Shown here piece by piece: positions 1-64,000 of a DNA stretch of 64,000 bases. The position numbers and the translations under genes are program-made. The first letter of the stretch is position 1, and each line of letters begins with the position of its first letter. The notes beneath the pieces are model-generated. The model did not search any database and was not told the DNA's origin. It saw nothing but the letters and a program-made list of their open reading frames with translations. The stretch comes from Chloroflexota bacterium (GTDB taxonomy: Bacteria > Chloroflexota > Dehalococcoidia > Lucifugimonadales > JACPCL1): assembly GCA_016179765.1 (NCBI GenBank), contig JACPCL010000037.1:1-64000 (forward strand), written 5' to 3'.

Positions 1-57
1 CTCTTCCGCTGTAAAAGTGCTCAGCATCATCACCTGGTCTTCAGCAGCTCCGCGCAT
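1..57 (-). CDS. N-terminal fragment of an unidentified protein (runs off the left edge)
   Basis: An open frame starts with ATG at 57 and continues past base 1, giving 19 residues beginning MRGAAEDQVMMLSTFTAEE. A GAGGAG Shine-Dalgarno-like sequence lies about 6 bases upstream of the ATG (near 64-70), which is the main support for the start. The stretch is too short to assign a family. It follows the 120-578 gene on the same strand with a 62-base gap, so it could be the next gene of the trp block or an unrelated gene. Confidence 0.45.
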   Translation of the reverse strand, partial: MRGAAEDQVMMLSTFTAEE

Positions 58-119
58 ACCATACTCCTCGTGCAAGCTGCCCCTATTATCCCTCACCTCA
101 CCCTTCTCTTATCCCTTTT

Positions 120-578
120 TTACCCCGACTTTTTCATCACCCTGCTAAGCCCCACAACAATTTGTGAACCTTCACCATAACTAATGTTCTCACGCTGCCC
201 CGCACCCACTTTCGTTGGATCAAAGCGAAAGCTCTCTGGCATTGGAGTCAATGGTTCGGGCGTTGTACTCCATCGCCCTTCCAATGCTAATACTTCGCTG
301 TCCCCCACAAGATAAGAAACCCTCGCCTGACAATTCGAAGCAGCATATCTTGGCGGCAACCCTAACGGAGCAAGCCAAGCCAAACACCAGGGCGCTCTGG
401 CGGTGTTAAGGACATTGATATGAACAAAACGCCATGAGTCGTCTCCCCGATTACCATCAGCCCACTCTCCTATTTGAAACGTCAGACGAGGGCGACGAAG
501 CCGTTCGCCCACTAAATATGCCAGAAAGCTAGCCACAAAACCAATAACTCCACCGAGAACCAGTGCAGGAGTGTCCAT
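120..578 (-). CDS. hypothetical protein with N-terminal membrane anchor
   Basis: A 152-residue protein. Residues about 4-24 form one hydrophobic segment (LVLGGVIGFVASFLAYLVG) followed by a basic stretch (ERLRRPR), consistent with a single N-terminal anchor and the rest on the cytoplasmic side. The remainder has beta-like character with no motif I recognise. It sits 28 bases downstream of trpD and could be co-transcribed with it. Its overall plan, an N-terminal anchor followed by a beta-rich domain with an ...INVLNTARAP... element, is similar to the second half of the 1551-2258 protein (...LSLHNIGSGPAINP...), so the two may be distant relatives. Function unknown. Confidence 0.55.
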   Translation of the reverse strand: MDTPALVLGGVIGFVASFLAYLVGERLRRPRLTFQIGEWADGNRGDDSWRFVHINVLNTARAPWCLAWLAPLGLPPRYAASNCQARVSYLVGDSEVLALEGRWSTTPEPLTPMPESFRFDPTKVGAGQRENISYGEGSQIVVGLSRVMKKSG

Positions 579-606
579 TAGGAGGTGGTCTCCACTCTAA
601 CTGTGC

Positions 607-1506
607 TCAATTCAGTCCCTGGCTCACCTTCACCACCTGCTCCAGCTTGGCGGCGGCCGCCCCGCTCTGGACAGTACTCCGCGCCATCTCTACGCCCTCT
701 TTCAGCGTGCGGGCCTTGCCACCGACCACCAGGGCAGCGGCGGTGTTCAGCAGCACCACGTCCAGGGACGGGCCTGGCTGGCCCCGCAGGATGCCGCGCA
801 GCAGCTCGGCGTTGCGCTCCACCGTGCCGCCCTTGATATCGTCGGTGTTGGCGCGGGACAGACCGGCGTCCTCGGGCGCGAGCTGGTAGGTGCGCACCCT
901 GCCCCCCTGCAAATCCCACACCCTGGTCTGGGCGCTGATAGAGAGCTCGTCTACGCCGTCCATGCCGTACGCCACCATGGCCCGCGGGGTCCCCGGGCGG
1001 CCCAGGGCCTCGGCCATCTTCTCACCCACCGAGGGGTCCGAGACGCCCAGCACCTGGGCAATGAAGCCGAAGCCCGTCTCCGCCAGGCATTGCTGGACAC
1101 CCTCCGGGCTGAGGGCAATCTTGACGCCCACCGCCTCCAGCACGTCGGCGCTGCCGGGGCCGCCGGATGCGGAGCGGTTGCCGTGCTTGGCGACACGCAG
1201 GCCCGCCGCCGCCGCCACGATGGCTGCCGCCGTGGAGACGTTGATGGTGCCGCGGCCATCGCCGCCGGTGCCGCAGGTGTCCACGAGGAAGCCGTCAGTC
1301 TGGACGTGCAGCGACCTGGCGCGCATGGTGCGGGCCATGCCGGTGATCTCGTCGGCGGTCTCTCCCTTCATGCGCAGGGCGGTGATGAAGGCGGCGATTT
1401 GCGAGGACGTGGCCTGGCCCTCCATCATCTCGTCCATGACCTGGGCGGCGACTTCCTGGGTCAGGTTGTTGCCGGCCACCAGCGCGGCAATGGCTTCACG
1501 GATCAT
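607..1506 (-). CDS. trpD: anthranilate phosphoribosyltransferase with an internal deletion
   Basis: TrpD transfers phosphoribosyl from PRPP to anthranilate, the second step of tryptophan synthesis. Family signatures are clear: CGTGGDG (residues 78-84), the NVSTAAA and KHGNRS elements of the PRPP site, GSADVLEA, and the metal-binding DELS near residue 190. The protein is 299 residues against about 335-345 for the family. The missing part is one in-frame block: GFGFI (145-149) runs directly into AQVLGVSDP, so the usual roughly 40 residues between them (with the HPAM..., R..LG.RT and FN.LGPL.NP elements) are absent. That block normally holds the anthranilate-binding arginine. Start ATG has AAGGTGGG upstream. 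It lies at the end of the trpE-trpG strand run. It may be inactive or a changed transferase; assembly error is possible. Confidence 0.9.
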   Translation of the reverse strand: MIREAIAALVAGNNLTQEVAAQVMDEMMEGQATSSQIAAFITALRMKGETADEITGMARTMRARSLHVQTDGFLVDTCGTGGDGRGTINVSTAAAIVAAAAGLRVAKHGNRSASGGPGSADVLEAVGVKIALSPEGVQQCLAETGFGFIAQVLGVSDPSVGEKMAEALGRPGTPRAMVAYGMDGVDELSISAQTRVWDLQGGRVRTYQLAPEDAGLSRANTDDIKGGTVERNAELLRGILRGQPGPSLDVVLLNTAAALVVGGKARTLKEGVEMARSTVQSGAAAAKLEQVVKVSQGLN

Positions 1507-1550
1507 GGTTACCCACCTTTAGAGTTTCTCTAGCTACATACCATCGCGTT

Positions 1551-2258
1551 TTACGATTGATGAAAACGTTCATGTAGTGTCTGCCATTGGTCGTAAGGCA
1601 CTTCTTGCCATTGAATATGCTCCAAGCCAAAGAACGTCAAAGCATCGCCCGGAAGAGTACGGAATTCGATAGGCACGTTTGCCATGAATCCGTTTTGCTG
1701 GATGTCCTGGTATATGCAACTCAGCCTAACCCTTGTACCACTCGTTGCCCAGTTAGGAGTATTTACAGCGTCTTCCATCTTCTGCCCTGGACTAAGCGAT
1801 CCGAATGTCTCAAGACCCACGACTCGATTGTGTCTGGCGTCCTCCTGGACAAGCTCCCAGTGGGGATTAATTGCCGGGCCTGAACCTATGTTATGAAGAG
1901 ACAGCCGCCAGTTCCCGCCAATGTACTGAGGAGGTTGTGTGTAGAACCATATGACTGGTCTAAAAGAGGCAAGGCTTTGCTCATGCATCTCCTTTGCCGT
2001 CTGGACACTAGCCTCTGCCTGCTTTTTCGTCTGTTTCCCTAAGTAGTAGGTGTAAAAAGCATATATGGCCGTGATTATTGCTAACGCCACAAGTATTCCA
2101 GCTTGCAGGATGACGGCATTCGTCTCATTGAGCCAACCTCGTCTTGTCCCAACGAGGGTTAGCAGGAGAGTGATAAACACCCCTAATATACCCAAGGGGG
2201 GAGCCCACTTGAATAGCCAATCGTCGACTTTGCCCCTAAAGCCGTTAGCTTTGCTCAT
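1551..2258 (-). CDS. hypothetical membrane protein
   Basis: A 235-residue protein with two predicted membrane helices near the N terminus (about residues 18-36 and 48-68), then a basic, coiled-coil-like segment (GKQTKKQAEASVQTAKEMHEQ) and a soluble C-terminal domain of about 135 residues with several aromatic motifs (FRPVIWFYTQPP, GSGPAINPHWEL). I do not recognise a family beyond the general plan of two helices plus soluble domain. It lies between the HicB-like gene and trpD on the same strand, interrupting the trp genes. AT content looks higher than in the neighbouring trp genes, consistent with an accessory origin, but this was not computed. Confidence 0.6.
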   Translation of the reverse strand: MSKANGFRGKVDDWLFKWAPPLGILGVFITLLLTLVGTRRGWLNETNAVILQAGILVALAIITAIYAFYTYYLGKQTKKQAEASVQTAKEMHEQSLASFRPVIWFYTQPPQYIGGNWRLSLHNIGSGPAINPHWELVQEDARHNRVVGLETFGSLSPGQKMEDAVNTPNWATSGTRVRLSCIYQDIQQNGFMANVPIEFRTLPGDALTFFGLEHIQWQEVPYDQWQTLHERFHQS

Positions 2259-2302
2259 ACTACCCCTCCAGCCAGTTTCTCAGCAGCTTTGCCCGCCTGG
2301 CC

Positions 2303-2488
2303 TCACAGGTTCCTGTAGACCTCCCGCCTGTCTTCCAGGATCAAAGCTATCGCTTCCCGCAGGCTTTGCATGCATTCCTCTTTGGTCAGCCCCTGGCCGT
2401 TGGCCCCAGGCACCTCAGGGCAGTAAGCAATGTACCACTTGCCGTCGCGCTCAATGATGGCGGTGAACTCGTTGCGCATGGCTACCAC
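2303..2488 (-). CDS. HicB-like (UPF0150) antitoxin-type protein
   Basis: A 61-residue protein with the HicB/UPF0150 pattern: FTAIIERDGKWYIAYCPEVPG, then GLTKEECMQSLREAIALILEDR. This is the partial RNase H-like fold typical of HicB antitoxins; there is no additional C-terminal DNA-binding extension as found in longer HicB proteins. The start could be MVAMRN or the internal ATG three codons later. It is 12 bases downstream of the 59-residue ORF at 2501-2680. No HicA toxin (small double-stranded-RNA-binding-like protein) is encoded beside it, so it is either a solitary HicB or paired with the unrecognised upstream ORF. Confidence 0.75.
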   Translation of the reverse strand: MVAMRNEFTAIIERDGKWYIAYCPEVPGANGQGLTKEECMQSLREAIALILEDRREVYRNL

Positions 2489-2500
2489 ATCCTGCCGCCA

Positions 2501-2680
2501 TTATAGCGGCTCCTCCATTGGCCTGCGCTCCTCTAGCTCGTCAATCATGCGTGCCGCCTCTGCATCGGCGTACTCAAAGTCGCGCTCTACTTCCTCAATA
2601 TCAGCCAAATATAGAGGGTCGCGGCTTGCCATTTCCAAGGAGTGAACCCATTTCTCCTTCGTCGGTTGTCTTGGCATCAT
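2501..2680 (-). CDS. small acidic protein paired with HicB-like gene
   Basis: A 59-residue ORF, read directly from the minus strand: it starts MMPRQPTKEKWVHSLEMA and ends with a TAA at 2501-2503. It is rich in Asp and Glu (DPLYLADIEEVERDFEYADAE) and likely helical. It begins only 4 bases after the trpG stop and ends 12 bases before the HicB-like gene, so translation of the three is probably linked. Small acidic proteins in front of UPF0150 genes are a pattern I believe to be common, but I cannot name the family. It is not a HicA toxin by sequence. Confidence 0.6.
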   Translation of the reverse strand: MMPRQPTKEKWVHSLEMASRDPLYLADIEEVERDFEYADAEAARMIDELEERRPMEEPL

Positions 2681-2684
2681 ACCT

Positions 2685-3248
2685 CTACCCCTCCAGAAAA
2701 TTCCGCAGCAGTTCCTTGCCGGACTGCGTCAGGATGGCCTCCGGGTGGAACTGCACGCCCTCTATGGGCAGCGTCTTGTGGCGCACGCCCATGATGACTC
2801 CGCTGTCGGACCAGGCGCTCACCTCCAGCTCCGGCGGCACGGTGGCAGGCACAATAGCCAGGCTATGGTAGCGGATGGCTGAAAGAGGGTTGGGCAGTCC
2901 CTTGAAAACGCCCTTGCCGTCGTGCGTCACCTTGCTGGCCTTGCCGTGGACGATCTCGCCGGCGTAGGCCACCGTCGCGCCGAACACGTAGCCGATGCAC
3001 TGGTGGCCCAGGCACACGCCCAGGATGGGGATGCGCCCGCCGAAGTGCCGTATCACGTCGTTGGAGACGCCCACCTCCCTGGGAGTGCACGGCCCCGGGG
3101 AGATGACGATCTTCTCCGGCGATATGCCCTGGATATCTTCCAAGCCGATCCTGTCGTTGCGCGCCACCTCCACCTTAGCCCCCAGCTCACTGAGGTACTG
3201 GTAGAGGTTGTAGGTGAAGCTATCGTAGTTGTCTATGAGAAGGATCAT
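2685..3248 (-). CDS. trpG: anthranilate synthase glutamine amidotransferase subunit
   Basis: This class I glutamine amidotransferase supplies ammonia to TrpE for anthranilate synthesis. At 187 residues it has normal length. The catalytic triad is visible: Cys79 in GVCLGHQ, and His168 and Glu170 in the QFHPEA motif; the N terminus [19 protein letters not shown] is typical of TrpG/PabA. As in many bacteria the same subunit could serve aminodeoxychorismate synthase. The gene follows trpE on the same strand, separated by a palindromic repeat element (3249-3378) that ends at the base before the trpG ATG. That repeat therefore provides the ribosome-binding region. Confidence 0.95.
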
Positions 3249-3372
3249 ACCTAACCCCCTAGCCCCCTTCTATGAAGGGAAGGGGGAATGATAGATTCGG
3301 AGGACACGCCTTGAACCACAGCCTGCGCCTTCCTTTCCCCCTTCCCGTGGCGGAAAGGGGGACGAGAGGGGG

Positions 3373-3378
<6 letters not shown>
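3249..3378. repeat. palindromic dispersed element between trpE and trpG
   Basis: A 130-base element with perfect 12-base terminal inverted repeats: ACCTAACCCCCT at 3249-3260 and AGGGGGTTAGGT at 3367-3378. Inside there are further short G/C-rich palindromes (CCCCCTT...AAGGGGG). It fills the whole trpE-trpG spacer: its right end contains the trpE stop codon (3373-3375) and its left end touches the trpG ATG (3246-3248). Shorter related sequences of the type CTCTCCC-TTGA-GGGAGAG occur elsewhere in the window. Confidence 0.8.
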
Positions 3379-4821
<1,443 letters not shown>

Positions 4822-4828
4822 GATTGGG

Positions 4829-4890
4829 CCTCTTCTTGTGCTTGGTAGTAAACGTCACGCAGCCCAAGGCGCAACGTTCGCCAGAAGAGG
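4829..4890 (-). promoter_or_regulatory. possible RNA hairpin hiding the trpE ribosome-binding site
   Basis: In the trpE leader, AGAAGAGG (on the minus strand, plus positions 4829-4836) is the Shine-Dalgarno sequence, and its perfect complement CCTCTTCT lies at plus positions 4883-4890. A second inner pairing (AACGT at 4851-4855 with ACGTT at 4874-4878) supports a long hairpin. No T-box or attenuator-type terminator was found in this leader. A short leader reading frame (MHPHSLDQMVYRQ...) overlaps it but holds only one Trp codon. A regulatory role is inference. Confidence 0.35.
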
Positions 4891-5040
4891 CAGCGCACGG
4901 GATGAGGCATGAGTGCGCTACTCTGCCGGTAGACCATTTGGTCAAGGCTGTGTGGGTGCATGGTTAGCTATCCGGTTTATCAGGGAATCCACAGCTTTTC
5001 GCGGCATGCTGTTGTTGCCGGGGGGTAATTCGCAGTACGT

Positions 5041-5409
5041 CTACAAGTAACCAACAAGTGCAAGTTGTTCCGCGGCTTCAGGTGTCATCGGGGCATCAAT
5101 TGCCCTAGTCCGATATTCAAGACGGTATCCAGAAAAGCCCTGAACTCTTTCCAACTCATCGGATACCCCGTCCCACACTTCCCCTCCTTCACGTAGGCTC
5201 GAAAGGAATCTCTTGAGCTCATAGCGACAACTTCTGCCGCTCTTTCCAATGTAGTAAATAGCTTCTTTGTCAACACCACCCAGCCTTGGCACAGGGATAG
5301 GTTCACCCCTGGCATTGACAATCCTCACTTGATAGACTCCTCGGTTTCTTGTGGCGTCATCTTCGTAGAGATCTTCCTCTAAGTCTTGCCATTCAGTCCA
5401 TTCAGCCAC
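5041..5409 (-). CDS. small protein with GIY-YIG-like pattern
   Basis: A 122-residue protein starting at GTG (5409), with GGAGG about 8 bases upstream. It contains GVYQVRI (residues 24-30) and, about 27 residues later, IYYIGKSGRS, followed by RYELKRFLSSL, an arrangement like the core of the GIY-YIG nuclease fold (GVY ... YIG ... basic helix). The conserved downstream glutamate and asparagine cannot be placed with confidence, so the assignment is tentative. It sits between trpS and trpE on the same strand but has no evident link to tryptophan metabolism. A second, more convincing GIY-YIG protein lies at 9534-9821. Confidence 0.55.
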   Translation of the reverse strand: MAEWTEWQDLEEDLYEDDATRNRGVYQVRIVNARGEPIPVPRLGGVDKEAIYYIGKSGRSCRYELKRFLSSLREGGEVWDGVSDELERVQGFSGYRLEYRTRAIDAPMTPEAAEQLALVGYL

Positions 5410-5530
5410 CGTGTGTTCCTCCGGTTTGGTACTGTGCTCTATGCAATTCCCTCGGAAAAGTCCTTGCTCGGTTGCTCAAAGCGCGTGAACGCATGAAGCC
5501 TTCTGTTGCTCGGCGCAGTGGATACAATTT

Positions 5531-5699
5531 GTCATTCTGAGCGAGGCGGTCAAACGACCACTGCCATCACCAGCGACTGCCTCGCGAAGAATCTAAGGCC
5601 TGTGCCGATGAACACGAACCGCTTGTTCAGAAAAGGTACGCTGCAACGGGCCTTCGCCTTGGATTCTTCGCCTGACTGCCGTCAGGGCTCAGAATGACA
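5531..5699. repeat. dispersed GTCATTCTGA-type palindromic repeat
   Basis: The spacer 5410-5770 between the GIY-YIG-like gene and trpS has no gene. It holds an element bounded by perfect inverted repeats GTCATTCTGA (5531-5540) and TCAGAATGAC (5690-5699), with inner GATTCTTCG / CGAAGAATC pairs. Related copies occur at 14314-14465, 15070-15285, 19268-19320, 34342-34482 and in 52430-52632. Confidence 0.75.
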
Positions 5700-5770
5700 G
5701 TGGCATGTGCCACACCAGAAAACAAAGGCTCTTTGCTTGTTCACAAACTTTCAGCATGACAAAGGCTGTC

Positions 5771-6808
5771 CTACTTGAAATACAGTATCCCCATCTTCTC
5801 CCGCACCTCTGCCATGGTCGCCTCCGCCACGCGCTTGGCGCGGCGGGAGCCTTCCACCAGGACATCCGCCACCAACTGAGGGCGCTCCTCGTACTGGGCG
5901 CGGCGCTCCCGAATCGGGGACAGGAAGCGGTTGAGCGCCGCTGCCAGCTTGCGCTTCACCTCCACGTCCCCTACCCTGCCGGCCCGGTAGCGCTCCTTCA
6001 GGTCTTCCACCTCCGCCTTGTTATCGTTGAAGGCGTCGTGGTAGTCAAAGCAGGGGTTGCCCTCCACGTGGCCGGGATCGGTGGCGCGGATGCGCGTCGG
6101 GTCGGTGTACATGCCGCGCACCTTGCGCTCCACCGTGGCCGCGTCGTCGAAAAGGTAGATAACGTTGCCGATGCTCTTGCTCATCTTGGACTGGCCGTCG
6201 GTGCCCGTGAGGCGGGCCACGCGGCCTACCAGGGCTTGCGGCTCCGGGAAGGTCTCGCCGAACATGCGGTTGAAGCGGCGGACGACCTCGCGGGTCATCT
6301 CAATGTGCGGAACCTGGTCCTCACCCACGGGCACCAGGTGGGCCCTGGGCAACGCAATGTCCGCCGCCTGGCTTACGGGATAGGTAAAAAAACCCACCGA
6401 TACTCGCTCGCCACGCGTTGTCACGCCTTCGGAGTCGCCTTCAATGCGCTCCCGCTCGGCCTTCAGCGTAGGGTTGCGCTCCAGCCAGCCCAGGGGCGTG
6501 ACCATGGAGAGGAGCATCGCAAGCTCGGCGTGCTCTGGCACGTAGCTCTGCACCACAAAGGTGCTACGCTCCGGGTCCAGGCCCACGGCCAGCCAGTCCA
6601 TGCCTACCTCTATGACCGAGCGCCGTATGCCGGCGATGTCGTCCAGGTGGTCGCCAAGCGCCTGGTAATCGGCGATGAGGAAGAAGCAGTCGTACTGCTC
6701 TTGCAGGCGCACCCAGTTCTCCAGGGCGCCCACGTAGTGGCCCAGGTGGAGGGCGCCGGTGGGCCGGACGCCGGTGAGGATGCGTTTCTTGGTTGGGAGA
6801 CTTGTCAT
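5771..6808 (-). CDS. trpS: tryptophanyl-tRNA synthetase
   Basis: Class I aminoacyl-tRNA synthetase charging tRNA-Trp. I chose the ATG at 6808 (protein begins [18 protein letters not shown], 345 residues), which has GGGAG about 11 bases upstream; a longer frame exists but adds low-quality sequence. The HIGH-type motif is [14 protein letters not shown] (residues 16-29) and the KMSKS motif is intact at about 208-212. Other family hallmarks: [24 protein letters not shown]. It lies downstream of a Trp-specific T-box leader on the same strand (with trpB2 in between), consistent with control by uncharged tRNA-Trp if transcription reaches this far. Confidence 0.95.
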
Positions 6809-6833
6809 AGATTGATCACTCCCTGTTGATTTG

Positions 6834-6868
6834 CGCGGGCAAAGAGGCAAACGGGCAAGCTGGCAAGA
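6834..6868. repeat. left inverted-repeat flank of the four-helix-bundle gene
   Basis: The sequence contains GGCAAAGAGGCAAACGGGC followed by AAGCTGGCAAG. A related inverted copy lies at 7305-7340 on the other side of the 6875-7321 gene (reading GGGCAAGCAGGCAAAC and GCAAACGGGCAAAG on the minus strand). Both are built from short GGCAA-type steps. Confidence 0.5.
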
Positions 6869-6874
6869 AGACAA

Positions 6875-7321
6875 CTACCGCTTGTCTTGTTTACCCCCCT
6901 CGTTTCCCTTGGCGTACGTCTTGGGGGTTTCACCTAGAGACTTCATCCTAAGCGTCACAGCCTTTTGGACTTCGGTGCATTGGTCCAAGAGACGCACCGC
7001 ATCCTCAGCAGAAAGCAGACCCTGACGGGACAGCAAGTCCAGCCAGGACTCGGCTTCAAATGCAGACCCTCTGGCGATGGAAAGGTGGCTCCTGTAGGCA
7101 GCCTGTGAGAATCGCCCATAACCTTCCGCGATGTTGGCAGGAACCGAAGCAGCGGCCCTTAGCAACTGCCCTCCAATGGTTTCTGCCACTCTGTCCCTTG
7201 CGGGCAATGCTCCAACCACCTGAGCCACAGCAGCAGCAAAGTCCTGAGCTTTTTGCCACAGGGCCATTTGCCTGAACTCAGACCCGATATGCTTTGCACC
7301 GAACTCTTTGCCCGTTTGCAT
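6875..7321 (-). CDS. four-helix-bundle protein, 23S rRNA intervening-sequence family
   Basis: A 148-residue protein (start MQTGKEFGAKHIGSEF; an alternative start is the ATG at 7267, giving MALWQKAQDF). It shows the family pattern: a first helix around ALWQKAQDFAAAVAQVV, LPARDRVAETIGGQLLRAAASVPANIAEGYGR, then SIARGSAFEAESWLDLLSRQGLL. The SVPANIAEGYGR stretch is diagnostic. Members often sit in rRNA intervening sequences or as free accessory genes; their function is poorly known. Here it separates trpB2 from trpS and is flanked on both sides by related inverted short repeats, which suggests it arrived as a small cassette. Confidence 0.85.
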   Translation of the reverse strand: MQTGKEFGAKHIGSEFRQMALWQKAQDFAAAVAQVVGALPARDRVAETIGGQLLRAAASVPANIAEGYGRFSQAAYRSHLSIARGSAFEAESWLDLLSRQGLLSAEDAVRLLDQCTEVQKAVTLRMKSLGETPKTYAKGNEGGKQDKR

Positions 7322-7340
7322 GTTTGCCTGCTTGCCCGTC
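7305..7340. repeat. right inverted-repeat flank of the four-helix-bundle gene
   Basis: On the plus strand this reads CTTTGCCCGTTTGCATG followed by TTTGCCTGCTTGCCCG, an inverted and partly rearranged counterpart of the left flank at 6834-6868. It overlaps the chosen start of the gene, so the first codons (MQTGKEF) may be repeat-derived, which favours the internal start at 7267 as a possible alternative. Confidence 0.5.
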
Positions 7341-7343
7341 CCC

Positions 7344-8699
7344 CTACAGCCTCGGCACGCCCCGCAGCGCGGCCTCCACCTCTGCACGCGGATAGGCGTA
7401 GTCCTCCAGGCGGCCGGAGAGGTAGGCGTCGTAGGCAGCCATGTCAAAGTAGCCGTGGCCGCACAGGTTGAAGAGGATGGTCTTGGCCTGGCCGCTCTCC
7501 TTGCACTTGAGGGCTTCGTCTATGGCTACCTTGATGGCGTGGGCAGGCTCCGGCGCGGGCACGATGCCCTCGGTGCGGGCGAAGAGCACTGCTGCCTCAA
7601 ACACCGGGTTCTGGTGGACGGCGCGGGCCTCAATGATGCCCTCGTCGCACAGCAAGCTGATCAGAGGGGACATGCCGTGGTAGCGCAGGCCGCCGGCGTG
7701 GATAGCAGGGGGCACGAAGGTGTGGCCCAGGGTGAACATCTTGATAAGGGGCGTCAGGCCCACGGTGTCGCCGAAGTCGTAGGTGTAGACGCCGCGGGTG
7801 ATGCTGGGGGCGGCCTCCGGTTCCACGGCGATAAGCTCCACCTTGCTCTTGCCTTCCAGTTTGTCCTTGACGAAGGGGAATGCGATGCCGCCGAAGCTGC
7901 TGCCTCCGCCCACGCAGCCAATCACCATATCCGGGTACTCGCCCAGCCGCTCAAAGGCCGTCTTGCACTCCTGGCCGATGACCGTCTGGTGCATGAGGAC
8001 GTGGTTGAGCACGCTACCTAGGGAGTACTTGGTGTCCTCCCGCTTGGCGGCGTCCTCCACCGCCTCGCTGATGGCGATGCCCAGACTACCTGGCGAGTTG
8101 GGATGCTCGGCCAGGATACTGCGTCCGCCCTCAGTGTCCTGGCTGGGGCTAGCGACGACGCTTGCACCCCAGGTCTCCATCATGGAGCGGCGGTAGGGCT
8201 TTTGCTGGTAGCTGACCTTCACCATGTACACCTTGCACTCCAGGCCGAACTGGCGGCAGGAGAAGGCAAGGGCGCTACCCCACTGGCCCGCGCCAGTCTC
8301 GGTGGTGAGGCGCTTGACCCCCTGGGCCTTGTTGTAGAAGGCCTGGGCCACGGCGGTATTGGGCTTGTGGCTGCCTGCGGGGCTGACCCCTTCGTACTTG
8401 TAATAGATACGTGCCGGGGTGTCCAGCGCCTTCTCCAGACGGTGCGCCCGGAAGAGGGGTGTGGGCCGCCACAGCTTGTACACCTCCCGCACCTCCTCGG
8501 GAATCTCAATCCAACGCTCCTGGCTTACCTCCTGTCCAATGAGGGCCATGGGGAAGAGGGGGGCCAGGTCGTCCGGCCCAATGGGCTTCTTGGTGCCGGG
8601 GTGCACCACCGGCGGTAGGGGTTTGGGGAGGTCTGCCTGGATGTTATACCAGGCCCGAGGGATATCCTGCTCCTCCAGAAGTACCTTCGTGTCAGCCAT
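7344..8699 (-). CDS. trpB: TrpB2-type tryptophan synthase beta chain (TrpB-like)
   Basis: PLP enzyme joining indole (or a related substrate) to serine to make tryptophan. Protein of 451 residues beginning [14 protein letters not shown]; the start is fixed by a strong AAGGAGG seven bases upstream. The PLP lysine is Lys112 in SHKPNTA, and the phosphate-binding loop is [10 protein letters not shown]. The long N terminus and elements such as EYPDMVIGC and HAGGLRYHG place it in the TrpB2 (TIGR01415-like) group, which acts without a TrpA partner or salvages indole. No trpA, trpC or trpF is in the window. It is the second gene downstream of the T-box leader. Confidence 0.93.
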
Positions 8700-8763
8700 A
8701 TGAACCTCCTTTTTCTTGCGGCAGCTTTTGCCAGGCCGCCCTTGTACCGGTGTACCTCTCAGG

Positions 8764-9063
8764 TCACCCTGGCCGGAAAAGCTCCTCCAGGGTCTGGCCG
8801 ATCCGCGCCCTAATGGCCCCCTCAAAGGAGCGCAAGGGGAGCGGAACGGCCATGTCCAACACGACGTGCGACTCGGTGGCCTCCAGGATGCCCTGAAACC
8901 GGTGCCCCACCGCCCTGAAACTGAACCGCATGGCGTCTCCCTCCCATGAGGCGTCTACCTGACTGGCGGAGCTGCCGTACTGACGCATAAGGACGGGCAG
9001 CACATCCTGTACCTTGGCCCTGGCGGCCTCTTTGGACAGGTGATGGGGCCGGGACACCTTCAT
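8764..9063 (-). CDS. PHA granule-region (PF09650-like) small protein
   Basis: A 99-residue protein beginning [20 protein letters not shown] chose the ATG at 9063 because the longer frame runs back through the T-box terminator, and CAGGAG lies about 8 bases upstream. The pattern ([16 protein letters not shown].....G....[29 protein letters not shown]...[29 protein letters not shown]) fits the polyhydroxyalkanoic acid system family. Such proteins occur widely outside PHA loci and their role is unclear. It is the first gene after the T-box, so its expression should follow tRNA-Trp charging. Confidence 0.7.
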
Positions 9064-9092
9064 GGCTTTGGCTCCTGTGCGCGCTCTAACAC

Positions 9093-9131
9093 AAAAAGGG
9101 AAAGCCCCACCCACAAGGGGCGGGGCTTTCC
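9093..9131 (-). terminator. T-box intrinsic terminator
   Basis: On the minus strand a stem GGAAAGCCCC / GGGGCTTTCC (plus positions 9122-9131 and 9099-9108) is followed by a run of five T (plus A at 9093-9097). Its 5' arm begins at the end of the T-box sequence (9130-9144), the classic mutually exclusive arrangement of terminator and antiterminator. Confidence 0.85.
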
Positions 9132-9187
9132 GCGTTGCCACCCTAGTTCGTCCCGGTCACCTCGGGACCTTTTTGCAGCGTCGTCTC

Positions 9188-9236
9188 ACACCTTCATCCT
9201 GCCCTCTCCCATCAAGGGAGAGGGGGTAAGGGGGAG
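9188..9236. repeat. CTCTCCC-hairpin dispersed repeat inside the T-box linker
   Basis: CACCTTCATCCTGCCCTCTC followed by CCATCAAGGGAGAGGGGGTAAG. The core CCCTCTCCC-ATCA-AGGGAGAGGG is the same repeat type as at 45495-45576, 48442-48484 and 52458-52540. It lies between stem I and the antiterminator of the T-box leader. Confidence 0.6.
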
Positions 9237-9452
9237 AGTAACGCCTGGGCCGGTAACGGCGCCCTCCCGGCAGCGCCTACCCCCCCGCCGAGCGAGGGAT
9301 CGGGCTGCAGCTCCAGGATCCATTCAGACTTTCCGTCTAGCGCCGGTTCACACCCTTCATCCCGATGTCATCGGGATTGCCCCGGCTCTCTGGGCCACGT
9401 GAAAGGCTTACTCTTTCCCTTCGCAGCTTTTCGTCACTCTTCTATGGTGCTG

Positions 9453-9482
9453 AGTATAGGGACGGCCCCCAACCCATGTCAA
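9453..9482 (-). promoter_or_regulatory. sigma70-type promoter of the T-box/trpB2 transcript
   Basis: On the minus strand TTGACA (plus 9477-9482), an 18-base spacer and TATACT (plus 9453-9458). The -35 is a perfect consensus and the -10 matches five of six. It lies just upstream of the T-box stem I. Confidence 0.8.
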
Positions 9483-9533
9483 GCCCAGGTAGGTTGCCGG
9501 GGGTCCGCAAGGAGGGGGACGCAGCCTTCGCTT

Positions 9534-9821
9534 TTACTGGCACACCGGCGTGTACTCTGCGATGAGCTGCTTCTGCCGTTCTTCAATCCTAGCTTGCCCT
9601 GCGCCGGCCATAATCTCGGCGTACCAGATATTGGGTTCGTTGGCGGTGATGTTCGGGCTATCGTTGTTGACGTGCCGCAGCATTCGCGCTTTGATATCGC
9701 CGCTGTTGCCTACAAAAAGGGCAATGCCGTCCTTAAAGATGCCATAGACCCCGGGTCGGAACCCAGGAAACGCCATCACGTCTTTCCGGTTGTAGGGGCG
9801 CTGCTCACCTTGAAAGGGCAT
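9534..9821 (-). CDS. GIY-YIG domain protein
   Basis: A 95-residue protein beginning MPFQGEQRPYNRKDVM. The start at 9821 is set by AAGGAGG seven bases upstream; a longer in-frame ORF reaches 10139 but its upstream part is a transposase relic. The GIY-YIG core is visible: GVYGIF (24-29), LFVGNSGDIKARMLRHV with the GIY-YIG arginine, and a downstream glutamate in ARIEERQKQLIAEYTP. It is a single-domain protein like many small GIY-YIG family members whose nuclease role is unproven. No operon partner is evident. Confidence 0.8.
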   Translation of the reverse strand: MPFQGEQRPYNRKDVMAFPGFRPGVYGIFKDGIALFVGNSGDIKARMLRHVNNDSPNITANEPNIWYAEIMAGAGQARIEERQKQLIAEYTPVCQ

Positions 9822-9980
9822 ATCATCCTCCTTGCGCAGAGGGATTTGCTGAGTTGCCAAGCGATTGAGGTGCAGCCACTGAACCAAGAGAGTTCCGTGG
9901 CCGCCACGGTGGACCTTCCGCCCCCACCTACCCCACGGCTGAGACGGAAGGATGTGTCCAAAACGCACTATATATCCGGG

Positions 9981-10139
9981 ATTTCCCATTTCAATTCGGG
10001 CTGTCTCCGTCAACCCCAGTGCCCCGTCCAGTTCCCGACAGGCCAGCAGTCCCGTATCCGAGGTGATCCTGGCCCCGTGGAACTCCAGTCTCAGCCGCTC
10101 GTCGAATTGAAGTCTACAGTGCCTGCTGACCCTTTTCAC
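9981..10139 (-). pseudogene. N-terminal relic of an IS1380-like transposase
   Basis: The minus-strand frame starting at GTG 10139 encodes about 53 residues with the pattern RLRLEFHGARITSDTGLLACRELD-GALGLTETA, which resembles the N terminus of IS1380-family DDE transposases (FHGARITSDAGLL.FRELD). The similarity stops near residue 53 and the frame then runs, by chance open, into the GIY-YIG gene. The rest of the transposase is absent, so this is a dead fragment. The interval 9822-10301 holds only this relic and a terminator. Confidence 0.6.
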
Positions 10140-10261
10140 CCATTAGGTTCCTCCAGCCAGTTGCGCTTTTAAGGCTATTCTACCATAGGAACCTACCTAC
10201 GGGCGAAGGTGAATATGGGAAATCCAGGCTAAACTGACCTATTCACTGGACAATGACAAGG

Positions 10262-10290
10262 GAAAAGACAGAGCTGCCAAAGGGGGCTCT
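10262..10290 (-). terminator. possible intrinsic terminator of the surface-protein genes
   Basis: AGAGCTGCC-AAAG-GGGGGCTCT forms a short hairpin just beyond the stop of the 10302-11714 gene, followed on the minus strand by TGTCTTTTCCC. The T tract is imperfect. Confidence 0.4.
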
Positions 10291-10301
10291 CTTCGTCTCC
10301 T

Positions 10302-11714
10302 CTATCCGTTGTTTCTTGCCGGTCTCCTGACCAAGTAAACGACCACAGCGGCTATTATTGCCGCCACCACCATGCCTACCACGACCCAGACCCATTGGAA
10401 GGGCTTGGGAACCACTGGACGCACCGGTGTGGGGGTGGGTGTACGGACCGGCGGTGGCGGGGTGGGAGTAGAGGTAGGCGTCACCACCGGCGGCGGGGCA
10501 AGCGTTGGGGTCGGCGCCGGACTCGGTGTAGGCGCAGGCAGGGCCCGGGTCAACACGGCAAACAGAGTGAAGTGGCTGGTCCGCCCGGTAATGGTGTTGG
10601 TAACCGGGTCTACTAGAATATCGCTCAACTGGGTCCACTGGCCTAGGGTCCTATCATAGTAGGCTATTACCAGGTCTTCTTCTCGTACCCCCGGTGATAT
10701 CAAAGCTGGGTCATACGGGAAGGTCACCGATATAGGAGGAGCAAAGGTTGCCCCGTCTGGCTTAAAGTCATAGGGCAGTCCAATGAAACGCTGTTCAGGG
10801 GGAGCAGGCGGAGGCGCCACGAAAGGCTCAATGCTTATGCTTTCCAGAGGCCTGCCCTCCGCGGTCAGGGCCCTGGTCCCTACAGGTGCATCTATCGTGG
10901 CCGTCCCATCTGCCGAGGTGGCCACCACCCTTTCTGTTATGATACCTGCGGACGTAATCCTCCCCGTCAGGTTCACTGTCACCGGTGGCACAGGAATCGG
11001 GGTGGGAATGGGCGTGGGCGTGGGTGTGACCGTAGGCGTCCGCGTAGGTGAAAGTGTCGGCGTAGGCGTCAATGTTCCTGTGGGAGTAGGCATAGGCGTC
11101 GCCGTGGGCGTTGGCGTGAGTGTAGGCGTAGGTGTTGGTGTAGGGCTGAACGTTGCAGTAGGCGTCAACCCTCCTCCTCCACCTCCGCCTGCGGGTTGCG
11201 TAGCCGTGGCTGTGGCGGTGGCCGTAGCTGTAGGCGTAGCCGTGGCTGTGGCAGTGGCCGTAGCTGTAGGCGTAGCCGTGGCTGTGGGCGTGGGTAGGAG
11301 CCCCGGCTGTGACACAAGGGTCAAATTCAGCCGTTGTACATCTTGCGGGTAATACGGCCACTCCTGCGGGGCGAATGCCCCTACGGTGCCAGAGGGCGTC
11401 ACTTTGAAGCGTATGGTAAGGCCGACGTCCGCGTCGCTGCCCCGAACAATGAGCTTTGGGTCACCGCCACCCGCGCCGCCGTACTGGCCTGCTACGGTTG
11501 TGGTAATGCAACCCTTGCTTACATCCTGTAGGTAGCCGCAAACCTCAGTGCCAGAGGGCGCAGGTGTGCCGGCGATGGTGATGGTCCCCCAGAAGGCGGC
11601 CGGCAGGGGCGGTATCCCCCCCTGCGGCAGCACGAGGGTTCCGCCAGCCCCTAGCCATAGCAGCAGGCCAAGGGCAGGCGCAACTGCAAGCGTCCATCTC
11701 GGGAGGCGTGGCAT
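10302..11714 (-). CDS. Thr-Pro-rich membrane-anchored surface protein
   Basis: A 470-residue exported protein. Residues 1-29 form a signal peptide, followed by a beta-type domain ([20 protein letters not shown]...[18 protein letters not shown]), then about 100 residues of Thr/Pro/Ala repeats with a Gly run (about 140-255), a second beta domain ([19 protein letters not shown] ... [19 protein letters not shown] ... [10 protein letters not shown]), another Thr-Pro linker and a C-terminal membrane helix (about 440-462) with VRRPARNNG at the end. The layout is like a cell-wall-sorted protein but no LPXTG-type motif is seen before the helix. It is 10 bases downstream of the repeat-protein gene and likely in one operon with it. 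Confidence 0.8.
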
Positions 11715-11724
11715 GCTCCTTATA

Positions 11725-14238
11725 TTACCAGACTGGCGTCATGCTGAATCCCGCCAGGGTGTCGGAGGCAGCCATGTAGACAAAGTAGCCACGCCACCGC
11801 GCCAGGGAGGGTATGTCAGTGGTGTTGTTCCAGGACCAGACCACCGACGTGCCGTCAAAGGGTAGCGACACCACCTGGGTGAAGTTCGGGACGGTGCTGG
11901 CGGGGATGTTGTACAGGCTGCCCAGGAGCTCGTTGGCAGGCAGGCTCACGGTGTTCGGGGGCAGCGCCGTGCCCGCCAGGTTCCAGCCAGCGCTCAAGGC
12001 CCTAGTCGGTGGCGAGGATATGTCCTGGCTCACCAGCAGCCGGACCTGGTGGCTGGTGGTGGAACGGACGACGATGGCCTCCAGGGGCAGGATGGTGTCC
12101 CCAGTCACAATCTGGTCCCAGGCCTGGGTCACGGCGTTGAACCTGTAGGCGATCGTGACATTCGCCGGGTCCATCATGCCGTCCTGGGAGGAGGCGCCGA
12201 AGGTCCCCGCGGTGGTGAATACCTTGTTCTTGAGCGTCGTGGCGCGGAGAGGGATAGAGAAGCTGGACCAGCCTGCCCTCAGGGTTGTGCCCAGGGCCGT
12301 GAGCTCCGAGGCGTCGGCCAGGGAAGCCGCGTCGGCCTGGGGCTTGCCAGCGATCGCCAATACGACCTCCGACAGCGTGGCCCCGTCGGACCTGGCCATG
12401 CCCGGCACGCGCACCAGGGAGTCGGATAGAGTGGCCCCGTCCGCCTTGGGCAAGCCCAGGAGCAGGCTCTCGGCCAGGGTCGCTGCGTCAGCCTTAGGCA
12501 GCCCCAGCAGCAGGGCGGCCGCCAGGCCTACGGCCTCGGAGCGGGGCAGGTTCAGCGCCTTCTGGAGGGCGTCGGCCAGGGAGGCGGTGTCCTCCCGAGG
12601 GAGGGTCAGGCCCTTGAGGATGGAGTCCGTTAGGGAAGCGGCGTCGCCGCGAGGCAGCGTCGCCGCCACCTGGAGGGTGGCGGCCAGGGTGGTGGCGTCA
12701 GCCCGGGGCATGTTCAGCGTCTTCTGGAGGGCGTCGGCCAGGGCGGCAGTGTCCTGCCTGGGCAGCGTCAGGCCCTTGAGGATGGAGTCCGCCAGGGAAG
12801 CGGCGTCGCCGCGAGGCATAGTCGCCGCCACCTGGAGGGTGGCGGCCAGGGTGGCGGCGTCGGAGCGGGAGATGGCCAGCGCGTTCTGAAGGGCATCGGC
12901 CAGGGCGGCCTGCTCCTGCCTGGGCAGCGTCAGGCTCTTGAGGACGGAGTCCGCCAGGGCCATCCCGTCGGCCCGGGGCAGCGCGGCGGCCACCTGGAGC
13001 GTCGCCGCCAGGGCGACCGCCTCGGAGCGGGGCAGGCCCAGGGCGTTCTGAAGGCCGTCGGTCAGGACCGCTGCGTCAGCCTTGGGCAGGCCCAGCAGGA
13101 CGCTCTCCGCCAGGGTCGCTGCGTCAGTCTTCGGCAGGCCCAGCAAGAGGGCGGCGGCCAGGCTTATGGCCTCAGAGCGGGGCAGGCCCAGCGCCTTCTG
13201 GAGGGCGTCGGCCAGGGCAGCGGTATCTTCCCGCGGCAGCGTCAGGCTCTTGAGGAGGGAGTCCGCCAGGGCCACCCCGTCGGCCCGGGGCAGCGCGGCG
13301 GCCACCTGGAGCGTCGCCGCCAGAGTGACGGCGTCGCCCCGGGAGATGGCCAGCGCGTTCTGGAGGGCGTCGGCCAGGGAGGCAGTGTCCTGCTTGGGCA
13401 GCGTCAGATTATTGAGGATGGAGTCCGCCAGGGAAGCGGCGTCGCCCCGGGGCATGGTGGCCGCCATCTGGAGGGTCGCCGCCAGGGTGGCGGCGTCGTC
13501 CCGGGAGATGTTCAGGGTCTTCTGAATGGTGTCGGCCAGGGCCGCCGTGTCCGCCTTCGGCAGGCCCAGGAGCAGGCTCTCGGCCAGGGTCGCTGCATCA
13601 GCCTTAGGTAGCCCCAGCAGCAGGGCGGCAGCCAGCGTCACGGCCTCGGACCGGGAGATGGCCAGCACGTTCTGGAGGGCGTCGGCCAGGGCGGCGGTGT
13701 CCTGCTTGGGCAACGTCAGGCTCTTGAGGATGGAGTCCACCAGGGCCACCCCGTCGGCCCGGGGCAGGGTGGCCGCCACCTGGAGCGTCGCCGCCAGGGT
13801 GACGGCGTCATCTCGCGAGATGTTCAGGACCTTCTGAATGGCGTCGGCCAGGGCCGCCGTGTCCTGCCGAGGTATGCCCAGCAGGAGGCTCTCGGCCAGG
13901 GAAGCGGCGTCGCCGCGGGGCATGGTGGCCGCCGCCTGGAGCGCCGCCGCCAGGGCTGCGGCGTCGGAGCGGGGCAGGCCCAGGGCGTTCTGCAGGGTTT
14001 CGGCGAGAGCGGCGGTATCACTCCTGGGGAAGGTGGCCGCCTTCTGGACCGATTCGGTAACGGTTACGGCGTCCGGGCACCCTATCCTCAGGATGGTCCC
14101 TCCGCCGGTAAACTGGATGAGAGAGCAGTTACCCAGGGTCTCTACATCAATGATCGCCCAGACGGTCGTGGGCAGAAGGACTCCCAGCAGCAGGGCCAGG
14201 ATGCCCGAGAGGACCCATACATTCAGGAGCTTGCGCAT
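11725..14238 (-). CDS. exported protein made of about 33 tandem 18-residue repeats
   Basis: An 837-residue protein with a signal peptide (1-28, ending TTVWA), a short Cys-containing segment (GNCSL...RIGCPDAV), then residues 70-650 made of about 33 units of 18 residues (seven units are 16 residues). A typical unit is [18 protein letters not shown]; [LIM][PS][RK]xDaAxLAxxLQxAx is the general form and predicts one helix plus turn per unit. The C-terminal 187 residues form a different beta-rich domain with two related halves ([12 protein letters not shown] ... [13 protein letters not shown] ... [11 protein letters not shown]). I do not recognise the repeat. It neighbours other surface proteins and a sortase; a stalk or adhesin role is a guess. 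Confidence 0.85.
12289..14031 (-). repeat. 1.74-kb intragenic tandem repeat (54/48-base units)
   Basis: DNA coding for residues 70-650 of the repeat protein. The basic unit is 54 bases (variants of 48). A higher-order pattern of about four to five units recurs (for example the block ending [20 protein letters not shown] appears near 13560-13620, 13100-13150 and 12440-12510), which suggests growth by unequal recombination of multi-unit blocks. Expect assembly uncertainty in copy number. Confidence 0.85.
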
Positions 14239-14313
14239 GGTTGCTGTCCTTATAATGACAGGTGGCTCATAATCATTGGCAATGTAACGCTTGACACACG
14301 GCCCGCCACTTTT

Positions 14314-14465
14314 GTCATTCTGAGTCCTTCCGTGGAAGGACGAAGAATCTTGTTCGCCCTCAGAGAGAAACGCCTCAGGGCAATCCCGACACGTCGGGAC
14401 TTGGGCAGGCAGACAAGATGCATTCGGTGGTCCTTCCTACGCGGGAAGGACTCCCTCAGCATGAC
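14314..14465. repeat. dispersed GTCATTCTGA-type palindromic repeat
   Basis: Starts GTCATTCTGAGTCCTTCCGT and ends CTCAGCATGAC in inverted orientation, with inner GAAGGAC pairs. Same family as 5531-5699. It fills the spacer between the repeat-protein gene and the 14517-14993 gene. Confidence 0.7.
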
Positions 14466-14516
14466 ATCGGTCTGTATCCCCTTGTGTCAACTGAGACATC
14501 ACCTCATTATTCATCA

Positions 14517-14993
14517 TTACTTGCTGGACCCGCTCTGCTTCACCTTGCCCTGGGCGTCCCGCACCACGAACTCCACCTGCTCGCCGATGCTGGCTTCCTC
14601 ATTCGTGCCCTTTGGCGTCGTTCCCCCACGCAACTGAACTGTCTGGGCCTTTGCCGCCGCCTCCTGGAGCTGCGCGGCCAGGGCCGCGGCTCGCTCCTCG
14701 GTCAGGCCCAGGGCCGATTGCAGCGCAGGAACAAGGGCAGCGCCACTATCCCCTGTGGGGGCCGTGGCTGCCGCCGACTGAAGCTGCACCGCCAGGGCCG
14801 AAGCCTGCTCCGCCGTAAGGCCCAGCGTCCGCTCCAGGGTCTGGGCGAGGGACGGCGCCTCCTCTCCGATAAATGCGGAGTCTTCGACTTGGCGGCTGAC
14901 GGCGGCGATGATAATCCACAGGGATATGGCGATGCCCAGGACCAGCGCCAGCATCCCACCGCCAAAGACCGCGTATTTGGTCCGAGGAGCCAT
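14517..14993 (-). CDS. small membrane-anchored protein with related helical repeats
   Basis: A 158-residue protein: a cytoplasmic start MAPRTKYAV, one membrane helix (about residues 9-30), then two copies of a helical unit (SLAQTLERTLGLTAEQASAL / AVQLQSAAATA and ALVPALQSALGLTEERAAAL / AAQLQEAAAKA). These are strongly reminiscent of the 18-residue units of the 837-residue protein (xLAxxLQxALGLxxxxAxALAxxLQxAA). The C terminus IGEQVEFVVRDAQGKVKQSG resembles the start of the extracellular domain of the 15373-15966 protein (TNVDWKVFGADGVLKSQG), as if a similar domain were cut short. It is the third of four co-directional surface-protein genes. Confidence 0.7.
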   Translation of the reverse strand: MAPRTKYAVFGGGMLALVLGIAISLWIIIAAVSRQVEDSAFIGEEAPSLAQTLERTLGLTAEQASALAVQLQSAAATAPTGDSGAALVPALQSALGLTEERAAALAAQLQEAAAKAQTVQLRGGTTPKGTNEEASIGEQVEFVVRDAQGKVKQSGSSK

Positions 14994-15069
14994 GCTCCCA
15001 TCTACCTTGATCTGTCACCGCCGACTTAGTCGAGAGCCTCGACCTCCGGTCGGGCCTGAGGGACTTCAT

Positions 15070-15285
15070 GTCGTTGCGAGCCCCGATACAATTGGGGCGT
15101 GGCAACCTGGTGGTGGGGTCTACCACCCCGCCAGATTGCTTCGCTCGCTCGCAATGACAACCCGACGGGGTTCGTTCGTCGTCATTGCGAGCCCCGATTT
15201 CATCGGGGCGTGGCAACCTGGGGTAGGGGGGCACCCCGCCCCAGATTCTTCGTCCCGACTATATCGGGACGAAGAATCTGGGGCT
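15070..15285. repeat. compound GTCRTTGCGAG-type palindromic repeats
   Basis: Two adjacent copies: GTCGTTGCGAGCCCCGATAC (15070) with an inverted GCTCGCAATGAC near 15148-15160, and CGTCATTGCGAGCCCCGATT from 15180, each followed by GGGGCGTGGCAACCTGG, then hairpins around ATTCTTCGTCCCGAC / GTCGGGACGAAGAAT-like sequence (15243-15283). The interval 14994-15372 has no gene and is mostly this repeat material. Confidence 0.75.
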
Positions 15286-15372
15286 GCTCAACACTCTCAT
15301 GGGGGCAAGGGGGCGGCTTTGGCGCGCCGCCCCTGCCCTTCAACTATGGGCTTGTGTCAGCCTCTACGCGGC

Positions 15373-15966
15373 CTAGGTAACGGTTATCGTCCACGTCACC
15401 TGCAGCGTGTCGGCAGCGGCCAGGACGATGGTGACTAGCTTGACGGCCCCAATGGTTGCCGTAGTGGGGGCAGTGGAAGCCGCGAGGGTTTTGCTGAGCT
15501 CAAGCTCGTTGATCGTCGACGCATCAGTAGCCGTGAAGGTCGTAACAGCCGTGTAAACGCCCTGGCTCGTGTTCGTAACGGAGGCCAACACGGGGTTTGT
15601 ACCGATGTTAGACGAAAGGGTACAGGCTGCGGTCGGGGTGGCGCCGTTTGCAGTGACCCCCGTCGAGGCAGTTGAGCACGCCGAGATGTTCGAATATAGT
15701 GCAGCAGCATCCACGGTGGTTACCGTGCTGAGCCGGGTTCGTGCGTCATTCACGAAGTTACTCGAAGTGAAGTTGTGGCCAACGCCCTGTGACTTCAGAA
15801 CACCGTCAGCGCCAAACACCTTCCAGTCAACGTTGGTCTTGATCAAAGCGTTCTCGCCGGCGCCGCCGCTTGGGTTGAAGGCCCACAGGGCCATGGCGGC
15901 TATCAGGGCCAGCACTACGACCAACGCTGGTATCCCAAACCTTACCAATCTTGCTTGACTCGCCAT
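15373..15966 (-). CDS. membrane-anchored extracellular beta-domain protein
   Basis: A 197-residue protein beginning MASQARLVRFGIPALVVV; the start at 15966 is fixed by AAGGAGG six bases upstream. One N-terminal membrane helix (about 9-29) is followed by a domain of about 165 residues rich in Thr, Ser, Ala and Val: NVDWKVFGADGVLKSQGVGHN near its start, FVNDARTRL, and LAAADTLQVTWTITVT at the end. The K.....DG.V...G.N.ft..F.n.aR.... / .aaDtLqvtWtitV pattern is one I associate with tail- or filament-like structural proteins in bacteria and phages, but the family cannot be named. It is the most upstream of the four co-directional surface genes. Confidence 0.75.
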   Translation of the reverse strand: MASQARLVRFGIPALVVVLALIAAMALWAFNPSGGAGENALIKTNVDWKVFGADGVLKSQGVGHNFTSSNFVNDARTRLSTVTTVDAAALYSNISACSTASTGVTANGATPTAACTLSSNIGTNPVLASVTNTSQGVYTAVTTFTATDASTINELELSKTLAASTAPTTATIGAVKLVTIVLAAADTLQVTWTITVT

Positions 15967-16183
15967 TCTCAGCCTCCTTATGGCTACTCGTTGGTTGGTG
16001 TCCACATTACCGTCCGCCCCAGGCGGACAGGATAGTCCCTGTGTGACCTTCTTTTTGGTTTATCTCTTCATTCGCCTGCTCACCTCCGTGTAGAAGGGGA
16101 TAGTCTCCGTGCCAACAACCATGCCGGGGAATGCTTAAGAGACCTAACCCCCTTTCCTCATAGCGCTGACAGGCGCCTGGGTA

Positions 16184-16226
16184 ACAAAAAAGGGAGCAAC
16201 CTGACATTGCTGCCAAGGTTGCTCCC
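16184..16226 (-). terminator. intrinsic terminator
   Basis: On the minus strand GGGAGCAACCT pairs with AGGTTGCTCCC (plus 16216-16226 and 16192-16202; 11 perfect base pairs) and is followed by six T (plus A run 16186-16191). It separates the relics upstream (16275-16901) from the surface-protein operon starting at 15966. The interval 15967-16274 otherwise shows no gene. Confidence 0.8.
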
Positions 16227-16274
16227 GCCGGATGTTGGATCTAGGAGCTGACTGCTAGGTTTTCGCCTGGGGTG

Positions 16275-16613
16275 CTATGAGTTGCTCTGTCCCTTGCCCT
16301 TCAACAAGTCAAGACCCCGCCGCAGTGCCTGGGCGTCCACCAGCCCAAAGGGATCTTCTCCACTCTTCTGCACTGCGCCCGTGACCTGGACCGTGAAGCT
16401 TTTGCTGTTCTTCTAGAGGGTCAATCGGGCGCCCTCCTCGGCGGTGGAAAGGAAGCTGGCCACGTCCACTGCGAGGGCCGGGCCAAGTAACTGCCCTACG
16501 TCGTAGGCCAGGCAAACCCCACCGATCACCGCACAATAAGGCCACCCCCTAGCGGCGCCCGCCGCGCCTCCACCGGTCTCACTGGCGCTGGGTGTCATGC
16601 AGTCGGCACACAC
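16275..16613 (-). pseudogene. ORF interrupted by an in-frame TAG, family unknown
   Basis: A minus-strand frame from ATG 16613 reads 66 residues (MCADCMTPSASETGG ... YDVGQLLGPALAVDVASFLS / TAEEGARLTL), meets a TAG at 16413-16415, then continues in the same frame for 45 residues (KNSKSFTVQVTGAVQKSGED / PFGLVDAQALRRGLDLLKGKG) to a TAG at 16275-16277. The second part looks like a real protein C terminus, and the intrinsic terminator at 16184-16226 follows it. I infer a gene with one nonsense mutation; a sequencing error or chance ORF remains possible. Confidence 0.4.
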
Positions 16614-16653
16614 TTAGCCGACTCATCCTGTCTTGTCAAGCCTTTGTACTGGT

Positions 16654-16828
16654 TCAGGACATATCGGACAATACCTCCTTTGTCATAGGGTGAGTCATAA
16701 GCCAGTCCTGGTAGAACTGATCAGGGGTCTTGTAGCCCAGGGCCTGGTGGGGTCGCACGGTCTCCTAGAGGCGATCCCATGGGAGGAGTGCTTCCTCCAG
16801 CCCGCCCAGGTCTGCGGGCAACTCCTCT
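16654..16828 (-). pseudogene. C-terminal relic of an IS3/IS481-type integrase-core transposase
   Basis: The minus strand encodes EELPADLGGLEEALLPWDRL, then a TAG, then ETVRPHQALGYKTPDQFYQD followed by WLMTHPMTKEVLSDMS and a stop at 16654-16656. The YN.vRPHQALGY.TP..FY..W motif is the conserved C-terminal end of rve-type transposases. The in-frame stop and the absence of the rest (cut by the repeat at 16829-16901) show it is dead. Confidence 0.7.
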
Positions 16829-16901
16829 ACCCTTCGGCTTCGCTCAGGGCAGGCTCCGAGGCTTCGCCCCTCTGGACTCCCCTTTCTTCCACGGCCTGTT
16901 A
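16829..16901 (-). repeat. R1-family element end inserted in transposase relic
   Basis: On the minus strand this begins TAACAGGCCGTGGAAGAAAG then GGGAGTCCAGAGGGGCG, the same left end as the R1 copies at 18066, 27487, 35367 (inverted) and 42229. It codes, in the relic frame, for ACPERSRRVE, a peptide often translated from such repeats. The remaining gene-free stretch to 17161 shows nothing I can assign. Confidence 0.6.
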
Positions 16902-17161
16902 GCAGGCCGCTGAATTTCATTCGGAGTTGGACGCTGGCGCTTTCACCCATGAGGCGCCTCCAAGAGCGTTACGGCTTCCGAGGGATGTCCAAATTAGCCA
17001 TGGCGATGCTACCACAGAGGCCTCTGTTATCTACTCTCAGCCCGTCCGTTATTCGAGATTATCTCCGAATTACGACGTGCCCGTCCAAGCCCATCTGGGA
17101 AACGCACTATATATACTCTATTCCGCGGCAGACGGCAAGAAGCGTGGAGAGAAAACTTGCC

Positions 17162-18019
17162 TCAGACAGGGGGCCTGACGCCCACCAGCCTGGCGGTCAC
17201 CACCAGGCGATAGTCGTACACAAGAGCGGGGATACAAGTGACCAGCGTAATCTCGGATTCTCCGGAGTCGGTCACGCGCAACTCCGTCTTGTACACGACA
17301 TTGGTGGCGTACACCTCATACAGATAGTTTCCTGTGGACGATTCCAGCACGATAAGCACCCGCTCGCCCTGACGAAGCAAGCCTGGGATGCGCGGAAGGT
17401 CACGGAACACCGAGCCCTCGTTGCGCAGGGGAGTTTCCAGATGGCCGAAGTACCAGCCTCTGCCGGCTTCTCCTGGATTGCCGGTCGTTGGGATGTGCCC
17501 CACCACCTGGTCGGGGGTCTCGTACTCCCGGGAGTTTTCCAGCTCACGGATGGCCAGTCCCTTTACGGTGGCGTCCACCTCAATGCTGGGGATCCAGATG
17601 CGAGTAGCCGCTGGCAGCATGCCCACACCGGAAAGGAGCTCCTTTGGCGCCGGCAGGAACCCCCGGACAAACTCCGAGTCGTCGGTGGGAGGAGCAGAGG
17701 CCAGCCAAGGCTCAACCCAGGAGTTAAAGGGCATCAGAGGGCCAGGATAGAGGCCAAGGGTAGAGGGAGTGGGACCCGCCAGCCCTCCCACTTCAGCAAG
17801 ATTGAAGGAGGCCGGCCCCTGCAGGTCTTCCAGCGTTGTTGGCCCGAGGGCTTCCCCCAGGGACTGACCTGATGGCTGCTGGCTATAGACCAGGCCATCC
17901 AGGTTCTGGGTGGCCACCTTGCCGTACACCAGATACGCGCCGCTCAGGAAAACGACGAGCGCCCCGCTCAGCGCCACGAGCCAGGCCAATGGGCGGCCCT
18001 TGTCTTTCTTGCTCACCAT
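17162..18019 (-). CDS. sortase family protein (class D/E-like)
   Basis: Membrane-anchored transpeptidase candidate of about 285 residues (start taken at MVSKKDKGRPLAWLV; an ATG 11 codons upstream is also possible). It has an N-terminal membrane helix (about 11-33), a Pro/Gly-rich linker, and the sortase beta-barrel from about residue 135 (TRIWIPSIEVDATV). The catalytic residues are visible: His in GRGWYFGHLE, Cys in SEITLVTCIP and Arg in YDYRLVV. TLVTC with a downstream Arg fits the family. No LPXTG protein was found in the window; the Thr-Pro-rich protein at 10302-11714 has a C-terminal helix and basic tail but no recognisable sorting motif. The sortase is on the same strand as the surface genes, separated by relics. 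Confidence 0.9.
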   Translation of the reverse strand: MVSKKDKGRPLAWLVALSGALVVFLSGAYLVYGKVATQNLDGLVYSQQPSGQSLGEALGPTTLEDLQGPASFNLAEVGGLAGPTPSTLGLYPGPLMPFNSWVEPWLASAPPTDDSEFVRGFLPAPKELLSGVGMLPAATRIWIPSIEVDATVKGLAIRELENSREYETPDQVVGHIPTTGNPGEAGRGWYFGHLETPLRNEGSVFRDLPRIPGLLRQGERVLIVLESSTGNYLYEVYATNVVYKTELRVTDSGESEITLVTCIPALVYDYRLVVTARLVGVRPPV

Positions 18020-18065
18020 GATGCCCTGAAGATTCCGAGGTTGACAGTCCAAGGTGGGCTGCCCC

Positions 18066-18153
18066 TAACAGGCTGCGGAAAAAGGGGAGTCCAGAGGGGC
18101 GTCCGCCGCAGGCGGATGGCGGGGGTCTGGGGGTGTCCCCCAGCACCCTGCTA
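18066..18153. repeat. R1 dispersed repeat (short copy) overlapping the PAC2 stop codon
   Basis: Starts TAACAGGCTGCGGAAAAAGG and ends CAGCACCCTGCTA; the middle has GTCCAGAGGGGCGTCC and TCTGGGGGTGTCCCCCAG. The ends are imperfect inverted repeats that start and finish with TA. The final TA (18151-18153 region) supplies the TAG stop of the PAC2 gene read on the minus strand. Confidence 0.8.
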
Positions 18154-19095
18154 AGACTCCTCGTTCTCTGAGTTCTCTGGCTCACTCGCCTGAGCGTCGC
18201 CACCAATGGAACGCAGGAACTCCTCAATGGAAGGGGCCAGGCTAAGAGTGGGGTCTGAAGTCTTGGGCCGTTGGTCCGCCTCCTCCTGGGCAATGGTCTC
18301 CAGGCGAGCGTCGTAGTCGGACTCCAGCCTTTGCACCAGGGCCAGGACACCCGGATTGCGTTCCACCTCCGCCGTCACCCGCTCGTACTGGCGAATGCCT
18401 CGCTGGCTCACTCCCAGGTCCGGCGGCAAGAAGTCATACACGTCGCACAGCACATTCAGCAGGCGGGCCGAACCGTTCCGGTCCTCCTCAAGCTGAACGT
18501 ACTGCGGCAGGCGCACCATCACGCTCATGTTCTCCACGCCCAGGGCCGTCACCTGGTCCCCGACCATATTCATGATGGAGGTAGGGCCTTGATAGGACCT
18601 GGGCCTGGAGGCGTTGGCGCCCCGTATGCCCTTGATAGGCTCCCCATTGGCGGTGGCCATGACCAGGAGTGGCCGGGTATGGGGGACGGCGTCGTACATG
18701 CCGCCCAACCGGCAGTATCGCCGCACCTTAAACTGCTTGAACAGCTCGGTAATAGACTCTATGTACTCTTCGGCAAAGGCGTGCGGCTCAAGCATGTGGA
18801 GGAAGATGAAGTCAAAGTCCCTGCCGCCGGAAGCGTAGCGCAGGATGGTGTTGGGTATGGACATCCGCCGCTGCTCCTCCACGTAGTAGGTCATGGGACG
18901 GTAGCGGGTGAAATCAAAGTAGCGCCCCGGCGTGGCCAGATTGCCGAGGTCCTGGGCCATGAGCTGGCGCTCCAGGCGTGAGAGGGCCATGGAGCCAACG
19001 CTGCCAGCGTCCACCCAGGGGCGCAGGGAGGCGATAACGTGGGGCTTCCGAAGCTCCGGGACGGGTTCGCGTATTTCAAAAGCGCCGATGTGCAT
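18151..19095 (-). CDS. PAC2 family protein
   Basis: A 314-residue protein of the PAC2 (proteasome assembly chaperone 2-like, PF09754) family, known in actinobacteria, archaea and Chloroflexota; bacterial members have no settled function. Family-like elements: RPWVDAGSVGSMAL near the N terminus, DFIFLHMLEPHAFAEEYIES, then GGMYDAVPHTRPLLVMATA and ALGVENMSVMVRLPQY. The C-terminal 60 residues are acidic (EPENSENEES at the end). The stop codon lies in the terminus of an R1 repeat, so the last residues may be repeat-altered. A clear promoter lies at 19175-19202. No proteasome genes are nearby. Confidence 0.85.
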   Translation of the reverse strand: MHIGAFEIREPVPELRKPHVIASLRPWVDAGSVGSMALSRLERQLMAQDLGNLATPGRYFDFTRYRPMTYYVEEQRRMSIPNTILRYASGGRDFDFIFLHMLEPHAFAEEYIESITELFKQFKVRRYCRLGGMYDAVPHTRPLLVMATANGEPIKGIRGANASRPRSYQGPTSIMNMVGDQVTALGVENMSVMVRLPQYVQLEEDRNGSARLLNVLCDVYDFLPPDLGVSQRGIRQYERVTAEVERNPGVLALVQRLESDYDARLETIAQEEADQRPKTSDPTLSLAPSIEEFLRSIGGDAQASEPENSENEES

Positions 19096-19174
19096 GGCAT
19101 TGTCCTATTCAGCTCGGGCTTTTCTGCCTCGTCACCGCAAACGCTTGCGGCAACGCACTTGTATGGTGGCATCT

Positions 19175-19202
19175 ATTATAACTCTTGTTGACAATCTATC
19201 AA
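19175..19202 (-). promoter_or_regulatory. sigma70-type promoter for the PAC2 gene
   Basis: Minus strand TTGATA (plus 19197-19202), 16-base spacer, TATAAT (plus 19175-19180, perfect -10), about 80 bases upstream of the PAC2 start. Confidence 0.75.
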
Positions 19203-19267
19203 ATCCGATGCCTTTTATACAAGAGCGATGCGTGCCGCTCGTGTGGTGTCCCCGAAAAAGGAGACTC

Positions 19268-19359
19268 ATGGTCATTGCGAGGAATCCCGATTCCATCGGG
19301 ACGGCGAAGGAATCTGACAGTCTGGTTTGTGGGCAGACCAGCGTGTCTGCCCACAAACC
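19268..19359. repeat. two palindromic repeats in the PAC2-menA spacer
   Basis: The first part (CATTGCGAGGAATCCCGATT followed by CCATCGGGACGG, to about 19320) belongs to the GTCATTGCGAG family. The second is a perfect 15-base palindrome, GGTTTGTGGGCAGAC at 19324-19338 and GTCTGCCCACAAACC at 19345-19359. Apart from the PAC2 promoter nothing else is seen in 19096-19411. Confidence 0.65.
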
Positions 19360-19411
19360 CCCGTAGGGTCACGATATATCATGCCCCTACAATTGCTTCA
19401 GGGACAGTACA

Positions 19412-20353
19412 CTAGCCAGGAAGGCTCCGGCTGCCCAGCGCGACGTCTATCGCTATGCCCGCGGCCATGAGCAGCCCCGCCTGCATGTGCAGCCTGGCGG
19501 TGCCCACCAGCACGGCGTTGAGGGCGGGCCGGGCCTTGGCCCGGGACACCAGGCCCACCATCTTGAAGGCGCGGGGCATGGAGAGGAGAGCGGCAAGGGC
19601 GTACCACGGGACCACTCCGGCCATGGCCTCTACTACCAGCGCAGCGTACGCCCCGTACAGCAGCCAAGCATAGACCCAGCGGCCCACCTGAACGCTGAAC
19701 AGCGTGGCAAGGGTGTGCTTCCCCTGGGCGCTGTCCTCCTCCCGGTCACGCAGGTTGTTGGCCTGGAGGATAGCCGTGACCCACAAAGCAACCGGCACGG
19801 AGGCCCAGAAGACCGCCCAGGTGACCTCTTGCCTTTGCACGTAGAAGGCAGCCATGACGATGAGCGGCCCCATGAAGATGAAGACCGTCAGCTCCCCCAG
19901 AAGGTAGCGCCCCAAGGGGAAGGGGCCGCTGCTGTGGAGGTACCCCGCCATGGTGCTCAGCAGGCCCACCACCAGGATAGGCCATCCCACCTGGGCAACG
20001 ATGTACAGGCCCATGGCGGTGCTCAGGCCAAAGCTCACCAGGAGGCCCATGAGCACGGCTTGCGGAGAAAGCAACCCCCGCGCGATCACCTTATGGGGCG
20101 CGGGGTACTTGGCCTCACGCCCCTGGCTGCGGTGGTCGGTGTATTCGTCCGCCAGGTTGGTGCCCACCTGGATGAACACCGACCCCAGGAAGGCCAGGGC
20201 AAAGAGCGCCCAGCTCAGCGGCCCGTGCTCAGCCGCCAGCGCCGTGCCCACCAGCACCGGCACGATGGCGGCGGTCAGGGTGACCGGCCGCGCCGCCAGT
20301 ATCCAGACCCTGACGTAATAGGCCAGGTCACGCCGGAAAGGCCGGGCTACCAC
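19412..20353 (-). CDS. menA: 1,4-dihydroxy-2-naphthoate polyprenyltransferase
   Basis: UbiA-superfamily membrane enzyme attaching the polyprenyl tail to DHNA to give demethylmenaquinone. 313 residues with about eight to nine hydrophobic helices. The first Asp-rich motif is [15 protein letters not shown] (about 66-80) and the second is [14 protein letters not shown] (about 197-210), both as expected. The start is GTG at 20353, overlapping the menB stop (7-base overlap), so the two are translationally coupled. C-terminal elements ([19 protein letters not shown]) fit MenA rather than UbiA. Confidence 0.93.
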
Positions 20354-21141
20354 GGCGTCTTTCGGAAGCGGGAGAAGTCGGGGTCCCGCTTCTCCAGGAA
20401 GGCCTGGGTGCCCTCCCTGCCCTCCTCGGTGGCGTAATAGAAGGCGGTGGCCCCGTGGGCCAGGTTCTGGATACCGTAGACGTGGTCGGTGTCGGCGTTG
20501 AAGGCGTGCTTCAGAAAGCGCAGGGCGGTGGGGCCACGCCCGAGCAGCTCTTTGGCCCAGGCCATCACCTCCGCCTCAAGCCCCCCCTGGGGCACCACCT
20601 TGTTTACCAGGCCCATCTCCAGGGCCTCCTGGGCCGTGTACCGCCGGCATAGGTACCATATCTCTCGGGCCTTCTTCTCGCCGACGATCCGTGCCAGGTA
20701 AATGGCGCCAAAGCCGGCGTCAAAGCTGCCGTACTTGGGGCCGATCTGGCCAAAGACCGCCCGGTCCGAGGCGATGGTGAGGTCGCACAGGACGTGCAGC
20801 ACGTGGCCGCCGCCGATGGCGTACCCATCCACCATGGCAATGACCGGCTTGGGGATTTCGCGGATGATGCGGTGCAGGTGCGTTACCTGGAGCCTGGGGG
20901 CGCCGCTTTCGTCGTTGTAGCCCCCGTCGCCGCGGGCCTTCACGTCGCCGCCCACGCAGAAGTTGCCCCTGGCCCCCGCGAGCACCACCACGCCGACCTC
21001 CTCGTCGTCCCAGGCGTCCTGGAAGGCGGCGCGCATCTCGTCAATGGTGCGTGGGCGGAAGGCATTGAGCACCTGCGGGCGGTTGATGGTGACTTTGGCT
21101 ACGTGGTCTTTCTTCTCATACAGAACGTCCTGGAAGTCCAT
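20347..21141 (-). CDS. menB: 1,4-dihydroxy-2-naphthoyl-CoA synthase
   Basis: Crotonase-superfamily enzyme closing the ring of O-succinylbenzoyl-CoA. 264 residues. The MenB-specific stretch [20 protein letters not shown] is present, as are [11 protein letters not shown] and the oxyanion-hole [16 protein letters not shown]. The C terminus [15 protein letters not shown] is typical. The start ATG has AAGGAGCG six bases upstream. It is the first gene of menB-menA, with a CaiB-like relic and a long palindromic element immediately upstream. Confidence 0.95.
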
Positions 21142-21189
21142 GGGATCGCTCCTTTTTTGGATGTGCCCATACGGTCTTTCCCTTGCCCC

Positions 21190-21318
21190 CTATACTACCC
21201 CCTTCTCCCGCAGGCGGCCAAGTTCTCCTAGGGAGGCGTATACTACCTTCCGAAAAGGTGTCCAGCGTTATGTTCCTCTTGCCACGGTTCACGCTTATGA
21301 AGAGGGCGCCGTCGTCCC
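21190..21318 (-). pseudogene. relic of a CaiB/BaiF-type CoA-transferase
   Basis: Between menB and the palindromic element the minus strand encodes VGDDGALFISVNRGKRNITL (then DTFSEG), matching the FLSvNRGKRSi.LD motif near the N terminus of family III CoA-transferases. After a frame change it encodes YASLGELGRLREKGVV and a TAG at 21190-21192, like the usual C terminus (.LGEL....EI.RLREKGVV). The whole catalytic body is missing. The upstream end is cut at the palindromic element. Short, so only moderately sure. Confidence 0.45.
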
Positions 21319-21521
21319 CTACCCTCCCCCAGGGGACGCTGGGGGAACTTCTTTTGGGTGAAAAGAAGTCCCCCCATACCCTCTCAAGAAAACCGGGCTC
21401 AGTTTGGTTGGCGGGGGCATTAGCCCCCGCCAACCAAACTGATTGTGGTTCTTTTTGGAGGGCGTGGGAACCTTTTTCTCCCCCAAGAAAAAGGTTCCCA
21501 GCCTCCCTGGGGAGGTGGGGA
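21316..21521. repeat. large palindromic element upstream of menC
   Basis: Centre: AGTTTGGTTGGCGGGGGC (21401-21418), loop ATTA, GCCCCCGCCAACCAAACT (21423-21440), an 18-base perfect stem. The flanks are also inverted copies of each other: CCCCTACCCTCCCCCAGGGG at 21316 against CCTCCCTGGGGAGGTGGGG at the right end, with matching inner parts (GGGGGAACTTCTTTTGGG / AAAAAGGTTCCCAG). The element is therefore one roughly 205-base inverted repeat, MITE-like. Its right end (GGGAGGTGGGG) directly precedes the menC ATG and serves as its Shine-Dalgarno. Confidence 0.8.
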
Positions 21522-22663
21522 TGAAGGTCGTGGGAGTGGCGTGGCAGGGCTTTGCGTTGCCCTTCCGGAAACCGTATGTGACGAGCGAGGGGCGGGCCAC
21601 GGTGAAGTTTGGGATGCTGGTGACGCTACTGAGCGATGACGGCGTCACCGGCATCGGCGAGGCGTCACCAGTTGGCCCCAGCGCCCAGGCCGAAGTGAAG
21701 GCAGAAGCGGCCTTACTGGAAAGCCTGGCGCCCCACGTTGTGCGCGGTGCAAGGCCCGGCGCCGGTGTACCCATATGGACAGAGGACCAACTGCCAGACC
21801 TCAGGCCCTTTGTCGCGCTGCCATCCCTCGCCTTCGGCCTGGAGACGGCGTACCTTGACCTGCTGAGCAAGGCCAGGGGAAAGAGCATCTGCGAGCTCTT
21901 GGGCTGGACACGACAAGAACTGCCCGTCAACGCCATCATCGCCTCAGACTCGCCCCAAGAGGCGGCGGCGGAGGCCGCCCAGGCGGTAACGGAAGGCTTT
22001 ACCAGCCTCAAGCTCAAGGTAGGCCAGGGGTTAGAGACGGACGTTGCCCTGGTGGGGGCGGTGAGAGGCGCAGTGGGGCCTTCCGTCAAGCTGCGGGCGG
22101 ACACCAATGGGGCCTGGACCGTCCCCCATGCGATGGAGGCCATCAGGAGGCTGGCTCCCTTTGACCTGGAGTACGTGGAGCAGCCGGTGGCGGCCCACGA
22201 CCTGCCGGGTATGGCGATGGTGCGTCGCAGCGGGTCTGTGCCCATCGCCGCCGACGAGGCCCTGCGTTCGCCCGGCGACGTGGAACGCATAGCGAAGGCC
22301 GGGGCTGCCGACATCTTCGTCCTGAAGGCGGCGCGACTGGGCGGATTGCGGGCCTCCTTGCAAGCGGTAGAGGCCGCGGACCGATGGGGCAAGACCTGTG
22401 TCGTAACCTCCTCCCTGGAATCAGGCGTGGGCCTGGCAGCCTCGGCCCACCTCGCATCCTTTCTTGAACGACATCCCTTCGCCCACGGGCTGGCAACGGG
22501 CCTGCTGTACCTTTCGGACCTGCTGGAAAGGCCTCTTCTGCCCAAGGGGCAAACCCTGCCCACGCCCCAAGGCCCAGGGCTGGGCGTAGCGTTGGACCAA
22601 GAGCAGTTGCGACGGTACGCCATAGACATCAGGGGGAGCGCCGGAGCGCCCGTGCTCCTGTAG
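21521..22663 (+). CDS. menC: o-succinylbenzoate synthase
   Basis: Enolase-superfamily dehydratase making O-succinylbenzoate from SHCHC. 380 residues from MKVVGVAWQGFALPF; the start at 21521 follows GGGGAGG closely, and the longer frame runs back through the palindromic element. Catalytic elements: LKLKVGQ (KxK), the metal ligands RADTNGAW, LEYVEQP and ADEAL, and the second-lysine region VLKAARLGGL. It is the only men gene on the plus strand; its last 35 bases overlap, convergently, the 3' end of menH. Confidence 0.93.
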   Translation: MKVVGVAWQGFALPFRKPYVTSEGRATVKFGMLVTLLSDDGVTGIGEASPVGPSAQAEVKAEAALLESLAPHVVRGARPGAGVPIWTEDQLPDLRPFVALPSLAFGLETAYLDLLSKARGKSICELLGWTRQELPVNAIIASDSPQEAAAEAAQAVTEGFTSLKLKVGQGLETDVALVGAVRGAVGPSVKLRADTNGAWTVPHAMEAIRRLAPFDLEYVEQPVAAHDLPGMAMVRRSGSVPIAADEALRSPGDVERIAKAGAADIFVLKAARLGGLRASLQAVEAADRWGKTCVVTSSLESGVGLAASAHLASFLERHPFAHGLATGLLYLSDLLERPLLPKGQTLPTPQGPGLGVALDQEQLRRYAIDIRGSAGAPVLL

Positions 22664-23507
22664 GCCCCGCGGGCACGGTGGCCACCGCGTTCAAAAAGGC
22701 AGCTACCTGCTTCACAAAGGCCGCGGGCTGCTCCAGGTGGGCGGCATGGCCCGCCTCCTTGATGATGTGCAGCCGGCTGCCCGCCACGGCCTTGTGCATC
22801 TCCTGGGCCATAGCTACGTAGCGGGCGTCATCCTCGCCAGCGATGAACAGCGCCGGGGCTGTGATCTCGCGCAGGCGGTGGTAGAGGGCCGGCTGAGCGC
22901 CCGCGCCGACGCCCCGCAGGCTGTTGGCCAGGCCCAGGGGGTGGTTGTCCAACCGCTGGGCCCGCAGCCGCGCCCGGACCTCCGGGTCAAGGCGGGCCTG
23001 GCTGGCCCACAGCGGGAGAGCCTGCCAGTAGTCCACAAAAGGCGCTATGCCCACTTCAAGGAGCCAGTCTGCCATGCGCATGTCGTCCCGCACCCTGGCC
23101 GCTCGCTCCTGGGGCGCAGCCAGGCCTGGCGAGGCGCTTTCCAGGGTGAGGCTGGCCGTACGCGATGGCAAGGCGATGGCCGCGCTGAGGGCGATGCGTC
23201 CCCCCATGGAGTACCCCAGCCAGTGGATGCGCCCTACGTCCAGCAGGTCCAGGACCTCCTCCAGGGCCTGCACCGTGCGCTCCATGGTGTACAGGCGCGG
23301 GTCCTTGGGAGCGTCTGAAGCGCCGTGTCCCTGCACCTCCACGGCAAGCAGGCGGTAGCTTTCGCCTAGGGCGTCGGCCAGGAAGCGCCAGGTAGAGGCG
23401 CACCCTGTGAAACCGTGCAAGGCGAGCAGGGGCGCTCCGCGAGGCGCGCCCCACTCCTCCAAATTCAAGTGCGCGCCGTTCAGAGCTTTTATCGCCACAC
23501 GCGCCAT
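22629..23507 (-). CDS. menH: SHCHC synthase (alpha/beta hydrolase)
   Basis: Alpha/beta-hydrolase of 292 residues removing pyruvate from SEPHCHC. HGFTGCASTW forms the oxyanion region, the nucleophile is the Ser in GYSMGGR, and the catalytic His is in EAGHAAHLEQP. The start ATG at 23507 immediately follows the menD stop (TAG-ATG), indicating an operon with translational coupling. Its 3' end overlaps menC, which is on the other strand, by 35 bases. Assignment as MenH rests on the hydrolase pattern plus the menF-menD context. Confidence 0.9.
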   Translation of the reverse strand: MARVAIKALNGAHLNLEEWGAPRGAPLLALHGFTGCASTWRFLADALGESYRLLAVEVQGHGASDAPKDPRLYTMERTVQALEEVLDLLDVGRIHWLGYSMGGRIALSAAIALPSRTASLTLESASPGLAAPQERAARVRDDMRMADWLLEVGIAPFVDYWQALPLWASQARLDPEVRARLRAQRLDNHPLGLANSLRGVGAGAQPALYHRLREITAPALFIAGEDDARYVAMAQEMHKAVAGSRLHIIKEAGHAAHLEQPAAFVKQVAAFLNAVATVPAGPTGARALRRSP

Positions 23508-25295
23508 CTAGGGCCTCACTGCGACGCCTATGGCGTCGCCCACCGCCTGCCACACCTGCCGGTGCAGAGCCACGTTGGTGTCGCGGGCAGGGACAGGCAC
23601 CTCAATGATGGCGACTCCCTTGTCTGTAAGGCTGTGCGATACCGCGCTCCTGTAACTGCGCCAGTCCTCCACCCTGGTATAGCCCAGGCCATACAGCTCT
23701 GCGGCGGCCTTGAAGGTAAGGCCGTGGGGCGTGCCAAAATAGGTTTCAAAGACATCGGTGTACGCCGCCTGGGGCAGAAAGGAGAAGATGCCGCCACCGT
23801 CATTGTTGATGACGATGATGGTAGCGTTAAGCTTGTGGGCCTTGGCCGCAAGGAGGCCGTTCATGTCGTGGTAAAAGGAGATGTCCCCAATCACCAGGAC
23901 AATGCGCCTGCCGGAGGCGGCGGCAGCGCCCAGGGCAGTGGACACCACGCCGTCTATGCCGCTGACCCCCCGGTTGGCGAGGAAGCGCACCTTCTTGCTC
24001 ATGGTGGGGAAGAAGGAGTCCACGTCCCGTACTGGCATGCTGTTGCCGGCAAAGAGGATGGCGTCATGGGGCAGAAGGGACGCTAGCTCTGCGAACACAC
24101 GCCCCTCAAACATCTCGGCGGAGGTCTTCATGTGGCGGGCGATGGCATCCTTGGCCGTCCCGTTCAGGGAGAGCCAGCGCCGCAGCCAGGGGCTTTCCAC
24201 TCTAGCGGAAGGCAGCGCAGCCGCCAGATCGCAGCAAAGGGGTGCGGCGTCGGCTTGAATCACCTCCGCCGTCAAAAAGGAGGGGTCGCGCCAGCCGGAG
24301 CCATCGTCCACCAAAACATGCCGCGCTGAGGGATGGCGCTCCAGGTATTGCGTGAGGGGCTTGGACACGGGCGCGGCGCCAAAACGCAGGACGACCTCCG
24401 GGGCCAGGGACGCCACGACGCCATTATCGCGGAGAAAGGCATCGTACCCGTCCACCACCATGGCGCGGTCGTGAGGGCCGCAGCGCACCTGGGAAAGGAC
24501 ATCGGCCAGCATCGGGTAACCCAGTCGGCGGGCCAGGGCGGAGACGGCCTCTGGAAAAGCGCCGTCCTCCTGCGGGCCGCAGACGATAAGCCCGCGCTCC
24601 TTGCTGGCAAGCTCTAAGGTCAGCCGCTCCACCAGACCGGGGGCAAGCCGCCTCTGAACGGGAGGAGCGCTGAGAAAGGGGCTACCCCCTGCCCGCCCCT
24701 GCCGGGCCAGGCCGAAGCCCTCCGAGGTGAAATCGCCAGGGACCGGCACGGGCTCCAGCGGCTCGCGGAAGGGGAGGTTCACGTGCACCGGGCCGGCGGG
24801 CGCGGCCCGGGCCGTCGCCCACGCCCGGCCCGCCACGGAGCGGACGTAGGCCAGCAGCGGGGCGGTGGCCTCGGGCGGCGGCAGCGTGACGGCCCATTTG
24901 GCGTGTCTACCGTACATGCCGTCCTGCTCCATCGTCTGCAAGGCGCCCCAGCCCACCGCTTCCGGCGGACGGTCCGCCGTCAAGACCAGCAGAGGCACGC
25001 AGTCGTTGTGCGCCTCGGCCACGGCGGGGTGGAGGTTGGCGGCGGCGGTGCCGGAGGAGCAAACGATGGCCACCGGCTCCCGCAGGAGACGGGTCATGCC
25101 CAGGGCAAAGAAGGCGGCGGAGCGCTCATCCAGGTGCATCCACTGCGTGATGGCGGGATGCCGCCCAAAGGAGAGGGCCAGAGGCGAGGAGCGGGAGCCG
25201 GGGCAGATGCAGACGTGGCGCAGGCCGCAGCGGGCCAGCTCGTCAACAAAGGCCCCGGCAAAGGAGTAGTTCCGGTTTTCAAAGGGGGTGGTCAC
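23508..25295 (-). CDS. menD: SEPHCHC synthase (MenD)
   Basis: Thiamine-diphosphate enzyme adding 2-oxoglutarate to isochorismate. 595 residues, full length. N-terminal FVDELARCGLRHVCICPGSR, the CSSGTAAANLHPAVAEAHND region around the ThDP glutamate, LTADRPPEAVGWGA, and the C-terminal ThDP-Mg motif GDISFYHDMNGL are all present. The start is GTG at 25295, overlapping the menF stop by four bases (GTGA). It is the middle gene of tetR-menF-menD-menH. Confidence 0.95.
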   Translation of the reverse strand: MTTPFENRNYSFAGAFVDELARCGLRHVCICPGSRSSPLALSFGRHPAITQWMHLDERSAAFFALGMTRLLREPVAIVCSSGTAAANLHPAVAEAHNDCVPLLVLTADRPPEAVGWGALQTMEQDGMYGRHAKWAVTLPPPEATAPLLAYVRSVAGRAWATARAAPAGPVHVNLPFREPLEPVPVPGDFTSEGFGLARQGRAGGSPFLSAPPVQRRLAPGLVERLTLELASKERGLIVCGPQEDGAFPEAVSALARRLGYPMLADVLSQVRCGPHDRAMVVDGYDAFLRDNGVVASLAPEVVLRFGAAPVSKPLTQYLERHPSARHVLVDDGSGWRDPSFLTAEVIQADAAPLCCDLAAALPSARVESPWLRRWLSLNGTAKDAIARHMKTSAEMFEGRVFAELASLLPHDAILFAGNSMPVRDVDSFFPTMSKKVRFLANRGVSGIDGVVSTALGAAAASGRRIVLVIGDISFYHDMNGLLAAKAHKLNATIIVINNDGGGIFSFLPQAAYTDVFETYFGTPHGLTFKAAAELYGLGYTRVEDWRSYRSAVSHSLTDKGVAIIEVPVPARDTNVALHRQVWQAVGDAIGVAVRP

Positions 25296-26698
25296 GCCTG
25301 TCCCAGCGCTTTCAACAGGGGCTGGAACTTCAGTTCCGTCTCCTGCTCTTCCTGCAGAGAGTTGGAGCCTTCCACAATGCCCGCGCCGGCGTAGAGGGTA
25401 GCCTGGCTGCCTCGCACCAGGGCCGAGCGTATGCCTACCCAGAACTCGCCCTGGCCCTGGGCGTCCAGCCAGCCAATAGGGGCGGCGTACCAGCCCCGGT
25501 CACCCTCCAACCGGCGAATGACCTCCAGGGCAGCGGCCTTTGGCGCTCCACCCACCGCGGGAGTGGGATGCAGCGCCGCAACCATGTCCAGGATGTCTTT
25601 GCCCTCCAGGGCACGCCCAAAGAAGGCGGTGGCCAGATGCTGGACGCCCCGCAGGCGCACCACCTTGGGCTGGGCTTCCCAGCACAGCTCCTGGCAAAGG
25701 TCGCGCAACTCAAGGGCCACCTGCTCCACCACCGCGGCGTGCTCCCGCCGCTCCTTGGAGCTGGACAGCAGAGCGTCGGCCAGGGAGTCGTCAGCATCGG
25801 CGCTTTCGCTCCGGGCGGCGGTGCCAGCCATGCACGTGAGGCTGAGCTCGCCGCCATGCAACTGCACCAAGGACTCAGGGGATGCCCCCAGGAAACAGGA
25901 GCCTCCGCTCTCCACTGCAAACACAGCGCAGCCGGGGTACGTCTCTTCAAGGCTGCCAAGGGTTGCCTCAAGGGAGAAGGGGGCCACCGCGCGCAGCTCC
26001 TTCCTCCGGGCCAGCACCACCTTAGACAGCTCCCCGCCGTCTATCGCCTGAAGGGCTGCCTCCATACGCCTACGCCACTCCTCTGGCAACGTCTCCTCCC
26101 CAAGGCAACTCGCCGGCTGGCGGCGGGGAATCTCCTGGCCGCCAGCCACGCTTTCCAGCGCCCGCTCCGCGGCAGCGGCAGCCTCCTGGGGGTCTTCGGA
26201 TGGCCCAACCATCACGTTAGCCGTAAGCCAAGTCTTGCCGCCTTCCCAGGTGAACATCAGGTGCGGTAAAGCAAGGAGGGCGTCGGGGAAATCGCCCCAT
26301 AGGGCATCCTTCGCCACGGTGGGATCAAAGCAGAACCCGCCCATGAGCAGAGGCCCGACGCCTCGCAGGCGTGGGCCTTGCAGGACCGCCCCGTCAACCA
26401 GAGAGCGCCATCCATCCTGCGTCTGCCGAGCAGGAGCGGGGCCAGCCGGCGCCACCTGAGCGGCCCGTCCCAGGCCCACCAGCCAGAACCTGTCGGCGGG
26501 CCTTCCCCAGAAGATGCGCGGAACCCCCAGCCTCTTGCCGGCGGCGAAGGTCACCAGGGGAGCCAGCGGCCAGTCTATGCTCTGGGCGAGGCTCACGAGC
26601 ACGGGGCGGCCCAGGAGGGCGGCCCGCTCCCTGGCCTGGGGGAACAGGAGAGCCAGGGTTTGGTGGAGCGAGGGGGCGGCCTGCGTGGACGCGGTCAT
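25292..26698 (-). CDS. menF: isochorismate synthase
   Basis: Chorismate-binding enzyme converting chorismate to isochorismate, the entry to menaquinone synthesis. 468 residues; the C-terminal half has the family motifs SKVVLARRKEL, FLGASPESLVQLHGGEL, GTAARSESADAD, SSKERREHAAVVE, HPTPAVGGAPKAAALEVI and GWYAAPIGWLDAQGQGEFWV. The N-terminal half is divergent, as usual. The start ATG overlaps the tetR stop (ATGA). Confidence 0.95.
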   Translation of the reverse strand: MTASTQAAPSLHQTLALLFPQARERAALLGRPVLVSLAQSIDWPLAPLVTFAAGKRLGVPRIFWGRPADRFWLVGLGRAAQVAPAGPAPARQTQDGWRSLVDGAVLQGPRLRGVGPLLMGGFCFDPTVAKDALWGDFPDALLALPHLMFTWEGGKTWLTANVMVGPSEDPQEAAAAAERALESVAGGQEIPRRQPASCLGEETLPEEWRRRMEAALQAIDGGELSKVVLARRKELRAVAPFSLEATLGSLEETYPGCAVFAVESGGSCFLGASPESLVQLHGGELSLTCMAGTAARSESADADDSLADALLSSSKERREHAAVVEQVALELRDLCQELCWEAQPKVVRLRGVQHLATAFFGRALEGKDILDMVAALHPTPAVGGAPKAAALEVIRRLEGDRGWYAAPIGWLDAQGQGEFWVGIRSALVRGSQATLYAGAGIVEGSNSLQEEQETELKFQPLLKALGQA

Positions 26699-27351
26699 CC
26701 CTTTCGCCTGCCAGTCCCGTTCCCCACGCGGCTAGGCGCAGCGGGGGGCGGCAAGGCCGGATCGGCGCCAAGGCTGCGCAAGAGGGTGGCCTGAAGCTGG
26801 GGCGTCACACTGGTAAGGGTGTGCGGCTGCCCAGTGAGGAGCCAGCGCAGGATCACCTCGTGGATGGCCCCTACCCACATCTGTGCAACCAGGGTGGTGT
26901 CCTGGGACGGTATCTGGCCCGCCGCCACCGCGCCATCCAACTCCTGCTGGATAAGCAGGGAGAAACGTTCCCGCATGGGCAGAAACCTCTTATCCGTGGC
27001 CCGGCCATGGCCGATGATGTTCAGTAGCAGCACCTGGGCCACTCTACGCTGGCGGGCAAAGGTAGCGATGAGGGCCTCTATGCTGGCAGCCACCCGGTGG
27101 AGCGGCGTGGGCTGGCCCTCCACCGACTCCTGCACATTGTGGAGCAGCCTCTCGCTCATGCGCTGCACCAGGGCCTCCACCATCTTCTCCTTGCTGGGGA
27201 AGTGGAAGTAAAAGCTGCCCTTGGAAGCGCCGGCGCGCTCTATGATCTCCTGCACCCCCGCGCCGGAGTAGCCCTGCTGGGCAATCACCTCCGTCGCCGC
27301 ATTCAGAATGCGGTCGTAGGTGGTCATTTCAGGGGGTGGGGCTTTGCTCAT
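26695..27351 (-). CDS. TetR family transcriptional regulator
   Basis: A 218-residue regulator from MSKAPPPEMTTYDRIL. The N-terminal helix-turn-helix is standard: ILNAATEVIAQQGYSGAGVQ then EIIERAGASKGSFYFHFPSK. The C-terminal ligand domain is generic. It is the first gene of the menF-menD-menH operon and overlaps menF by four bases. A near-perfect palindrome at 27359-27372 lies between the -10 element and the start codon, so autoregulation of the men operon is likely. The ligand is unknown. A longer frame upstream runs through repeat DNA and was not used. Confidence 0.92.
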   Translation of the reverse strand: MSKAPPPEMTTYDRILNAATEVIAQQGYSGAGVQEIIERAGASKGSFYFHFPSKEKMVEALVQRMSERLLHNVQESVEGQPTPLHRVAASIEALIATFARQRRVAQVLLLNIIGHGRATDKRFLPMRERFSLLIQQELDGAVAAGQIPSQDTTLVAQMWVGAIHEVILRWLLTGQPHTLTSVTPQLQATLLRSLGADPALPPPAAPSRVGNGTGRRKG

Positions 27352-27358
27352 GGCAAAC

Positions 27359-27408
27359 AGACCAGTCAGTCTAGTATCCAGAATGCCAGAGGAAAAGGGA
27401 ATTGTCAA
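27359..27408 (-). promoter_or_regulatory. promoter and TetR operator of the men operon
   Basis: Minus strand TTGACA (plus 27403-27408), 17-base spacer, CATTCT (plus 27380-27385). Downstream, at about +1, lies AGACCAGTCAGTCT (27359-27372 on the plus strand), imperfectly palindromic with AGAC/GTCT ends, in the place expected for an autorepressor site. Confidence 0.65.
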
Positions 27409-27486
27409 CGGCGTTCCGTTTGCTTGTGCGTGGTATTCATGTCCCCCGGTTAAAGTGGATGTTAGCCGAACCCAAACCTGGCGCTT

Positions 27487-27664
27487 TAGTAGGCTGCTGA
27501 AAAGGGGTGTCCAGAGGGGCGAAGCCCTCTGGCAGGGGTCTAGGGGTGTCCCCCAAATACAAATCAATCCCTGGAGAGGGAAGCCCCTCTGGGGCATCTT
27601 TGATAGAAAGGGGATACCTTGAACCCCCTTGCGGGGGTTCGGGGGTATTTTTAACAGTCTGTTA
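27487..27664. repeat. R1 dispersed repeat (full-length copy)
   Basis: Begins TAGTAGGCTGCTGAAAAGGG and GTCCAGAGGGGCG, has the central TCTAGGGGTGTCCCCC block and GGATACCTTGAACCCCCTTG, and ends near ACAGTCTGTTA. About 178 bases, starting and ending with TA. It lies in the 27352-27957 spacer. The rest of that spacer holds a short hairpin (CCCCGCTCC / GGAGCGGGG near 27711-27738) and a TATAGT -10-like sequence near 27912 for the next gene; no other gene is seen. Confidence 0.8.
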
Positions 27665-27957
27665 GTGCCAGGGCACGGCCATGAACACCCATAAGCAAGC
27701 AGAACCCTTGTCCCCGCTCCTTTGACAAGGGAGCGGGGGATTTGTTCGGCGATTGACGCGCCCGCACGTACGCCTGCACCGGCGATTACCTGGCTGCCGA
27801 CCCCACCTGCCCCTACCAGCCCCAGAATGCCATGGCCGCCACGGGCACGCGCTAACGAGGCGAACCTTCCCTCGTCACGCCCCCCATACCCCCACCATCT
27901 GATAAGGTATGCTATAGTTCAAGGCACGCCCCCACCCCAAGAACATCGGAGGATGCT

Positions 27958-29721
27958 ATGGACGGGAGTCAACTCCAGGGGCATCCATCCCCCAAACCGG
28001 CGGTCACCGTGGCCATACGCAACATGGAGAACCAGTTGCTGCGTATGCGCCAGGGGGAGATCACCAACGACGAGTTCCGCCCCAACAGGACCATCCTTGG
28101 GGTTTACGGCCAGCGGCAGCCAGAGGAGTACATGATGCGGGTGCGGGTGCCCTTTGGCGGCCTCTCGCCCGCCCAGCTCCGCACGCTGGCAGAGATTGCG
28201 CGGGAGCATGGCAACGGCGCCGCTCACGTCACCACGCGTCAGAATGTGCAACTCCACTGGCTTAAGCTGGAGAAGATAGCGGACATCCTTTGGACGCTCC
28301 GAAACGCCGGCATGACGACCCTCCAGACGGGGGGCAACTCCGTGCGCACCGTAGCGGCCTGCCCCCTGGCCGGCGTCTGTCCCAAAGAGGCCTTTGACGT
28401 CACCCCCTATGCTCAAGCCCTGGATGACCACTACCTGGGCAACCAGGAGGTCATGGCCTTGCCCCGCAAAGTAAAGATGGCCTTCTCCGGCTGCGCCCAG
28501 GACTGCGCCTACGCCGCCATCCAGGACTTTGGCGCCATAGCCCAGGTACAGGGAACGAACGGCGCAACCCGCAAAGGGTTCCGGGTCCTCGTGGGCGGCG
28601 GACTGGGCGTCTTTCCCCGCATGGCTCAAGTTCTGGAGGAGTTCCTGCCAGAAGAGAATCTCTACAGCGCCAGCGACGCCGTCATCCGGGTCTTTGACAA
28701 GTTAGGCGACCGGCACAACAAGCAGAAGGCGCGGCTGAAGTTCGTCCTGGCCCGAAGGGGCATAGAGGAGTTCCGCAGCCTGGTGGCGGAGGAGCAGCAG
28801 AACCATGGAACCACCTCCAACGGGACGCAGAACCTTGATACTCACACTCCTCACCATGATCCCCCCTCTCCTCTCACCCAGCACCCCTCGGACACCCCCG
28901 TTCCTGATGATCCCAGCTACCACCAGTGGGTACGCTGGAATGCCTCCGCGCAGCGACAGACGCCCTTCGTGTCGGTGCTCATCCCCTTGCAGCTAGGCGA
29001 CGTCACCTCCGCCCAGATGGAGGCCGTAGCAGGCCTGGCGGAGCGCCTGGGCGCAGCGGACGTCCGCACATCCCAACAGCAAGACCTGGTGTTGCGCAAC
29101 GTCCCCGCCTCCGCCCTGCCGGAGGTGTACCAGACCCTCTCAGGGGAGGGACTGACGAGCCTGCGAGCCTGGGGAATTGCCAACGTCACCACCTGCCCCG
29201 GCGCCAGTGCGTGCAGCCTTGGCATCGTCAGCGCAAAGGCCCTGGCCGGGCAGCTATCCCAGATGCTCCAGGCCTCCGCCTACCAGGAGGACGAGGCGCT
29301 GGGGGGCCTGCGCATCAAAGTCAGCGGCTGCCCGGACTCCTGCGGCCACCACTATCTGGCCGACATTGGCCTGTACGGCTGCGCCCTGCACCAGGAGGGA
29401 CGCCTGTATCCGGCGTACCAGATCCTCTTAGGAGGAGAGGTCACCCAGGAGGGCACGCGTTTCGCACGGCCAATAGCGAAGATACCAGCCCGTCTGGCGC
29501 CCCAGGTCGTCGCTTCCCTTTTGCAGACGTACCGCTCAGCCCGCAATCCTGAAGAAGGGTTCTCCGCCTTCGTGGACCGCATAGGAACTGAAACCCTTAG
29601 GCAGGCGCTAGCCGGATTCACCCGCGTACCTTCGCTAGACCAGGACCCTTCCTTTTACATGGACTGGGACGCCACCCAGATGTATATTCTCCAGCGAGGC
29701 GAAGGGGAGTGCGCGGTTTAG
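27958..29721 (+). CDS. nitrite/sulfite reductase (siroheme, 4Fe-4S)
   Basis: A 587-residue reductase of the ferredoxin-type nitrite/sulfite reductase family. The start ATG has GGAGG about six bases upstream. The two-fold repeated architecture is clear: ferredoxin-like halves (MMRVRVPFGGLSPAQLRTLA and SVLIPLQLGDVTSAQMEAVA), each followed by a siroheme domain. Both halves carry a C-x5-C / C-x3-C set: ACPLAGVC and SGCAQDCAY (about residues 134-183), and TCPGASACSLG and SGCPDSCGHH (about 412-463). In well-known members only the second half holds the cluster. A low-complexity linker (about 280-325) joins the halves. No siroheme, ferredoxin or nitrate gene is adjacent, so substrate (sulfite or nitrite) is open. 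Confidence 0.88.
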   Translation: MDGSQLQGHPSPKPAVTVAIRNMENQLLRMRQGEITNDEFRPNRTILGVYGQRQPEEYMMRVRVPFGGLSPAQLRTLAEIAREHGNGAAHVTTRQNVQLHWLKLEKIADILWTLRNAGMTTLQTGGNSVRTVAACPLAGVCPKEAFDVTPYAQALDDHYLGNQEVMALPRKVKMAFSGCAQDCAYAAIQDFGAIAQVQGTNGATRKGFRVLVGGGLGVFPRMAQVLEEFLPEENLYSASDAVIRVFDKLGDRHNKQKARLKFVLARRGIEEFRSLVAEEQQNHGTTSNGTQNLDTHTPHHDPPSPLTQHPSDTPVPDDPSYHQWVRWNASAQRQTPFVSVLIPLQLGDVTSAQMEAVAGLAERLGAADVRTSQQQDLVLRNVPASALPEVYQTLSGEGLTSLRAWGIANVTTCPGASACSLGIVSAKALAGQLSQMLQASAYQEDEALGGLRIKVSGCPDSCGHHYLADIGLYGCALHQEGRLYPAYQILLGGEVTQEGTRFARPIAKIPARLAPQVVASLLQTYRSARNPEEGFSAFVDRIGTETLRQALAGFTRVPSLDQDPSFYMDWDATQMYILQRGEGECAV

Positions 29722-29738
29722 GAAACTATGAGAGTCTC

Positions 29739-29798
29739 GTTGTGAGCGTCTGGGGCGTCCCGACAAGTCGGGACGCCCCAGACGCTCACAACTTTTTT
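29739..29798 (+). terminator. very long perfect-stem intrinsic terminator
   Basis: A 26-base perfect inverted repeat: the left arm 29739-29764 starts GTTGTGAGCGTCTGGGGCG, AA spacer, and the right arm 29767-29792 ends CCAGACGCTCACAAC, followed by six T (29793-29798). It lies 17 bases after the reductase stop. The CGTCCCGAC / GTCGGGACG apex matches the tips of the dispersed GTCATTGCGAG repeats. Confidence 0.88.
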
Positions 29799-29894
29799 CG
29801 GCCCCCTTCGCCTGACGTTTGCCCCCGCCCAACGTTGGAGTAAATAAGGGGGCAAGCAGTATGCTATCATGCAAATTAGCGCGTAGGCCAACTG

Positions 29895-30476
29895 ATGTTC
29901 TTATGGCCTGAAGCTGAACGCACCGTCAGGACCGCATTGCTTTCCCGCGAACAAACGCAAGGCCCCTCTTCTACACGCTCGGCCATCGCCAATCTCTACG
30001 AGACCCACTTTGAGCGCGTGGCCCGCTATATCAGTGTGCGCATTGGCAATTTTTCGGAGGCGCAAGACCTGGCGAGCGAGGTGTTCATACGCGCGCTGCG
30101 TTCCGCCGACTCCTACAAGGACGTGGGAGCGCCCCTGGAGGCCTGGCTCTTCAAGATTGCCCGCAACCTCTCCATTGACCACCTGCGGCAGAAGGCACGG
30201 CGTCCCGTCCAGGTGCCGGTGGAGGCCCTCTTTTCCCTGGCCGCAGACACGGACGACCCCATAGATAGCCTGCACCACCAAGAGGAGGTCAAACGGCTCC
30301 ATGACGCAGTCCAGCACCTCTCGGAGGCGCAGCGACAGGTGATAGCCTTGCGCTTCGGCGGTGAGATGTCCGCCGATGAGATTGCCCTGGTCATGGGCAA
30401 GAAGCCGGGAGCGGTGCGGGAGATGCAGAGCGCCGCCATTCGCAAGCTGCGCCAGCTATTAGGGGAGGAGACCTAA
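29895..30476 (+). CDS. ECF-type RNA polymerase sigma factor
   Basis: A 193-residue sigma factor. Region 2: NLYETHFERVARYISVRIGN then FSEAQDLASEVFIRAL and EAWLFKIARNLSIDHLRQKA; region 4: LSEAQRQVIALRFGGEMSAD then EIALVMGKKPGAVREMQSAA. No obvious ECF-type anti-sigma zinc motif follows; instead, 14 bases downstream, starts the 900-residue membrane protein, which I infer to be its partner. The start at 29895 lacks a good Shine-Dalgarno; a slightly later start is possible. A TATGCT/TATCAT-like -10 is near 29861-29870. Confidence 0.9.
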   Translation: MFLWPEAERTVRTALLSREQTQGPSSTRSAIANLYETHFERVARYISVRIGNFSEAQDLASEVFIRALRSADSYKDVGAPLEAWLFKIARNLSIDHLRQKARRPVQVPVEALFSLAADTDDPIDSLHHQEEVKRLHDAVQHLSEAQRQVIALRFGGEMSADEIALVMGKKPGAVREMQSAAIRKLRQLLGEET

Positions 30477-30490
30477 GAGCGGATAGTGAC

Positions 30491-33193
30491 ATGGAGAATA
30501 ACCTGGAACAGCTTCTGGACGAGTGCATTGACCGCATCGCTTTCCGGGGCGAGGCGGTACAGGATTGCCTTGCCCGGCACCCGCAGCGCGCCGCAGAGCT
30601 GGAGCCGTACCTGCGCATCGTGACACGGTACGCCGCCGCCTTCCAGGAAACGCCCTCGGAAGCCGCCAAGGAGCTGGGTCGCCAGCGCCTCAAGGCGGAG
30701 CTGGACGCCCTGCGTGCGGCCGGGGCCAACGGCTCGCCGCAACCAGGCCAGCTTACGCCCCCTCCATCAACCCTTGCCAGCGCTGCCTCCTTTGACGAGG
30801 CGCTAGACCACAGCATCACCCGCATCCTCCGGGGCGAGCCTGTGGAGGCGTGCCTGGCCACCTACCCCGGCCACGCCGCAGCGCTGGCGCCCCACCTGCG
30901 CATCGCGGCCATGACGGTAGAGGCTGCTGCGGTGCAGGTAGACGCCAACGCCAAAGCCCAGGGCCGCCTCCGCCTGCAAGCCGAGCTGGCGGCCCTCCAG
31001 CGGGTACAGGTCTCTGTACCGGCGAGGCGAAACCCCTGGCCGTCCCTGGCCGTCCCTCTACAGCAGAGGTGGGCGGTGGCCAGCACCGCCGCTGCCTTCG
31101 CCCTGTTCCTCGGGGGCTTCGGCCTGGTATCCGCCTCGGATGACGCCCTGCCTGGGCAGCCCCTTTACCCGGTCAAACGCACCGCCGAGGAGGTGCGCCT
31201 GGTGCTGGACTTCTCGCCTGAGGCGAAAGCCCACCGCTACCTCTCCTACGCCGAGCGCCGGGGCCAGGAGATAAGCCTCCTGATCCAACAGGGAGAGCAA
31301 ACAAAAGTCAGCGACCCCCAGGCAGCTCTGGTGAAACACATCGCCAGCGCGGCCACCATCGCTGCTGAGCTTGATAAGCCAGAGGCCGTTTCCAAGCTGC
31401 AAACGAGGTTTGAGCAGAACGCCTCCCAAATCTTGGCAGAACTCCAGACCTCCCTGCAAACCTCTCCGAAAGAGGCTAGGCAGACGGCCAGGGAGAGCTT
31501 CAAGTCTGTTGGACAGGCCTACAGCGAACGGATTCAGGATGTCGCCGCCAAGGCCCCAAAGGTCGTGACCTCCCCAGGCATCCTGCAGCTCCGGGCCACG
31601 AACCCGCTTCCCCCGGGCATAGAAGCCATCCTCCTGAAGGTAAGCCGGATTGAGGCCCATAGGGCCGACTGGCCGGACGACCGCTGGATTGACGTCGCCA
31701 CCTCCTCCCAGGAGCTTGACCTGCTGCGCCTGGGAGAGGTGCAGAGGTTTCTTGGGGAGTTGGAGGTGCCAGCGGGCGTCTACACCCAGCTACGCATTGC
31801 CATTCAGGAGGCGACGGTGGTGGTAGGCGGCGTGGCCTACCCTGTCCAGGTCCCTGGGGAGACGCTGCATTTGACTCGCCCCTTCCGCGTGGAGGCGGGC
31901 AAGACCACCGTGGCCCTGCTGGACTTTGACGGCACGGCCTCCCTCCGCGCCACAGGAGTGGACAACTACATCCTGAACCCCCAGGTCCATCTCCTGGCCC
32001 GGGAGCCGCAAGAGACGCAGAAGAAGGGCAAGGAGACAGACACGCCGAACATCGCCGACAGCCGCCAGACGGTCGCCCCGGCCTCGGCTCCAGAGCACCC
32101 TTCAACCCCTTCCAAACCCTCGCAGCGCCAGGAGAGCAAGGTGGAGGTGTTGGAGGTGGAGGGCGACATCAAGAAGGTGCTGGATGGCATCTTCCAGGTC
32201 GGCGATGCGAGCATCATCCTGCCTCCTGGCGCTGACGCCTTTACCTATGAGGTCGTGCTGCAAGAGGGGCAAAGGGTGAAGGTAGAGGTGGCCGTCCAGC
32301 CCGATGGCGCCTTCCTCGCCCAGGAGGTCAAGGCTGCCGGCAGCAAGGTCCTGGAAAGGCTAACGGACGACTCCTCGGGCCGGGCCACCCCCTCTCCTCG
32401 GGTCACGACCTTTCAAGGAATCCTGGAGACCATGGCCCCGCAAACCTGGAGCGTCGCCAGCCAAACGGTGCGCATCAGCCTGGATACGAAGATTAACGGC
32501 ATTGCCTTCGTTGGCGCCCGCATAGAAGTAAAAGGCATCCTCCAAATAGACGGCACGTTCCTTGCCAGAGAGATCACGGTCAAGTCAGCAACTCCATCGC
32601 CAACCCCCGCAAGCGGCAAACGGGGTCAGGAGACGAATACGGACAAGGAAAGCCAGGAGGTGCAGGTCAAGGGCATCCTGAGGCTGGACAGCCCAGGGGT
32701 CTGGTCCGTAGACGGGCGAAGGGTCATCATCGGCGCCGACACGGAGGTCCGCGGCGCCATATCGGTGGGGCGAGAGGTGGAGGTGATGGGAAAAGAGCTG
32801 CCCGACGGCACAGTCAAGGCCGCCAGGGTAACATCCACCCGTAGCGCCCTTCTGCCTGGGAACGGGGCGTCCCCTACGCCTACCCCTAGCGTTGCCCGTC
32901 CGACGCCTGCCCTCACCCCAACGCCAACGCCTACGCCCCCTTCCACCATTCGGCCCAGGCGGACTCCCACCTCCACACCAGTGCGCCAGACGCCACAGGC
33001 GGAGGAAGCGAAGTTTGAAGGCGCCGTAGAGGTCATGATTGGAAGGCACCTGGTGATAAGCGGCCGCCGCGTGGAGGTTGCTTCCAACACCAGGATTGAA
33101 GGTATCATCGCCGTGGGCGTCAAGGTGAGAGTAGAAGGTGAGGTGGGCGCCAATGGTGTTATCATGGCTGTGCTCATACGAGTTATCACTTAG
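30491..33193 (+). CDS. putative membrane anti-sigma protein with DUF5667, DUF4382 and DUF5666-like domains
   Basis: A 900-residue protein 14 bases downstream of the ECF sigma gene. Two related N-terminal segments (LDECIDRIAFRGEAVQDCLA, RHPQRAAELEPYLRI; and DHSITRILRGEPVEACLATY) face the cytoplasm, then one membrane helix (about 193-215). Outside: a DUF5667-like stretch (LPGQPLYPVKRTAEEVRLVL, about 220-255), a helical segment, a DUF4382-like domain (about 373-506, with ILLKVSRIEAHRAD and GVYTQLRIAI), then four DUF5666-like beta units (starting about 551, 640, 723 and 840) separated by linkers, one Thr-Pro-rich. The N-terminal part is the likely sigma-binding part; the outer domains are likely sensing. 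Assigned from context and domain resemblance, not from a proven family. Confidence 0.78.
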   Translation: MENNLEQLLDECIDRIAFRGEAVQDCLARHPQRAAELEPYLRIVTRYAAAFQETPSEAAKELGRQRLKAELDALRAAGANGSPQPGQLTPPPSTLASAASFDEALDHSITRILRGEPVEACLATYPGHAAALAPHLRIAAMTVEAAAVQVDANAKAQGRLRLQAELAALQRVQVSVPARRNPWPSLAVPLQQRWAVASTAAAFALFLGGFGLVSASDDALPGQPLYPVKRTAEEVRLVLDFSPEAKAHRYLSYAERRGQEISLLIQQGEQTKVSDPQAALVKHIASAATIAAELDKPEAVSKLQTRFEQNASQILAELQTSLQTSPKEARQTARESFKSVGQAYSERIQDVAAKAPKVVTSPGILQLRATNPLPPGIEAILLKVSRIEAHRADWPDDRWIDVATSSQELDLLRLGEVQRFLGELEVPAGVYTQLRIAIQEATVVVGGVAYPVQVPGETLHLTRPFRVEAGKTTVALLDFDGTASLRATGVDNYILNPQVHLLAREPQETQKKGKETDTPNIADSRQTVAPASAPEHPSTPSKPSQRQESKVEVLEVEGDIKKVLDGIFQVGDASIILPPGADAFTYEVVLQEGQRVKVEVAVQPDGAFLAQEVKAAGSKVLERLTDDSSGRATPSPRVTTFQGILETMAPQTWSVASQTVRISLDTKINGIAFVGARIEVKGILQIDGTFLAREITVKSATPSPTPASGKRGQETNTDKESQEVQVKGILRLDSPGVWSVDGRRVIIGADTEVRGAISVGREVEVMGKELPDGTVKAARVTSTRSALLPGNGASPTPTPSVARPTPALTPTPTPTPPSTIRPRRTPTSTPVRQTPQAEEAKFEGAVEVMIGRHLVISGRRVEVASNTRIEGIIAVGVKVRVEGEVGANGVIMAVLIRVIT

Positions 33194-33281
33194 CATCACC
33201 CCCTGAGCAAGGGTGAAGGCTGTACCTGCCTTCGCATCAATTGCCAGCGCCCTACCCTACTATTCCTCATCCTGGTGAGCG

Positions 33282-34316
33282 ATGAAAGCCCTTGTCCTGG
33301 AAACACCCGGTAACCCTCCCAGACTGGCCCTCAAGGAAGTCCCAGAGCCGGCCCTGGGCGAGGGTGACGTGCTATTGCGTGTGCTGGCCTGCGGCCTATG
33401 CCACCACGACCTGCTGGCCATGACGGGTGTGCTCCGCCGGGGCATCCCTTCCCACGCCGTGCTGGGCCACGAGATATGCGGCGAAATTGTGAAGGTGGGC
33501 GCCGCCGTCAGCCGCGTACTTGTGGGCCAGAAGGTGGTGCCCCTGCTGACCAACGCTTGCGGGGAGTGCGACCGCTGCATCGCCGACCTGGAGCACCGCT
33601 GCCAGCGAGGCCAGGGCATAGGCCACGGCCTTCCAGGCGGCTTTGCCCAGTACACATGCGTGCGGGATACGGCCCTGGTCACCGTGCCGCCGGATATGCC
33701 GCCAGAGCAGGCGTGCCTGCTGGCCTGCCCCATTGGCGTGGCCCTGCAAGCCGCTCAGAACGTGGCGGGCCTGAAGGCTGGGGAGACGGCGGTGGTGACG
33801 GGGGCCAGCGGCGGCCTGGGCGTCCACGCCCTGCAAATCGCCAAGGCCCTGGGAGCACGCACCATCGGCGTCACCTCCTCGGAAAACAAGCTGAACTCAC
33901 TCATGGAGCTAGGCGTGGACAACGTTGCGCCGGTGGGCGAGCTGGACTTCAGCGAGATCGTCCTGGCCATGACAGGCGAGCGGGGTGCAGAGGTGGTCCT
34001 TGACACCGTTGGCTCCCCCCTCTTTGAATCCTCGGTGCGCTGCCTGGCTCAGTACGGGCGACTGCTGCTCCTGGGTGAAGTAGCCGGGGGCAAAGCCCAG
34101 GTCAACCTGGCGGAGCTTCTGTTCCGTGACGCCATTATCCGAGGCTCCACCGGCGTCCAGCGCCACGGCCTGGAACAGGCAGTGCGCATGGTCGCTCAGG
34201 GCCAGGTGAGGCCGGTGGTGCACGCCACCCTGCCCTTGCGGGACATCCTCATCGGCGTGGGCTGGATGCAGGAACGCAAGCTCTTCGGGCGCGTGGCGCT
34301 GCTGCCCAACGGCTAG
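33282..34316 (+). CDS. zinc-dependent alcohol dehydrogenase family protein
   Basis: A 344-residue medium-chain dehydrogenase/reductase. Catalytic zinc residues: CGLCHHD and LGHEICGE; structural zinc cysteines: NACGECDRCIADLEHRC; the nucleotide-binding loop is VTGASGGLGVHALQIA. The variant glycine loop GASGGLG is common in quinone-reductase-like and acyl-coupled members. The substrate cannot be deduced. It stands alone between the anti-sigma candidate and a pilin-like gene. Confidence 0.9.
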   Translation: MKALVLETPGNPPRLALKEVPEPALGEGDVLLRVLACGLCHHDLLAMTGVLRRGIPSHAVLGHEICGEIVKVGAAVSRVLVGQKVVPLLTNACGECDRCIADLEHRCQRGQGIGHGLPGGFAQYTCVRDTALVTVPPDMPPEQACLLACPIGVALQAAQNVAGLKAGETAVVTGASGGLGVHALQIAKALGARTIGVTSSENKLNSLMELGVDNVAPVGELDFSEIVLAMTGERGAEVVLDTVGSPLFESSVRCLAQYGRLLLLGEVAGGKAQVNLAELLFRDAIIRGSTGVQRHGLEQAVRMVAQGQVRPVVHATLPLRDILIGVGWMQERKLFGRVALLPNG

Positions 34317-34341
34317 TGTCCCGTCCCTGAAGTTCAGTGAT

Positions 34342-34482
34342 AATGTCATTGCGAGGGCCGATGGTTCAAGGTTCTCATCACAGGCTCAGGAGGGCCGTGG
34401 CAATCTGGCGGCAGGGTCACCCCTCCTCCAGATTGCTTCGTCGCCCTTCCAGGGAAGGACTCCTCGCAACGACAATTTGTAA
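34342..34482. repeat. dispersed GTCATTGCGAG-type palindromic repeat
   Basis: Starts ATGTCATTGCGAGGGCCGAT, has GGCCGTGGCAATCTGG and CCAGATTGCTTCG in inverted relation, and ends CTCCTCGCAACGAC. Same family as 15070-15285. It fills the spacer between the dehydrogenase and the pilin gene. Confidence 0.7.
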
Positions 34483-34584
34483 ACGTATTTCAAGGACAAC
34501 ACACTAGGGGGGGTGCTCTGCGTCCCAAAAGCAAGAGCTGGCGGGCCCACCGCTGCAATCATCGGCAACAAAGAAAGGGGCTCA

Positions 34585-35232
34585 ATGAAGGCAACACTCA
34601 AGGGTCAGCGCGGCTTCACCCTGGTGGAGATCATCATCGTCATCGTGGTGCTGGCAATCCTGGCGGCCATCGCCTTCCCCGCGGTCCGTGGCTTCGTAGC
34701 CTCTACTCGGACTCAGGGCAAAGAGAGCGACATCAGGACGGTGGAGAGCGGCGTCCAGCGCTACTTCGCCGAACACGAAAACACCCTCCCCATCAGCGGC
34801 TCTGCCAGCCCCACCAACTCTTTGACGGACGTTGACGGTGATGGCATCCTTAAAGTGAAGGTCAACACCATCGCCGACGATCCTCCAGGCTTCCCAGCCG
34901 ACGGCGCGGTGGACGTCGTATGCGGCGACGGCGACGGCGCGATGCAAGACGCCCTTGCCCAGTGCTTCGGCGCCTTGGACTTCGCCGGCAAACTGGCGCC
35001 CAACTACGTGAAGGAGCCGCCCAAGCACGCTGCCGACGCCGTGACGGCCACCTCCGATGGCTCGGGCGCTACCGCTGACCTGAACTTCACCGGCGGCGAC
35101 AGCGCCGGCGCCAGGATTGAGCTCTACCTAGACGCCAGCATCGCCGCCACCGACGGCCTGAGGGTCTGGAACGTGGACAAAGAGGCCAAGGTCATCGTCC
35201 TCAAGGGGGATGCTGACTACGGCAAGGCCTAG
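34585..35232 (+). CDS. type IV pilin-like (GspG-type) protein
   Basis: A 215-residue protein from MKATLKGQRGFTLVEIIIVI. The prepilin cleavage site is G/FTLVE (after Gly10) followed by the conserved hydrophobic helix ending in ILAAIAFPAVRGFV. The soluble domain is rich in Asp and Gly (DVDGDGILKVKV, CGDGDGAMQDALAQCFG) and could bind calcium, as GspG-like pseudopilins do. The start follows AAGAAAGGGG. No pilus assembly or type II secretion gene is near, so it must use machinery encoded elsewhere. Two cysteines may form a disulfide. Confidence 0.85.
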   Translation: MKATLKGQRGFTLVEIIIVIVVLAILAAIAFPAVRGFVASTRTQGKESDIRTVESGVQRYFAEHENTLPISGSASPTNSLTDVDGDGILKVKVNTIADDPPGFPADGAVDVVCGDGDGAMQDALAQCFGALDFAGKLAPNYVKEPPKHAADAVTATSDGSGATADLNFTGGDSAGARIELYLDASIAATDGLRVWNVDKEAKVIVLKGDADYGKA

Positions 35233-35299
35233 CACGCCCAGAACCTGGGCAGCCGTTTTCTTTGCTCTAGGCTGCGGTTGTATTTCCCCAAAAGCAATG

Positions 35300-35342
35300 T
35301 GTGGGGATGTGTTTGCGGCAAAGCCGCAAACACATCCCCACA
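35300..35342. terminator. long palindrome, probable terminator downstream of the pilin gene
   Basis: A perfect 20-base stem: TGTGGGGATGTGTTTGCGGC (35300-35319), loop AAA, then its complement (35323-35342), followed by TCTCTTTT. It resembles the palindrome at 42149-42191 in sharing a GTGTTnGCGGC-type core. Confidence 0.6.
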
Positions 35343-35366
35343 TCTCTTTTACCTGTGTTGCCAGCT

Positions 35367-35502
35367 TAGCAGAGTGCTGAAAAACACCCCCAAACCCCCA
35401 TCCCTTCACTTCCCCATTCGCTCCGCTCAGGGCTTCGGTTCACCAAGGGCAGGCTCCGGGGCTATCCCCCTCTGGACTCCCCTTTCTTCCGCAGCCGGCT
35501 TA
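35367..35502. repeat. R1 dispersed repeat, inverted copy
   Basis: Begins TAGCAGAGTGCTGAAAAACA then CCCCCAAACCCC, and ends CCCCTTTCTTCCGCAGCCGG then CTTA, the reverse of the copies at 27487 and 42229. It ends four bases before the coxC stop (read on the minus strand). Confidence 0.8.
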
Positions 35503-35505
35503 GGC

Positions 35506-36099
35506 CTAGCCCACCAGATACAACGTGGGATAGATGAACACCCAGGCCACGTCCACAAAGTGCCAGTATTTCACCACGCCTTCTGCAGGCCAAAAGTTGC
35601 CTTTGCTGTAGCGTCCGTCCTTGCCCAAGCGGAACACCACCGCCAGAGCAATCAGGCCGGTGACCACGTGGAAGGCGTGGATGCCTGTAGTCGTAAAGAG
35701 AACGGTCCCGTATCCCGTATCGGGCGGGAAGTGCGAAAACGCCAGAGCCCACTCCACACCTACACCCACAATAAACAGGGCCCCCAGCAGAATGGTGAAC
35801 AGCGTGTTCCTGCGGAAACCTGCCTGGTTACCGTGGACGGCGCTGGTCTCGGCACGGTAGGCGGTCAGACTGCTGAGCAGAAGGACTGACGTGAGGACCA
35901 ACCCCAGAGGCTGGCTCACCTCCTCCGGCGTGCGCACCCCTTGCAGGTAGTAGCGTGTGGAGAGGAGCACTCCGAAGAAAACAGAGTCGGACAAGAGGAA
36001 CAGCCACAGGCCAAGGCGGTTGATGCCCAGCCGGCTCTTGTGGGGATGAGCGCGTTCCTCTCGATGACTTGGAGCGGGCGCACGGGCTGCGAAGGCCAT
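35506..36099 (-). CDS. coxC: cytochrome c oxidase subunit III
   Basis: A 197-residue membrane protein with five predicted helices, the short form of heme-copper oxidase subunit III (LGLWLFLLSDSVFFGVLLST; HAFHVVTGLIALAVVFRLGK; YWHFVDVAWVFIYPTLYLVG). The final motif with WHFVDVAWVFIYP is diagnostic. It is the last gene of coxBADC; the upstream coxD stop abuts its start. An R1 repeat lies immediately after the stop. Confidence 0.95.
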   Translation of the reverse strand: MAFAARAPAPSHREERAHPHKSRLGINRLGLWLFLLSDSVFFGVLLSTRYYLQGVRTPEEVSQPLGLVLTSVLLLSSLTAYRAETSAVHGNQAGFRRNTLFTILLGALFIVGVGVEWALAFSHFPPDTGYGTVLFTTTGIHAFHVVTGLIALAVVFRLGKDGRYSKGNFWPAEGVVKYWHFVDVAWVFIYPTLYLVG

Positions 36100-36315
36100 C
36101 TACTCCTCCTCCTGGTGTTCTCGCCAAAGCTGGGTTACATGCATGAAGTAGTGGGCGATAACGCCTGCTTTGGCGAGCGCAAAGACAACCAAATACGCCA
36201 CGTTGCCATGGGGCGCCACGACGGGCACCAAATACTCCACCGTCGTCAGCACCGCCAGGGCCAGTATTACCCACAACCCTCGGCGCAGGGCCGATGCGCG
36301 CCTTGCTGATTGCAT
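36100..36315 (-). CDS. coxD: cytochrome c oxidase subunit IV (prokaryotic type)
   Basis: A 71-residue protein with two membrane helices (GLWVILALAVLTTVEYLVPV; NVAYLVVFALAKAGVIAHYF) and the HYFMHV motif of the prokaryotic COX4 family. I chose the ATG at 36315 because AGAAGGAGA lies eight bases upstream; a GTG nine codons earlier is less likely. It is squeezed between coxA and coxC with no gap to coxC. Confidence 0.9.
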   Translation of the reverse strand: MQSARRASALRRGLWVILALAVLTTVEYLVPVVAPHGNVAYLVVFALAKAGVIAHYFMHVTQLWREHQEEE

Positions 36316-36348
36316 AGAGCTATCTCCTTCTGCTTCGTCCACGATACC

Positions 36349-38190
36349 CTAAGACTGCCCATCCTGCTCCTTAGACCCGCCGGCCGGGGCCAGCCGGGCA
36401 TGGACAGAGCCCGCCACGCCATAGCCGTAAGGGGAACCCACCACCGTGGGCTCCGAGGGGAAGTTCTCCAGGGGCGGAGGCGATGAGGTCTGCCACTCCA
36501 GGGTACGAGCCTTCCAGGGATTGGCCGATGCCACAGGGCCTTTGATCCAGGAGTAGAGGAGGTTGCCGGCGAAGACCAGGAAGCTGGCCCCCAGGACAAA
36601 GGATGCAACGGTGACGAAGAGGTTGGCATCAGCCATGTTTGCCGGATAGTCGGCCACCCGGCGGGGCATGCCCAGGATGCCCACCCAGAACATGGAGATA
36701 AAGGTCACGTTGTAGGAAAGGAACAGCCACCAGAAATGCACCACGCCCAGGGCCTCGTTGTAGCTCCGTCCGCTCATTTTGGGGAACCAGTAGTAGAGTG
36801 CGCCCAGGATGGCAAAAATCTCGCCTCCCATGATGGTGTAGTGGAAATGGGCCACCACAAAGTAGGTGTCCTGGAGGTTGATGTCGGTGGGAACGTCCGC
36901 CAGGAAGATTCCCGTCACGCCGCCAATCACGAAGTTCATCAGAAAGCCCAGGGCAAAGAGCATGGGCGTCTTCAGCCAAAGCCTCCCTTGCCAGATGGTC
37001 CCAAGGCCAGATAGGAACACCATGCCCGTGGGGATGGAGATCAGCTCGGTGGTCACCATGAAAGGCAGGTGCAGGTAGTCCCCCATGCCGCTGGTGAACA
37101 GGTGGTGCGCCCACACAATGTAGCTCAAGCCCACTACCGTCAGCAAAGAGGCCACCACCCACTTATAGGCAAAGAGGGGCTTGCGAGAGAAGTGCGTGAG
37201 CATCTCCAAGGCAATGCCAAAGGCCGGCAGAATCATAATGTAAACGGCGGGGTGGGAGTAGAACCAGAAGACGTGCTCGTACAGCAGGGCGTTGCCGCCT
37301 TCCGCCGCATTATAGAAGGAGGTGCCGGCCACCCTATCCAGAATCACCGTCAGCAGACCCAGGGCCACCGACTGGGTGGCGGTCAGGCTGATGAGGGCCG
37401 CGGAGAAGATGGACCAGACGAAGATGGGCAACCGGCCCCAGCTCATGCCAGGCGCCCGTAACATGATGATGGTGGCAAGGAAGTTCAGCCCCCCTAAGAT
37501 GGAGGAGACGCCAAAGGTGAGGAAGGCCAGCAAGAACAGGAGCTGGCCGGAGGCGTTGAGGACGCTCAGGGGAGGATAGGCGGTCCAGCCGGTATCAAAG
37601 CCGCCCATCAAGGGGGTTGCCAGCAACAGCACCGCCACAGGCGGCACAATCCAGTAGCTCATGGCGTTGATGCGAGGGAAGGCCACATCCTCGGCCCCTA
37701 TCATCAGCGGCACGAAGAAGTTGGCAAACCCACCCATGACAGTGGCCACGGCCACGGCGATCATCATGATGCCGTGCAGGCTCATGGTGGTGTTGAAATC
37801 GCTGGCCCCCATAATGGTCTGGCCTGGGGCGGCCAGCTCAACGCGCATGAGCAAGGACAAGGCGCCGGCCAGCAGCATGATAACCACCATGGTCACCAGG
37901 TACTGCACGCCAATGACCTTATGGTCGGTGCTGAAGCGCAAGAACCTGGCCCAACCCTCGTGAAGCGGCTCCTTGGGTTGCTTGCCAAACCACTCCCTGG
38001 CCCAGGCGTCCCACAACCCTACTCCCAACAGCCAGCCTATGAGAGCAAAGACGTAGCCCATAGTCACCACAGGCTCAGTAGACCAGGGCTCCATGCCGAG
38101 AAGGTTTCGGAGGCCCGTGGTAGCCCCTGCACCCACGGCAAAGCCAATGGCCGCGAAGAGCACCGCTTTTATCAGAGGAAGGAACGCCAT
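36349..38190 (-). CDS. coxA: cytochrome c oxidase subunit I (A2-type heme-copper oxidase)
   Basis: The catalytic subunit, reducing O2 to water while pumping protons. 613 residues, with about 13 helices including extra N-terminal ones. Heme and CuB ligands are visible: His in MSLHGIMMI, the YSHPAVYIM motif (CuB His and cross-linked Tyr), WAHHLFTSGM (two CuB His), and VAHFHYTI (heme His pair). YSHPAVY, with Ala rather than Glu, marks the A2 group in which Tyr-Ser replaces the D-channel Glu. Followed 33 bases downstream by coxD. Confidence 0.97.
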   Translation of the reverse strand: MAFLPLIKAVLFAAIGFAVGAGATTGLRNLLGMEPWSTEPVVTMGYVFALIGWLLGVGLWDAWAREWFGKQPKEPLHEGWARFLRFSTDHKVIGVQYLVTMVVIMLLAGALSLLMRVELAAPGQTIMGASDFNTTMSLHGIMMIAVAVATVMGGFANFFVPLMIGAEDVAFPRINAMSYWIVPPVAVLLLATPLMGGFDTGWTAYPPLSVLNASGQLLFLLAFLTFGVSSILGGLNFLATIIMLRAPGMSWGRLPIFVWSIFSAALISLTATQSVALGLLTVILDRVAGTSFYNAAEGGNALLYEHVFWFYSHPAVYIMILPAFGIALEMLTHFSRKPLFAYKWVVASLLTVVGLSYIVWAHHLFTSGMGDYLHLPFMVTTELISIPTGMVFLSGLGTIWQGRLWLKTPMLFALGFLMNFVIGGVTGIFLADVPTDINLQDTYFVVAHFHYTIMGGEIFAILGALYYWFPKMSGRSYNEALGVVHFWWLFLSYNVTFISMFWVGILGMPRRVADYPANMADANLFVTVASFVLGASFLVFAGNLLYSWIKGPVASANPWKARTLEWQTSSPPPLENFPSEPTVVGSPYGYGVAGSVHARLAPAGGSKEQDGQS

Positions 38191-38216
38191 GCTTCTACCT
38201 CTCGCTACTTGGTCGG

Positions 38217-38951
38217 CTACTTGGCGGTGCTTTCTGCAATCCAGGCTTTGAACTCATCTTCTGTCACCACCCGTACCGACAACCGCATCACTGAGTGCCC
38301 CAGGCCGCACAGCTCGGCGCACTGGATGCGCATATGCTCATCGTCATCGTAGGAACCAAGGGTGTCCGGCGTTGCGTAGGTGGTGGTTATCTTGCCCGGG
38401 ACGGCATCAATCTTGACCCGGAAGGCCGGGATCCAGAAGGAGTGGAGCACGTCCATGGCGGAGACCTCAAAGCGCGCCCGTTTCCCAACGGGTAGGACCA
38501 ACTCCTTGGTGGAGCTGACGCCGTACTCCGGATAGGTCACCTTCCAGAACCATCGCCCTCCCTGCACCTGGACGAGAAGGTCAGGCGCTTCGCTGGCGTG
38601 GGCGCGCAGCTCCCGCAGGCCGGTGATGCCCGGGGTGATGATCATCAGGATCGTGAGGCCCGTGGTGACAGTCAGCCAGGCGAGGATAACGGAGCGCGGG
38701 CCATGGATGGCGGGGCCGTCCTCCGTGGGCTCGCCCCGCCGGCGGAAGCGCAGCATACTGTAGATGACCGTGACGACTACCAGGGCGAAAACCGGCGTCG
38801 CCAGCACCATAAGCAGCTTGAAAGCGTTATCAACGACGGCTGCCTCCTCAGCAGCGGCCAGAGGGAAGAGGTTCCAGGGAACGATCAAGAGCTCCAGCAC
38901 GAAGGTCAGGAGCGCCCACAGGATAGCTACAAGCAGGAAGTCCTTGTTCAG
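38217..38951 (-). CDS. coxB: cytochrome c oxidase subunit II (CuA)
   Basis: Electron-entry subunit with two N-terminal helices (DFLLVAILWALLTFVLELLI; NAFKLLMVLATPVFALVVVT) and a periplasmic cupredoxin domain holding the CuA site: DVLHSFWIPAF and CAELCGLGHSVM. The start is uncertain: a GTG at 39017 is in frame, but a strong AGGAGGAG lies between it and a CTG at 38951, and a CRP-like palindrome overlaps the GTG. I favour CTG (244 residues, starting MNKDFLLV if CTG is read as Met). No fused cytochrome c domain is present, so a separate donor is needed. Confidence 0.9.
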   Translation of the reverse strand: MNKDFLLVAILWALLTFVLELLIVPWNLFPLAAAEEAAVVDNAFKLLMVLATPVFALVVVTVIYSMLRFRRRGEPTEDGPAIHGPRSVILAWLTVTTGLTILMIITPGITGLRELRAHASEAPDLLVQVQGGRWFWKVTYPEYGVSSTKELVLPVGKRARFEVSAMDVLHSFWIPAFRVKIDAVPGKITTTYATPDTLGSYDDDEHMRIQCAELCGLGHSVMRLSVRVVTEDEFKAWIAESTAK

Positions 38952-39017
38952 AGCGCGCCTCCTCCTACAAAAACTGCAAGCTCCATGGGCATGACGGCCA
39001 CCAGAGGAACGCCACAC

Positions 39018-39031
39018 GTGATAGTTGTCAC
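39018..39031 (-). promoter_or_regulatory. CRP/FNR-family-like binding site upstream of coxB
   Basis: GTGA-TAGTTG-TCAC, followed by A, matches the TGTGA-N6-TCACA consensus at all core positions except the first T. It lies about 67 bases before the favoured coxB start, on the only promoter region of coxBADC. Confidence 0.5.
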
Positions 39032-39128
39032 AATCAATGTTGCAGGAAGCGCATTTCCAATACTAGGTGCGGTTACATCAATATGGGGGGGCAGGCTGAA
39101 CGAGCTTGGCCGGCGCAGCCCTACACAG

Positions 39129-39160
39129 ACGTAGGGGCGGCCTGCGGACCGCCCCTACGT
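39129..39160. repeat. short palindrome of the GTAGGGGCGG type
   Basis: ACGTAGGGGCGG (39129-39140) and CCGCCCCTACGT (39149-39160) form a 12-base perfect stem between coxB and the PAS-LuxR gene. A similar palindrome (CCGTGGGG / CCCCACGG) is at 57561-57590. Confidence 0.6.
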
Positions 39161-39187
39161 AGGCATCTCGTATTTGGCGAATGGCGC

Positions 39188-39877
39188 TTAGAGCAGCCCA
39201 TGCTGGGAGGCGTACACCACCGCCTTCAGGCGGTTCTCCGCGCCCAGCTTGTTCAGTACCCGTGTGATATGGTTGCGGGCGGTGATGGGCTGTACCCCCA
39301 GGGTCCCGGCAATCTCCTTCGTGCTCTGGCCTGACGCCAAAAGGCGCAGTACCTCCTGCTCTCGGCGGGAAAGCCTGGGGGAAAGGGCGCTGGCGGTGGC
39401 GGGCGCTTCACCCTGCACTGCCGCCGTCTCCTCGGCCAGGAGCTCTCTCAGCGCCGCACCCGCCCTTTGGGCAAACGCTTCCGTGTGGCGACGGCTGGTG
39501 ACGTCCCGGAACAGGTGCAGCACCTGGAAAGACCCACGATTGCGCCGGGGAATCACCACGCTGATGTTCAGCCATCGGTCATCCCCCTCTGGGGGCTGAC
39601 ACAGGATATCGTAGTTCGGCGTAGCCCGGCCGCGGCGGGCATTCAGGAGCACAGGGCAGTTGCGGCGACAGAAGCGGTAGTTGCGGTCGTCCCGCCCCCC
39701 TACCACATCGTAGCAGAACTTGCCCACCACATCCTCCCCTCTCATTCCCAGGATACGCTGGGCACTGTCGCTCCAATGCACAATGCGCTGGCGAGCATCC
39801 ACGGAAAAGAGGCCATCGTGGGTGACCAGATCACTCCATGGTATCGCCGGCGGCGGAAGCTGAGTCATCTTAACCAT
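39188..39877 (-). CDS. PAS-LuxR transcriptional regulator with a cysteine cluster
   Basis: A 229-residue regulator; the start ATG has AAGGAGG six bases upstream. The N-terminal PAS domain (DGLFSVDARQRIVHWSDSAQ then RILGMRGEDVVGKFCYDVV) contains three cysteines in GKFCYDVVGGRDDRNYRFCR and RNCPVLL, with typical PAS ending ISVVIPRRNRG.FQVLHLFRDVTSRR. The C-terminal LuxR helix-turn-helix is LSRREQEVLRLLASGQSTKE then IAGTLGVQPITARNHITRVL. The cysteine cluster could bind a metal, Fe-S cluster or respond to redox. It lies between the cox operon and the zinc-ribbon gene and may regulate either, but this is inference. Confidence 0.92.
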   Translation of the reverse strand: MVKMTQLPPPAIPWSDLVTHDGLFSVDARQRIVHWSDSAQRILGMRGEDVVGKFCYDVVGGRDDRNYRFCRRNCPVLLNARRGRATPNYDILCQPPEGDDRWLNISVVIPRRNRGSFQVLHLFRDVTSRRHTEAFAQRAGAALRELLAEETAAVQGEAPATASALSPRLSRREQEVLRLLASGQSTKEIAGTLGVQPITARNHITRVLNKLGAENRLKAVVYASQHGLL

Positions 39878-40039
39878 CCTGGCCTCCTTTAGGTGGCCTT
39901 CTTTGGTTCGTTTTCCTTACGCTTGAGTATACCACTCCCCCACGCACCAGAAAGGGAGCTAAAGACACCAAGAACCAAAATTCAGGAAATATTAAGGCCC
40001 TAATTAACCGAAACTTGTCCGCATCTATACCGGATGTTG

Positions 40040-40056
40040 CGTCATGGTGCATGACG
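40040..40056. promoter_or_regulatory. palindromic operator candidate
   Basis: CGTCATGGTGCATGACG has perfect 7-base arms around GTG. It lies between the divergent PAS-LuxR and zinc-ribbon genes and overlaps a possible -35 (TGACGA, 40052-40057) 17 bases before TATTCT (40075-40080) for the plus-strand gene. Confidence 0.5.
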
Positions 40057-40139
40057 AAATTAACAGGGGACGTCTATTCTATGGGCGAGAGAAGGGAAAG
40101 GGCGCAGGGACGCCATCTCATGGGCAATAAGGAGGCGCC

Positions 40140-40361
40140 ATGGTCTGGTTAAAGGGATGTCCAAAATGCAGAGGGGAACTGACGGATAATAAGGACACCT
40201 ATGGCTACTACATTTATTGTGTCCAGTGCGGCTACCATCTCACGGAAGCGCAAATCGGCAAGCTGTGGACCCACACCCTGAACCGTAAGGCCGGCAAACC
40301 GGCGCCACAGCCCCAGCCACAACAGCACGATCCCTACCTGGCGACGGTGTACTACCAGTAG
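40140..40361 (+). CDS. small zinc-ribbon protein
   Basis: A 73-residue protein, start supported by AAGGAGG five bases upstream. Two CxxC pairs (CPKCRGELTD and CVQCGYHL) form a zinc ribbon at the N terminus; the tail is Pro/Gln-rich (GKPAPQPQPQQHD). Function unknown. It has its own regulatory region with a palindromic operator candidate. Confidence 0.75.
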   Translation: MVWLKGCPKCRGELTDNKDTYGYYIYCVQCGYHLTEAQIGKLWTHTLNRKAGKPAPQPQPQQHDPYLATVYYQ

Positions 40362-40673
40362 GCCAGCATAGTTGCCATCCCAGAATCATTGAAGCACCGC
40401 CCTCTGAAGGGAGCGGTATGATACCCCAGCCTGAAGGCCGGGGGTGAAAGAAAACCGTTTGGGGATAGCTTCCCGCTATCCCAACCTCCCCCTGGAACAC
40501 CACACCCCCAAACAGCTCCTCACCCTTCATCCTCGCTCCCTCCGTTGACACCCCACTCCCTGGTAGTATCATGGATGCCAGCAACCCAGTCGCCTATTTC
40601 ACTCCCCCTCGTGGAGAGGGGAGGCCGAGAGGGAAGCTCCTTTGGAGCTTCCTTGAAGGACCAGGGAGAGAGC
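40362..40673. other. gene-free spacer with small hairpins
   Basis: The 312 bases before the AAA+ gene hold a hairpin TTGGGGATAGC-TTCCC-GCTATCCCAA (40459-40484, one bulged G) and a short CTCTCC/GGAGAG-like repeat piece near 40600-40625. No coding region is seen; the longer AAA+ frame that enters this spacer lacks a Shine-Dalgarno. Confidence 0.5.
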
Positions 40674-42074
40674 ATGACCACCAAGAAACCTCGTACCATC
40701 CGTGAGTTGCGCGCCAGCGGGTATCAGGTGCTGCCTATTCGGGAAGAGATGCGCCGCAACCTGGTACGCAAGCTGCGCAGCGCCGAGCAGCTTTTCTCCG
40801 GCATTGTAGGGTACGAGGACTCCGTTGTGCCTCAGATTCAGAACGCCATTCTGGCTGGCCAGGACATTATCCTGCTGGGGGAGCGCGGCCAGGCCAAGTC
40901 CCGCATCATCCGTGCCCTCGTCACCCTCCTGGACGAAGAGACGCCCGTCGTGGCTGGCTGCGAGATCAACGACAACCCGTTCAACCCCGTTTGCCGCGCC
41001 TGCCGGGACCAAGTAGCAGAGCATGGGGACATGGTGGAGATCGCCTGGCTCCCACGGGAGGAGCGGTATGGCGAGAAGCTGGCCACGCCAGACATCTCCG
41101 TCGCCGACCTCATTGGGGAGGTAGACCCCATCCGCGTCGCCGAGGGTCGCTATCTCTCCGATGAGCTCACCATCCACTACGGCCTCATCCCCAGGACCAA
41201 CCGGGGCGTCTTCGCCATCAACGAGCTGCCTGACATGGCGGAGCGCATCCAGGTGGGCCTCTTCAACCTCATGGAGGAGCGGGACATCCAGATCAAGGGC
41301 TACCGGGTGCGCCTCCCCTTGGACATGTACGTGGTGGCCACGGCCAACCCAGAGGACTACACCAACCGGGGCCGCATCATCACGCCCCTCAAAGACCGGT
41401 ACGGTGCCCACATACGCACCCACTACCCCAAGAGCATTGAGGAGGAGGTCACCATCGTTGACCAGGAGCGGGCGGACTTCGGCAACATTGAAGCCATGGT
41501 GGTGGTGCCTCAGTTCATGAAGGAGATTATCGCCGAGTTCACCGCCCTGGCCCGGCGCAGCACAGACATCAACCAGCGCTCCGGCGTCAGCGTCCGCGTC
41601 TCCATCGCCAACCTTGAGACGGTGGTGAGCAACGCCCTGCGCCGTGCCATCGTCAATGGTGAAGACAGGTGCGCCCCACGCATCAGCGACCTGCCCGCCA
41701 TCCTGTCCTCCACCACCGGCAAGCTTGAGATGGAGAGCGTGGAGGAGGGCCGGGAGCCACGCATCGTGGACGATCTCACCCGCAAGGCGGTGCTCAACAT
41801 CTTCGGGCGGTACTTCACCCCCAGAGAGTTTGACCCCCTGGTGGAGCGGTTCACCACCGGCCTGGTCGTAGAGACCGGGAACGAGATCCCCTCTGCCCAA
41901 TACGCCTCCAAGCTCAAGGAGCTAGAAGGCATCAAGCCCGCCCTGGCCAAGCTCCACGCCGATGGCTCGCCCGCAGAGACGGCCTCCGCCCTGGAGTTCA
42001 TCCTGGAGGGTCTGCACCTGAACCGCCGGCTCAACCGAGACAAGGTGGAGGGCCGCTTCCGCTACCACAGCTAG
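40674..42074 (+). CDS. MoxR/Mg-chelatase-type AAA+ ATPase
   Basis: A 466-residue ATPase from MTTKKPRTIRELRASGYQ, with AGGGAGAG before the start. Walker A is GERGQAKS, and Walker B is GVFAINELPDM with Asn in place of the usual Asp, followed by RIQVGLFNLMEERDIQIKGY and ATANPEDYTNRGRIITPLKD. Such ATPases (Mg-chelatase ChlI/BchI-like, MoxR group) normally work with a VWA-domain protein encoded next door as a chaperone or insertion machine. No VWA partner follows; the gene ends at repeat DNA and the convergent nuo operon. Function unknown. Confidence 0.85.
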   Translation: MTTKKPRTIRELRASGYQVLPIREEMRRNLVRKLRSAEQLFSGIVGYEDSVVPQIQNAILAGQDIILLGERGQAKSRIIRALVTLLDEETPVVAGCEINDNPFNPVCRACRDQVAEHGDMVEIAWLPREERYGEKLATPDISVADLIGEVDPIRVAEGRYLSDELTIHYGLIPRTNRGVFAINELPDMAERIQVGLFNLMEERDIQIKGYRVRLPLDMYVVATANPEDYTNRGRIITPLKDRYGAHIRTHYPKSIEEEVTIVDQERADFGNIEAMVVVPQFMKEIIAEFTALARRSTDINQRSGVSVRVSIANLETVVSNALRRAIVNGEDRCAPRISDLPAILSSTTGKLEMESVEEGREPRIVDDLTRKAVLNIFGRYFTPREFDPLVERFTTGLVVETGNEIPSAQYASKLKELEGIKPALAKLHADGSPAETASALEFILEGLHLNRRLNRDKVEGRFRYHS

Positions 42075-42148
42075 CATGACCTCTACCGGTAATCCCCGTA
42101 GGACGGCAGTCAGGAGTTACCTCCTCTTCCAGGAAGGGCATATTGAAG

Positions 42149-42191
42149 GTGAAGATGGGTGTTGCGGCTAAGCCGCAACACCCATCTTCAC
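42149..42191. terminator. long palindrome between the AAA+ gene and nuoN
   Basis: GTGAAGATGGGTGTTGCGGC then T, one A, and the complement AGCCGCAACACC then CATCTTCAC: a 21-base perfect stem (42149-42169 / 42171-42191). It lies 75 bases after the AAA+ gene and may terminate it, but there is no T run. Its core resembles the palindrome at 35300-35342. Confidence 0.5.
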
Positions 42192-42228
42192 AACTATCAA
42201 GTCCCCCTTCCGCTTCGGAGAGGGGGAC

Positions 42229-42384
42229 TATCAGGCTGCGGAAAAAGGGGGTGTCCAGAGGGGCGTCCGCCTCAGGCGGATGGCGGGGGTCTGGGGGTGT
42301 GCCCCAGATACAAATCCATCCGCCGCAGGCGGATACCTTGAACCCCCTTGAGGGGGTTTGGGGGTGTTTTTCAGCACCCTGCTA
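42229..42384. repeat. R1 dispersed repeat (full-length copy)
   Basis: Begins TATCAGGCTGCGGAAAAAGG then GGTGTCCAGAGGGGCG, with a TCCGCCTCAGGCGGA palindrome, TCTGGGGGTGTGCCCC, GATACCTTGAACCCCCTTGA, and ends TTTTTCAGCACCCTGCTA. About 156 bases with TA at both ends. Confidence 0.8.
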
Positions 42385-42445
42385 CAGGAGGAGAGGTAGA
42401 GAAAGCGGATGAGGATAGCCTCGGGACCTGAGCATGGTGCGCGGC

Positions 42446-43924
42446 CTATCTCAGTGACAGAAGGGTAGCCACCGCGGCCTCGGCCAGGCCCAGCAGCGGC
42501 GCCGGAAAGATACCCAGGAACAGCACCCCCAGGCCAGATACCCCCAGGGCCAGGCGCACCGCAGGGGAGGATGGGACGGTTGCTCGCGATTCCGAGGAGG
42601 AGACGTACAGCGCCTTCACCACCCGCAGGTAATAGTAGGCGGAGACGGCGCTGTTGACGACGCCCACCAGAGCCAGCCACACCAGGTCCGCGCGAACGGC
42701 GGCGTTGAACAAGTACAGCTTGCCCATGAAACCGGCGGTTGGGGGAATGCCAATGAGAGAAACCAGGGAGAAGGCCAGCACCGCGGAGACGACGGGGGCC
42801 TTCTTGCCCATGCCAGCGAAGCCGTCCACCTGATCGTTGCCCGTCCTGTTGGTGATGGCGATAACGGCGAAGAAGGCGGCCAGGTTGGTAGCGGCGTATG
42901 CACCCAAATAGAAGAGAACGCTAGAGAGTCCAAGGCCTTCGGAGCCTGCCGGCTCCCGCACGGCCATGGCCGCCACGCCCACCAGAATGTACCCCGCGTG
43001 GGCGATGGTGCTGTAAGCCAGGAGGCGCTTGATGTTGCTCTGCCCCATGGCCATCAGATTCCCCACCGTCATAGACAGGGCGCTGAGCACCGCAAAGAGC
43101 ATCCCCCAGTCCAGGCTGACTGCCCCAAAGGCGGTGGAGAACAGCCGGAGCAACACGGCAAACCCCGCCGCCTTGCTGGCCACCGAAAGGTACGCGGTCA
43201 CCGGCGTGGGCGCACCTTCGTAGACGTCCGGCGTCCACATCTGGAAGGGGAACATGGCTATTTTGAAGCCAAACCCCGCGGCTATCAGCACGCCGCCAGC
43301 CAGCACCGCAGGGCTGCCAAAGGGCTGGCCACCTGCCGCCACCGCCTGGGCGATCTCCCCAAGCTGGGTGCTGCCAGTGTAGCCATAGACCAGCACCATG
43401 CCATACAGGAGCAAGGCGGAGCTCATGGCGCTCAGCAGCAGAAACTTGAGGCCCGCTTCCGTGGAGCGCTCGTCTCGCAAAAAGGCGGCCAGGGCCGCCA
43501 GGGGCAGCGACGTCAGCTCCAGGCTGATGTACATAGACACCAGCTCCGTCGCCGCTGCCAGCAGCATCATGCCCAAAGCCGAGAAGAGCACCAGGGCGTA
43601 AAACTCCCCTTTGTACCGCTGGAACCTGGCCACATAGTCGGCAGCGCCAAGGATCACCAGGGCCACCACCGCCAGCACCAGAAACTGGAAGAACAGGGCG
43701 AACTTGTCCACCACCAGGGTGTCAAAGACGCCCGCCATGGCCCCACCGGTGTTCACGTCGCCCCACAGGGCCAAGGCAAAGGCCGCTGGCAAGAGAAGGC
43801 CCAACAGAGATACGGCAGCCACCAGGCCTGTGCGCCTGGTGACCAGGTCTAGCAGCACCACAAGGCCCCCAACCCCTGCCAGGGCAATCGGTGGGGCCAG
43901 CAGATACAGGTCGTGCGCGGTCAT
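42446..43924 (-). CDS. nuoN: NADH-quinone oxidoreductase subunit N
   Basis: Antiporter-like membrane subunit of complex I. 492 residues with about 14 helices. Motifs: SMYISLELTSLPLAALAAFL, MFPFQMWTPDVYEGAPTPVT (with the usual Lys/Glu surroundings), QSNIKRLLAYSTIAHAGYIL and SLIGIPPTAGFMGKLYLF. It is the last gene of the nuo operon and starts three bases after the nuoM stop. Confidence 0.97.
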   Translation of the reverse strand: MTAHDLYLLAPPIALAGVGGLVVLLDLVTRRTGLVAAVSLLGLLLPAAFALALWGDVNTGGAMAGVFDTLVVDKFALFFQFLVLAVVALVILGAADYVARFQRYKGEFYALVLFSALGMMLLAAATELVSMYISLELTSLPLAALAAFLRDERSTEAGLKFLLLSAMSSALLLYGMVLVYGYTGSTQLGEIAQAVAAGGQPFGSPAVLAGGVLIAAGFGFKIAMFPFQMWTPDVYEGAPTPVTAYLSVASKAAGFAVLLRLFSTAFGAVSLDWGMLFAVLSALSMTVGNLMAMGQSNIKRLLAYSTIAHAGYILVGVAAMAVREPAGSEGLGLSSVLFYLGAYAATNLAAFFAVIAITNRTGNDQVDGFAGMGKKAPVVSAVLAFSLVSLIGIPPTAGFMGKLYLFNAAVRADLVWLALVGVVNSAVSAYYYLRVVKALYVSSSESRATVPSSPAVRLALGVSGLGVLFLGIFPAPLLGLAEAAVATLLSLR

Positions 43925-43927
43925 AAC

Positions 43928-45472
43928 CTAACCAAAACGTGAAATGATGGGCGCTACCCCAGAGGTAAAGACATCCGTCAGCCAGGCGGGATACACGCCC
44001 ACCGCAAGAATGGCAATGAACAGCAGGACAACCGGGATCGCCTCCGCCAAGGTGGCGTCGCCCACGTGGTCGTACCGGCGCAGCGCAGGGCCGAACATCA
44101 CCCGCTGCACCATCCACAGGATGTAGCCAGCCGTCAGCACGATGCTAAAGACGGCGATAGCCGTGGGCCAGCCCCAGACGCTGAAGGTTCCCAGGAACAC
44201 CAGCAGCTCGGCAACGAACCCACTCAACCCGGGCAACCCCAGAGAGGCGAGTCCGGCCATGACTAAGAAGGCAGCCAGGAAGGGCATTCGCGCGGCAAGG
44301 CCGCCCAGGTCAGGGATGTACCGGGTGTGGGCCTTCTCATACACGAAGCCCACCAGCAGGAACAGGAGGCCGGTGATGGTCCCATGGGTGAACATCTGCA
44401 AGGCCGCGCCACTGAGCCCTACTGGGCTGAGCCGGTCCGCTGCAACGCCTACCGAGCTGATGCCGATGAGCACCAGGCCCATGTGGCTAATACTGCTGTA
44501 GGCGATCATCCGCTTCAAGTCGTTCTGGCGCATAGTGACGACGGCTCCATACATGACGCTCATCACGCCCAGAGCTACCAGCAGCCAGGCGTACTCTCGC
44601 GCCACCTCCGGGAACATGGTGACGCACACGCGGATCAACCCGTAGCCCCCCATCTTGATGAGCACGCCCGCCAGCATCACGCTGCCTGCCGTGGGCGCGT
44701 CCGTGTGGGCGTCGGGCAGCCAGGTGTGTACCGGCCAGGAGGGCAGCTTGATGGCGAAGGCGGTGAAGAAGAGGAAAAATACTACCTGGACGGGCAGGAT
44801 AAGGTTGCTCCACTCCTTCTGCTGGCCGAGCGCCACCATGTCAAAGGTTCCTGTAGAGAAGTACAGCACGAGCAGGCCCACCAGCATGAAGGCAGAGCCA
44901 AAGATGGTGAACGCCAGAAACTTGAGGGCCGAGTACTCCTTGCGTCCACTCCCCCAGATGGAGATGAGGAGGTACATGGGGATAAGCTCCAACTCCCAGA
45001 AGACGAAGAAGAGGACAAAGTCCAGGGAGGTGAAGACGCCCATGACGGCGGTCTGGAGCACCAGGAGCCAGATGAAATGCTCTTTGGCCCGCCGCCGGAC
45101 ATTCCAGGAGGCCAGGACGGCGCACAGCCCCAGGAGGCCGTTAAGCAGCACCAGGGGCGCGCTCAAACCATCAACGCCAAGGTAATACTGAGCATTGATG
45201 GGGACTATCCAATCAGCGCGGGTGATAAGTTGCAGGCCACCCTGCGCCAGGTCGTAGGAGAGAAAGACCGTCACGGAGAGGAGGAGCTCCGCCACGGAGA
45301 CCAGGAGGGCAAGGCTGCGCGCCCTTTGCGTGCGCGGACCGGCCTTCAGCCAGCCAGGGGTAGGCTTACGACGCGCCGAGCCACCCTGCCAACGTATGAC
45401 CTTCGTAAGCCACGCCAGCAGCAGGATGGCCAAAGCCCCGGCCAGGGGTGTGAACACAACCGCCGTCAGCAA
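43928..45472 (-). CDS. nuoM: NADH-quinone oxidoreductase subunit M
   Basis: Proton-pumping antiporter-like subunit, 514 residues. The start is TTG at 45472, with AGGAGCG nine bases upstream. Motifs: FFVFWELELIPMYLLISIWG, VHTWLPDAHTDAPTAGSVML, QNDLKRMIAYSSISHMGLVL and GLASLGLPGLSGFVAELLVF. The N terminus has a basic insertion (RWQGGSARRKPTPGWLKAGP) between the first helices. Confidence 0.97.
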   Translation of the reverse strand: MLTAVVFTPLAGALAILLLAWLTKVIRWQGGSARRKPTPGWLKAGPRTQRARSLALLVSVAELLLSVTVFLSYDLAQGGLQLITRADWIVPINAQYYLGVDGLSAPLVLLNGLLGLCAVLASWNVRRRAKEHFIWLLVLQTAVMGVFTSLDFVLFFVFWELELIPMYLLISIWGSGRKEYSALKFLAFTIFGSAFMLVGLLVLYFSTGTFDMVALGQQKEWSNLILPVQVVFFLFFTAFAIKLPSWPVHTWLPDAHTDAPTAGSVMLAGVLIKMGGYGLIRVCVTMFPEVAREYAWLLVALGVMSVMYGAVVTMRQNDLKRMIAYSSISHMGLVLIGISSVGVAADRLSPVGLSGAALQMFTHGTITGLLFLLVGFVYEKAHTRYIPDLGGLAARMPFLAAFLVMAGLASLGLPGLSGFVAELLVFLGTFSVWGWPTAIAVFSIVLTAGYILWMVQRVMFGPALRRYDHVGDATLAEAIPVVLLFIAILAVGVYPAWLTDVFTSGVAPIISRFG

Positions 45473-45494
45473 CGCCCGCTCCTATGATATGACT

Positions 45495-45576
45495 GCCCCT
45501 GACCCTCGCCCTCTCCCATCAAGGGAGAGGAGATTTCCCCTTCTCCCCTTGTGGAGAAGGTTAGGATGAGGGGTAA
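45495..45576. repeat. CTCTCCC-hairpin dispersed repeat
   Basis: CTGACCCTCGCCCTCTCCCA then TCAAGGGAGAGGAG, followed by CCTTCTCC / GGAGAAGG and a GGTTAGGATGAGGGG tail. It fills the nuoL-nuoM spacer of 151 bases, inside the operon. Confidence 0.7.
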
Positions 45577-45623
45577 GCAATCTTTCAACAACCTGATCTG
45601 TTACGGTCACAGAGAAGAGACTT

Positions 45624-47621
45624 CTATCTCCCAAAGACCAGATACACTCCTATGATCGCCAGAACGCCCAGAGAGATGACGACTCCATAGGCCTGGGTCT
45701 GGCCGTTTTGCAGGGGCGCCACGGTGCGGCCACCGTTCCGGCTAAGCCAGCCCAGGAAGTCTACAAACCGGTCTATCACCTCCCGGTCAAACCAGTTGAG
45801 CCCTCGGGCAATGCCCTGATAGAAGAGACTTCGGACAATGACCCCTTCGTACAGTGCGTCCATGTAGTACCGGTTGAGCAGCAGGGTGCGTATGGGGCCA
45901 AAAGCTCGGCCCACGGCTTCAGGCGAAGGCGAACGACGCCCGTAGACCAGCGCGGCCAGGCCAACGCCGCCGAGGGCTACTGCAGAGGAGGCCGCCGCCA
46001 ACCCAGGGCTAAAGCCCTCCGCGTGCTCTTCCAGGAACTCCACAAACCAGTGGGCTGGAACGCCTGCCAGGTCGCCCAACGGGTTCGCCACGTAACCCGC
46101 AGCTATCGCCAGTACCGCCAGCACGAGCATTGGAGCGATCATCACCAGCGGGGACTCCGCCAGGTGGACGCTCGGTGCGGCCTCCTCACCAGCGGCATGG
46201 TCCTGGTCATGCTCCCCTCGTGCCGGCGGCCCTGGCTGCGGGTGCTCTGCCCCCACGCCGCCTCGGAAGGGGCCGTGAAAGGTCATGATAATGACCCGGA
46301 ACATATAGAAGGCGGTCAGGAACACCGCCACGAATGCCAGCCAGAACACCAGGGAGTCCACGCCCTTATCGCCGCGCCACGCCGACAGGAGCACCTCGTC
46401 TTTGCTCCAGAACCCGGCCAGGGGGAAGACCCCCGCCAGGCTCAGCGCGCCTATCAGGAAGGTGGCGTACGTCCAGGGCATCGCCTTGCGCAGGCCGCCC
46501 ATGAAGCGCATGTCAAAGGTGAGGATGGCATGGCTCACACTGCCCGCGCCCAGGAACAGGAGGCACTTGAAGAAGGCGTGGGTGAAGAGGTGGAAGATGG
46601 CCACCGCCGGCGCTCCCACGCCAATGGCCAGCATCATGTACCCAAGCTGGCTGATGGTGGAGTAGGCCAGCACCCGCTTGATGTCGTACATCACCAGGCC
46701 CATGGTGGCGGCGAAGACCGCCGTGAACCCACCCACCAGGGCGACCGTCGTCATGGCGGCGGCGGAGTGCTCAAAGAGGGGGAAGAAGCGGGCCGTCAGA
46801 AACACGCCCGCGGCCACCATTGTGGCGGCGTGGATGAGGGAGCTGACAGGCGTGGGGCCTTCCATAGCGTCGGGCAGCCAGGTGTGCAGGGGGAACTGGC
46901 CGGACTTGCCGGCGGCCCCGGCGAAGACGCCCAGGGCCGTCCACGTTGCGGCAAAGGTGGTCATCATGCCCGCCGCCGCAAGGATGTCGGGTATCTCAAA
47001 GGGGTTCCGCCCGGCGAAGGCGGCGGTGTCCCGCTGCAAAAACAGGTACAGGATCGCCAGCAGAAAGCCCACGTCGCCAATGCGGGTAACTAGGAAGGCC
47101 TTCTTTGCCGCGGCGGCTGCGGCTGGCCGCTGGTGCCAAAAGCCAATGAGGAGATAGGAGCACAGGCCCACCAGTTCCCAAAAGACGTAGAGCTGGATGA
47201 TGCTGCGGGCCATGACAACGCCCACCATGGAGGCGGTGAACAGGGACATGTAGGCAAAGTAGCGGGCGTACCCTTCGTCGTCCTTCATGTAGCCCAGAGA
47301 GTAGACCTGCACCAGCAGGCTCACGCCCGTGACCACCACCAGCATGATGGCCGTCAGCGGGTCCATGAGGATGCCGATACGGATATCCAGGCCGCTGATG
47401 GCCAGCCACCGGTGGGACGGCCAGCCGATGGCCTGCTCGTGGCCTAGGGTGGAACGCAAGGCATAGGCCGACAGCAGAAAGGCGAGGCCGATGGCCAGAA
47501 CTGTGACGTAGCCGCTCACCCTGGAGCGACTGCCCAGGAAGGGGCGGATAACCAGTGCGATAAGGGCAAAGGAAGCCAACGGGAGCAGAAAGATAGCCCA
47601 GGCCCCAAGCTCACTTATCAT
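45624..47621 (-). CDS. nuoL: NADH-quinone oxidoreductase subunit L
   Basis: The largest antiporter-like subunit, 665 residues. Motifs: YVFWELVGLCSYLLIGFWHQ, PLHTWLPDAMEGPTPVSSLI, YDIKRVLAYSTISQLGYMML, LSLAGVFPLAGFWSKDEVLL. The C terminus shows the extended region (NRYYMDALYEGVIVRSLFYQ; FDREVIDRFVDFLGWLSRNG) corresponding to the lateral helix part. A hydrophilic loop after helix 13 is long (GGVGAEHPQPGPPARGEHDQ). ATG start. Confidence 0.97.
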   Translation of the reverse strand: MISELGAWAIFLLPLASFALIALVIRPFLGSRSRVSGYVTVLAIGLAFLLSAYALRSTLGHEQAIGWPSHRWLAISGLDIRIGILMDPLTAIMLVVVTGVSLLVQVYSLGYMKDDEGYARYFAYMSLFTASMVGVVMARSIIQLYVFWELVGLCSYLLIGFWHQRPAAAAAAKKAFLVTRIGDVGFLLAILYLFLQRDTAAFAGRNPFEIPDILAAAGMMTTFAATWTALGVFAGAAGKSGQFPLHTWLPDAMEGPTPVSSLIHAATMVAAGVFLTARFFPLFEHSAAAMTTVALVGGFTAVFAATMGLVMYDIKRVLAYSTISQLGYMMLAIGVGAPAVAIFHLFTHAFFKCLLFLGAGSVSHAILTFDMRFMGGLRKAMPWTYATFLIGALSLAGVFPLAGFWSKDEVLLSAWRGDKGVDSLVFWLAFVAVFLTAFYMFRVIIMTFHGPFRGGVGAEHPQPGPPARGEHDQDHAAGEEAAPSVHLAESPLVMIAPMLVLAVLAIAAGYVANPLGDLAGVPAHWFVEFLEEHAEGFSPGLAAASSAVALGGVGLAALVYGRRSPSPEAVGRAFGPIRTLLLNRYYMDALYEGVIVRSLFYQGIARGLNWFDREVIDRFVDFLGWLSRNGGRTVAPLQNGQTQAYGVVISLGVLAIIGVYLVFGR

Positions 47622-47625
47622 ACGC

Positions 47626-47820
47626 CTACAGCTTCCTCAAAATCTCGTCAGCAACGTGCTCGCGGCCATGCGGCACCATGATCCTGAAGGGCACACGCTC
47701 CCCCCACTGAAGGATATCCCCTTCCGGCAGGATGCGCGTGGGCAACCCCTCACCCTCCAAGACGTTCTTCCACATCTCAGCGATGGCCAGGTTCGGCGCC
47801 TTCATGTAGTCAACCCACAT
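47626..47820 (-). CDS. DUF2007-like small protein inside the nuo operon
   Basis: A 64-residue protein with pattern APNLAIAEMWKNVLEGEGLP then TRILPEGDILQWGERVPFRI and VPHGREHVADEILRKL, resembling DUF2007 (putative signal-transducing, GlnB-like fold) proteins. The start may be MWVDYMKAP or MKAPNL five codons later. It lies between nuoK and nuoL, four bases from nuoL, hence co-transcribed. Its link to complex I is unknown. Confidence 0.7.
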   Translation of the reverse strand: MWVDYMKAPNLAIAEMWKNVLEGEGLPTRILPEGDILQWGERVPFRIMVPHGREHVADEILRKL

Positions 47821-47829
47821 AGATTGCCA

Positions 47830-47975
47830 TCTCTCCCCTTCCCCAAAGGGGAAGGGGATGGGGGTTAGGGTATTCCTAAGGGCGCGGCAACCGCGCCTCT
47901 ACACAACTCGCTCCATGGCGGGCCTCAATCTCCGCCAAGCATGTAGGGGCGAGGTTTCCTCGCCCCTTAAGGTCA
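47830..47975. repeat. repeat-filled spacer between nuoK and the DUF2007-like gene
   Basis: CTCTCCCCTTCCCCAAAGGG then GAAGGGG is a palindromic repeat; then GTAGGGGCGAGGTTTCCTCG then CCCCT, another hairpin (GGGGCGAGG / CCTCGCCCC) near 47944-47968. No coding sequence is seen. Confidence 0.6.
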
Positions 47976-47977
47976 CC

Positions 47978-48331
47978 CTATCGCTTCATCAGATTCACCT
48001 GGGTCAAGTCCACCGTCCCGCGGCTGCGGTACACCGCTATCACGATGGCCAGCCCCAGGGCCACTTCCGCCGCCGCCACCACAATGACAAACAGAGCAAA
48101 CACCTGCCCAGTCAGCACCCGCTGGACCACGGCGTCCGCGATAGAGGTGGTGTCGGCGCGCAGCGCCGCCGGCGTCACGTAGCGAGAGACGGCCACCGCC
48201 GCTACGTTGACGGCGTTGAACATCAGCTCAATGGACATGAGCACGACGACCACATTGCGCCGGGTCAGCGCCCCATACAGCCCGATGCTGAAGAGCACGA
48301 CGGACAGCAATAAGAAGTTTTCCAGACTCAT
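47978..48331 (-). CDS. nuoK: NADH-quinone oxidoreductase subunit K
   Basis: Small membrane subunit of complex I, 117 residues from [20 protein letters not shown], slightly longer than the usual 100. The [20 protein letters not shown] motif with the conserved Glu residues is present, and [20 protein letters not shown] carries the second Glu. About 17 extra residues ([17 protein letters not shown]) form a loop between helices 2 and 3. The start is at 48331; a longer frame enters repeat DNA. Confidence 0.95.
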
Positions 48332-48357
48332 ATGCCTATCCCAAGATTGCCAAACCG

Positions 48358-48484
48358 AGCGTCCAGAGGGGCAACGCCCAGGAGCTTGCCCTGTGCGAAC
48401 CGAAGGGACGGGGGTCTGGGGGTGTCCCCCAGGCCTTTCCCTCCCCCTCTCCCTTGACAAGGGAGAGGGGGACACAGGGGGTAT
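48358..48484. repeat. R1 inner part and CTCTCCC hairpin in the nuoJ-nuoK spacer
   Basis: GCGTCCAGAGGGGCAACGCC with TCTGGGGGTGTCCCCCAG is the inner part of an R1 repeat without its ends (48358-48441), followed by CCCTCTCCCTTGACAAGGGA then GAGGGG (48442-48484). Confidence 0.65.
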
Positions 48485-48499
48485 GGGTTCCAGTGAAGC

Positions 48500-49024
48500 T
48501 CATGGCTGGCGCTCCCGCACCAGCACCAGCGCGCCGACGATGGCCGCCAGCAGCAGCACCGAGGCCACCTCAAAGGGCAGCACCCACTCACTCAGGAGCA
48601 GGCCCGCCAGCCACTGGGGTGTCGCCGATAGCACCTCCTGCACCCTGGCCAGGCTCTCTGCCGAAAGGGTGTCTTCCATGAGCGACCAGTTGGTCTGAAG
48701 GACCACGGTGGCCAGGAAGGCCAAAAGGAGGGCCGAGCCCAGGAGGGCCGGCAACCGCAACCGGTTGGCGGTGTTGCCCGTCTCGGCGTCTCGGGTCAGC
48801 AGAGAGGCGAAGACCAGCAGCACCGAAACCGCCCCAACGTAGATGAGCACCTGCACCACCGCCAGGAAGTCGGCGTTGAGCAGGACAAAGAGGCCGGCCA
48901 CCGCCAAAAATGAAAAGGCCAGCATCACCGCGGCGCGGAAGATGCTCTTCATCGTGACCACCGCCACCGCCGAGCCAACGCTGGCCCCTGCCAGCGCCCA
49001 GAAGAGGATGTCCTGCGCCGTCAA
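48500..49024 (-). CDS. nuoJ: NADH-quinone oxidoreductase subunit J
   Basis: Membrane subunit, 174 residues with five helices. The typical AVLFVLLNADFLAVVQVLIY-like motif (VAGLFVLLNADFLAVVQVLI then YVGAVSVLLVF) is present. I chose TTG at 49024, overlapping the nuoI stop (TTGA), with GGAGG eight bases upstream; the frame begins (Met)TAQDILFWALAGAS. Confidence 0.93.
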   Translation of the reverse strand: MTAQDILFWALAGASVGSAVAVVTMKSIFRAAVMLAFSFLAVAGLFVLLNADFLAVVQVLIYVGAVSVLLVFASLLTRDAETGNTANRLRLPALLGSALLLAFLATVVLQTNWSLMEDTLSAESLARVQEVLSATPQWLAGLLLSEWVLPFEVASVLLLAAIVGALVLVRERQP

Positions 49025-49593
49025 GGCTTCGCCTCCCGGTCTGTCGTCATCTCCTCTGTAGTGGGCCGCAGGGGCAGGTGGTAGGGCCAAGGTTCGCGAC
49101 CCGCGCCCTGCCACGTCATCGGCTCGCCCCTACGGGGATCATAGTTCTGGGCCTCAAGCTGCGGGCGATACCAGGTGCTGGGGCGCTTTTCCGCCGTGCG
49201 CAGGCGCTCCACGGAAATCACCAGGTCCTGGCGGCGGTACTTGGCCTCCTCAAAGCCGCTGCCCATGAAGAGGGCGTCGTAGGGGCAAGCCTCCACACAC
49301 AGGCCGCAGAACATGCACCGGCCTATGTCTATGTCAAAGACGTCAATAGCGTAGGAGTCCCCTTCCGCAGGCGTCTCCTGGCTTGGGTGGGTGACGATGC
49401 GGATGATCCCCAGGGGGCAGAACTTGGCGCAGCTCGCGCAGCCGGTGCACCGCTCCTCGTACCAGGTGAACTCCTCTCCCCGAAAGCGGGGATGCTGGGG
49501 CGCCCGCTGCTCCGGATAGGAGATGGTGAAGGGCCTCCGTATGAAGTTCTTCAGCGTCACCATGAAGCCATTAAGGATGCCAAGCCCGTACAT
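49021..49593 (-). CDS. nuoI: NADH-quinone oxidoreductase subunit I
   Basis: Peripheral Fe-S subunit holding clusters N6a and N6b. 190 residues with two 4Fe-4S motifs: CTGCASCAKFCPLGI and CMFCGLCVEACPYDALF. The C-terminal tail is polar. Its ATG directly follows the nuoH stop (TAG-ATG), and its stop overlaps nuoJ. Confidence 0.97.
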   Translation of the reverse strand: MYGLGILNGFMVTLKNFIRRPFTISYPEQRAPQHPRFRGEEFTWYEERCTGCASCAKFCPLGIIRIVTHPSQETPAEGDSYAIDVFDIDIGRCMFCGLCVEACPYDALFMGSGFEEAKYRRQDLVISVERLRTAEKRPSTWYRPQLEAQNYDPRRGEPMTWQGAGREPWPYHLPLRPTTEEMTTDREAKP

Positions 49594-50835
49594 CTAAACC
49601 ACCTCCGCTGCAGACGGCTTTGGCGCGCTCACAGGCAGCGCAGGGGTCCGCAGGCTGACCAGGCGGGAGAAGGCGCCGATGCCCACCACCGCCACCGCGA
49701 AGTTGACAACGGACATCAACCACAGGTCAGCGGTAGACAGGACGATGCCCTGCCCGCCCGCCTCCTCGTGGCCAAACAGGAGGAGCTCCGCCGCCGTCAT
49801 AAAGACGTTGATGATGCCCAGGGGCAACAGGAACTTCCAGGCGAAGGCCATGGTCTGGTCAATGCGTACTCTGGGCAGGGTCGCCCGCACCCAGATAAAG
49901 ATAAAGGCCAGGAAGAAGACCTTCATGAGAAACCACACATGGGATGGCAGCAGCGGCCCTTCCCAGCCGTCAAGGAAGAGGGTGGCGATGACGCCGGATG
50001 TCGTCAGCACGGCGGCGTACTCCGCCAAGTAGAAGAGGCCGAACTTCATGCCGCCGTACTCAGTGTGGTAGCCCGCCACAATCTCCGACTCCGCCTCAAG
50101 CTGGTCAAAGGGTGGGCGGTTCATCTCGGCTGAAGCGCTCACCACAAAAATGAACAGCCCCAGGGGTTGCAGAAGGAAGAAGGGGATAACCTGGGCCTCT
50201 ACAATCTCCACAAGGGAAAGGGAGCCGGCCAGAAGCAACACTCCCACGATGGAAAGCACCATGGGGACTTCGTAGCTAATAAGCTGAGCCACGGCGCGCA
50301 TCCCGCCGAAGAGGGCATACCGGTTGCCAGAGGCGATCCCCGCCATGAACACGGCCAGGGCGTTCACCGAGGTCACGGCGATGATGAAGAGCACCCCCAC
50401 GTTCAGGTCCGCGATGAAGGTGTGCTTGCCAAAGGGTATCACCGCCAGCACCATGAACATGACCACCACCATCATGAGCGGGGCCAGGTTGTACAGAAGC
50501 CAGTCCGCACCCTGGGGGACAATGGACTCCTTGGTTAGCAGCTTGATGGCGTCCGCCACGGGCTGGAGCAGTCCAAAAGGCCCCGCCCGGTTAGGACCTA
50601 TCCTGCCCTGGAAGCGGCCCAGGAGCCGGCGCTCCAGGTAGGTGTAAAACATGGTCAGCAGCAGGAAGGCGCTCAGCAGCAGGAAGGTAATGGCAAAGCC
50701 CACAAGGGCAAAGGCCAGCCACTCCCAGCCCGCAGGCAACAGGCCATCCCGCCCGCAGTGCTGAGCGTTGCCCGAATTGCCCGCCAGCAGGCAGTAGAGG
50801 TTGCGGAAGAGGGCGTTCCCCTCCAGGAAAGCCAT
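49594..50835 (-). CDS. nuoH: NADH-quinone oxidoreductase subunit H
   Basis: Membrane subunit at the quinone chamber, 413 residues with about eight to nine helices. Motifs: RRLLGRFQGRIGPNRAGPFG, LQPVADAIKLLTKESIVPQG, AEMNRPPFDQLEAESEIVAG, HTEYGGMKFGLFYLAEYAAV and FIWVRATLPRVRIDQTMAFA. It has an N-terminal extension with two cysteines (NLYCLLAGNSGNAQHCGRDG) before the first helix. Overlaps the nuoD stop by one base. Confidence 0.97.
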   Translation of the reverse strand: MAFLEGNALFRNLYCLLAGNSGNAQHCGRDGLLPAGWEWLAFALVGFAITFLLLSAFLLLTMFYTYLERRLLGRFQGRIGPNRAGPFGLLQPVADAIKLLTKESIVPQGADWLLYNLAPLMMVVVMFMVLAVIPFGKHTFIADLNVGVLFIIAVTSVNALAVFMAGIASGNRYALFGGMRAVAQLISYEVPMVLSIVGVLLLAGSLSLVEIVEAQVIPFFLLQPLGLFIFVVSASAEMNRPPFDQLEAESEIVAGYHTEYGGMKFGLFYLAEYAAVLTTSGVIATLFLDGWEGPLLPSHVWFLMKVFFLAFIFIWVRATLPRVRIDQTMAFAWKFLLPLGIINVFMTAAELLLFGHEEAGGQGIVLSTADLWLMSVVNFAVAVVGIGAFSRLVSLRTPALPVSAPKPSAAEVV

Positions 50836-51938
50836 TACCGGTCTACCTCGCCCATGTTGATGTCAATGCTGCCCAGGGTCACAATCATGTCCGCCAGCTT
50901 CCAGCCGATAAGCATGTCCCTGAGCACCGTCAGGTTAATGAAGGAGGGGGAGCGTATTTTGAAGCGGTAGGGGGCAACGCTGCCATCGCTCACCAGGTAG
51001 AAGCCCAGCTCTCCCTTGGGGCCCTCAATGCGGCTATAGGCGTCGCCCACGGGTGGCCGCACCAGAGCCGGCACGTCGGCCCGCACGGGTCCCGGTTCAA
51101 TCTGCTCCACGCACTGCTCAACGATACGCAGGCTCTGGCGCATCTCGTCTATCCGTATCTTGAACCGGTCATAGTTGTCCCCTGCCCTGCCCAGCGGCAC
51201 GTCAAACTTCACCCGGCCGTACACCTCGTAGGGGTCCACCTTGCGCAGGTCCCAGGGAAAGCCGGTGGCCCGCAGCACCGGCCCCGTCACCGAGCCATTC
51301 AGGGCCTGGTCTACCGTGAGCACACTGACGCCCTTGGTGCGGGTGACCAGAATCTCGTTCTCCGATAGAAGCCGCTCATACTCGTCAATATAGTGGGGCA
51401 TCTCCCCAAGGAAGATGCGCAAGGCGGGCCAGAACTCCTCCGGCGCATCCTGGAACACGCCGCCCACCCGCATGTAGGAGAGGGTGATGCGCGCGCCGCA
51501 CAGCATCTCAAAAAGGTCCAGGATGCGCTCCCGCTCCCGGAAGCAGTACATCAGGGGTGTGGCGAAGGCCCCCAGGTCGTTCAGCAGGAAGCCTGTGGCC
51601 ATCAGATGGCTAGCGATGCGCTGGAGCTCCGCGGCGATGACCCGCAGGTACATGCCGCGCTCCGGCGGCTGGACGCCCGCCAGCTTCTCGCAGGCCAGCA
51701 CGTAGGCCTGGTTGTTGGTCATGGAGGCTACGTAGTCCAGGCGATCGGTCAGGGTGATGACCTGGGTATAGGTGCGCTCCTCGGCCAGCTTTTCCGAGCC
51801 CCGGTGCAGGTAGCCGAAGACCGGCTCCGCGTCCAGGATGACCTCGCCGTCAAAGGTAATGCGCAGGCGAAACACCCCGTGGGTGCTGGGGTGCTGCGGC
51901 CCGACGTTGACGGTGACCGGCTCTGAGCGCATGGGCAT
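50835..51938 (-). CDS. nuoD: NADH-quinone oxidoreductase subunit D
   Basis: The 49-kDa-type quinone-site subunit, 367 residues from MPMRSEPVTVNVGPQHPSTH. GPQHPSTHGVFRLRI, PVFGYLHRGSEKLAEERTYT, TDRLDYVASMTNNQAYVLAC and the C-terminal IGSIDINMGEVDR-like end (LGSIDINMGEVDR) are present. The start at 51938 lies eight bases after the nuoC stop; the longer frame overlaps nuoC and is a shadow. Confidence 0.97.
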   Translation of the reverse strand: MPMRSEPVTVNVGPQHPSTHGVFRLRITFDGEVILDAEPVFGYLHRGSEKLAEERTYTQVITLTDRLDYVASMTNNQAYVLACEKLAGVQPPERGMYLRVIAAELQRIASHLMATGFLLNDLGAFATPLMYCFRERERILDLFEMLCGARITLSYMRVGGVFQDAPEEFWPALRIFLGEMPHYIDEYERLLSENEILVTRTKGVSVLTVDQALNGSVTGPVLRATGFPWDLRKVDPYEVYGRVKFDVPLGRAGDNYDRFKIRIDEMRQSLRIVEQCVEQIEPGPVRADVPALVRPPVGDAYSRIEGPKGELGFYLVSDGSVAPYRFKIRSPSFINLTVLRDMLIGWKLADMIVTLGSIDINMGEVDR

Positions 51939-51946
51939 GACGGCCC

Positions 51947-52399
51947 TTAGCGGGGCGCTTCCAGATAGTCTCGGCGCAGGGGATGGCCGGGATACCCTTC
52001 CCAGAGCAGGATGCGCTTCAGGTTGGGGTGGCCGAGAAACTTGACTCCCATGAGGTCCCATACCTCCCGCTCCTGAAAGTCGGCCCCCAGCCAAAGGCCA
52101 ACGACCGAAGGGAGGGACGGCTCCTCCCGGCCATACACCTTGGCCTTCAGGACGGCGCTGTGCAGGTGAGCCGTGGAGGTCAGGTGGTAGACGACCTCAA
52201 AGTACTCCACGTAGTCCACCGCGGAGATGGCGTTCAGCAGGTTGAACCCCATGCCTGGGGTCTCCTTCAGAGTTTGACACACCTCCAGCACACGCTCTGG
52301 CTTCACCCACAGGCACAAGCCCTCCCACCGCTCCACGGCCCCGGGGCACGCAACCTGCACGTGGCGAGCAAGCTCCTCCCCTGGTAGTTCTCGGATCAT
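51947..52399 (-). CDS. nuoC: NADH-quinone oxidoreductase subunit C
   Basis: The 30-kDa-type subunit, 150 residues. FNLLNAISAVDYVEYFEVVY, HLHSAVLKAKVYGREEPSLP, SVVGLWLGADFQEREVWDLM and GHPNLKRILLWEGYPGHPLR then RDYLEAPR are characteristic. It is separate from nuoD, not fused. Confidence 0.97.
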   Translation of the reverse strand: MIRELPGEELARHVQVACPGAVERWEGLCLWVKPERVLEVCQTLKETPGMGFNLLNAISAVDYVEYFEVVYHLTSTAHLHSAVLKAKVYGREEPSLPSVVGLWLGADFQEREVWDLMGVKFLGHPNLKRILLWEGYPGHPLRRDYLEAPR

Positions 52400-52429
52400 G
52401 CGCGACTAAACTCTTTAGAAACCTGGCCC

Positions 52430-52632
52430 ACTTGTCATTCCTACGAAAATGGCTTCCTCCCCCCTTGCGGGGGAGGATTGAGTTGGAGGGTAGGCCCTTG
52501 TTCACCCCCATCCTAACCTTCCCCCGTCAAGGTGGAAAGAACTGAAAATTGACCCTTTTCATCCTTCCTGGCGCTGGATGCCAGCATGGGCGATTCTGAG
52601 TCCCGATAGCATGGGGACTCCCTCAGAATGAC
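52430..52632. repeat. mixed dispersed repeats between nuoB and nuoC
   Basis: The 252-base spacer inside the operon holds CTTGTCATTCCTACGAAAAT and, later, GATTCTGAGTCCCGATAGCA with CTCCCTCAGAATGAC (GTCATTCTGA family, ends 52430 and 52632), and between them CCCCCTTGCGGGGGAGG with CATCCTAACCTTCCCCC (52458-52540). No gene is seen. Confidence 0.65.
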
Positions 52633-52651
52633 CGCCATCAAACACATTGAG

Positions 52652-53272
52652 TTAGCCCCCCGCCGGCGCACCCTTCAGACGATACCTCTGGATCTTCTCG
52701 TGAAGCTGCATGATGCCGTAGAGCAGCGCATCAGGGCGCGGCGGACAACCGGGGACGTACACGTCCACCGGCACGATGTGGTTGACCCCAGGCACCACGC
52801 TGTAGGACTGGTAGTAGGGGCCGCCGCTGGTGGCGCAGACGCCCATGGAGATGACCCATTTGGGTTCTGCCATCTGGGCGTACAACCGCCGGATGGCGGT
52901 GGCCATCTTCCAGGTCACGGTGCCGGCGACGATCATCAGGTCCGCCTGGCGCGGCGAGGCGCGGAAGGCCTCCATGCCAAAGCGGGAGATGTCAAAGCGG
53001 GACATGGCGCTGGCGATCATCTCAAAAGAGCAGCAGGCCAGGCCGAAGGTCAGGGGCCACACGGCAGACCTGCGCCCCCAGTTCAGGAGGGCGTCCACGG
53101 TGGTCAGCACCACACTGCGCCGCAGATCATCAGGCGCCTCAAGGAAAGGCTCCCCCAGAGGCAAAAGCGCCGTCTCTTTCAGCTCCTGGACCTCAGCGCC
53201 CTCGGCCCGGTCCAGGTCCCATGTGGTGGAATACAACGGTAGCCTCAGGTTTTTCCGGGTCTCCTCTTCCAT
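52652..53272 (-). CDS. nuoB: NADH-quinone oxidoreductase subunit B
   Basis: Holds cluster N2. 206 residues. [60 protein letters not shown] and [20 protein letters not shown] provide the N2 cysteines. It has an N-terminal extension of about 60 residues. nuoA stops nine bases upstream. Confidence 0.97.
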
Positions 53273-53281
53273 CGCCCCCTC

Positions 53282-53668
53282 CTACTCCCATTCCAGGGCC
53301 CGTTTGCGCCAGGCATACGCCAGACCTATGAGGAGAATGAGTACGAAGATGAGCATCTCTACAAAGGCAAAGAGGCCAAGGTGCTGGAAACGGATGGCCC
53401 ACGGGTACAGGAACACCGTCTCCACGTCAAAGACTACAAAGAGGAGGGCGTACATGTAGTAGCGGAAGTTGAACTGCATCCACCGGGTGGGGCCTATGGG
53501 CTGTACGCCGCACTCGTACAATTCGTACTTGACGGGGTTGGGCTTGTGGGGCCGGATGCGGACAACGGAGGCCACCCAGGAGATGAGGAGCATGGATAAG
53601 GGAATGAGAACGGCGCCACCGGCAAAGATGGCAATCAGGGCATACTGGCGGAAGTAGTCGTCAAACAT
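53282..53668 (-). CDS. nuoA: NADH-quinone oxidoreductase subunit A
   Basis: Membrane subunit, 128 residues with three helices. [20 protein letters not shown] then [20 protein letters not shown] is the diagnostic segment including the loop cysteine. It is the first gene of the nuo operon; no nuoE, nuoF or nuoG occurs in the window, so the complex lacks the NADH module. A promoter lies at 53704-53733. Confidence 0.97.
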
Positions 53669-53703
53669 ATTGCTCGCAAAGAGGCCTGCTAGATTGCCTA
53701 GCT

Positions 53704-53733
53704 ACTATACCATGCCCGCCTTTGGCCCATCAA
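53704..53733 (-). promoter_or_regulatory. sigma70-type promoter of the nuo operon
   Basis: Minus strand TTGATG (plus 53728-53733), 18-base spacer, TATAGT (plus 53704-53709), about 35 bases before the nuoA start. Confidence 0.7.
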
Positions 53734-53764
53734 GTGAAATAGAGCACAAAGTTGGGTGCAGACG

Positions 53765-53793
53765 TTTCGGCGAACACCTCGGTGAGGTACAAT
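53765..53793 (+). promoter_or_regulatory. possible promoter of the VWA lipoprotein gene
   Basis: TTTCGG (53765-53770), 17-base spacer, TACAAT (53788-53793). The -10 matches five of six positions; the -35 is weak. Confidence 0.45.
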
Positions 53794-53916
53794 GGGAAGG
53801 TGTGCTCATGAACCCAACAGGTTTGGACCTTTGGTTCGGCAAATCTGTGTTGCACTAGAATGTCTTCAAGGGATAACATCACACCGGCCTATGGAGATGG
53901 AGGAGCCTTCTTTCCT

Positions 53917-55806
53917 ATGAGAAGAGGTGGGCGACCCCTGGTTATCCTTCTTCTCCTCTTTGCTGTTGGCTTTGCCCTGACGGGGTGCTCGTCTCCAGCA
54001 ACCCCTACTCCTAATCCTGCCTCTACAACGACTCCCACACCGGAACCGCCACCTACGAACGCACCCGCTCTCAGCCCTACTCCTACCTATTCGCCTGACC
54101 CCACGCGAACCCCCACACCAACCAGGACACCCACACCCACCCGGACCCCTGCCCCTACCGCTACCCCTACGCCAACCCCCATGCCATTCACCCAGCTAAG
54201 ACTGGAAAGCAAGGGATTACAAACCAACAGTCCCAGCCAAATTCAGTTGGTGTTTTCCCTAAGAGACCAGAACGGGAGGGCTTTGGAGAGTCCAATTCCA
54301 CCCCAGCAGATGCAATCGGCTATGACGATCTTTGAACGCGGCCCTAGCACCAACGGCTGGGAGCCCATAGACACCTCCGAGACAAGCTTCTTTGTCCACC
54401 CGGGTACCAACTTTGACCTGGAAATGGTGTTTGTCCTGGACTTCACGGCAAGTATGGCTCAGACCCGTCTTCCCGATGGCCGAAGCGGTATCCAGGTCAT
54501 GGTGGATACCTTTATAGAGTCAATGGATAGAGTCTCGGTGGCGCACCGCATTGGCCTTGTGGAGTTTCACGATAGAAACTTCCCTCCGTTCGTTTTGTCT
54601 GAGCTCACTCTTGATCGGGAAGCGCTCAAGAAAAAGGCAGGTGATTTTGCAGCAGGCGCAGGAAAGAGCTATGAGCCAGGCGCCTCAGAGGTAAGAACGG
54701 CCCTTGTGGCCGCTTTACCCCTCTTCTCCAGCCAGGCGCAGAATCCCTACACAACCAGGGTGTTGGTCTTTCTCTCAGACGGAAAAGACCGAAGCAGCCC
54801 AACCCCTTGGCTAAATATCGCCACTTTGGCGAACAATAGGGGCGTTCAAATCTACGCCCTCGGGGTGGGAAACGTCCTGGAGAGCGACCTGAAGCAAATC
54901 AAGGAAGTCACCGGGAGCACTAAGGGGTTTTATTACAGCGCGGAAAACATTGAGCTTATCCAGATACGCCTCCGCGAACTGATCAGGGACTTGAGCGGCC
55001 AGTACGTAGTAAGCTACACCACACTGCGCAGCGTAGGAAGCTACGAGGTCCGCTTTGAAGTGAACATCGGTGGCATCGTTGGCACATTAATAGCCAGCAT
55101 TGGCGACGTCAGCAAGTTCAAAGGTAATGACCTGCTGGGCAGGATCACTTTTGATCCCCCTACCATTGACCTGGCCCAGCACAAGGCTACCCTGTTCATG
55201 CGCGCTCTTCATATCCCTAGAGGTATCACAAAACTTCGCTTTAGACTGGATACCCAAAAACCTATTCAGCTAGCCATCGTGAAGAAAGAGGATGGCGGTC
55301 TTCTGGACGGCTGGACGTTGACAGGCCCCGACAATGGATACTATACGGTGGAGACTACCCCTGATAGGCCCCTTGCCTTTGGCAACTTTGGACCCCTCTT
55401 TAAGATTGAGGCGGATGACGTTACCGAACCCGGCCTGGCGATACCCCTCCTTTTTGATAGTACGATCTATGGACAAACAGGCAAGTCCTTTGCGTCCGTC
55501 GCCCCTCCACAACCTACGGGCACACCAACTCCCACACCGACGCCAACTCCCACACGTACGCCTACGCCCACGCCCACCCCTACCCCTGGCCCCGTGCAGA
55601 TGGGTCTGAACGACGTGATGTTCAGTGGGGCAAGCCAATCGGGACCTCAGATCGCCGTCCCTCAAGGCAAATTGGTCAAGGTCTTTGCGAACGAGCTTAC
55701 AGGATCATCCTTCGTGCACTATTATGTTCAGGTGCGATGGAACGGCGCCCTCATCTATGACCCAACAGATCCTGAAAAAAGACCCTTTGTTGAGACGATT
55801 GCGTAA
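53917..55806 (+). CDS. VWA-domain lipoprotein with Thr-Pro linkers
   Basis: A 629-residue exported protein from [21 protein letters not shown] chose this ATG (GGAGGAG upstream) because it gives a clean lipoprotein signal ending LTGC with the lipid Cys at residue 24. A Thr-Pro linker (about 25-88), a beta segment, then a von Willebrand factor A domain (about 165-345) with the MIDAS motif DFTASM, the SDGKD segment and YALGVGN. A middle beta region, a second Thr-Pro linker (about 534-556) and a C-terminal beta domain ([20 protein letters not shown]) follow. Role unknown; VWA domains usually bind other proteins through a metal ion. Confidence 0.85.
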
Positions 55807-55876
55807 GAGGTAACCTGCTTCACGCCTCAAGAATCACTGGCCCCCTTTCTCTTGACGGTGAGGCAAGGCAATATCC

Positions 55877-56530
55877 ATGCTCATAGACCTACACACCCAC
55901 ACCTACCCCACCTCCGACGACAGCTTTCTCTCCCCGGACCAGCTCGTTGCCGAGGCGAAGCGGGTGGGGCTAGACGGCATCTGCCTGACGGACCACGACG
56001 GCTTCTGGAAGCCGGAAGAGGTGGTGGCCCTGGGCCAGCGGCACAACTTCCCCATCTTCCCAGGGTGCGAGGTGACTACTGAGGAAGGGCACCTGATCGT
56101 CTTTGGCCTGGACCGGTACATCTTCGGAATGCACCGGGCCGCCTTCGTCAAGCGGCTCGTAGACCAGGCTGGCGGAGTCGTCGTGGTGGCCCACCCCTAC
56201 AGGCGTCGCTTCCGTGAGAAGGACGCCCCTGACCAGGACTCCTACTCCACCATGCTGGAGCAGGCCTGCCAGAGCGAGGTCTTCTCCCTGGCCAACGCCG
56301 TTGAGGTGATGAACGGCCGCGGCTCCACTGCCGAAAACGCCTTCGCTCACGAGGTCGCAAACCGATTCAACCTGAAGGGCACCGGCGCCAGCGACGCCCA
56401 TAAGCTGAAGGAGATTGGCACCTTCGCCACGGAGTTTGACTCTCCTATCACCTCGCTGCACCAGCTCATCAATGAGCTCAAGGCAGGCAACTTCCGGCCA
56501 GTGGCCCTATCCAAGAGCAGGAGTATCTAA
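55877..56530 (+). CDS. PHP-domain metal-dependent phosphoesterase
   Basis: A 217-residue PHP protein. Metal-binding motifs appear in order: DLHTHTYPTSDDS (residues 4-16), LTDHDGF, PGCEVTTEEGHLIVFG, VVVAHPYRRRF, and GTGASDAHKL. Stand-alone PHP proteins of this size often act on phosphorylated nucleosides or sugars; the substrate here is unknown. The ABC ATPase GTG start follows its stop by one base, so the two are likely co-translated. Confidence 0.88.
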   Translation: MLIDLHTHTYPTSDDSFLSPDQLVAEAKRVGLDGICLTDHDGFWKPEEVVALGQRHNFPIFPGCEVTTEEGHLIVFGLDRYIFGMHRAAFVKRLVDQAGGVVVVAHPYRRRFREKDAPDQDSYSTMLEQACQSEVFSLANAVEVMNGRGSTAENAFAHEVANRFNLKGTGASDAHKLKEIGTFATEFDSPITSLHQLINELKAGNFRPVALSKSRSI

Positions 56531-56531
56531 C

Positions 56532-57521
56532 GTGCAGACCCCACCGGGGACACCCATTATCCAGGTGGAAGGCCTGAGAGTGGCCTTCTTCTCCAGGGAG
56601 GGGGTGGTGAAGGCCGTGAACGGCATCACCTTCTCCCTACGGGAAAACTCCATCCTCGCCATGGTGGGAGAAAGTGGGTCCGGCAAGACGGTCACCGCCC
56701 TCTCTATCCTTGGCCTGGTACCCTATCCTGGCCGCATCATGGAAGGGAGGGTACTCTTCAACGGCGTTGACCTGGTCACCATGCACCCAGAGGCCCTGCG
56801 CAGGGTGCGCGGGAAGGAGATAGGCATGGTCTTCCAGGACCCCATGTCCTCCCTCAACCCAAGCATTGCCATCGGCATACAGGTAGAGGAGGTGCTGCTG
56901 GCTCATACCGACGCCACCCGGCAAGAGGCCCGTATCTGGGCACAGGAGCTCCTCACGGAGATGGGCTTGCCCGATTCCTCCCGCCTCCTCAAGCAGTACC
57001 CCTTTCAGCTCAGCGGCGGCATGCGTCAACGGGTCATGCTTTCCATCGCCATGGCCCTGAGGCCCAAAGTGCTCATTGCCGACGAGCCCACCTCCAACCT
57101 GGACACCACCCTGCAGGCCGCTATCCTCAGCCAGCTCCGCAAGCTGAAGCAGGAGCACGGCACGGCCATCCTCCTTATTACCCACGACATGGGTGTCGTC
57201 GCCCAGATGGCGGACCAGGTGGCGGTCATGTACGCGGGCTCCATCGTGGAGCACGCCGCCACGGCAAACATCTTCCAGCGCCCCGCGCACCCGTACACCT
57301 GGGGATTGCTGCAATCCATACCCCGGCTGGACGACGCCAGCCGCAAGCTGCGCCCCATGGGGGGCCGGCCGCCAGATTTGATCAATTTGCCGGATGAGTG
57401 TCCCTTCCTTCCTCGCTGCTTTAAGGCCAGCACCCTCTGCCGCGCCAGCCCCAGACCAGCCCTGCGTCCCTTGCAGGAGGGGCATGTGGTGGCCTGTTTC
57501 AACGAAATCAAGCACGAGTGA
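56532..57521 (+). CDS. Opp/Dpp-type ABC transporter ATP-binding protein
   Basis: A 329-residue ATPase starting at GTG 56532 with AGGAG about 9 bases upstream. Walker A GESGSGKT, Q-loop VFQDPMSSLNP, signature LSGGMRQRV, Walker B VLIADEPTSNLD and the H-loop ITHDMGV are intact. The C-terminal oligopeptide-transporter extension with cysteines (DECPFLPRCFKASTLCRASP, then C in VVACFNE) matches the DppD/OppD group. The permeases, partner ATPase and binding protein are absent here, so it is either an orphan or works with subunits from elsewhere. Confidence 0.92.
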   Translation: MQTPPGTPIIQVEGLRVAFFSREGVVKAVNGITFSLRENSILAMVGESGSGKTVTALSILGLVPYPGRIMEGRVLFNGVDLVTMHPEALRRVRGKEIGMVFQDPMSSLNPSIAIGIQVEEVLLAHTDATRQEARIWAQELLTEMGLPDSSRLLKQYPFQLSGGMRQRVMLSIAMALRPKVLIADEPTSNLDTTLQAAILSQLRKLKQEHGTAILLITHDMGVVAQMADQVAVMYAGSIVEHAATANIFQRPAHPYTWGLLQSIPRLDDASRKLRPMGGRPPDLINLPDECPFLPRCFKASTLCRASPRPALRPLQEGHVVACFNEIKHE

Positions 57522-57608
57522 AACCAGCCCGGCCGGCCAGGAATAATGGGGAACCTGGCGCCGTGGGGAGATTCGCGAACCGCCCCACGGGTGAATGCCA
57601 CCCAGGCC

Positions 57609-58652
57609 TCAGCGCCTCCTGGCCGGCGCCCCCCTCTGCGCCAACTCCGCCACCAGCATCTCCAGCGCCAGGGGTTCCTCTACGTCGCCCGTCTTGATGG
57701 ACACATCGGCCTGGAGCAACAGGCGATACATACCCTCCAACTGATCCGCCGTGTACTTGCGGGCCTGCTCCTCCACCGTGCGCAGGGCAAACTCCCCCGC
57801 CAGCCCCAGACGTTGTGCCAGCTCATTCCTGGGTAGGCCGCTGCCCACCAGCTCCTGAGCAACCATGACAAAGCGTAGCTGCCGCGCCAGCATGGTCAGA
57901 ATATAGGAAGCGTCAGCGCCACCCTGCCGCAGGCTTCTAAAAAGTTGCAGGGCCCGTCCCGTCTGGCCGGCCAAGACTGCGTCCACCGCGCGAAAAATGT
58001 TTGCCTCACGACTGTTGGACACCAACGCCTCAACCTCCTGCTCCGCTATCGTCCCGCCGGAGGCATACAAGGCCAGCTTGTCTATCTCCCCTTGCAGCAC
58101 CCAGAGGTTGCCGCCCACCAGCTCCACCAGTAGGTCTACCGCCCCCGCCGAAACAGACGCGCCAGCGGTGGAAACCCTGGCCCGTATCCAGCTCCGCAAC
58201 GCATCGCCAGAGGGGACATGGAACATTTGAACCTCTGCCAGGGGAGCGATCCTCTGAAAGAGGGGACTCCTGTTGCGAAGGTCGCCTTCAAGAAACACCA
58301 GGATGGTGGTTGGCGGCAGGCTGCCCAGCGCCGCGGGCAGGCCTTCCCATGGGTCTGGCCCGCCTTGCACAGGGCGAGGGGTCCGGCCCCTTGGCCTCTG
58401 GCCTTGCGGCTCCCCTGCCTGGGACAGAAGACCTTCCACCAACACCAGGCGCCGCTCTGCCAGGAACGGCGCGGCGCTACAAGCGTCCTGGAGTCGCGCA
58501 AGCGTCAGGCCCTGGCCCTTCAGAAGCGTGGTATTCGCCTCCAGAACCTCTGGCAGGCCCACCGCAGCCTTCAGCCGGTCCAGGACCTCCTTTTTGGCAA
58601 ACTCCTCCGGGCCATAGAAAAGGTAGACCCCTTGAGCAATTTTACTTGTCAT
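57609..58652 (-). CDS. holA: DNA polymerase III subunit delta
   Basis: The clamp-loader delta subunit, 347 residues, of normal length. N-terminal VYLFYGPEEFAKKEVLDRL, ILVFLEGDLRNRSPLFQRIA, VSAGAVDLLVELVGGNLWVL then QGEIDKLALYASGG, and the C-terminal helical domain ILTMLARQLRFVMVAQELV fit HolA. A Pro/Gly/Arg-rich insertion (GEPQGQRPRGRTPRPVQGGP) lies near residue 85-105. Start has AAGGA seven bases upstream. The nearby palindrome CCGTGGGG / CCCCACGG (57561-57590) lies between it and the convergent ABC gene. Confidence 0.93.
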   Translation of the reverse strand: MTSKIAQGVYLFYGPEEFAKKEVLDRLKAAVGLPEVLEANTTLLKGQGLTLARLQDACSAAPFLAERRLVLVEGLLSQAGEPQGQRPRGRTPRPVQGGPDPWEGLPAALGSLPPTTILVFLEGDLRNRSPLFQRIAPLAEVQMFHVPSGDALRSWIRARVSTAGASVSAGAVDLLVELVGGNLWVLQGEIDKLALYASGGTIAEQEVEALVSNSREANIFRAVDAVLAGQTGRALQLFRSLRQGGADASYILTMLARQLRFVMVAQELVGSGLPRNELAQRLGLAGEFALRTVEEQARKYTADQLEGMYRLLLQADVSIKTGDVEEPLALEMLVAELAQRGAPARRR

Positions 58653-58840
58653 AGTTCCTTAACTCATCCAAGCCGTATATAATAGCCATTACCCTTGAGA
58701 ATAACAGCCAAGTTGCCCCTCATCTCTACCAAGCGCATCCCTCCTTCCTGGCTTGCCATAAGCCCAGCCCTGCCGGCCCTCGCCGCAGCACAGGCCAGGC
58801 CTCGCTACGTTTGTACCCACCTACCACCAAAGGACGTTTC

Positions 58841-61153
58841 ATGACCCTTACCAGCGCCGCACTCCTTCGCTTCTTTGGCAAGTACGATGCCCTGGACCGC
58901 ATTGGCACGACGGGCCTGGCAACAGTCTATAGAGCAAAGGACTCCCAAGGCAACCTAGTGGCTTTGAAGGTCTTGCTGGGCTACTTCGCCCAGGAGCCGG
59001 TCCTCCTAGAGCGATTTCTCCTGGCCATGGCCAAAGTCCAGACGCTCCACCATCCCAACATTGCCAACGTCCTGCAGATTGAACACGACGACTCCGGCGC
59101 CTGCGTGGTAATGGAATACGTGCCCTGGCCGACCCTGAAGGCGCGCAATTCCCCTACCCTACCCATGGGTGAGGTCCTGCACATCCTCCATCAAGTCGCC
59201 GCAGCCCTAGACTACGCCCACCAGCAAGGAATCGTCCACAGGGACCTGCGGCCCAGCAACGTCTTCTACAACCCAGAGACAGGGCAGGTCAAGGTCTCCG
59301 ACTTCGGCACCATCACCCTCGTGGATGGGGGCTACCCTTTGGTGCGCACCACCGTCAACACGCCCCACCCCAGCTACGCTCCCCCAGAGCAGACCCAGGG
59401 ACAACCTCCTGACCCAAGGAACGACGTCTACTCCCTCGGCGCCCTTGCCTACGAGCTCCTTACAGGTGAGATACCTTACGACGCCCTAAACCCCTACACC
59501 ATTTTATCCAGGCAGCTCGTCACCAACCCTACGCCCCCATCCAGGATTGAGGAAACCCTGCCCCCAGAAGTGGACGAGGTGGTGCTCAAGGCGCTACACC
59601 GCCACAGCGACCGGCGGTATGCCAGTTGCACAGCCTTTGTGCAAGCCCTGGAGCAGGCCCTCAGCCAAATGGCGCCGCCGCCTACCTACGCGGGCTCCAC
59701 TCAAGCCACCCTAGCGCCCACGCTGCCCGCGCCAGCCCAACAACCCGATATAGAAGGCGCACGAGTCATGTGCCCCCACTGCGGCGCCGGCAACCCCGCA
59801 GCCGCGCAGCGGTGCCAGAACTGCTGGATGACCCTGGGCCGCCAGCCCGTCCTTACCAAGGAAGAGGAGACCCAGTGGACCCGGCGCTACATAGAACGCC
59901 TGCGCAGGCACAACCGTGCCGTCAAACTGGCTACCCTGGGAGTTGTCTTTGGCCTCCTGGCCCTCTGGGCCTTCGCGGTCATTGAAATCCGCCCGCCCCT
60001 GCCCAAACCCACCACCACCATAAGCTCTGCATCCCCTCCAGGCCAGTGGACCATGGCCGGGTGGAACGCCCTGCACACCAGCGCCGTGCCTGGCCCCGCC
60101 TTTGTGCCGGAGGGCAAGACCCTGTGGAAGTTTACCTCCCAAGGGCCTATTCTAGCAGCCCCCGCTGTGGACGCCCAGCAGGTGTACGTCGCCACCAGCG
60201 ATGGCCGCGTCGTTGCCTTGGACAGGGCCTCCGGCGCGGAGGCATGGAGCTTCCACGTCAACGGGCCAGTCAATACCACCCCGGCCAGGGCGGGAGACCT
60301 CCTCTACTTTGGGCAGAGGGATGGCACCATTTTTGCCCTGGACCCCCGGACGGGCAAAGAGCAATGGCGCTATACCACCGGCGGGGCCATGTACGCCTCC
60401 TTCACCGTAGTGGACGGCGCCCTGTACACCGGCTCCGCGGACAACCACGTCTACGCTTTGGACGCCAACACCGGGAAGCTCCGGTGGAGGCGCGAGGTAG
60501 GGAACTGGGTCATTAGCGCCCCCGCCGTGGTGGATGGCATCGTGCTGGTAGGGTCTCAGGACGGCGAGGTGTACCTGCTAGATGCCTCCAACGGCACGCT
60601 GCGCAACCAGGTGAACCTGGGTACCGCCATTGACAACTCACCCGTCGTGGTGGGAGACATGGCCTACTTCACCACCAGGGCTGGGCGCGTCATCGGACTC
60701 AAGTATCACCAGAAAGACATCCCCTTCCAGAAGGCGGTATGGACTATCTGGTTCAACCTCTATATATGGAACATGGCTCCACCTCCATCAGATCCCCCGG
60801 GCCTTATCTGGGGCGCCACCCTCAAGAACGTCCTGGTGCTGGCAGATATGGCCACCGATGGGCAGCGCCTCTTTGTTGCCACCTTTGACGGCGCCTTGTA
60901 CGCCTTTGACGTGAACACCGGCCACCAGCTTTGGAAGAAGAGCAGCCTGGGCAAGCTCCGCGCCACGCCCATCGTCTCCGGCGACACCGTGATTCTTGCC
61001 GCTGACCCTGGCCAAGTCGTCGGCTACGACGCCGCCACCGGCGATGAGCGCTGGCGGTATGACCTGAGCGAAGGCTTCATGGCCGCGCCCGCCCTGGCCG
61101 GCGACACCCTGTATACGCCCACAGACCAGGGCAGTCTCTATGCGATTCAATAA
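58841..61153 (+). CDS. Ser/Thr protein kinase with zinc ribbon and PQQ-type beta-propeller
   Basis: A 770-residue membrane kinase; start ATG at 58841 (AAAGGA upstream). Kinase domain: glycine loop IGTTGLATVY (21-30), Lys43 in VALKVLL, HRDLRPSN (133-140), DFG (154-156) and SYAPPEQ. The alpha-C helix reads ERFLLAMAKVQTLHHPNI, where the usual glutamate (F.rEa) is absent. A zinc ribbon (CPHCGAG...CQNC, about 309-326), a membrane helix (about 362-384) and an outer PQQ-like propeller of about seven blades (repeated G.v.ALD..tG...W motifs) follow. The propeller is a likely ligand or wall sensor. Activity is uncertain because of the missing glutamate. Confidence 0.92.
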   Translation: MTLTSAALLRFFGKYDALDRIGTTGLATVYRAKDSQGNLVALKVLLGYFAQEPVLLERFLLAMAKVQTLHHPNIANVLQIEHDDSGACVVMEYVPWPTLKARNSPTLPMGEVLHILHQVAAALDYAHQQGIVHRDLRPSNVFYNPETGQVKVSDFGTITLVDGGYPLVRTTVNTPHPSYAPPEQTQGQPPDPRNDVYSLGALAYELLTGEIPYDALNPYTILSRQLVTNPTPPSRIEETLPPEVDEVVLKALHRHSDRRYASCTAFVQALEQALSQMAPPPTYAGSTQATLAPTLPAPAQQPDIEGARVMCPHCGAGNPAAAQRCQNCWMTLGRQPVLTKEEETQWTRRYIERLRRHNRAVKLATLGVVFGLLALWAFAVIEIRPPLPKPTTTISSASPPGQWTMAGWNALHTSAVPGPAFVPEGKTLWKFTSQGPILAAPAVDAQQVYVATSDGRVVALDRASGAEAWSFHVNGPVNTTPARAGDLLYFGQRDGTIFALDPRTGKEQWRYTTGGAMYASFTVVDGALYTGSADNHVYALDANTGKLRWRREVGNWVISAPAVVDGIVLVGSQDGEVYLLDASNGTLRNQVNLGTAIDNSPVVVGDMAYFTTRAGRVIGLKYHQKDIPFQKAVWTIWFNLYIWNMAPPPSDPPGLIWGATLKNVLVLADMATDGQRLFVATFDGALYAFDVNTGHQLWKKSSLGKLRATPIVSGDTVILAADPGQVVGYDAATGDERWRYDLSEGFMAAPALAGDTLYTPTDQGSLYAIQ

Positions 61154-61209
61154 GAAAACTTGAGCACCGGGCCAGATAACCTTCTGGCACGCTCCGAGTT
61201 GAACCCCCC

Positions 61210-62295
61210 ATGCACATTGGCATCATCGGCATCACCAAAAGCGGCAAGACCACCGTCTATAGCGCCCTCATCCGCTCCGCCGCTACCCAAGCCACCGGCC
61301 AGATGAACCTGGGCGTCGCCAAGGTCGTTGACCCCCGCCTGGACAGGCTCACCGCCATCTTCAAGCCCAAACGCCAGGTGTACGCCGAGGTCCGCTACGT
61401 GGACATCCCTGGCGCCCCCGAGGGCCTGGGGAAGAGCCAGGGCATCGGCGGCGAATACCTGAACGCCCTCCAGCGGACGGACGCCCTCCTGCACGTTGTC
61501 CGCGCCTTCACCGACCCGGCGGTCCCCCACATCAACGGCTCCGTTGACCCCTACAGGGACGTCACCGCCATGGATATGGAGTTGGCCTTCTCCGACCTGG
61601 CTATCATTGAGCGGCGGTTCAAGCGGCTGGAGGCGGACCTCAAAGGGGCCAAACCCCAGGAACGGGAGCACGCAAAAAAAGAGACCGCCCTCCTTGAGCG
61701 ACTGAGGGATGGCCTGGCCTCCGACGTGCCCATCCGCCAGCAGGACGTCTCCGCCGAGGAGCACAAGACCATCAGCAACTACCAGTTCCTCACCGCCAAG
61801 CCCCTCTTCATCATTTTCAACATCGGCGAAGAGCAGCTTCCCCAGGCCACAAGGCTAGAGGAGGAGATGCACAAGCGCCTGGCGAAGCCTAGCGTGCAGC
61901 TCGCGGCCCTGTGCGGCAAGCTGGAGACGGAGCTGGGCCAGATGACCCCAGAGGAGGAAGGGGAGTTTCGCGCCTCCATGGGCGCTGGCGAGTCTGCCGC
62001 GGCGCGGGTCATCCGCCTCTCCTACGAGCTGGTGGGCCTGGTCTCCTTCTTCACCGTAGGCGATGACGAGTGCCGCGCCTGGACCATCCCCTTGGGCACG
62101 TCAGCGGTGAAGGCCGCGGGCCAGATTCATTCGGACATAGAGCGCGGCTTCATCCGGGCCGAGCTGGTGGCCTACAACGACTTCCTGAAGGCTGGCAGCC
62201 TTCCCAACGCTCGCCGCCAGGGCCTACTGCGACTGGAAGGCAAGACCTACACCGTCAAGGACGGCGACATCATCAACTTCCTGTTCAACGTATGA
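61210..62295 (+). CDS. ychF: YchF/OLA1-like P-loop NTPase with TGS-type C terminus
   Basis: A 361-residue P-loop protein close to YchF. The G1 loop GITKSGKTT is unlike the normal GLPNVGKST, the G3-like segment is DIPGAPEGLGKSQGIGGEYL, and the G4-like NIGEEQ replaces N-x-x-E (NMNE). The C-terminal DECRAWTIPLGTSAVKAAGQ then IHSDIERGFIRAELVAYNDF and LRLEGKTYTVKDGDIINFLF are typical YchF. YchF proteins prefer ATP and associate with ribosomes. With the altered G1 it may be a paralog rather than the housekeeping copy. It overlaps hemW by four bases. Confidence 0.85.
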   Translation: MHIGIIGITKSGKTTVYSALIRSAATQATGQMNLGVAKVVDPRLDRLTAIFKPKRQVYAEVRYVDIPGAPEGLGKSQGIGGEYLNALQRTDALLHVVRAFTDPAVPHINGSVDPYRDVTAMDMELAFSDLAIIERRFKRLEADLKGAKPQEREHAKKETALLERLRDGLASDVPIRQQDVSAEEHKTISNYQFLTAKPLFIIFNIGEEQLPQATRLEEEMHKRLAKPSVQLAALCGKLETELGQMTPEEEGEFRASMGAGESAAARVIRLSYELVGLVSFFTVGDDECRAWTIPLGTSAVKAAGQIHSDIERGFIRAELVAYNDFLKAGSLPNARRQGLLRLEGKTYTVKDGDIINFLFNV

Positions 62296-63536
62296 GCCAT
62301 CCCATCGCCCTTTACCTCCATATACCCTTTTGCGAGACCAAGTGCCCCTACTGCGACTTCAACACCTACGCAGGCATAGAACCGCTGATTCCGCAGTACG
62401 TGGACGCCCTGGCCGAAGAGCTCCGCCTGTGGGGTCAGGCCCTGGCAGACTCCCCAAAGGTCAAGGTAATCCTCCCACCCCAAAAGAGTAGTGAGGGTCG
62501 GCGCGTCCCACAGCAGGTGGGAACCATCTTCTTTGGCGGCGGCACACCTTCCTACCTGCCGCCTCAGCACATCCAGCGCCTCATGGATACGGCCCGTGCC
62601 TCCTTCCACCTGCTGCCTGACGCCGAAGCCACCCTGGAGAGCAACCCCGGCGACGTCACCCCAGAACGCCTGGCCGCCTGGCGACAGGCCGGCATCAACC
62701 GCCTTTCCATCGGCGTACAGAGCCTGGACGACGGCCTGCTGTCCTTGCTGGGCCGCCGCCACACCTCCGCGGAAGCGGTGCAGGCGTACCGCAACGCCCG
62801 GGCCGCCGGCTTCACCAACGTCAACCTTGACCTCATGTTCGGCCTGCCCCGTCAGACCCTGGCCCAGTGGCGGGACACCCTGGCTCCCATCCTGGACCTG
62901 CGCCCAGAGCACCTCTCCATGTACTGCCTCACCCTGGAAGAGGGCACGCCCCTGTGGGCCTGGGTGCGCTCCGGCGCCGTGCCCGAGCCGGACCCAGACC
63001 TGGCAGCGGACATGTACCTCCTGGCCCAGGAGCTAGCGGAGGCGGCAGGCTACGACCACTACGAGATCTCCAACTGGGCGCTGCCCGGCTACGAGGCCCG
63101 CCACAACCTGGCCTACTGGCGCAGCCAGCCCTACCTGGGCGTCGGCCCCGGTGCCCACTCCTACCTGGACGGCTATCGCTTCGCCGTCGCCAAGTCGCCA
63201 CGGACGTACATCCAGCAGGTGCGGGAGTGCAGCAGCCTTCCCGCCTCCCTGTGGACGCCCCAGGCCTTGAAAGAGCGGGGACTGCTGGAATCGTCGGAGG
63301 CCATAGACGCGCGAACAGCCAGGGGGGAGACCATGATGATGGGCCTGCGCCTCTCCGAGGGTGTAGCCGATGCGGCCTTCCGTGGGCGGTTCGGCGTGGG
63401 CCTGCGGGAGACCTATGCCTCACAGATACTGGACCTGGAGGAGGTGGGCCTGCTGTGCTGGGAAGGCGACTGTCTGAAGCTGACCGCCCGGGGCAAGCTC
63501 CTGGGCAACGAGGTGTTCCAGCGGTTCCTGGGTTAG
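62292..63536 (+). CDS. hemW: radical SAM heme chaperone HemW
   Basis: A 414-residue radical SAM protein from MSHPIALYLHIPFCETKCPY. The cluster motif CETKCPYCDF (C-x3-C-x2-C then x-F) marks HemW rather than the coproporphyrinogen dehydrogenase HemN, which has a fourth cysteine. Further elements: FFGGGTPSYLPP, ESNPGDVT, RLSIGVQSLDDGLLSLLGRR and VNLDLMFGLPRQT. A short insertion (ILPPQKSSEGRRVPQQ) precedes the GGGTPS motif. The ATG overlaps the ychF stop (ATGA). HemW helps load heme onto respiratory proteins, which fits a genome with an oxidase. Confidence 0.93.
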   Translation: MSHPIALYLHIPFCETKCPYCDFNTYAGIEPLIPQYVDALAEELRLWGQALADSPKVKVILPPQKSSEGRRVPQQVGTIFFGGGTPSYLPPQHIQRLMDTARASFHLLPDAEATLESNPGDVTPERLAAWRQAGINRLSIGVQSLDDGLLSLLGRRHTSAEAVQAYRNARAAGFTNVNLDLMFGLPRQTLAQWRDTLAPILDLRPEHLSMYCLTLEEGTPLWAWVRSGAVPEPDPDLAADMYLLAQELAEAAGYDHYEISNWALPGYEARHNLAYWRSQPYLGVGPGAHSYLDGYRFAVAKSPRTYIQQVRECSSLPASLWTPQALKERGLLESSEAIDARTARGETMMMGLRLSEGVADAAFRGRFGVGLRETYASQILDLEEVGLLCWEGDCLKLTARGKLLGNEVFQRFLG

Positions 63537-63592
63537 GTGTACGTGGCATTGGTGCAAGGGCGCGGATACCATGCCCCTACCGGTCTCGCGGT

Positions 63593-64000
63593 CTAGCCCT
63601 GCTGGCCCTCCCCCCTGCTCTCCTTGATGAACGGCAAAAATATCGCTGCCGCTATCAGACGCGCGATGCCCGAGATGAGAAATAGGGTCATGAGGGGATA
63701 GGCGAAGAGGGTTGGGACGTGGTTGGCTAGGACGCCGCCAAGGACGGCCCCCAGAAAGAGGCCCACACCCCCGAAGGCCGCCAGGTAACCCACCACCCGC
63801 GCCCGCTGGCCTGGCGGCGTAGCCTCATACACGTAGTTCAGTGAACACAGGGCAAAGCCGCTCCAGGAGAGGCCGCCAATGACATTGATGAGCATGAGGA
63901 AGGGCGGCTGCTGAGAGACCAGCCACAGAAAGGGCATAGAGCACAAGCCCAGCCCTGTGATGCGTATCACCCTCACGTTGCCGTGCCTATCGGCGTAGAG
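63593..64000 (-). CDS. MFS transporter, C-terminal part (runs off the right edge)
   Basis: The frame ending at TAG 63593-63595 stays open to base 64000. The visible 135 residues contain LYADRHGNVRVIRITGLGLC, the loop 8-9 signature of major facilitator proteins, followed by four to five hydrophobic helices (SQQPPFLMLINVIGGLSWSG; VVGYLAAFGGVGLFLGAVLG; TLFAYPLMTLFLISGIARLI) and a short basic tail. The start is outside the window, so substrate cannot be judged. Confidence 0.85.
   Translation of the reverse strand, partial: LYADRHGNVRVIRITGLGLCSMPFLWLVSQQPPFLMLINVIGGLSWSGFALCSLNYVYEATPPGQRARVVGYLAAFGGVGLFLGAVLGGVLANHVPTLFAYPLMTLFLISGIARLIAAAIFLPFIKESRGEGQQG

Follow-up and report, generated by a model that had tools for sequence, protein, structure and literature searches.

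Fibrillar adhesins consist of a stalk and an adhesive domain (PMC9210967). The window analysed here, a 64,000-nucleotide stretch of DNA from a Chloroflexota bacterium, encodes a protein that resembles them in being apparently exported, repetitive and presumably made of a stalk and a terminal domain, but in which no sortase anchor was found, and searches of Pfam and NCBIfam gave no known stalk or adhesive domain. The account that I favour as a whole, with modest confidence, is that it is a surface fibre or stalk, built as a solenoid of a repeat that has no name, with a C-terminal domain held by a partner protein. The cell-surface biology of uncultured Chloroflexota is poorly known, and the locus would represent a conserved two-gene surface module of these organisms, pairing a variable exported protein that carries a shared C-terminal domain with a Pro/Thr-rich, membrane-anchored partner.

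The open reading frame has the position, strand and length given for it in the preliminary description (Table 1). Its N-terminus looks by eye like a signal peptide, as does that of an orthologue, in agreement with the export proposed there, and the protein is probably exported and located at the surface. The two cysteines, C38 and C54, form with a degenerate unit 0 an N-terminal cap region that is conserved in the alignment with the orthologue L065. Read directly, the C-terminus possesses no transmembrane (TM) helix, anchor or LPXTG-like motif.

The repeat itself, announced as about 33 copies over residues 70–650 with a spacing of 18 and sometimes 16 residues, is real and was accurately described. 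A motif parse returned 33 units, with a spacing of 18 in 25 of 32 cases, 16 in the other seven, and no other value. Lags of 18, 54 and 158 give the sequence a self-match of 0.35, 0.39 and 0.48, far above chance (maximum of 0.20 in 300 shuffles), and TRF reports periods of 54, 162 and 474 bp in the gene. The unit consensus is [LIM]-P-[RK]-x-[DE]-A-A-x-L-A-[DE]-[AS]-[LIV]-[QL]-x-A-L-[GT], where L9 is invariant and position 5 is D or E in all 33 units, while proline occupies position 2 in 27 of them.

The higher-order blocks of four to five units that had been proposed proved to be something else, namely a strict three-unit cycle, labeled A-B-C, so that the real period, or working unit, is 54 residues. 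All 11 A units are 18 residues long, and the 16-mers are confined to B (three) and C (four). When the arrays of the window protein and the orthologue are compared, mean unit identity is 0.52–0.66 at offsets that are multiples of three, versus 0.36–0.41 at all others. Both unit counts follow the same rule, 33 (11 × 3) in the window and 36 (12 × 3) in the orthologue, whose extra residues align as one block of about three units; this comparison of copy number, one of the checks suggested at the outset, is between the window protein and the orthologue. In-phase units have a pN/pS of 0.43–0.58, suggesting that the protein sequence is constrained. The frequent proline at position 2, together with an amphipathic periodicity, would also fit proline-punctuated, apolipoprotein-like amphipathic helices that coat lipid or hydrophobic surfaces and do not stack. 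However, the strict three-unit phase and the phase-specific 16-mers imply contacts from unit to unit, and the relatives described below are Thr/Ser-rich, making such a coat very improbable.

No established repeat family accounts for these units, as the preliminary description had held. No Pfam family reaches its cut-off with the window protein, the best being HTH_PafC (25.6, cut-off 32), which scores 30.3 with the orthologue over only 46 of its 115 positions, and no named family of helical or solenoid repeats there (TPR, PPR, HEAT, ARM, TAL and others) is above its gathering cut-off. Searches of NCBIfam and the PDB gave nothing convincing for the repeat units, and no account of them turned up in the literature searched. 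The matches to HTH_PafC, undecaprenyl-diphosphate phosphatase, tape-measure protein and TniB are partial, sub-threshold and compositional, and were rejected. The window protein is, as far as these searches reach, a clean and highly regular member of a repeat with no name, Pfam entry or structure, and its regular 54-residue unit makes a convenient starting point for determining the fold.

Orthologues were sought in 84,980 species genomes, using the most conserved C-terminal peptides as query. Two relatives were found, both in metagenome-assembled genomes (MAGs) of Chloroflexota and outside the order of the window but within the same class. The first, on JAUYDU010000501.1 (genome G858), is complete, with 883 residues and 36 units; the second, on JACPQM010000052.1 (genome G654), comes from a groundwater Chloroflexi MAG and is partial, its contig ending inside the repeats. 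The repeat protein is absent from three draft genomes of the window's own genus, hence its distribution is patchy.

The gene order in the window (210 aa, 158 aa, repeat protein, 470 aa) is conserved in G858 (228 aa, 161 aa, repeat protein, PT-rich protein), and blastp between corresponding neighbours gives E-values of 1e-9 (210/228), 1e-34 (158/161) and 2e-38 (470/PT-rich). The partner gene starts 10 bp after the repeat gene. On the other side, the 158-residue protein contains two 'SLxQALxxALGLTxExAxxLAxxLQ' helical pairs, and its similarity to the repeat is marginal (E 0.03; 0.008 for its G858 orthologue, Z=10). The sortase, judging from its position in the window, may be linked to this surface cluster.

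Table 1. Features of the repeat-protein locus, with nucleotide positions in the window.
Feature	Position	Strand	Remarks
Repeat-protein gene	11725..14238	-	837 aa; read from the sequence as a signal peptide, an N-terminal cap containing two cysteines, the 33 units and the C-terminal domain
Signal-peptide-like segment, aa 1–28	14155..14238	-	read directly; conserved in orthologue L061/L065
Degenerate unit 0, aa 52–69	14032..14085	-	alignment with orthologue L065
33 repeat units, aa 70–649	12292..14031	-	units of 18 or 16 aa in a strict A-B-C cycle; motif parse
C-terminal domain, aa 644–837	11728..12309	-	two GW[SN]xxSxPL-type halves; occurs on other surface proteins too
Downstream partner gene, 470 aa	10302..11714	-	signal peptide, conserved domain, Pro/Thr-rich stalk, C-terminal TM helix
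Upstream gene, 158 aa	14517..14993	-	N-terminal TM helix; C-terminal VxDAxGKxK; 50% identical in G858
Upstream gene, 210 aa, TM-anchored	15373..16005	-	29% identity with its positional counterpart in G858
Sortase (Pfam PF04203)	17162..18052	-	upstream of the repeat gene

A number of other features were seen in and around the cluster. The repeat gene is preceded by a gap of 278 bp in the window versus about 35 bp in G858, which suggests insertion of a REP/MITE-like element, and the palindromes TCATTCTGAGTCCTTCCGTGGAAGGACGAAGAATCT and GATTCTTCGTCCCGATATAGTCGGGACGAAGAATC lie in cluster gaps, at 14315–14350 and about 15250–15290. The Pro/Thr/Ala stalk of the 470-residue partner is encoded by a 36-bp tandem repeat (11198–11291, 2.5 copies, 98% match). 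An open reading frame at 9534–10139 (minus strand) begins with a transposase fragment (PF13701, E 7e-5) and continues into unrelated sequence, and is probably a decayed insertion. Beside the surface cluster, the region 19412–26698 (minus strand) encodes a UbiA-family prenyltransferase, a member of the enoyl-CoA hydratase family, a hydrolase, a TPP enzyme and a chorismate-binding enzyme, and is probably a menaquinone gene cluster. Further along, at 29895–33190 (plus strand), an ECF-type sigma factor is followed by a 900-residue protein with DUF5667, DUF4382 and DUF5666.

The C-terminal domain is present in eight of 197 genomes of the order, that of the window included. Elsewhere the N-terminal part attached to it differs, examples being very long open frames and an exported 200-residue protein, and on sequence grounds the domain appears to be a separate, transferable module. 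In one genome (G134, L099 4105–5271), an in-frame TAG at about 4705–4707 splits the frame of the domain from the exported 200-residue N-terminal part, and could be the mark of a pseudogene or a sequencing error. The domain had been described as beta-rich with GW motifs: it is strand-rich in a low-confidence model, but the comparison with GW modules fails, as the 'GW' belongs to motifs of the GW[SN]xxSxPL type and Pfam gives no GW-domain match in this region, which argues that it is not the Listeria GW module.

In G000, G858, G654, G134, G002 and G040, the next gene after the C-terminal domain starts with the conserved partner domain, and in G073 the two domains are on one contig. Conversely, the four strongest copies of the partner domain among 147 genomes are all beside a C-terminal domain. 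In the complete copies read (for example those of the window and G654), the partner proteins are Pro/Thr-rich with a C-terminal TM helix. This gene adjacency suggests that the protein with the C-terminal domain and its partner may act together at the surface. The partner in G654 (L062 1640–4123) is an exported protein in which a long PT-rich stalk is accompanied by short-helix repeats resembling those of MgtE_N/FliG_M, matched by PF03448 with an E-value of 1.6e-20, an unusual place for that domain.

The implication that the repeat stands alone did not survive a wider search, since relatives occur in tailed-phage structural modules and in other surface proteins of Chloroflexota. A profile of the window's units found two other Chloroflexota proteins, of 2230 residues with TM and BACON domains (G172) and of 1920 residues with DUF11 domains (G216). 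They have in common with the window protein repeats with an [LF]PR motif, in units of 16 or 18 residues in G172 and of 16 in G216, but are Thr/Ser-rich, have a two-unit or single-unit phase, and carry BACON or DUF11 instead of the window's C-terminal domain. Other matches of the profile are spurious, falling in His/Pro-rich low complexity (G546) or where there is no matching coding ORF (G686, G067).

The register of the window repeat agrees with a 'LSDSVTLTDSVSKSLGLS' pattern of surface proteins. With this pattern as query, the best match among 301 Chloroflexota genomes is the window protein (E 9e-7), and nine viral contigs also came up; matches in G521 and G534 are short simple repeats and were left uncounted. 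As this query was composed after the window had been seen, natural proteins were tested independently. The protein L079 (IMGVR_UViG_3300015373_000280), with the repeat 'SDTITLTDAIxKxxGLNK', was used as sole query, and its only match in the 301 Chloroflexota genomes is the window protein (E 1e-23). A two-unit HMM was then built from the window protein and L065, with reversed and five position-permuted versions of the target proteins as controls. It scores 93.9 bits with L079, 66.2 with G172, 26.7 with G216 and 17.2 with L084; the reversed controls score -24.9, 0.7, 3.3 and -16.2 respectively, and the permuted ones at most 4.2 (1.8 for L079). The L079 result and the failure of these controls argue that the window repeat is an Ala/Leu-rich variant of a broader unnamed repeat, apparently shared by tailed-phage structural modules and Chloroflexota surface proteins. 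With bias correction, the same HMM fails to separate L080, L082, L083, L086 and L087 from the controls, and the kinship of their repeats with that of the window is unproven. The family phrog_12240 matches the window protein (1.3e-7), as well as L079, L080 and L083, but was given little weight because the reversed window protein is also matched (2.1e-4) and the orthologue is not.

The L079 gene is located between phage head-morphogenesis and head-protease genes. L087 has a major head gene nearby, and such repeats also occur in L086, a baseplate-wedge protein. With its closest relatives outside Chloroflexota in phage structural modules, the window protein might itself be part of a prophage or of a phage-derived particle. 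However, no phage genes surround the repeat gene, whose flanks hold the sortase, menaquinone and tryptophan genes, and the orthologue has the same surface-protein neighbours. There is also no match to phage records, either by tblastn of the repeat region against phages and plasmids or in viral contigs searched with a full-length or C-terminal alignment. The neighbourhood rules against a prophage origin, which I consider scarcely credible.

Which fold the repeat adopts is less clear-cut, and the surface stalk favoured above accommodates two sub-hypotheses. Two AlphaFold2 runs, supplied with alignments of blocks from the protein itself and of orthologues, draw almost all units as a single helix each and give the C-terminal domain strands, both with low confidence (pLDDT 52.7 and 44.5; pTM 0.39 and 0.34). 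Foldseek with such a model gave no PDB match at E ≤ 0.001, and its top matches, nucleoside transporters, are above this value and meaningless. From the preliminary description, a long exported stalk to which a distinct C-terminal domain is added is kept as the best reading, while its 'helical' part is unproven at such pLDDT values. That part corresponds to an alpha-solenoid, in which each unit would form one helix (about residues 5–17) with an LP-R turn, with three helices per 54-residue superhelical repeat; I regard it as evenly poised between right and wrong. Besides the two predictions, it is consistent with a hydrophobic moment that is greater at 100 degrees than at 170 in the window protein, L065, L079 and L084, and with the propensities of the window repeat (helix 1.10, strand 0.96). 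However, an Ala/Leu-rich sequence with almost no alignment is expected to come out helical, the relatives are rich in Thr, Ser, Val and Ile, and 16-, 18- and 20-mers interchange.

The other sub-hypothesis is a beta-solenoid, where each unit of 16, 18 or 20 residues would be one coil that turns close to the conserved Asp 5 and 11, a serious contender if somewhat short of probable. Of 185 unit spacings in ten proteins, 175 are even (16, 18, 20 or 22), including 32 of 32 in the window and 34 of 34 in the orthologue, although those of a single protein do not count as independent of one another. Even lengths are expected if residues alternate in and out, and beta structure explains them more simply. 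Strand propensity exceeds that of helix in L079, L084, L080 and L086, and alanine in the window protein replaces Thr, Ser or Val at matching positions of the relatives. Since the GC content of the window is 0.63 and the GC3 of the repeat gene 0.89, this replacement may reflect composition drift, and the helical look of the window copy would then be a by-product. Against this, most members have a hydrophobic periodicity closer to that of an alpha helix, and AlphaFold2 draws no strands in the repeats. For the window protein, I lean slightly to helix. A bolder proposal, which I find rather unlikely, is that of a single unnamed even-step superfamily (16/18/20/22) spanning tailed-phage virion proteins and bacterial stalks, which here either switched from strand to helix through Thr/Val-to-Ala replacement, or kept an Ala/Leu-rich beta-solenoid.

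In the surface stalk that I favour, the 33 units would stack as a solenoid of 11 three-unit turns of 54 residues, capped at the N-terminus by the cysteine-containing segment and unit 0, and ending in the two-part C-terminal domain. This domain would pair with the membrane-anchored, Pro/Thr-rich partner and so hold the stalk at the cell surface. Copy number would shift by whole three-unit blocks, and the repeat would be a form, rich in alanine and leucine, of the unnamed repeat of 16, 18 or 20 residues that has a D-x-[IV]-x-L-x-D core.

Among known short-helix solenoids, those of MgtE_N and FliG_M resemble the window repeat in their 'LPxxxAxxLxxL' style, but have a period of about 12, by eye in the G654 partner, and PF03448 does not match the window protein. 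Another comparison is with the 'SDTITLTD' phage repeats (L079, L084, L086 and partly phrog_12240), in which the D-x-[IV]-x-L-x-D core is found. The window repeat shares with them its 18-residue register, D5, L9, D11 and basic residues at positions 3 and 15. In contrast to the phage repeats, it is Ala/Leu-rich, with a proline at position 2 and a strict three-unit phase, and it belongs to what appears to be an exported bacterial protein with a C-terminal domain of its own.
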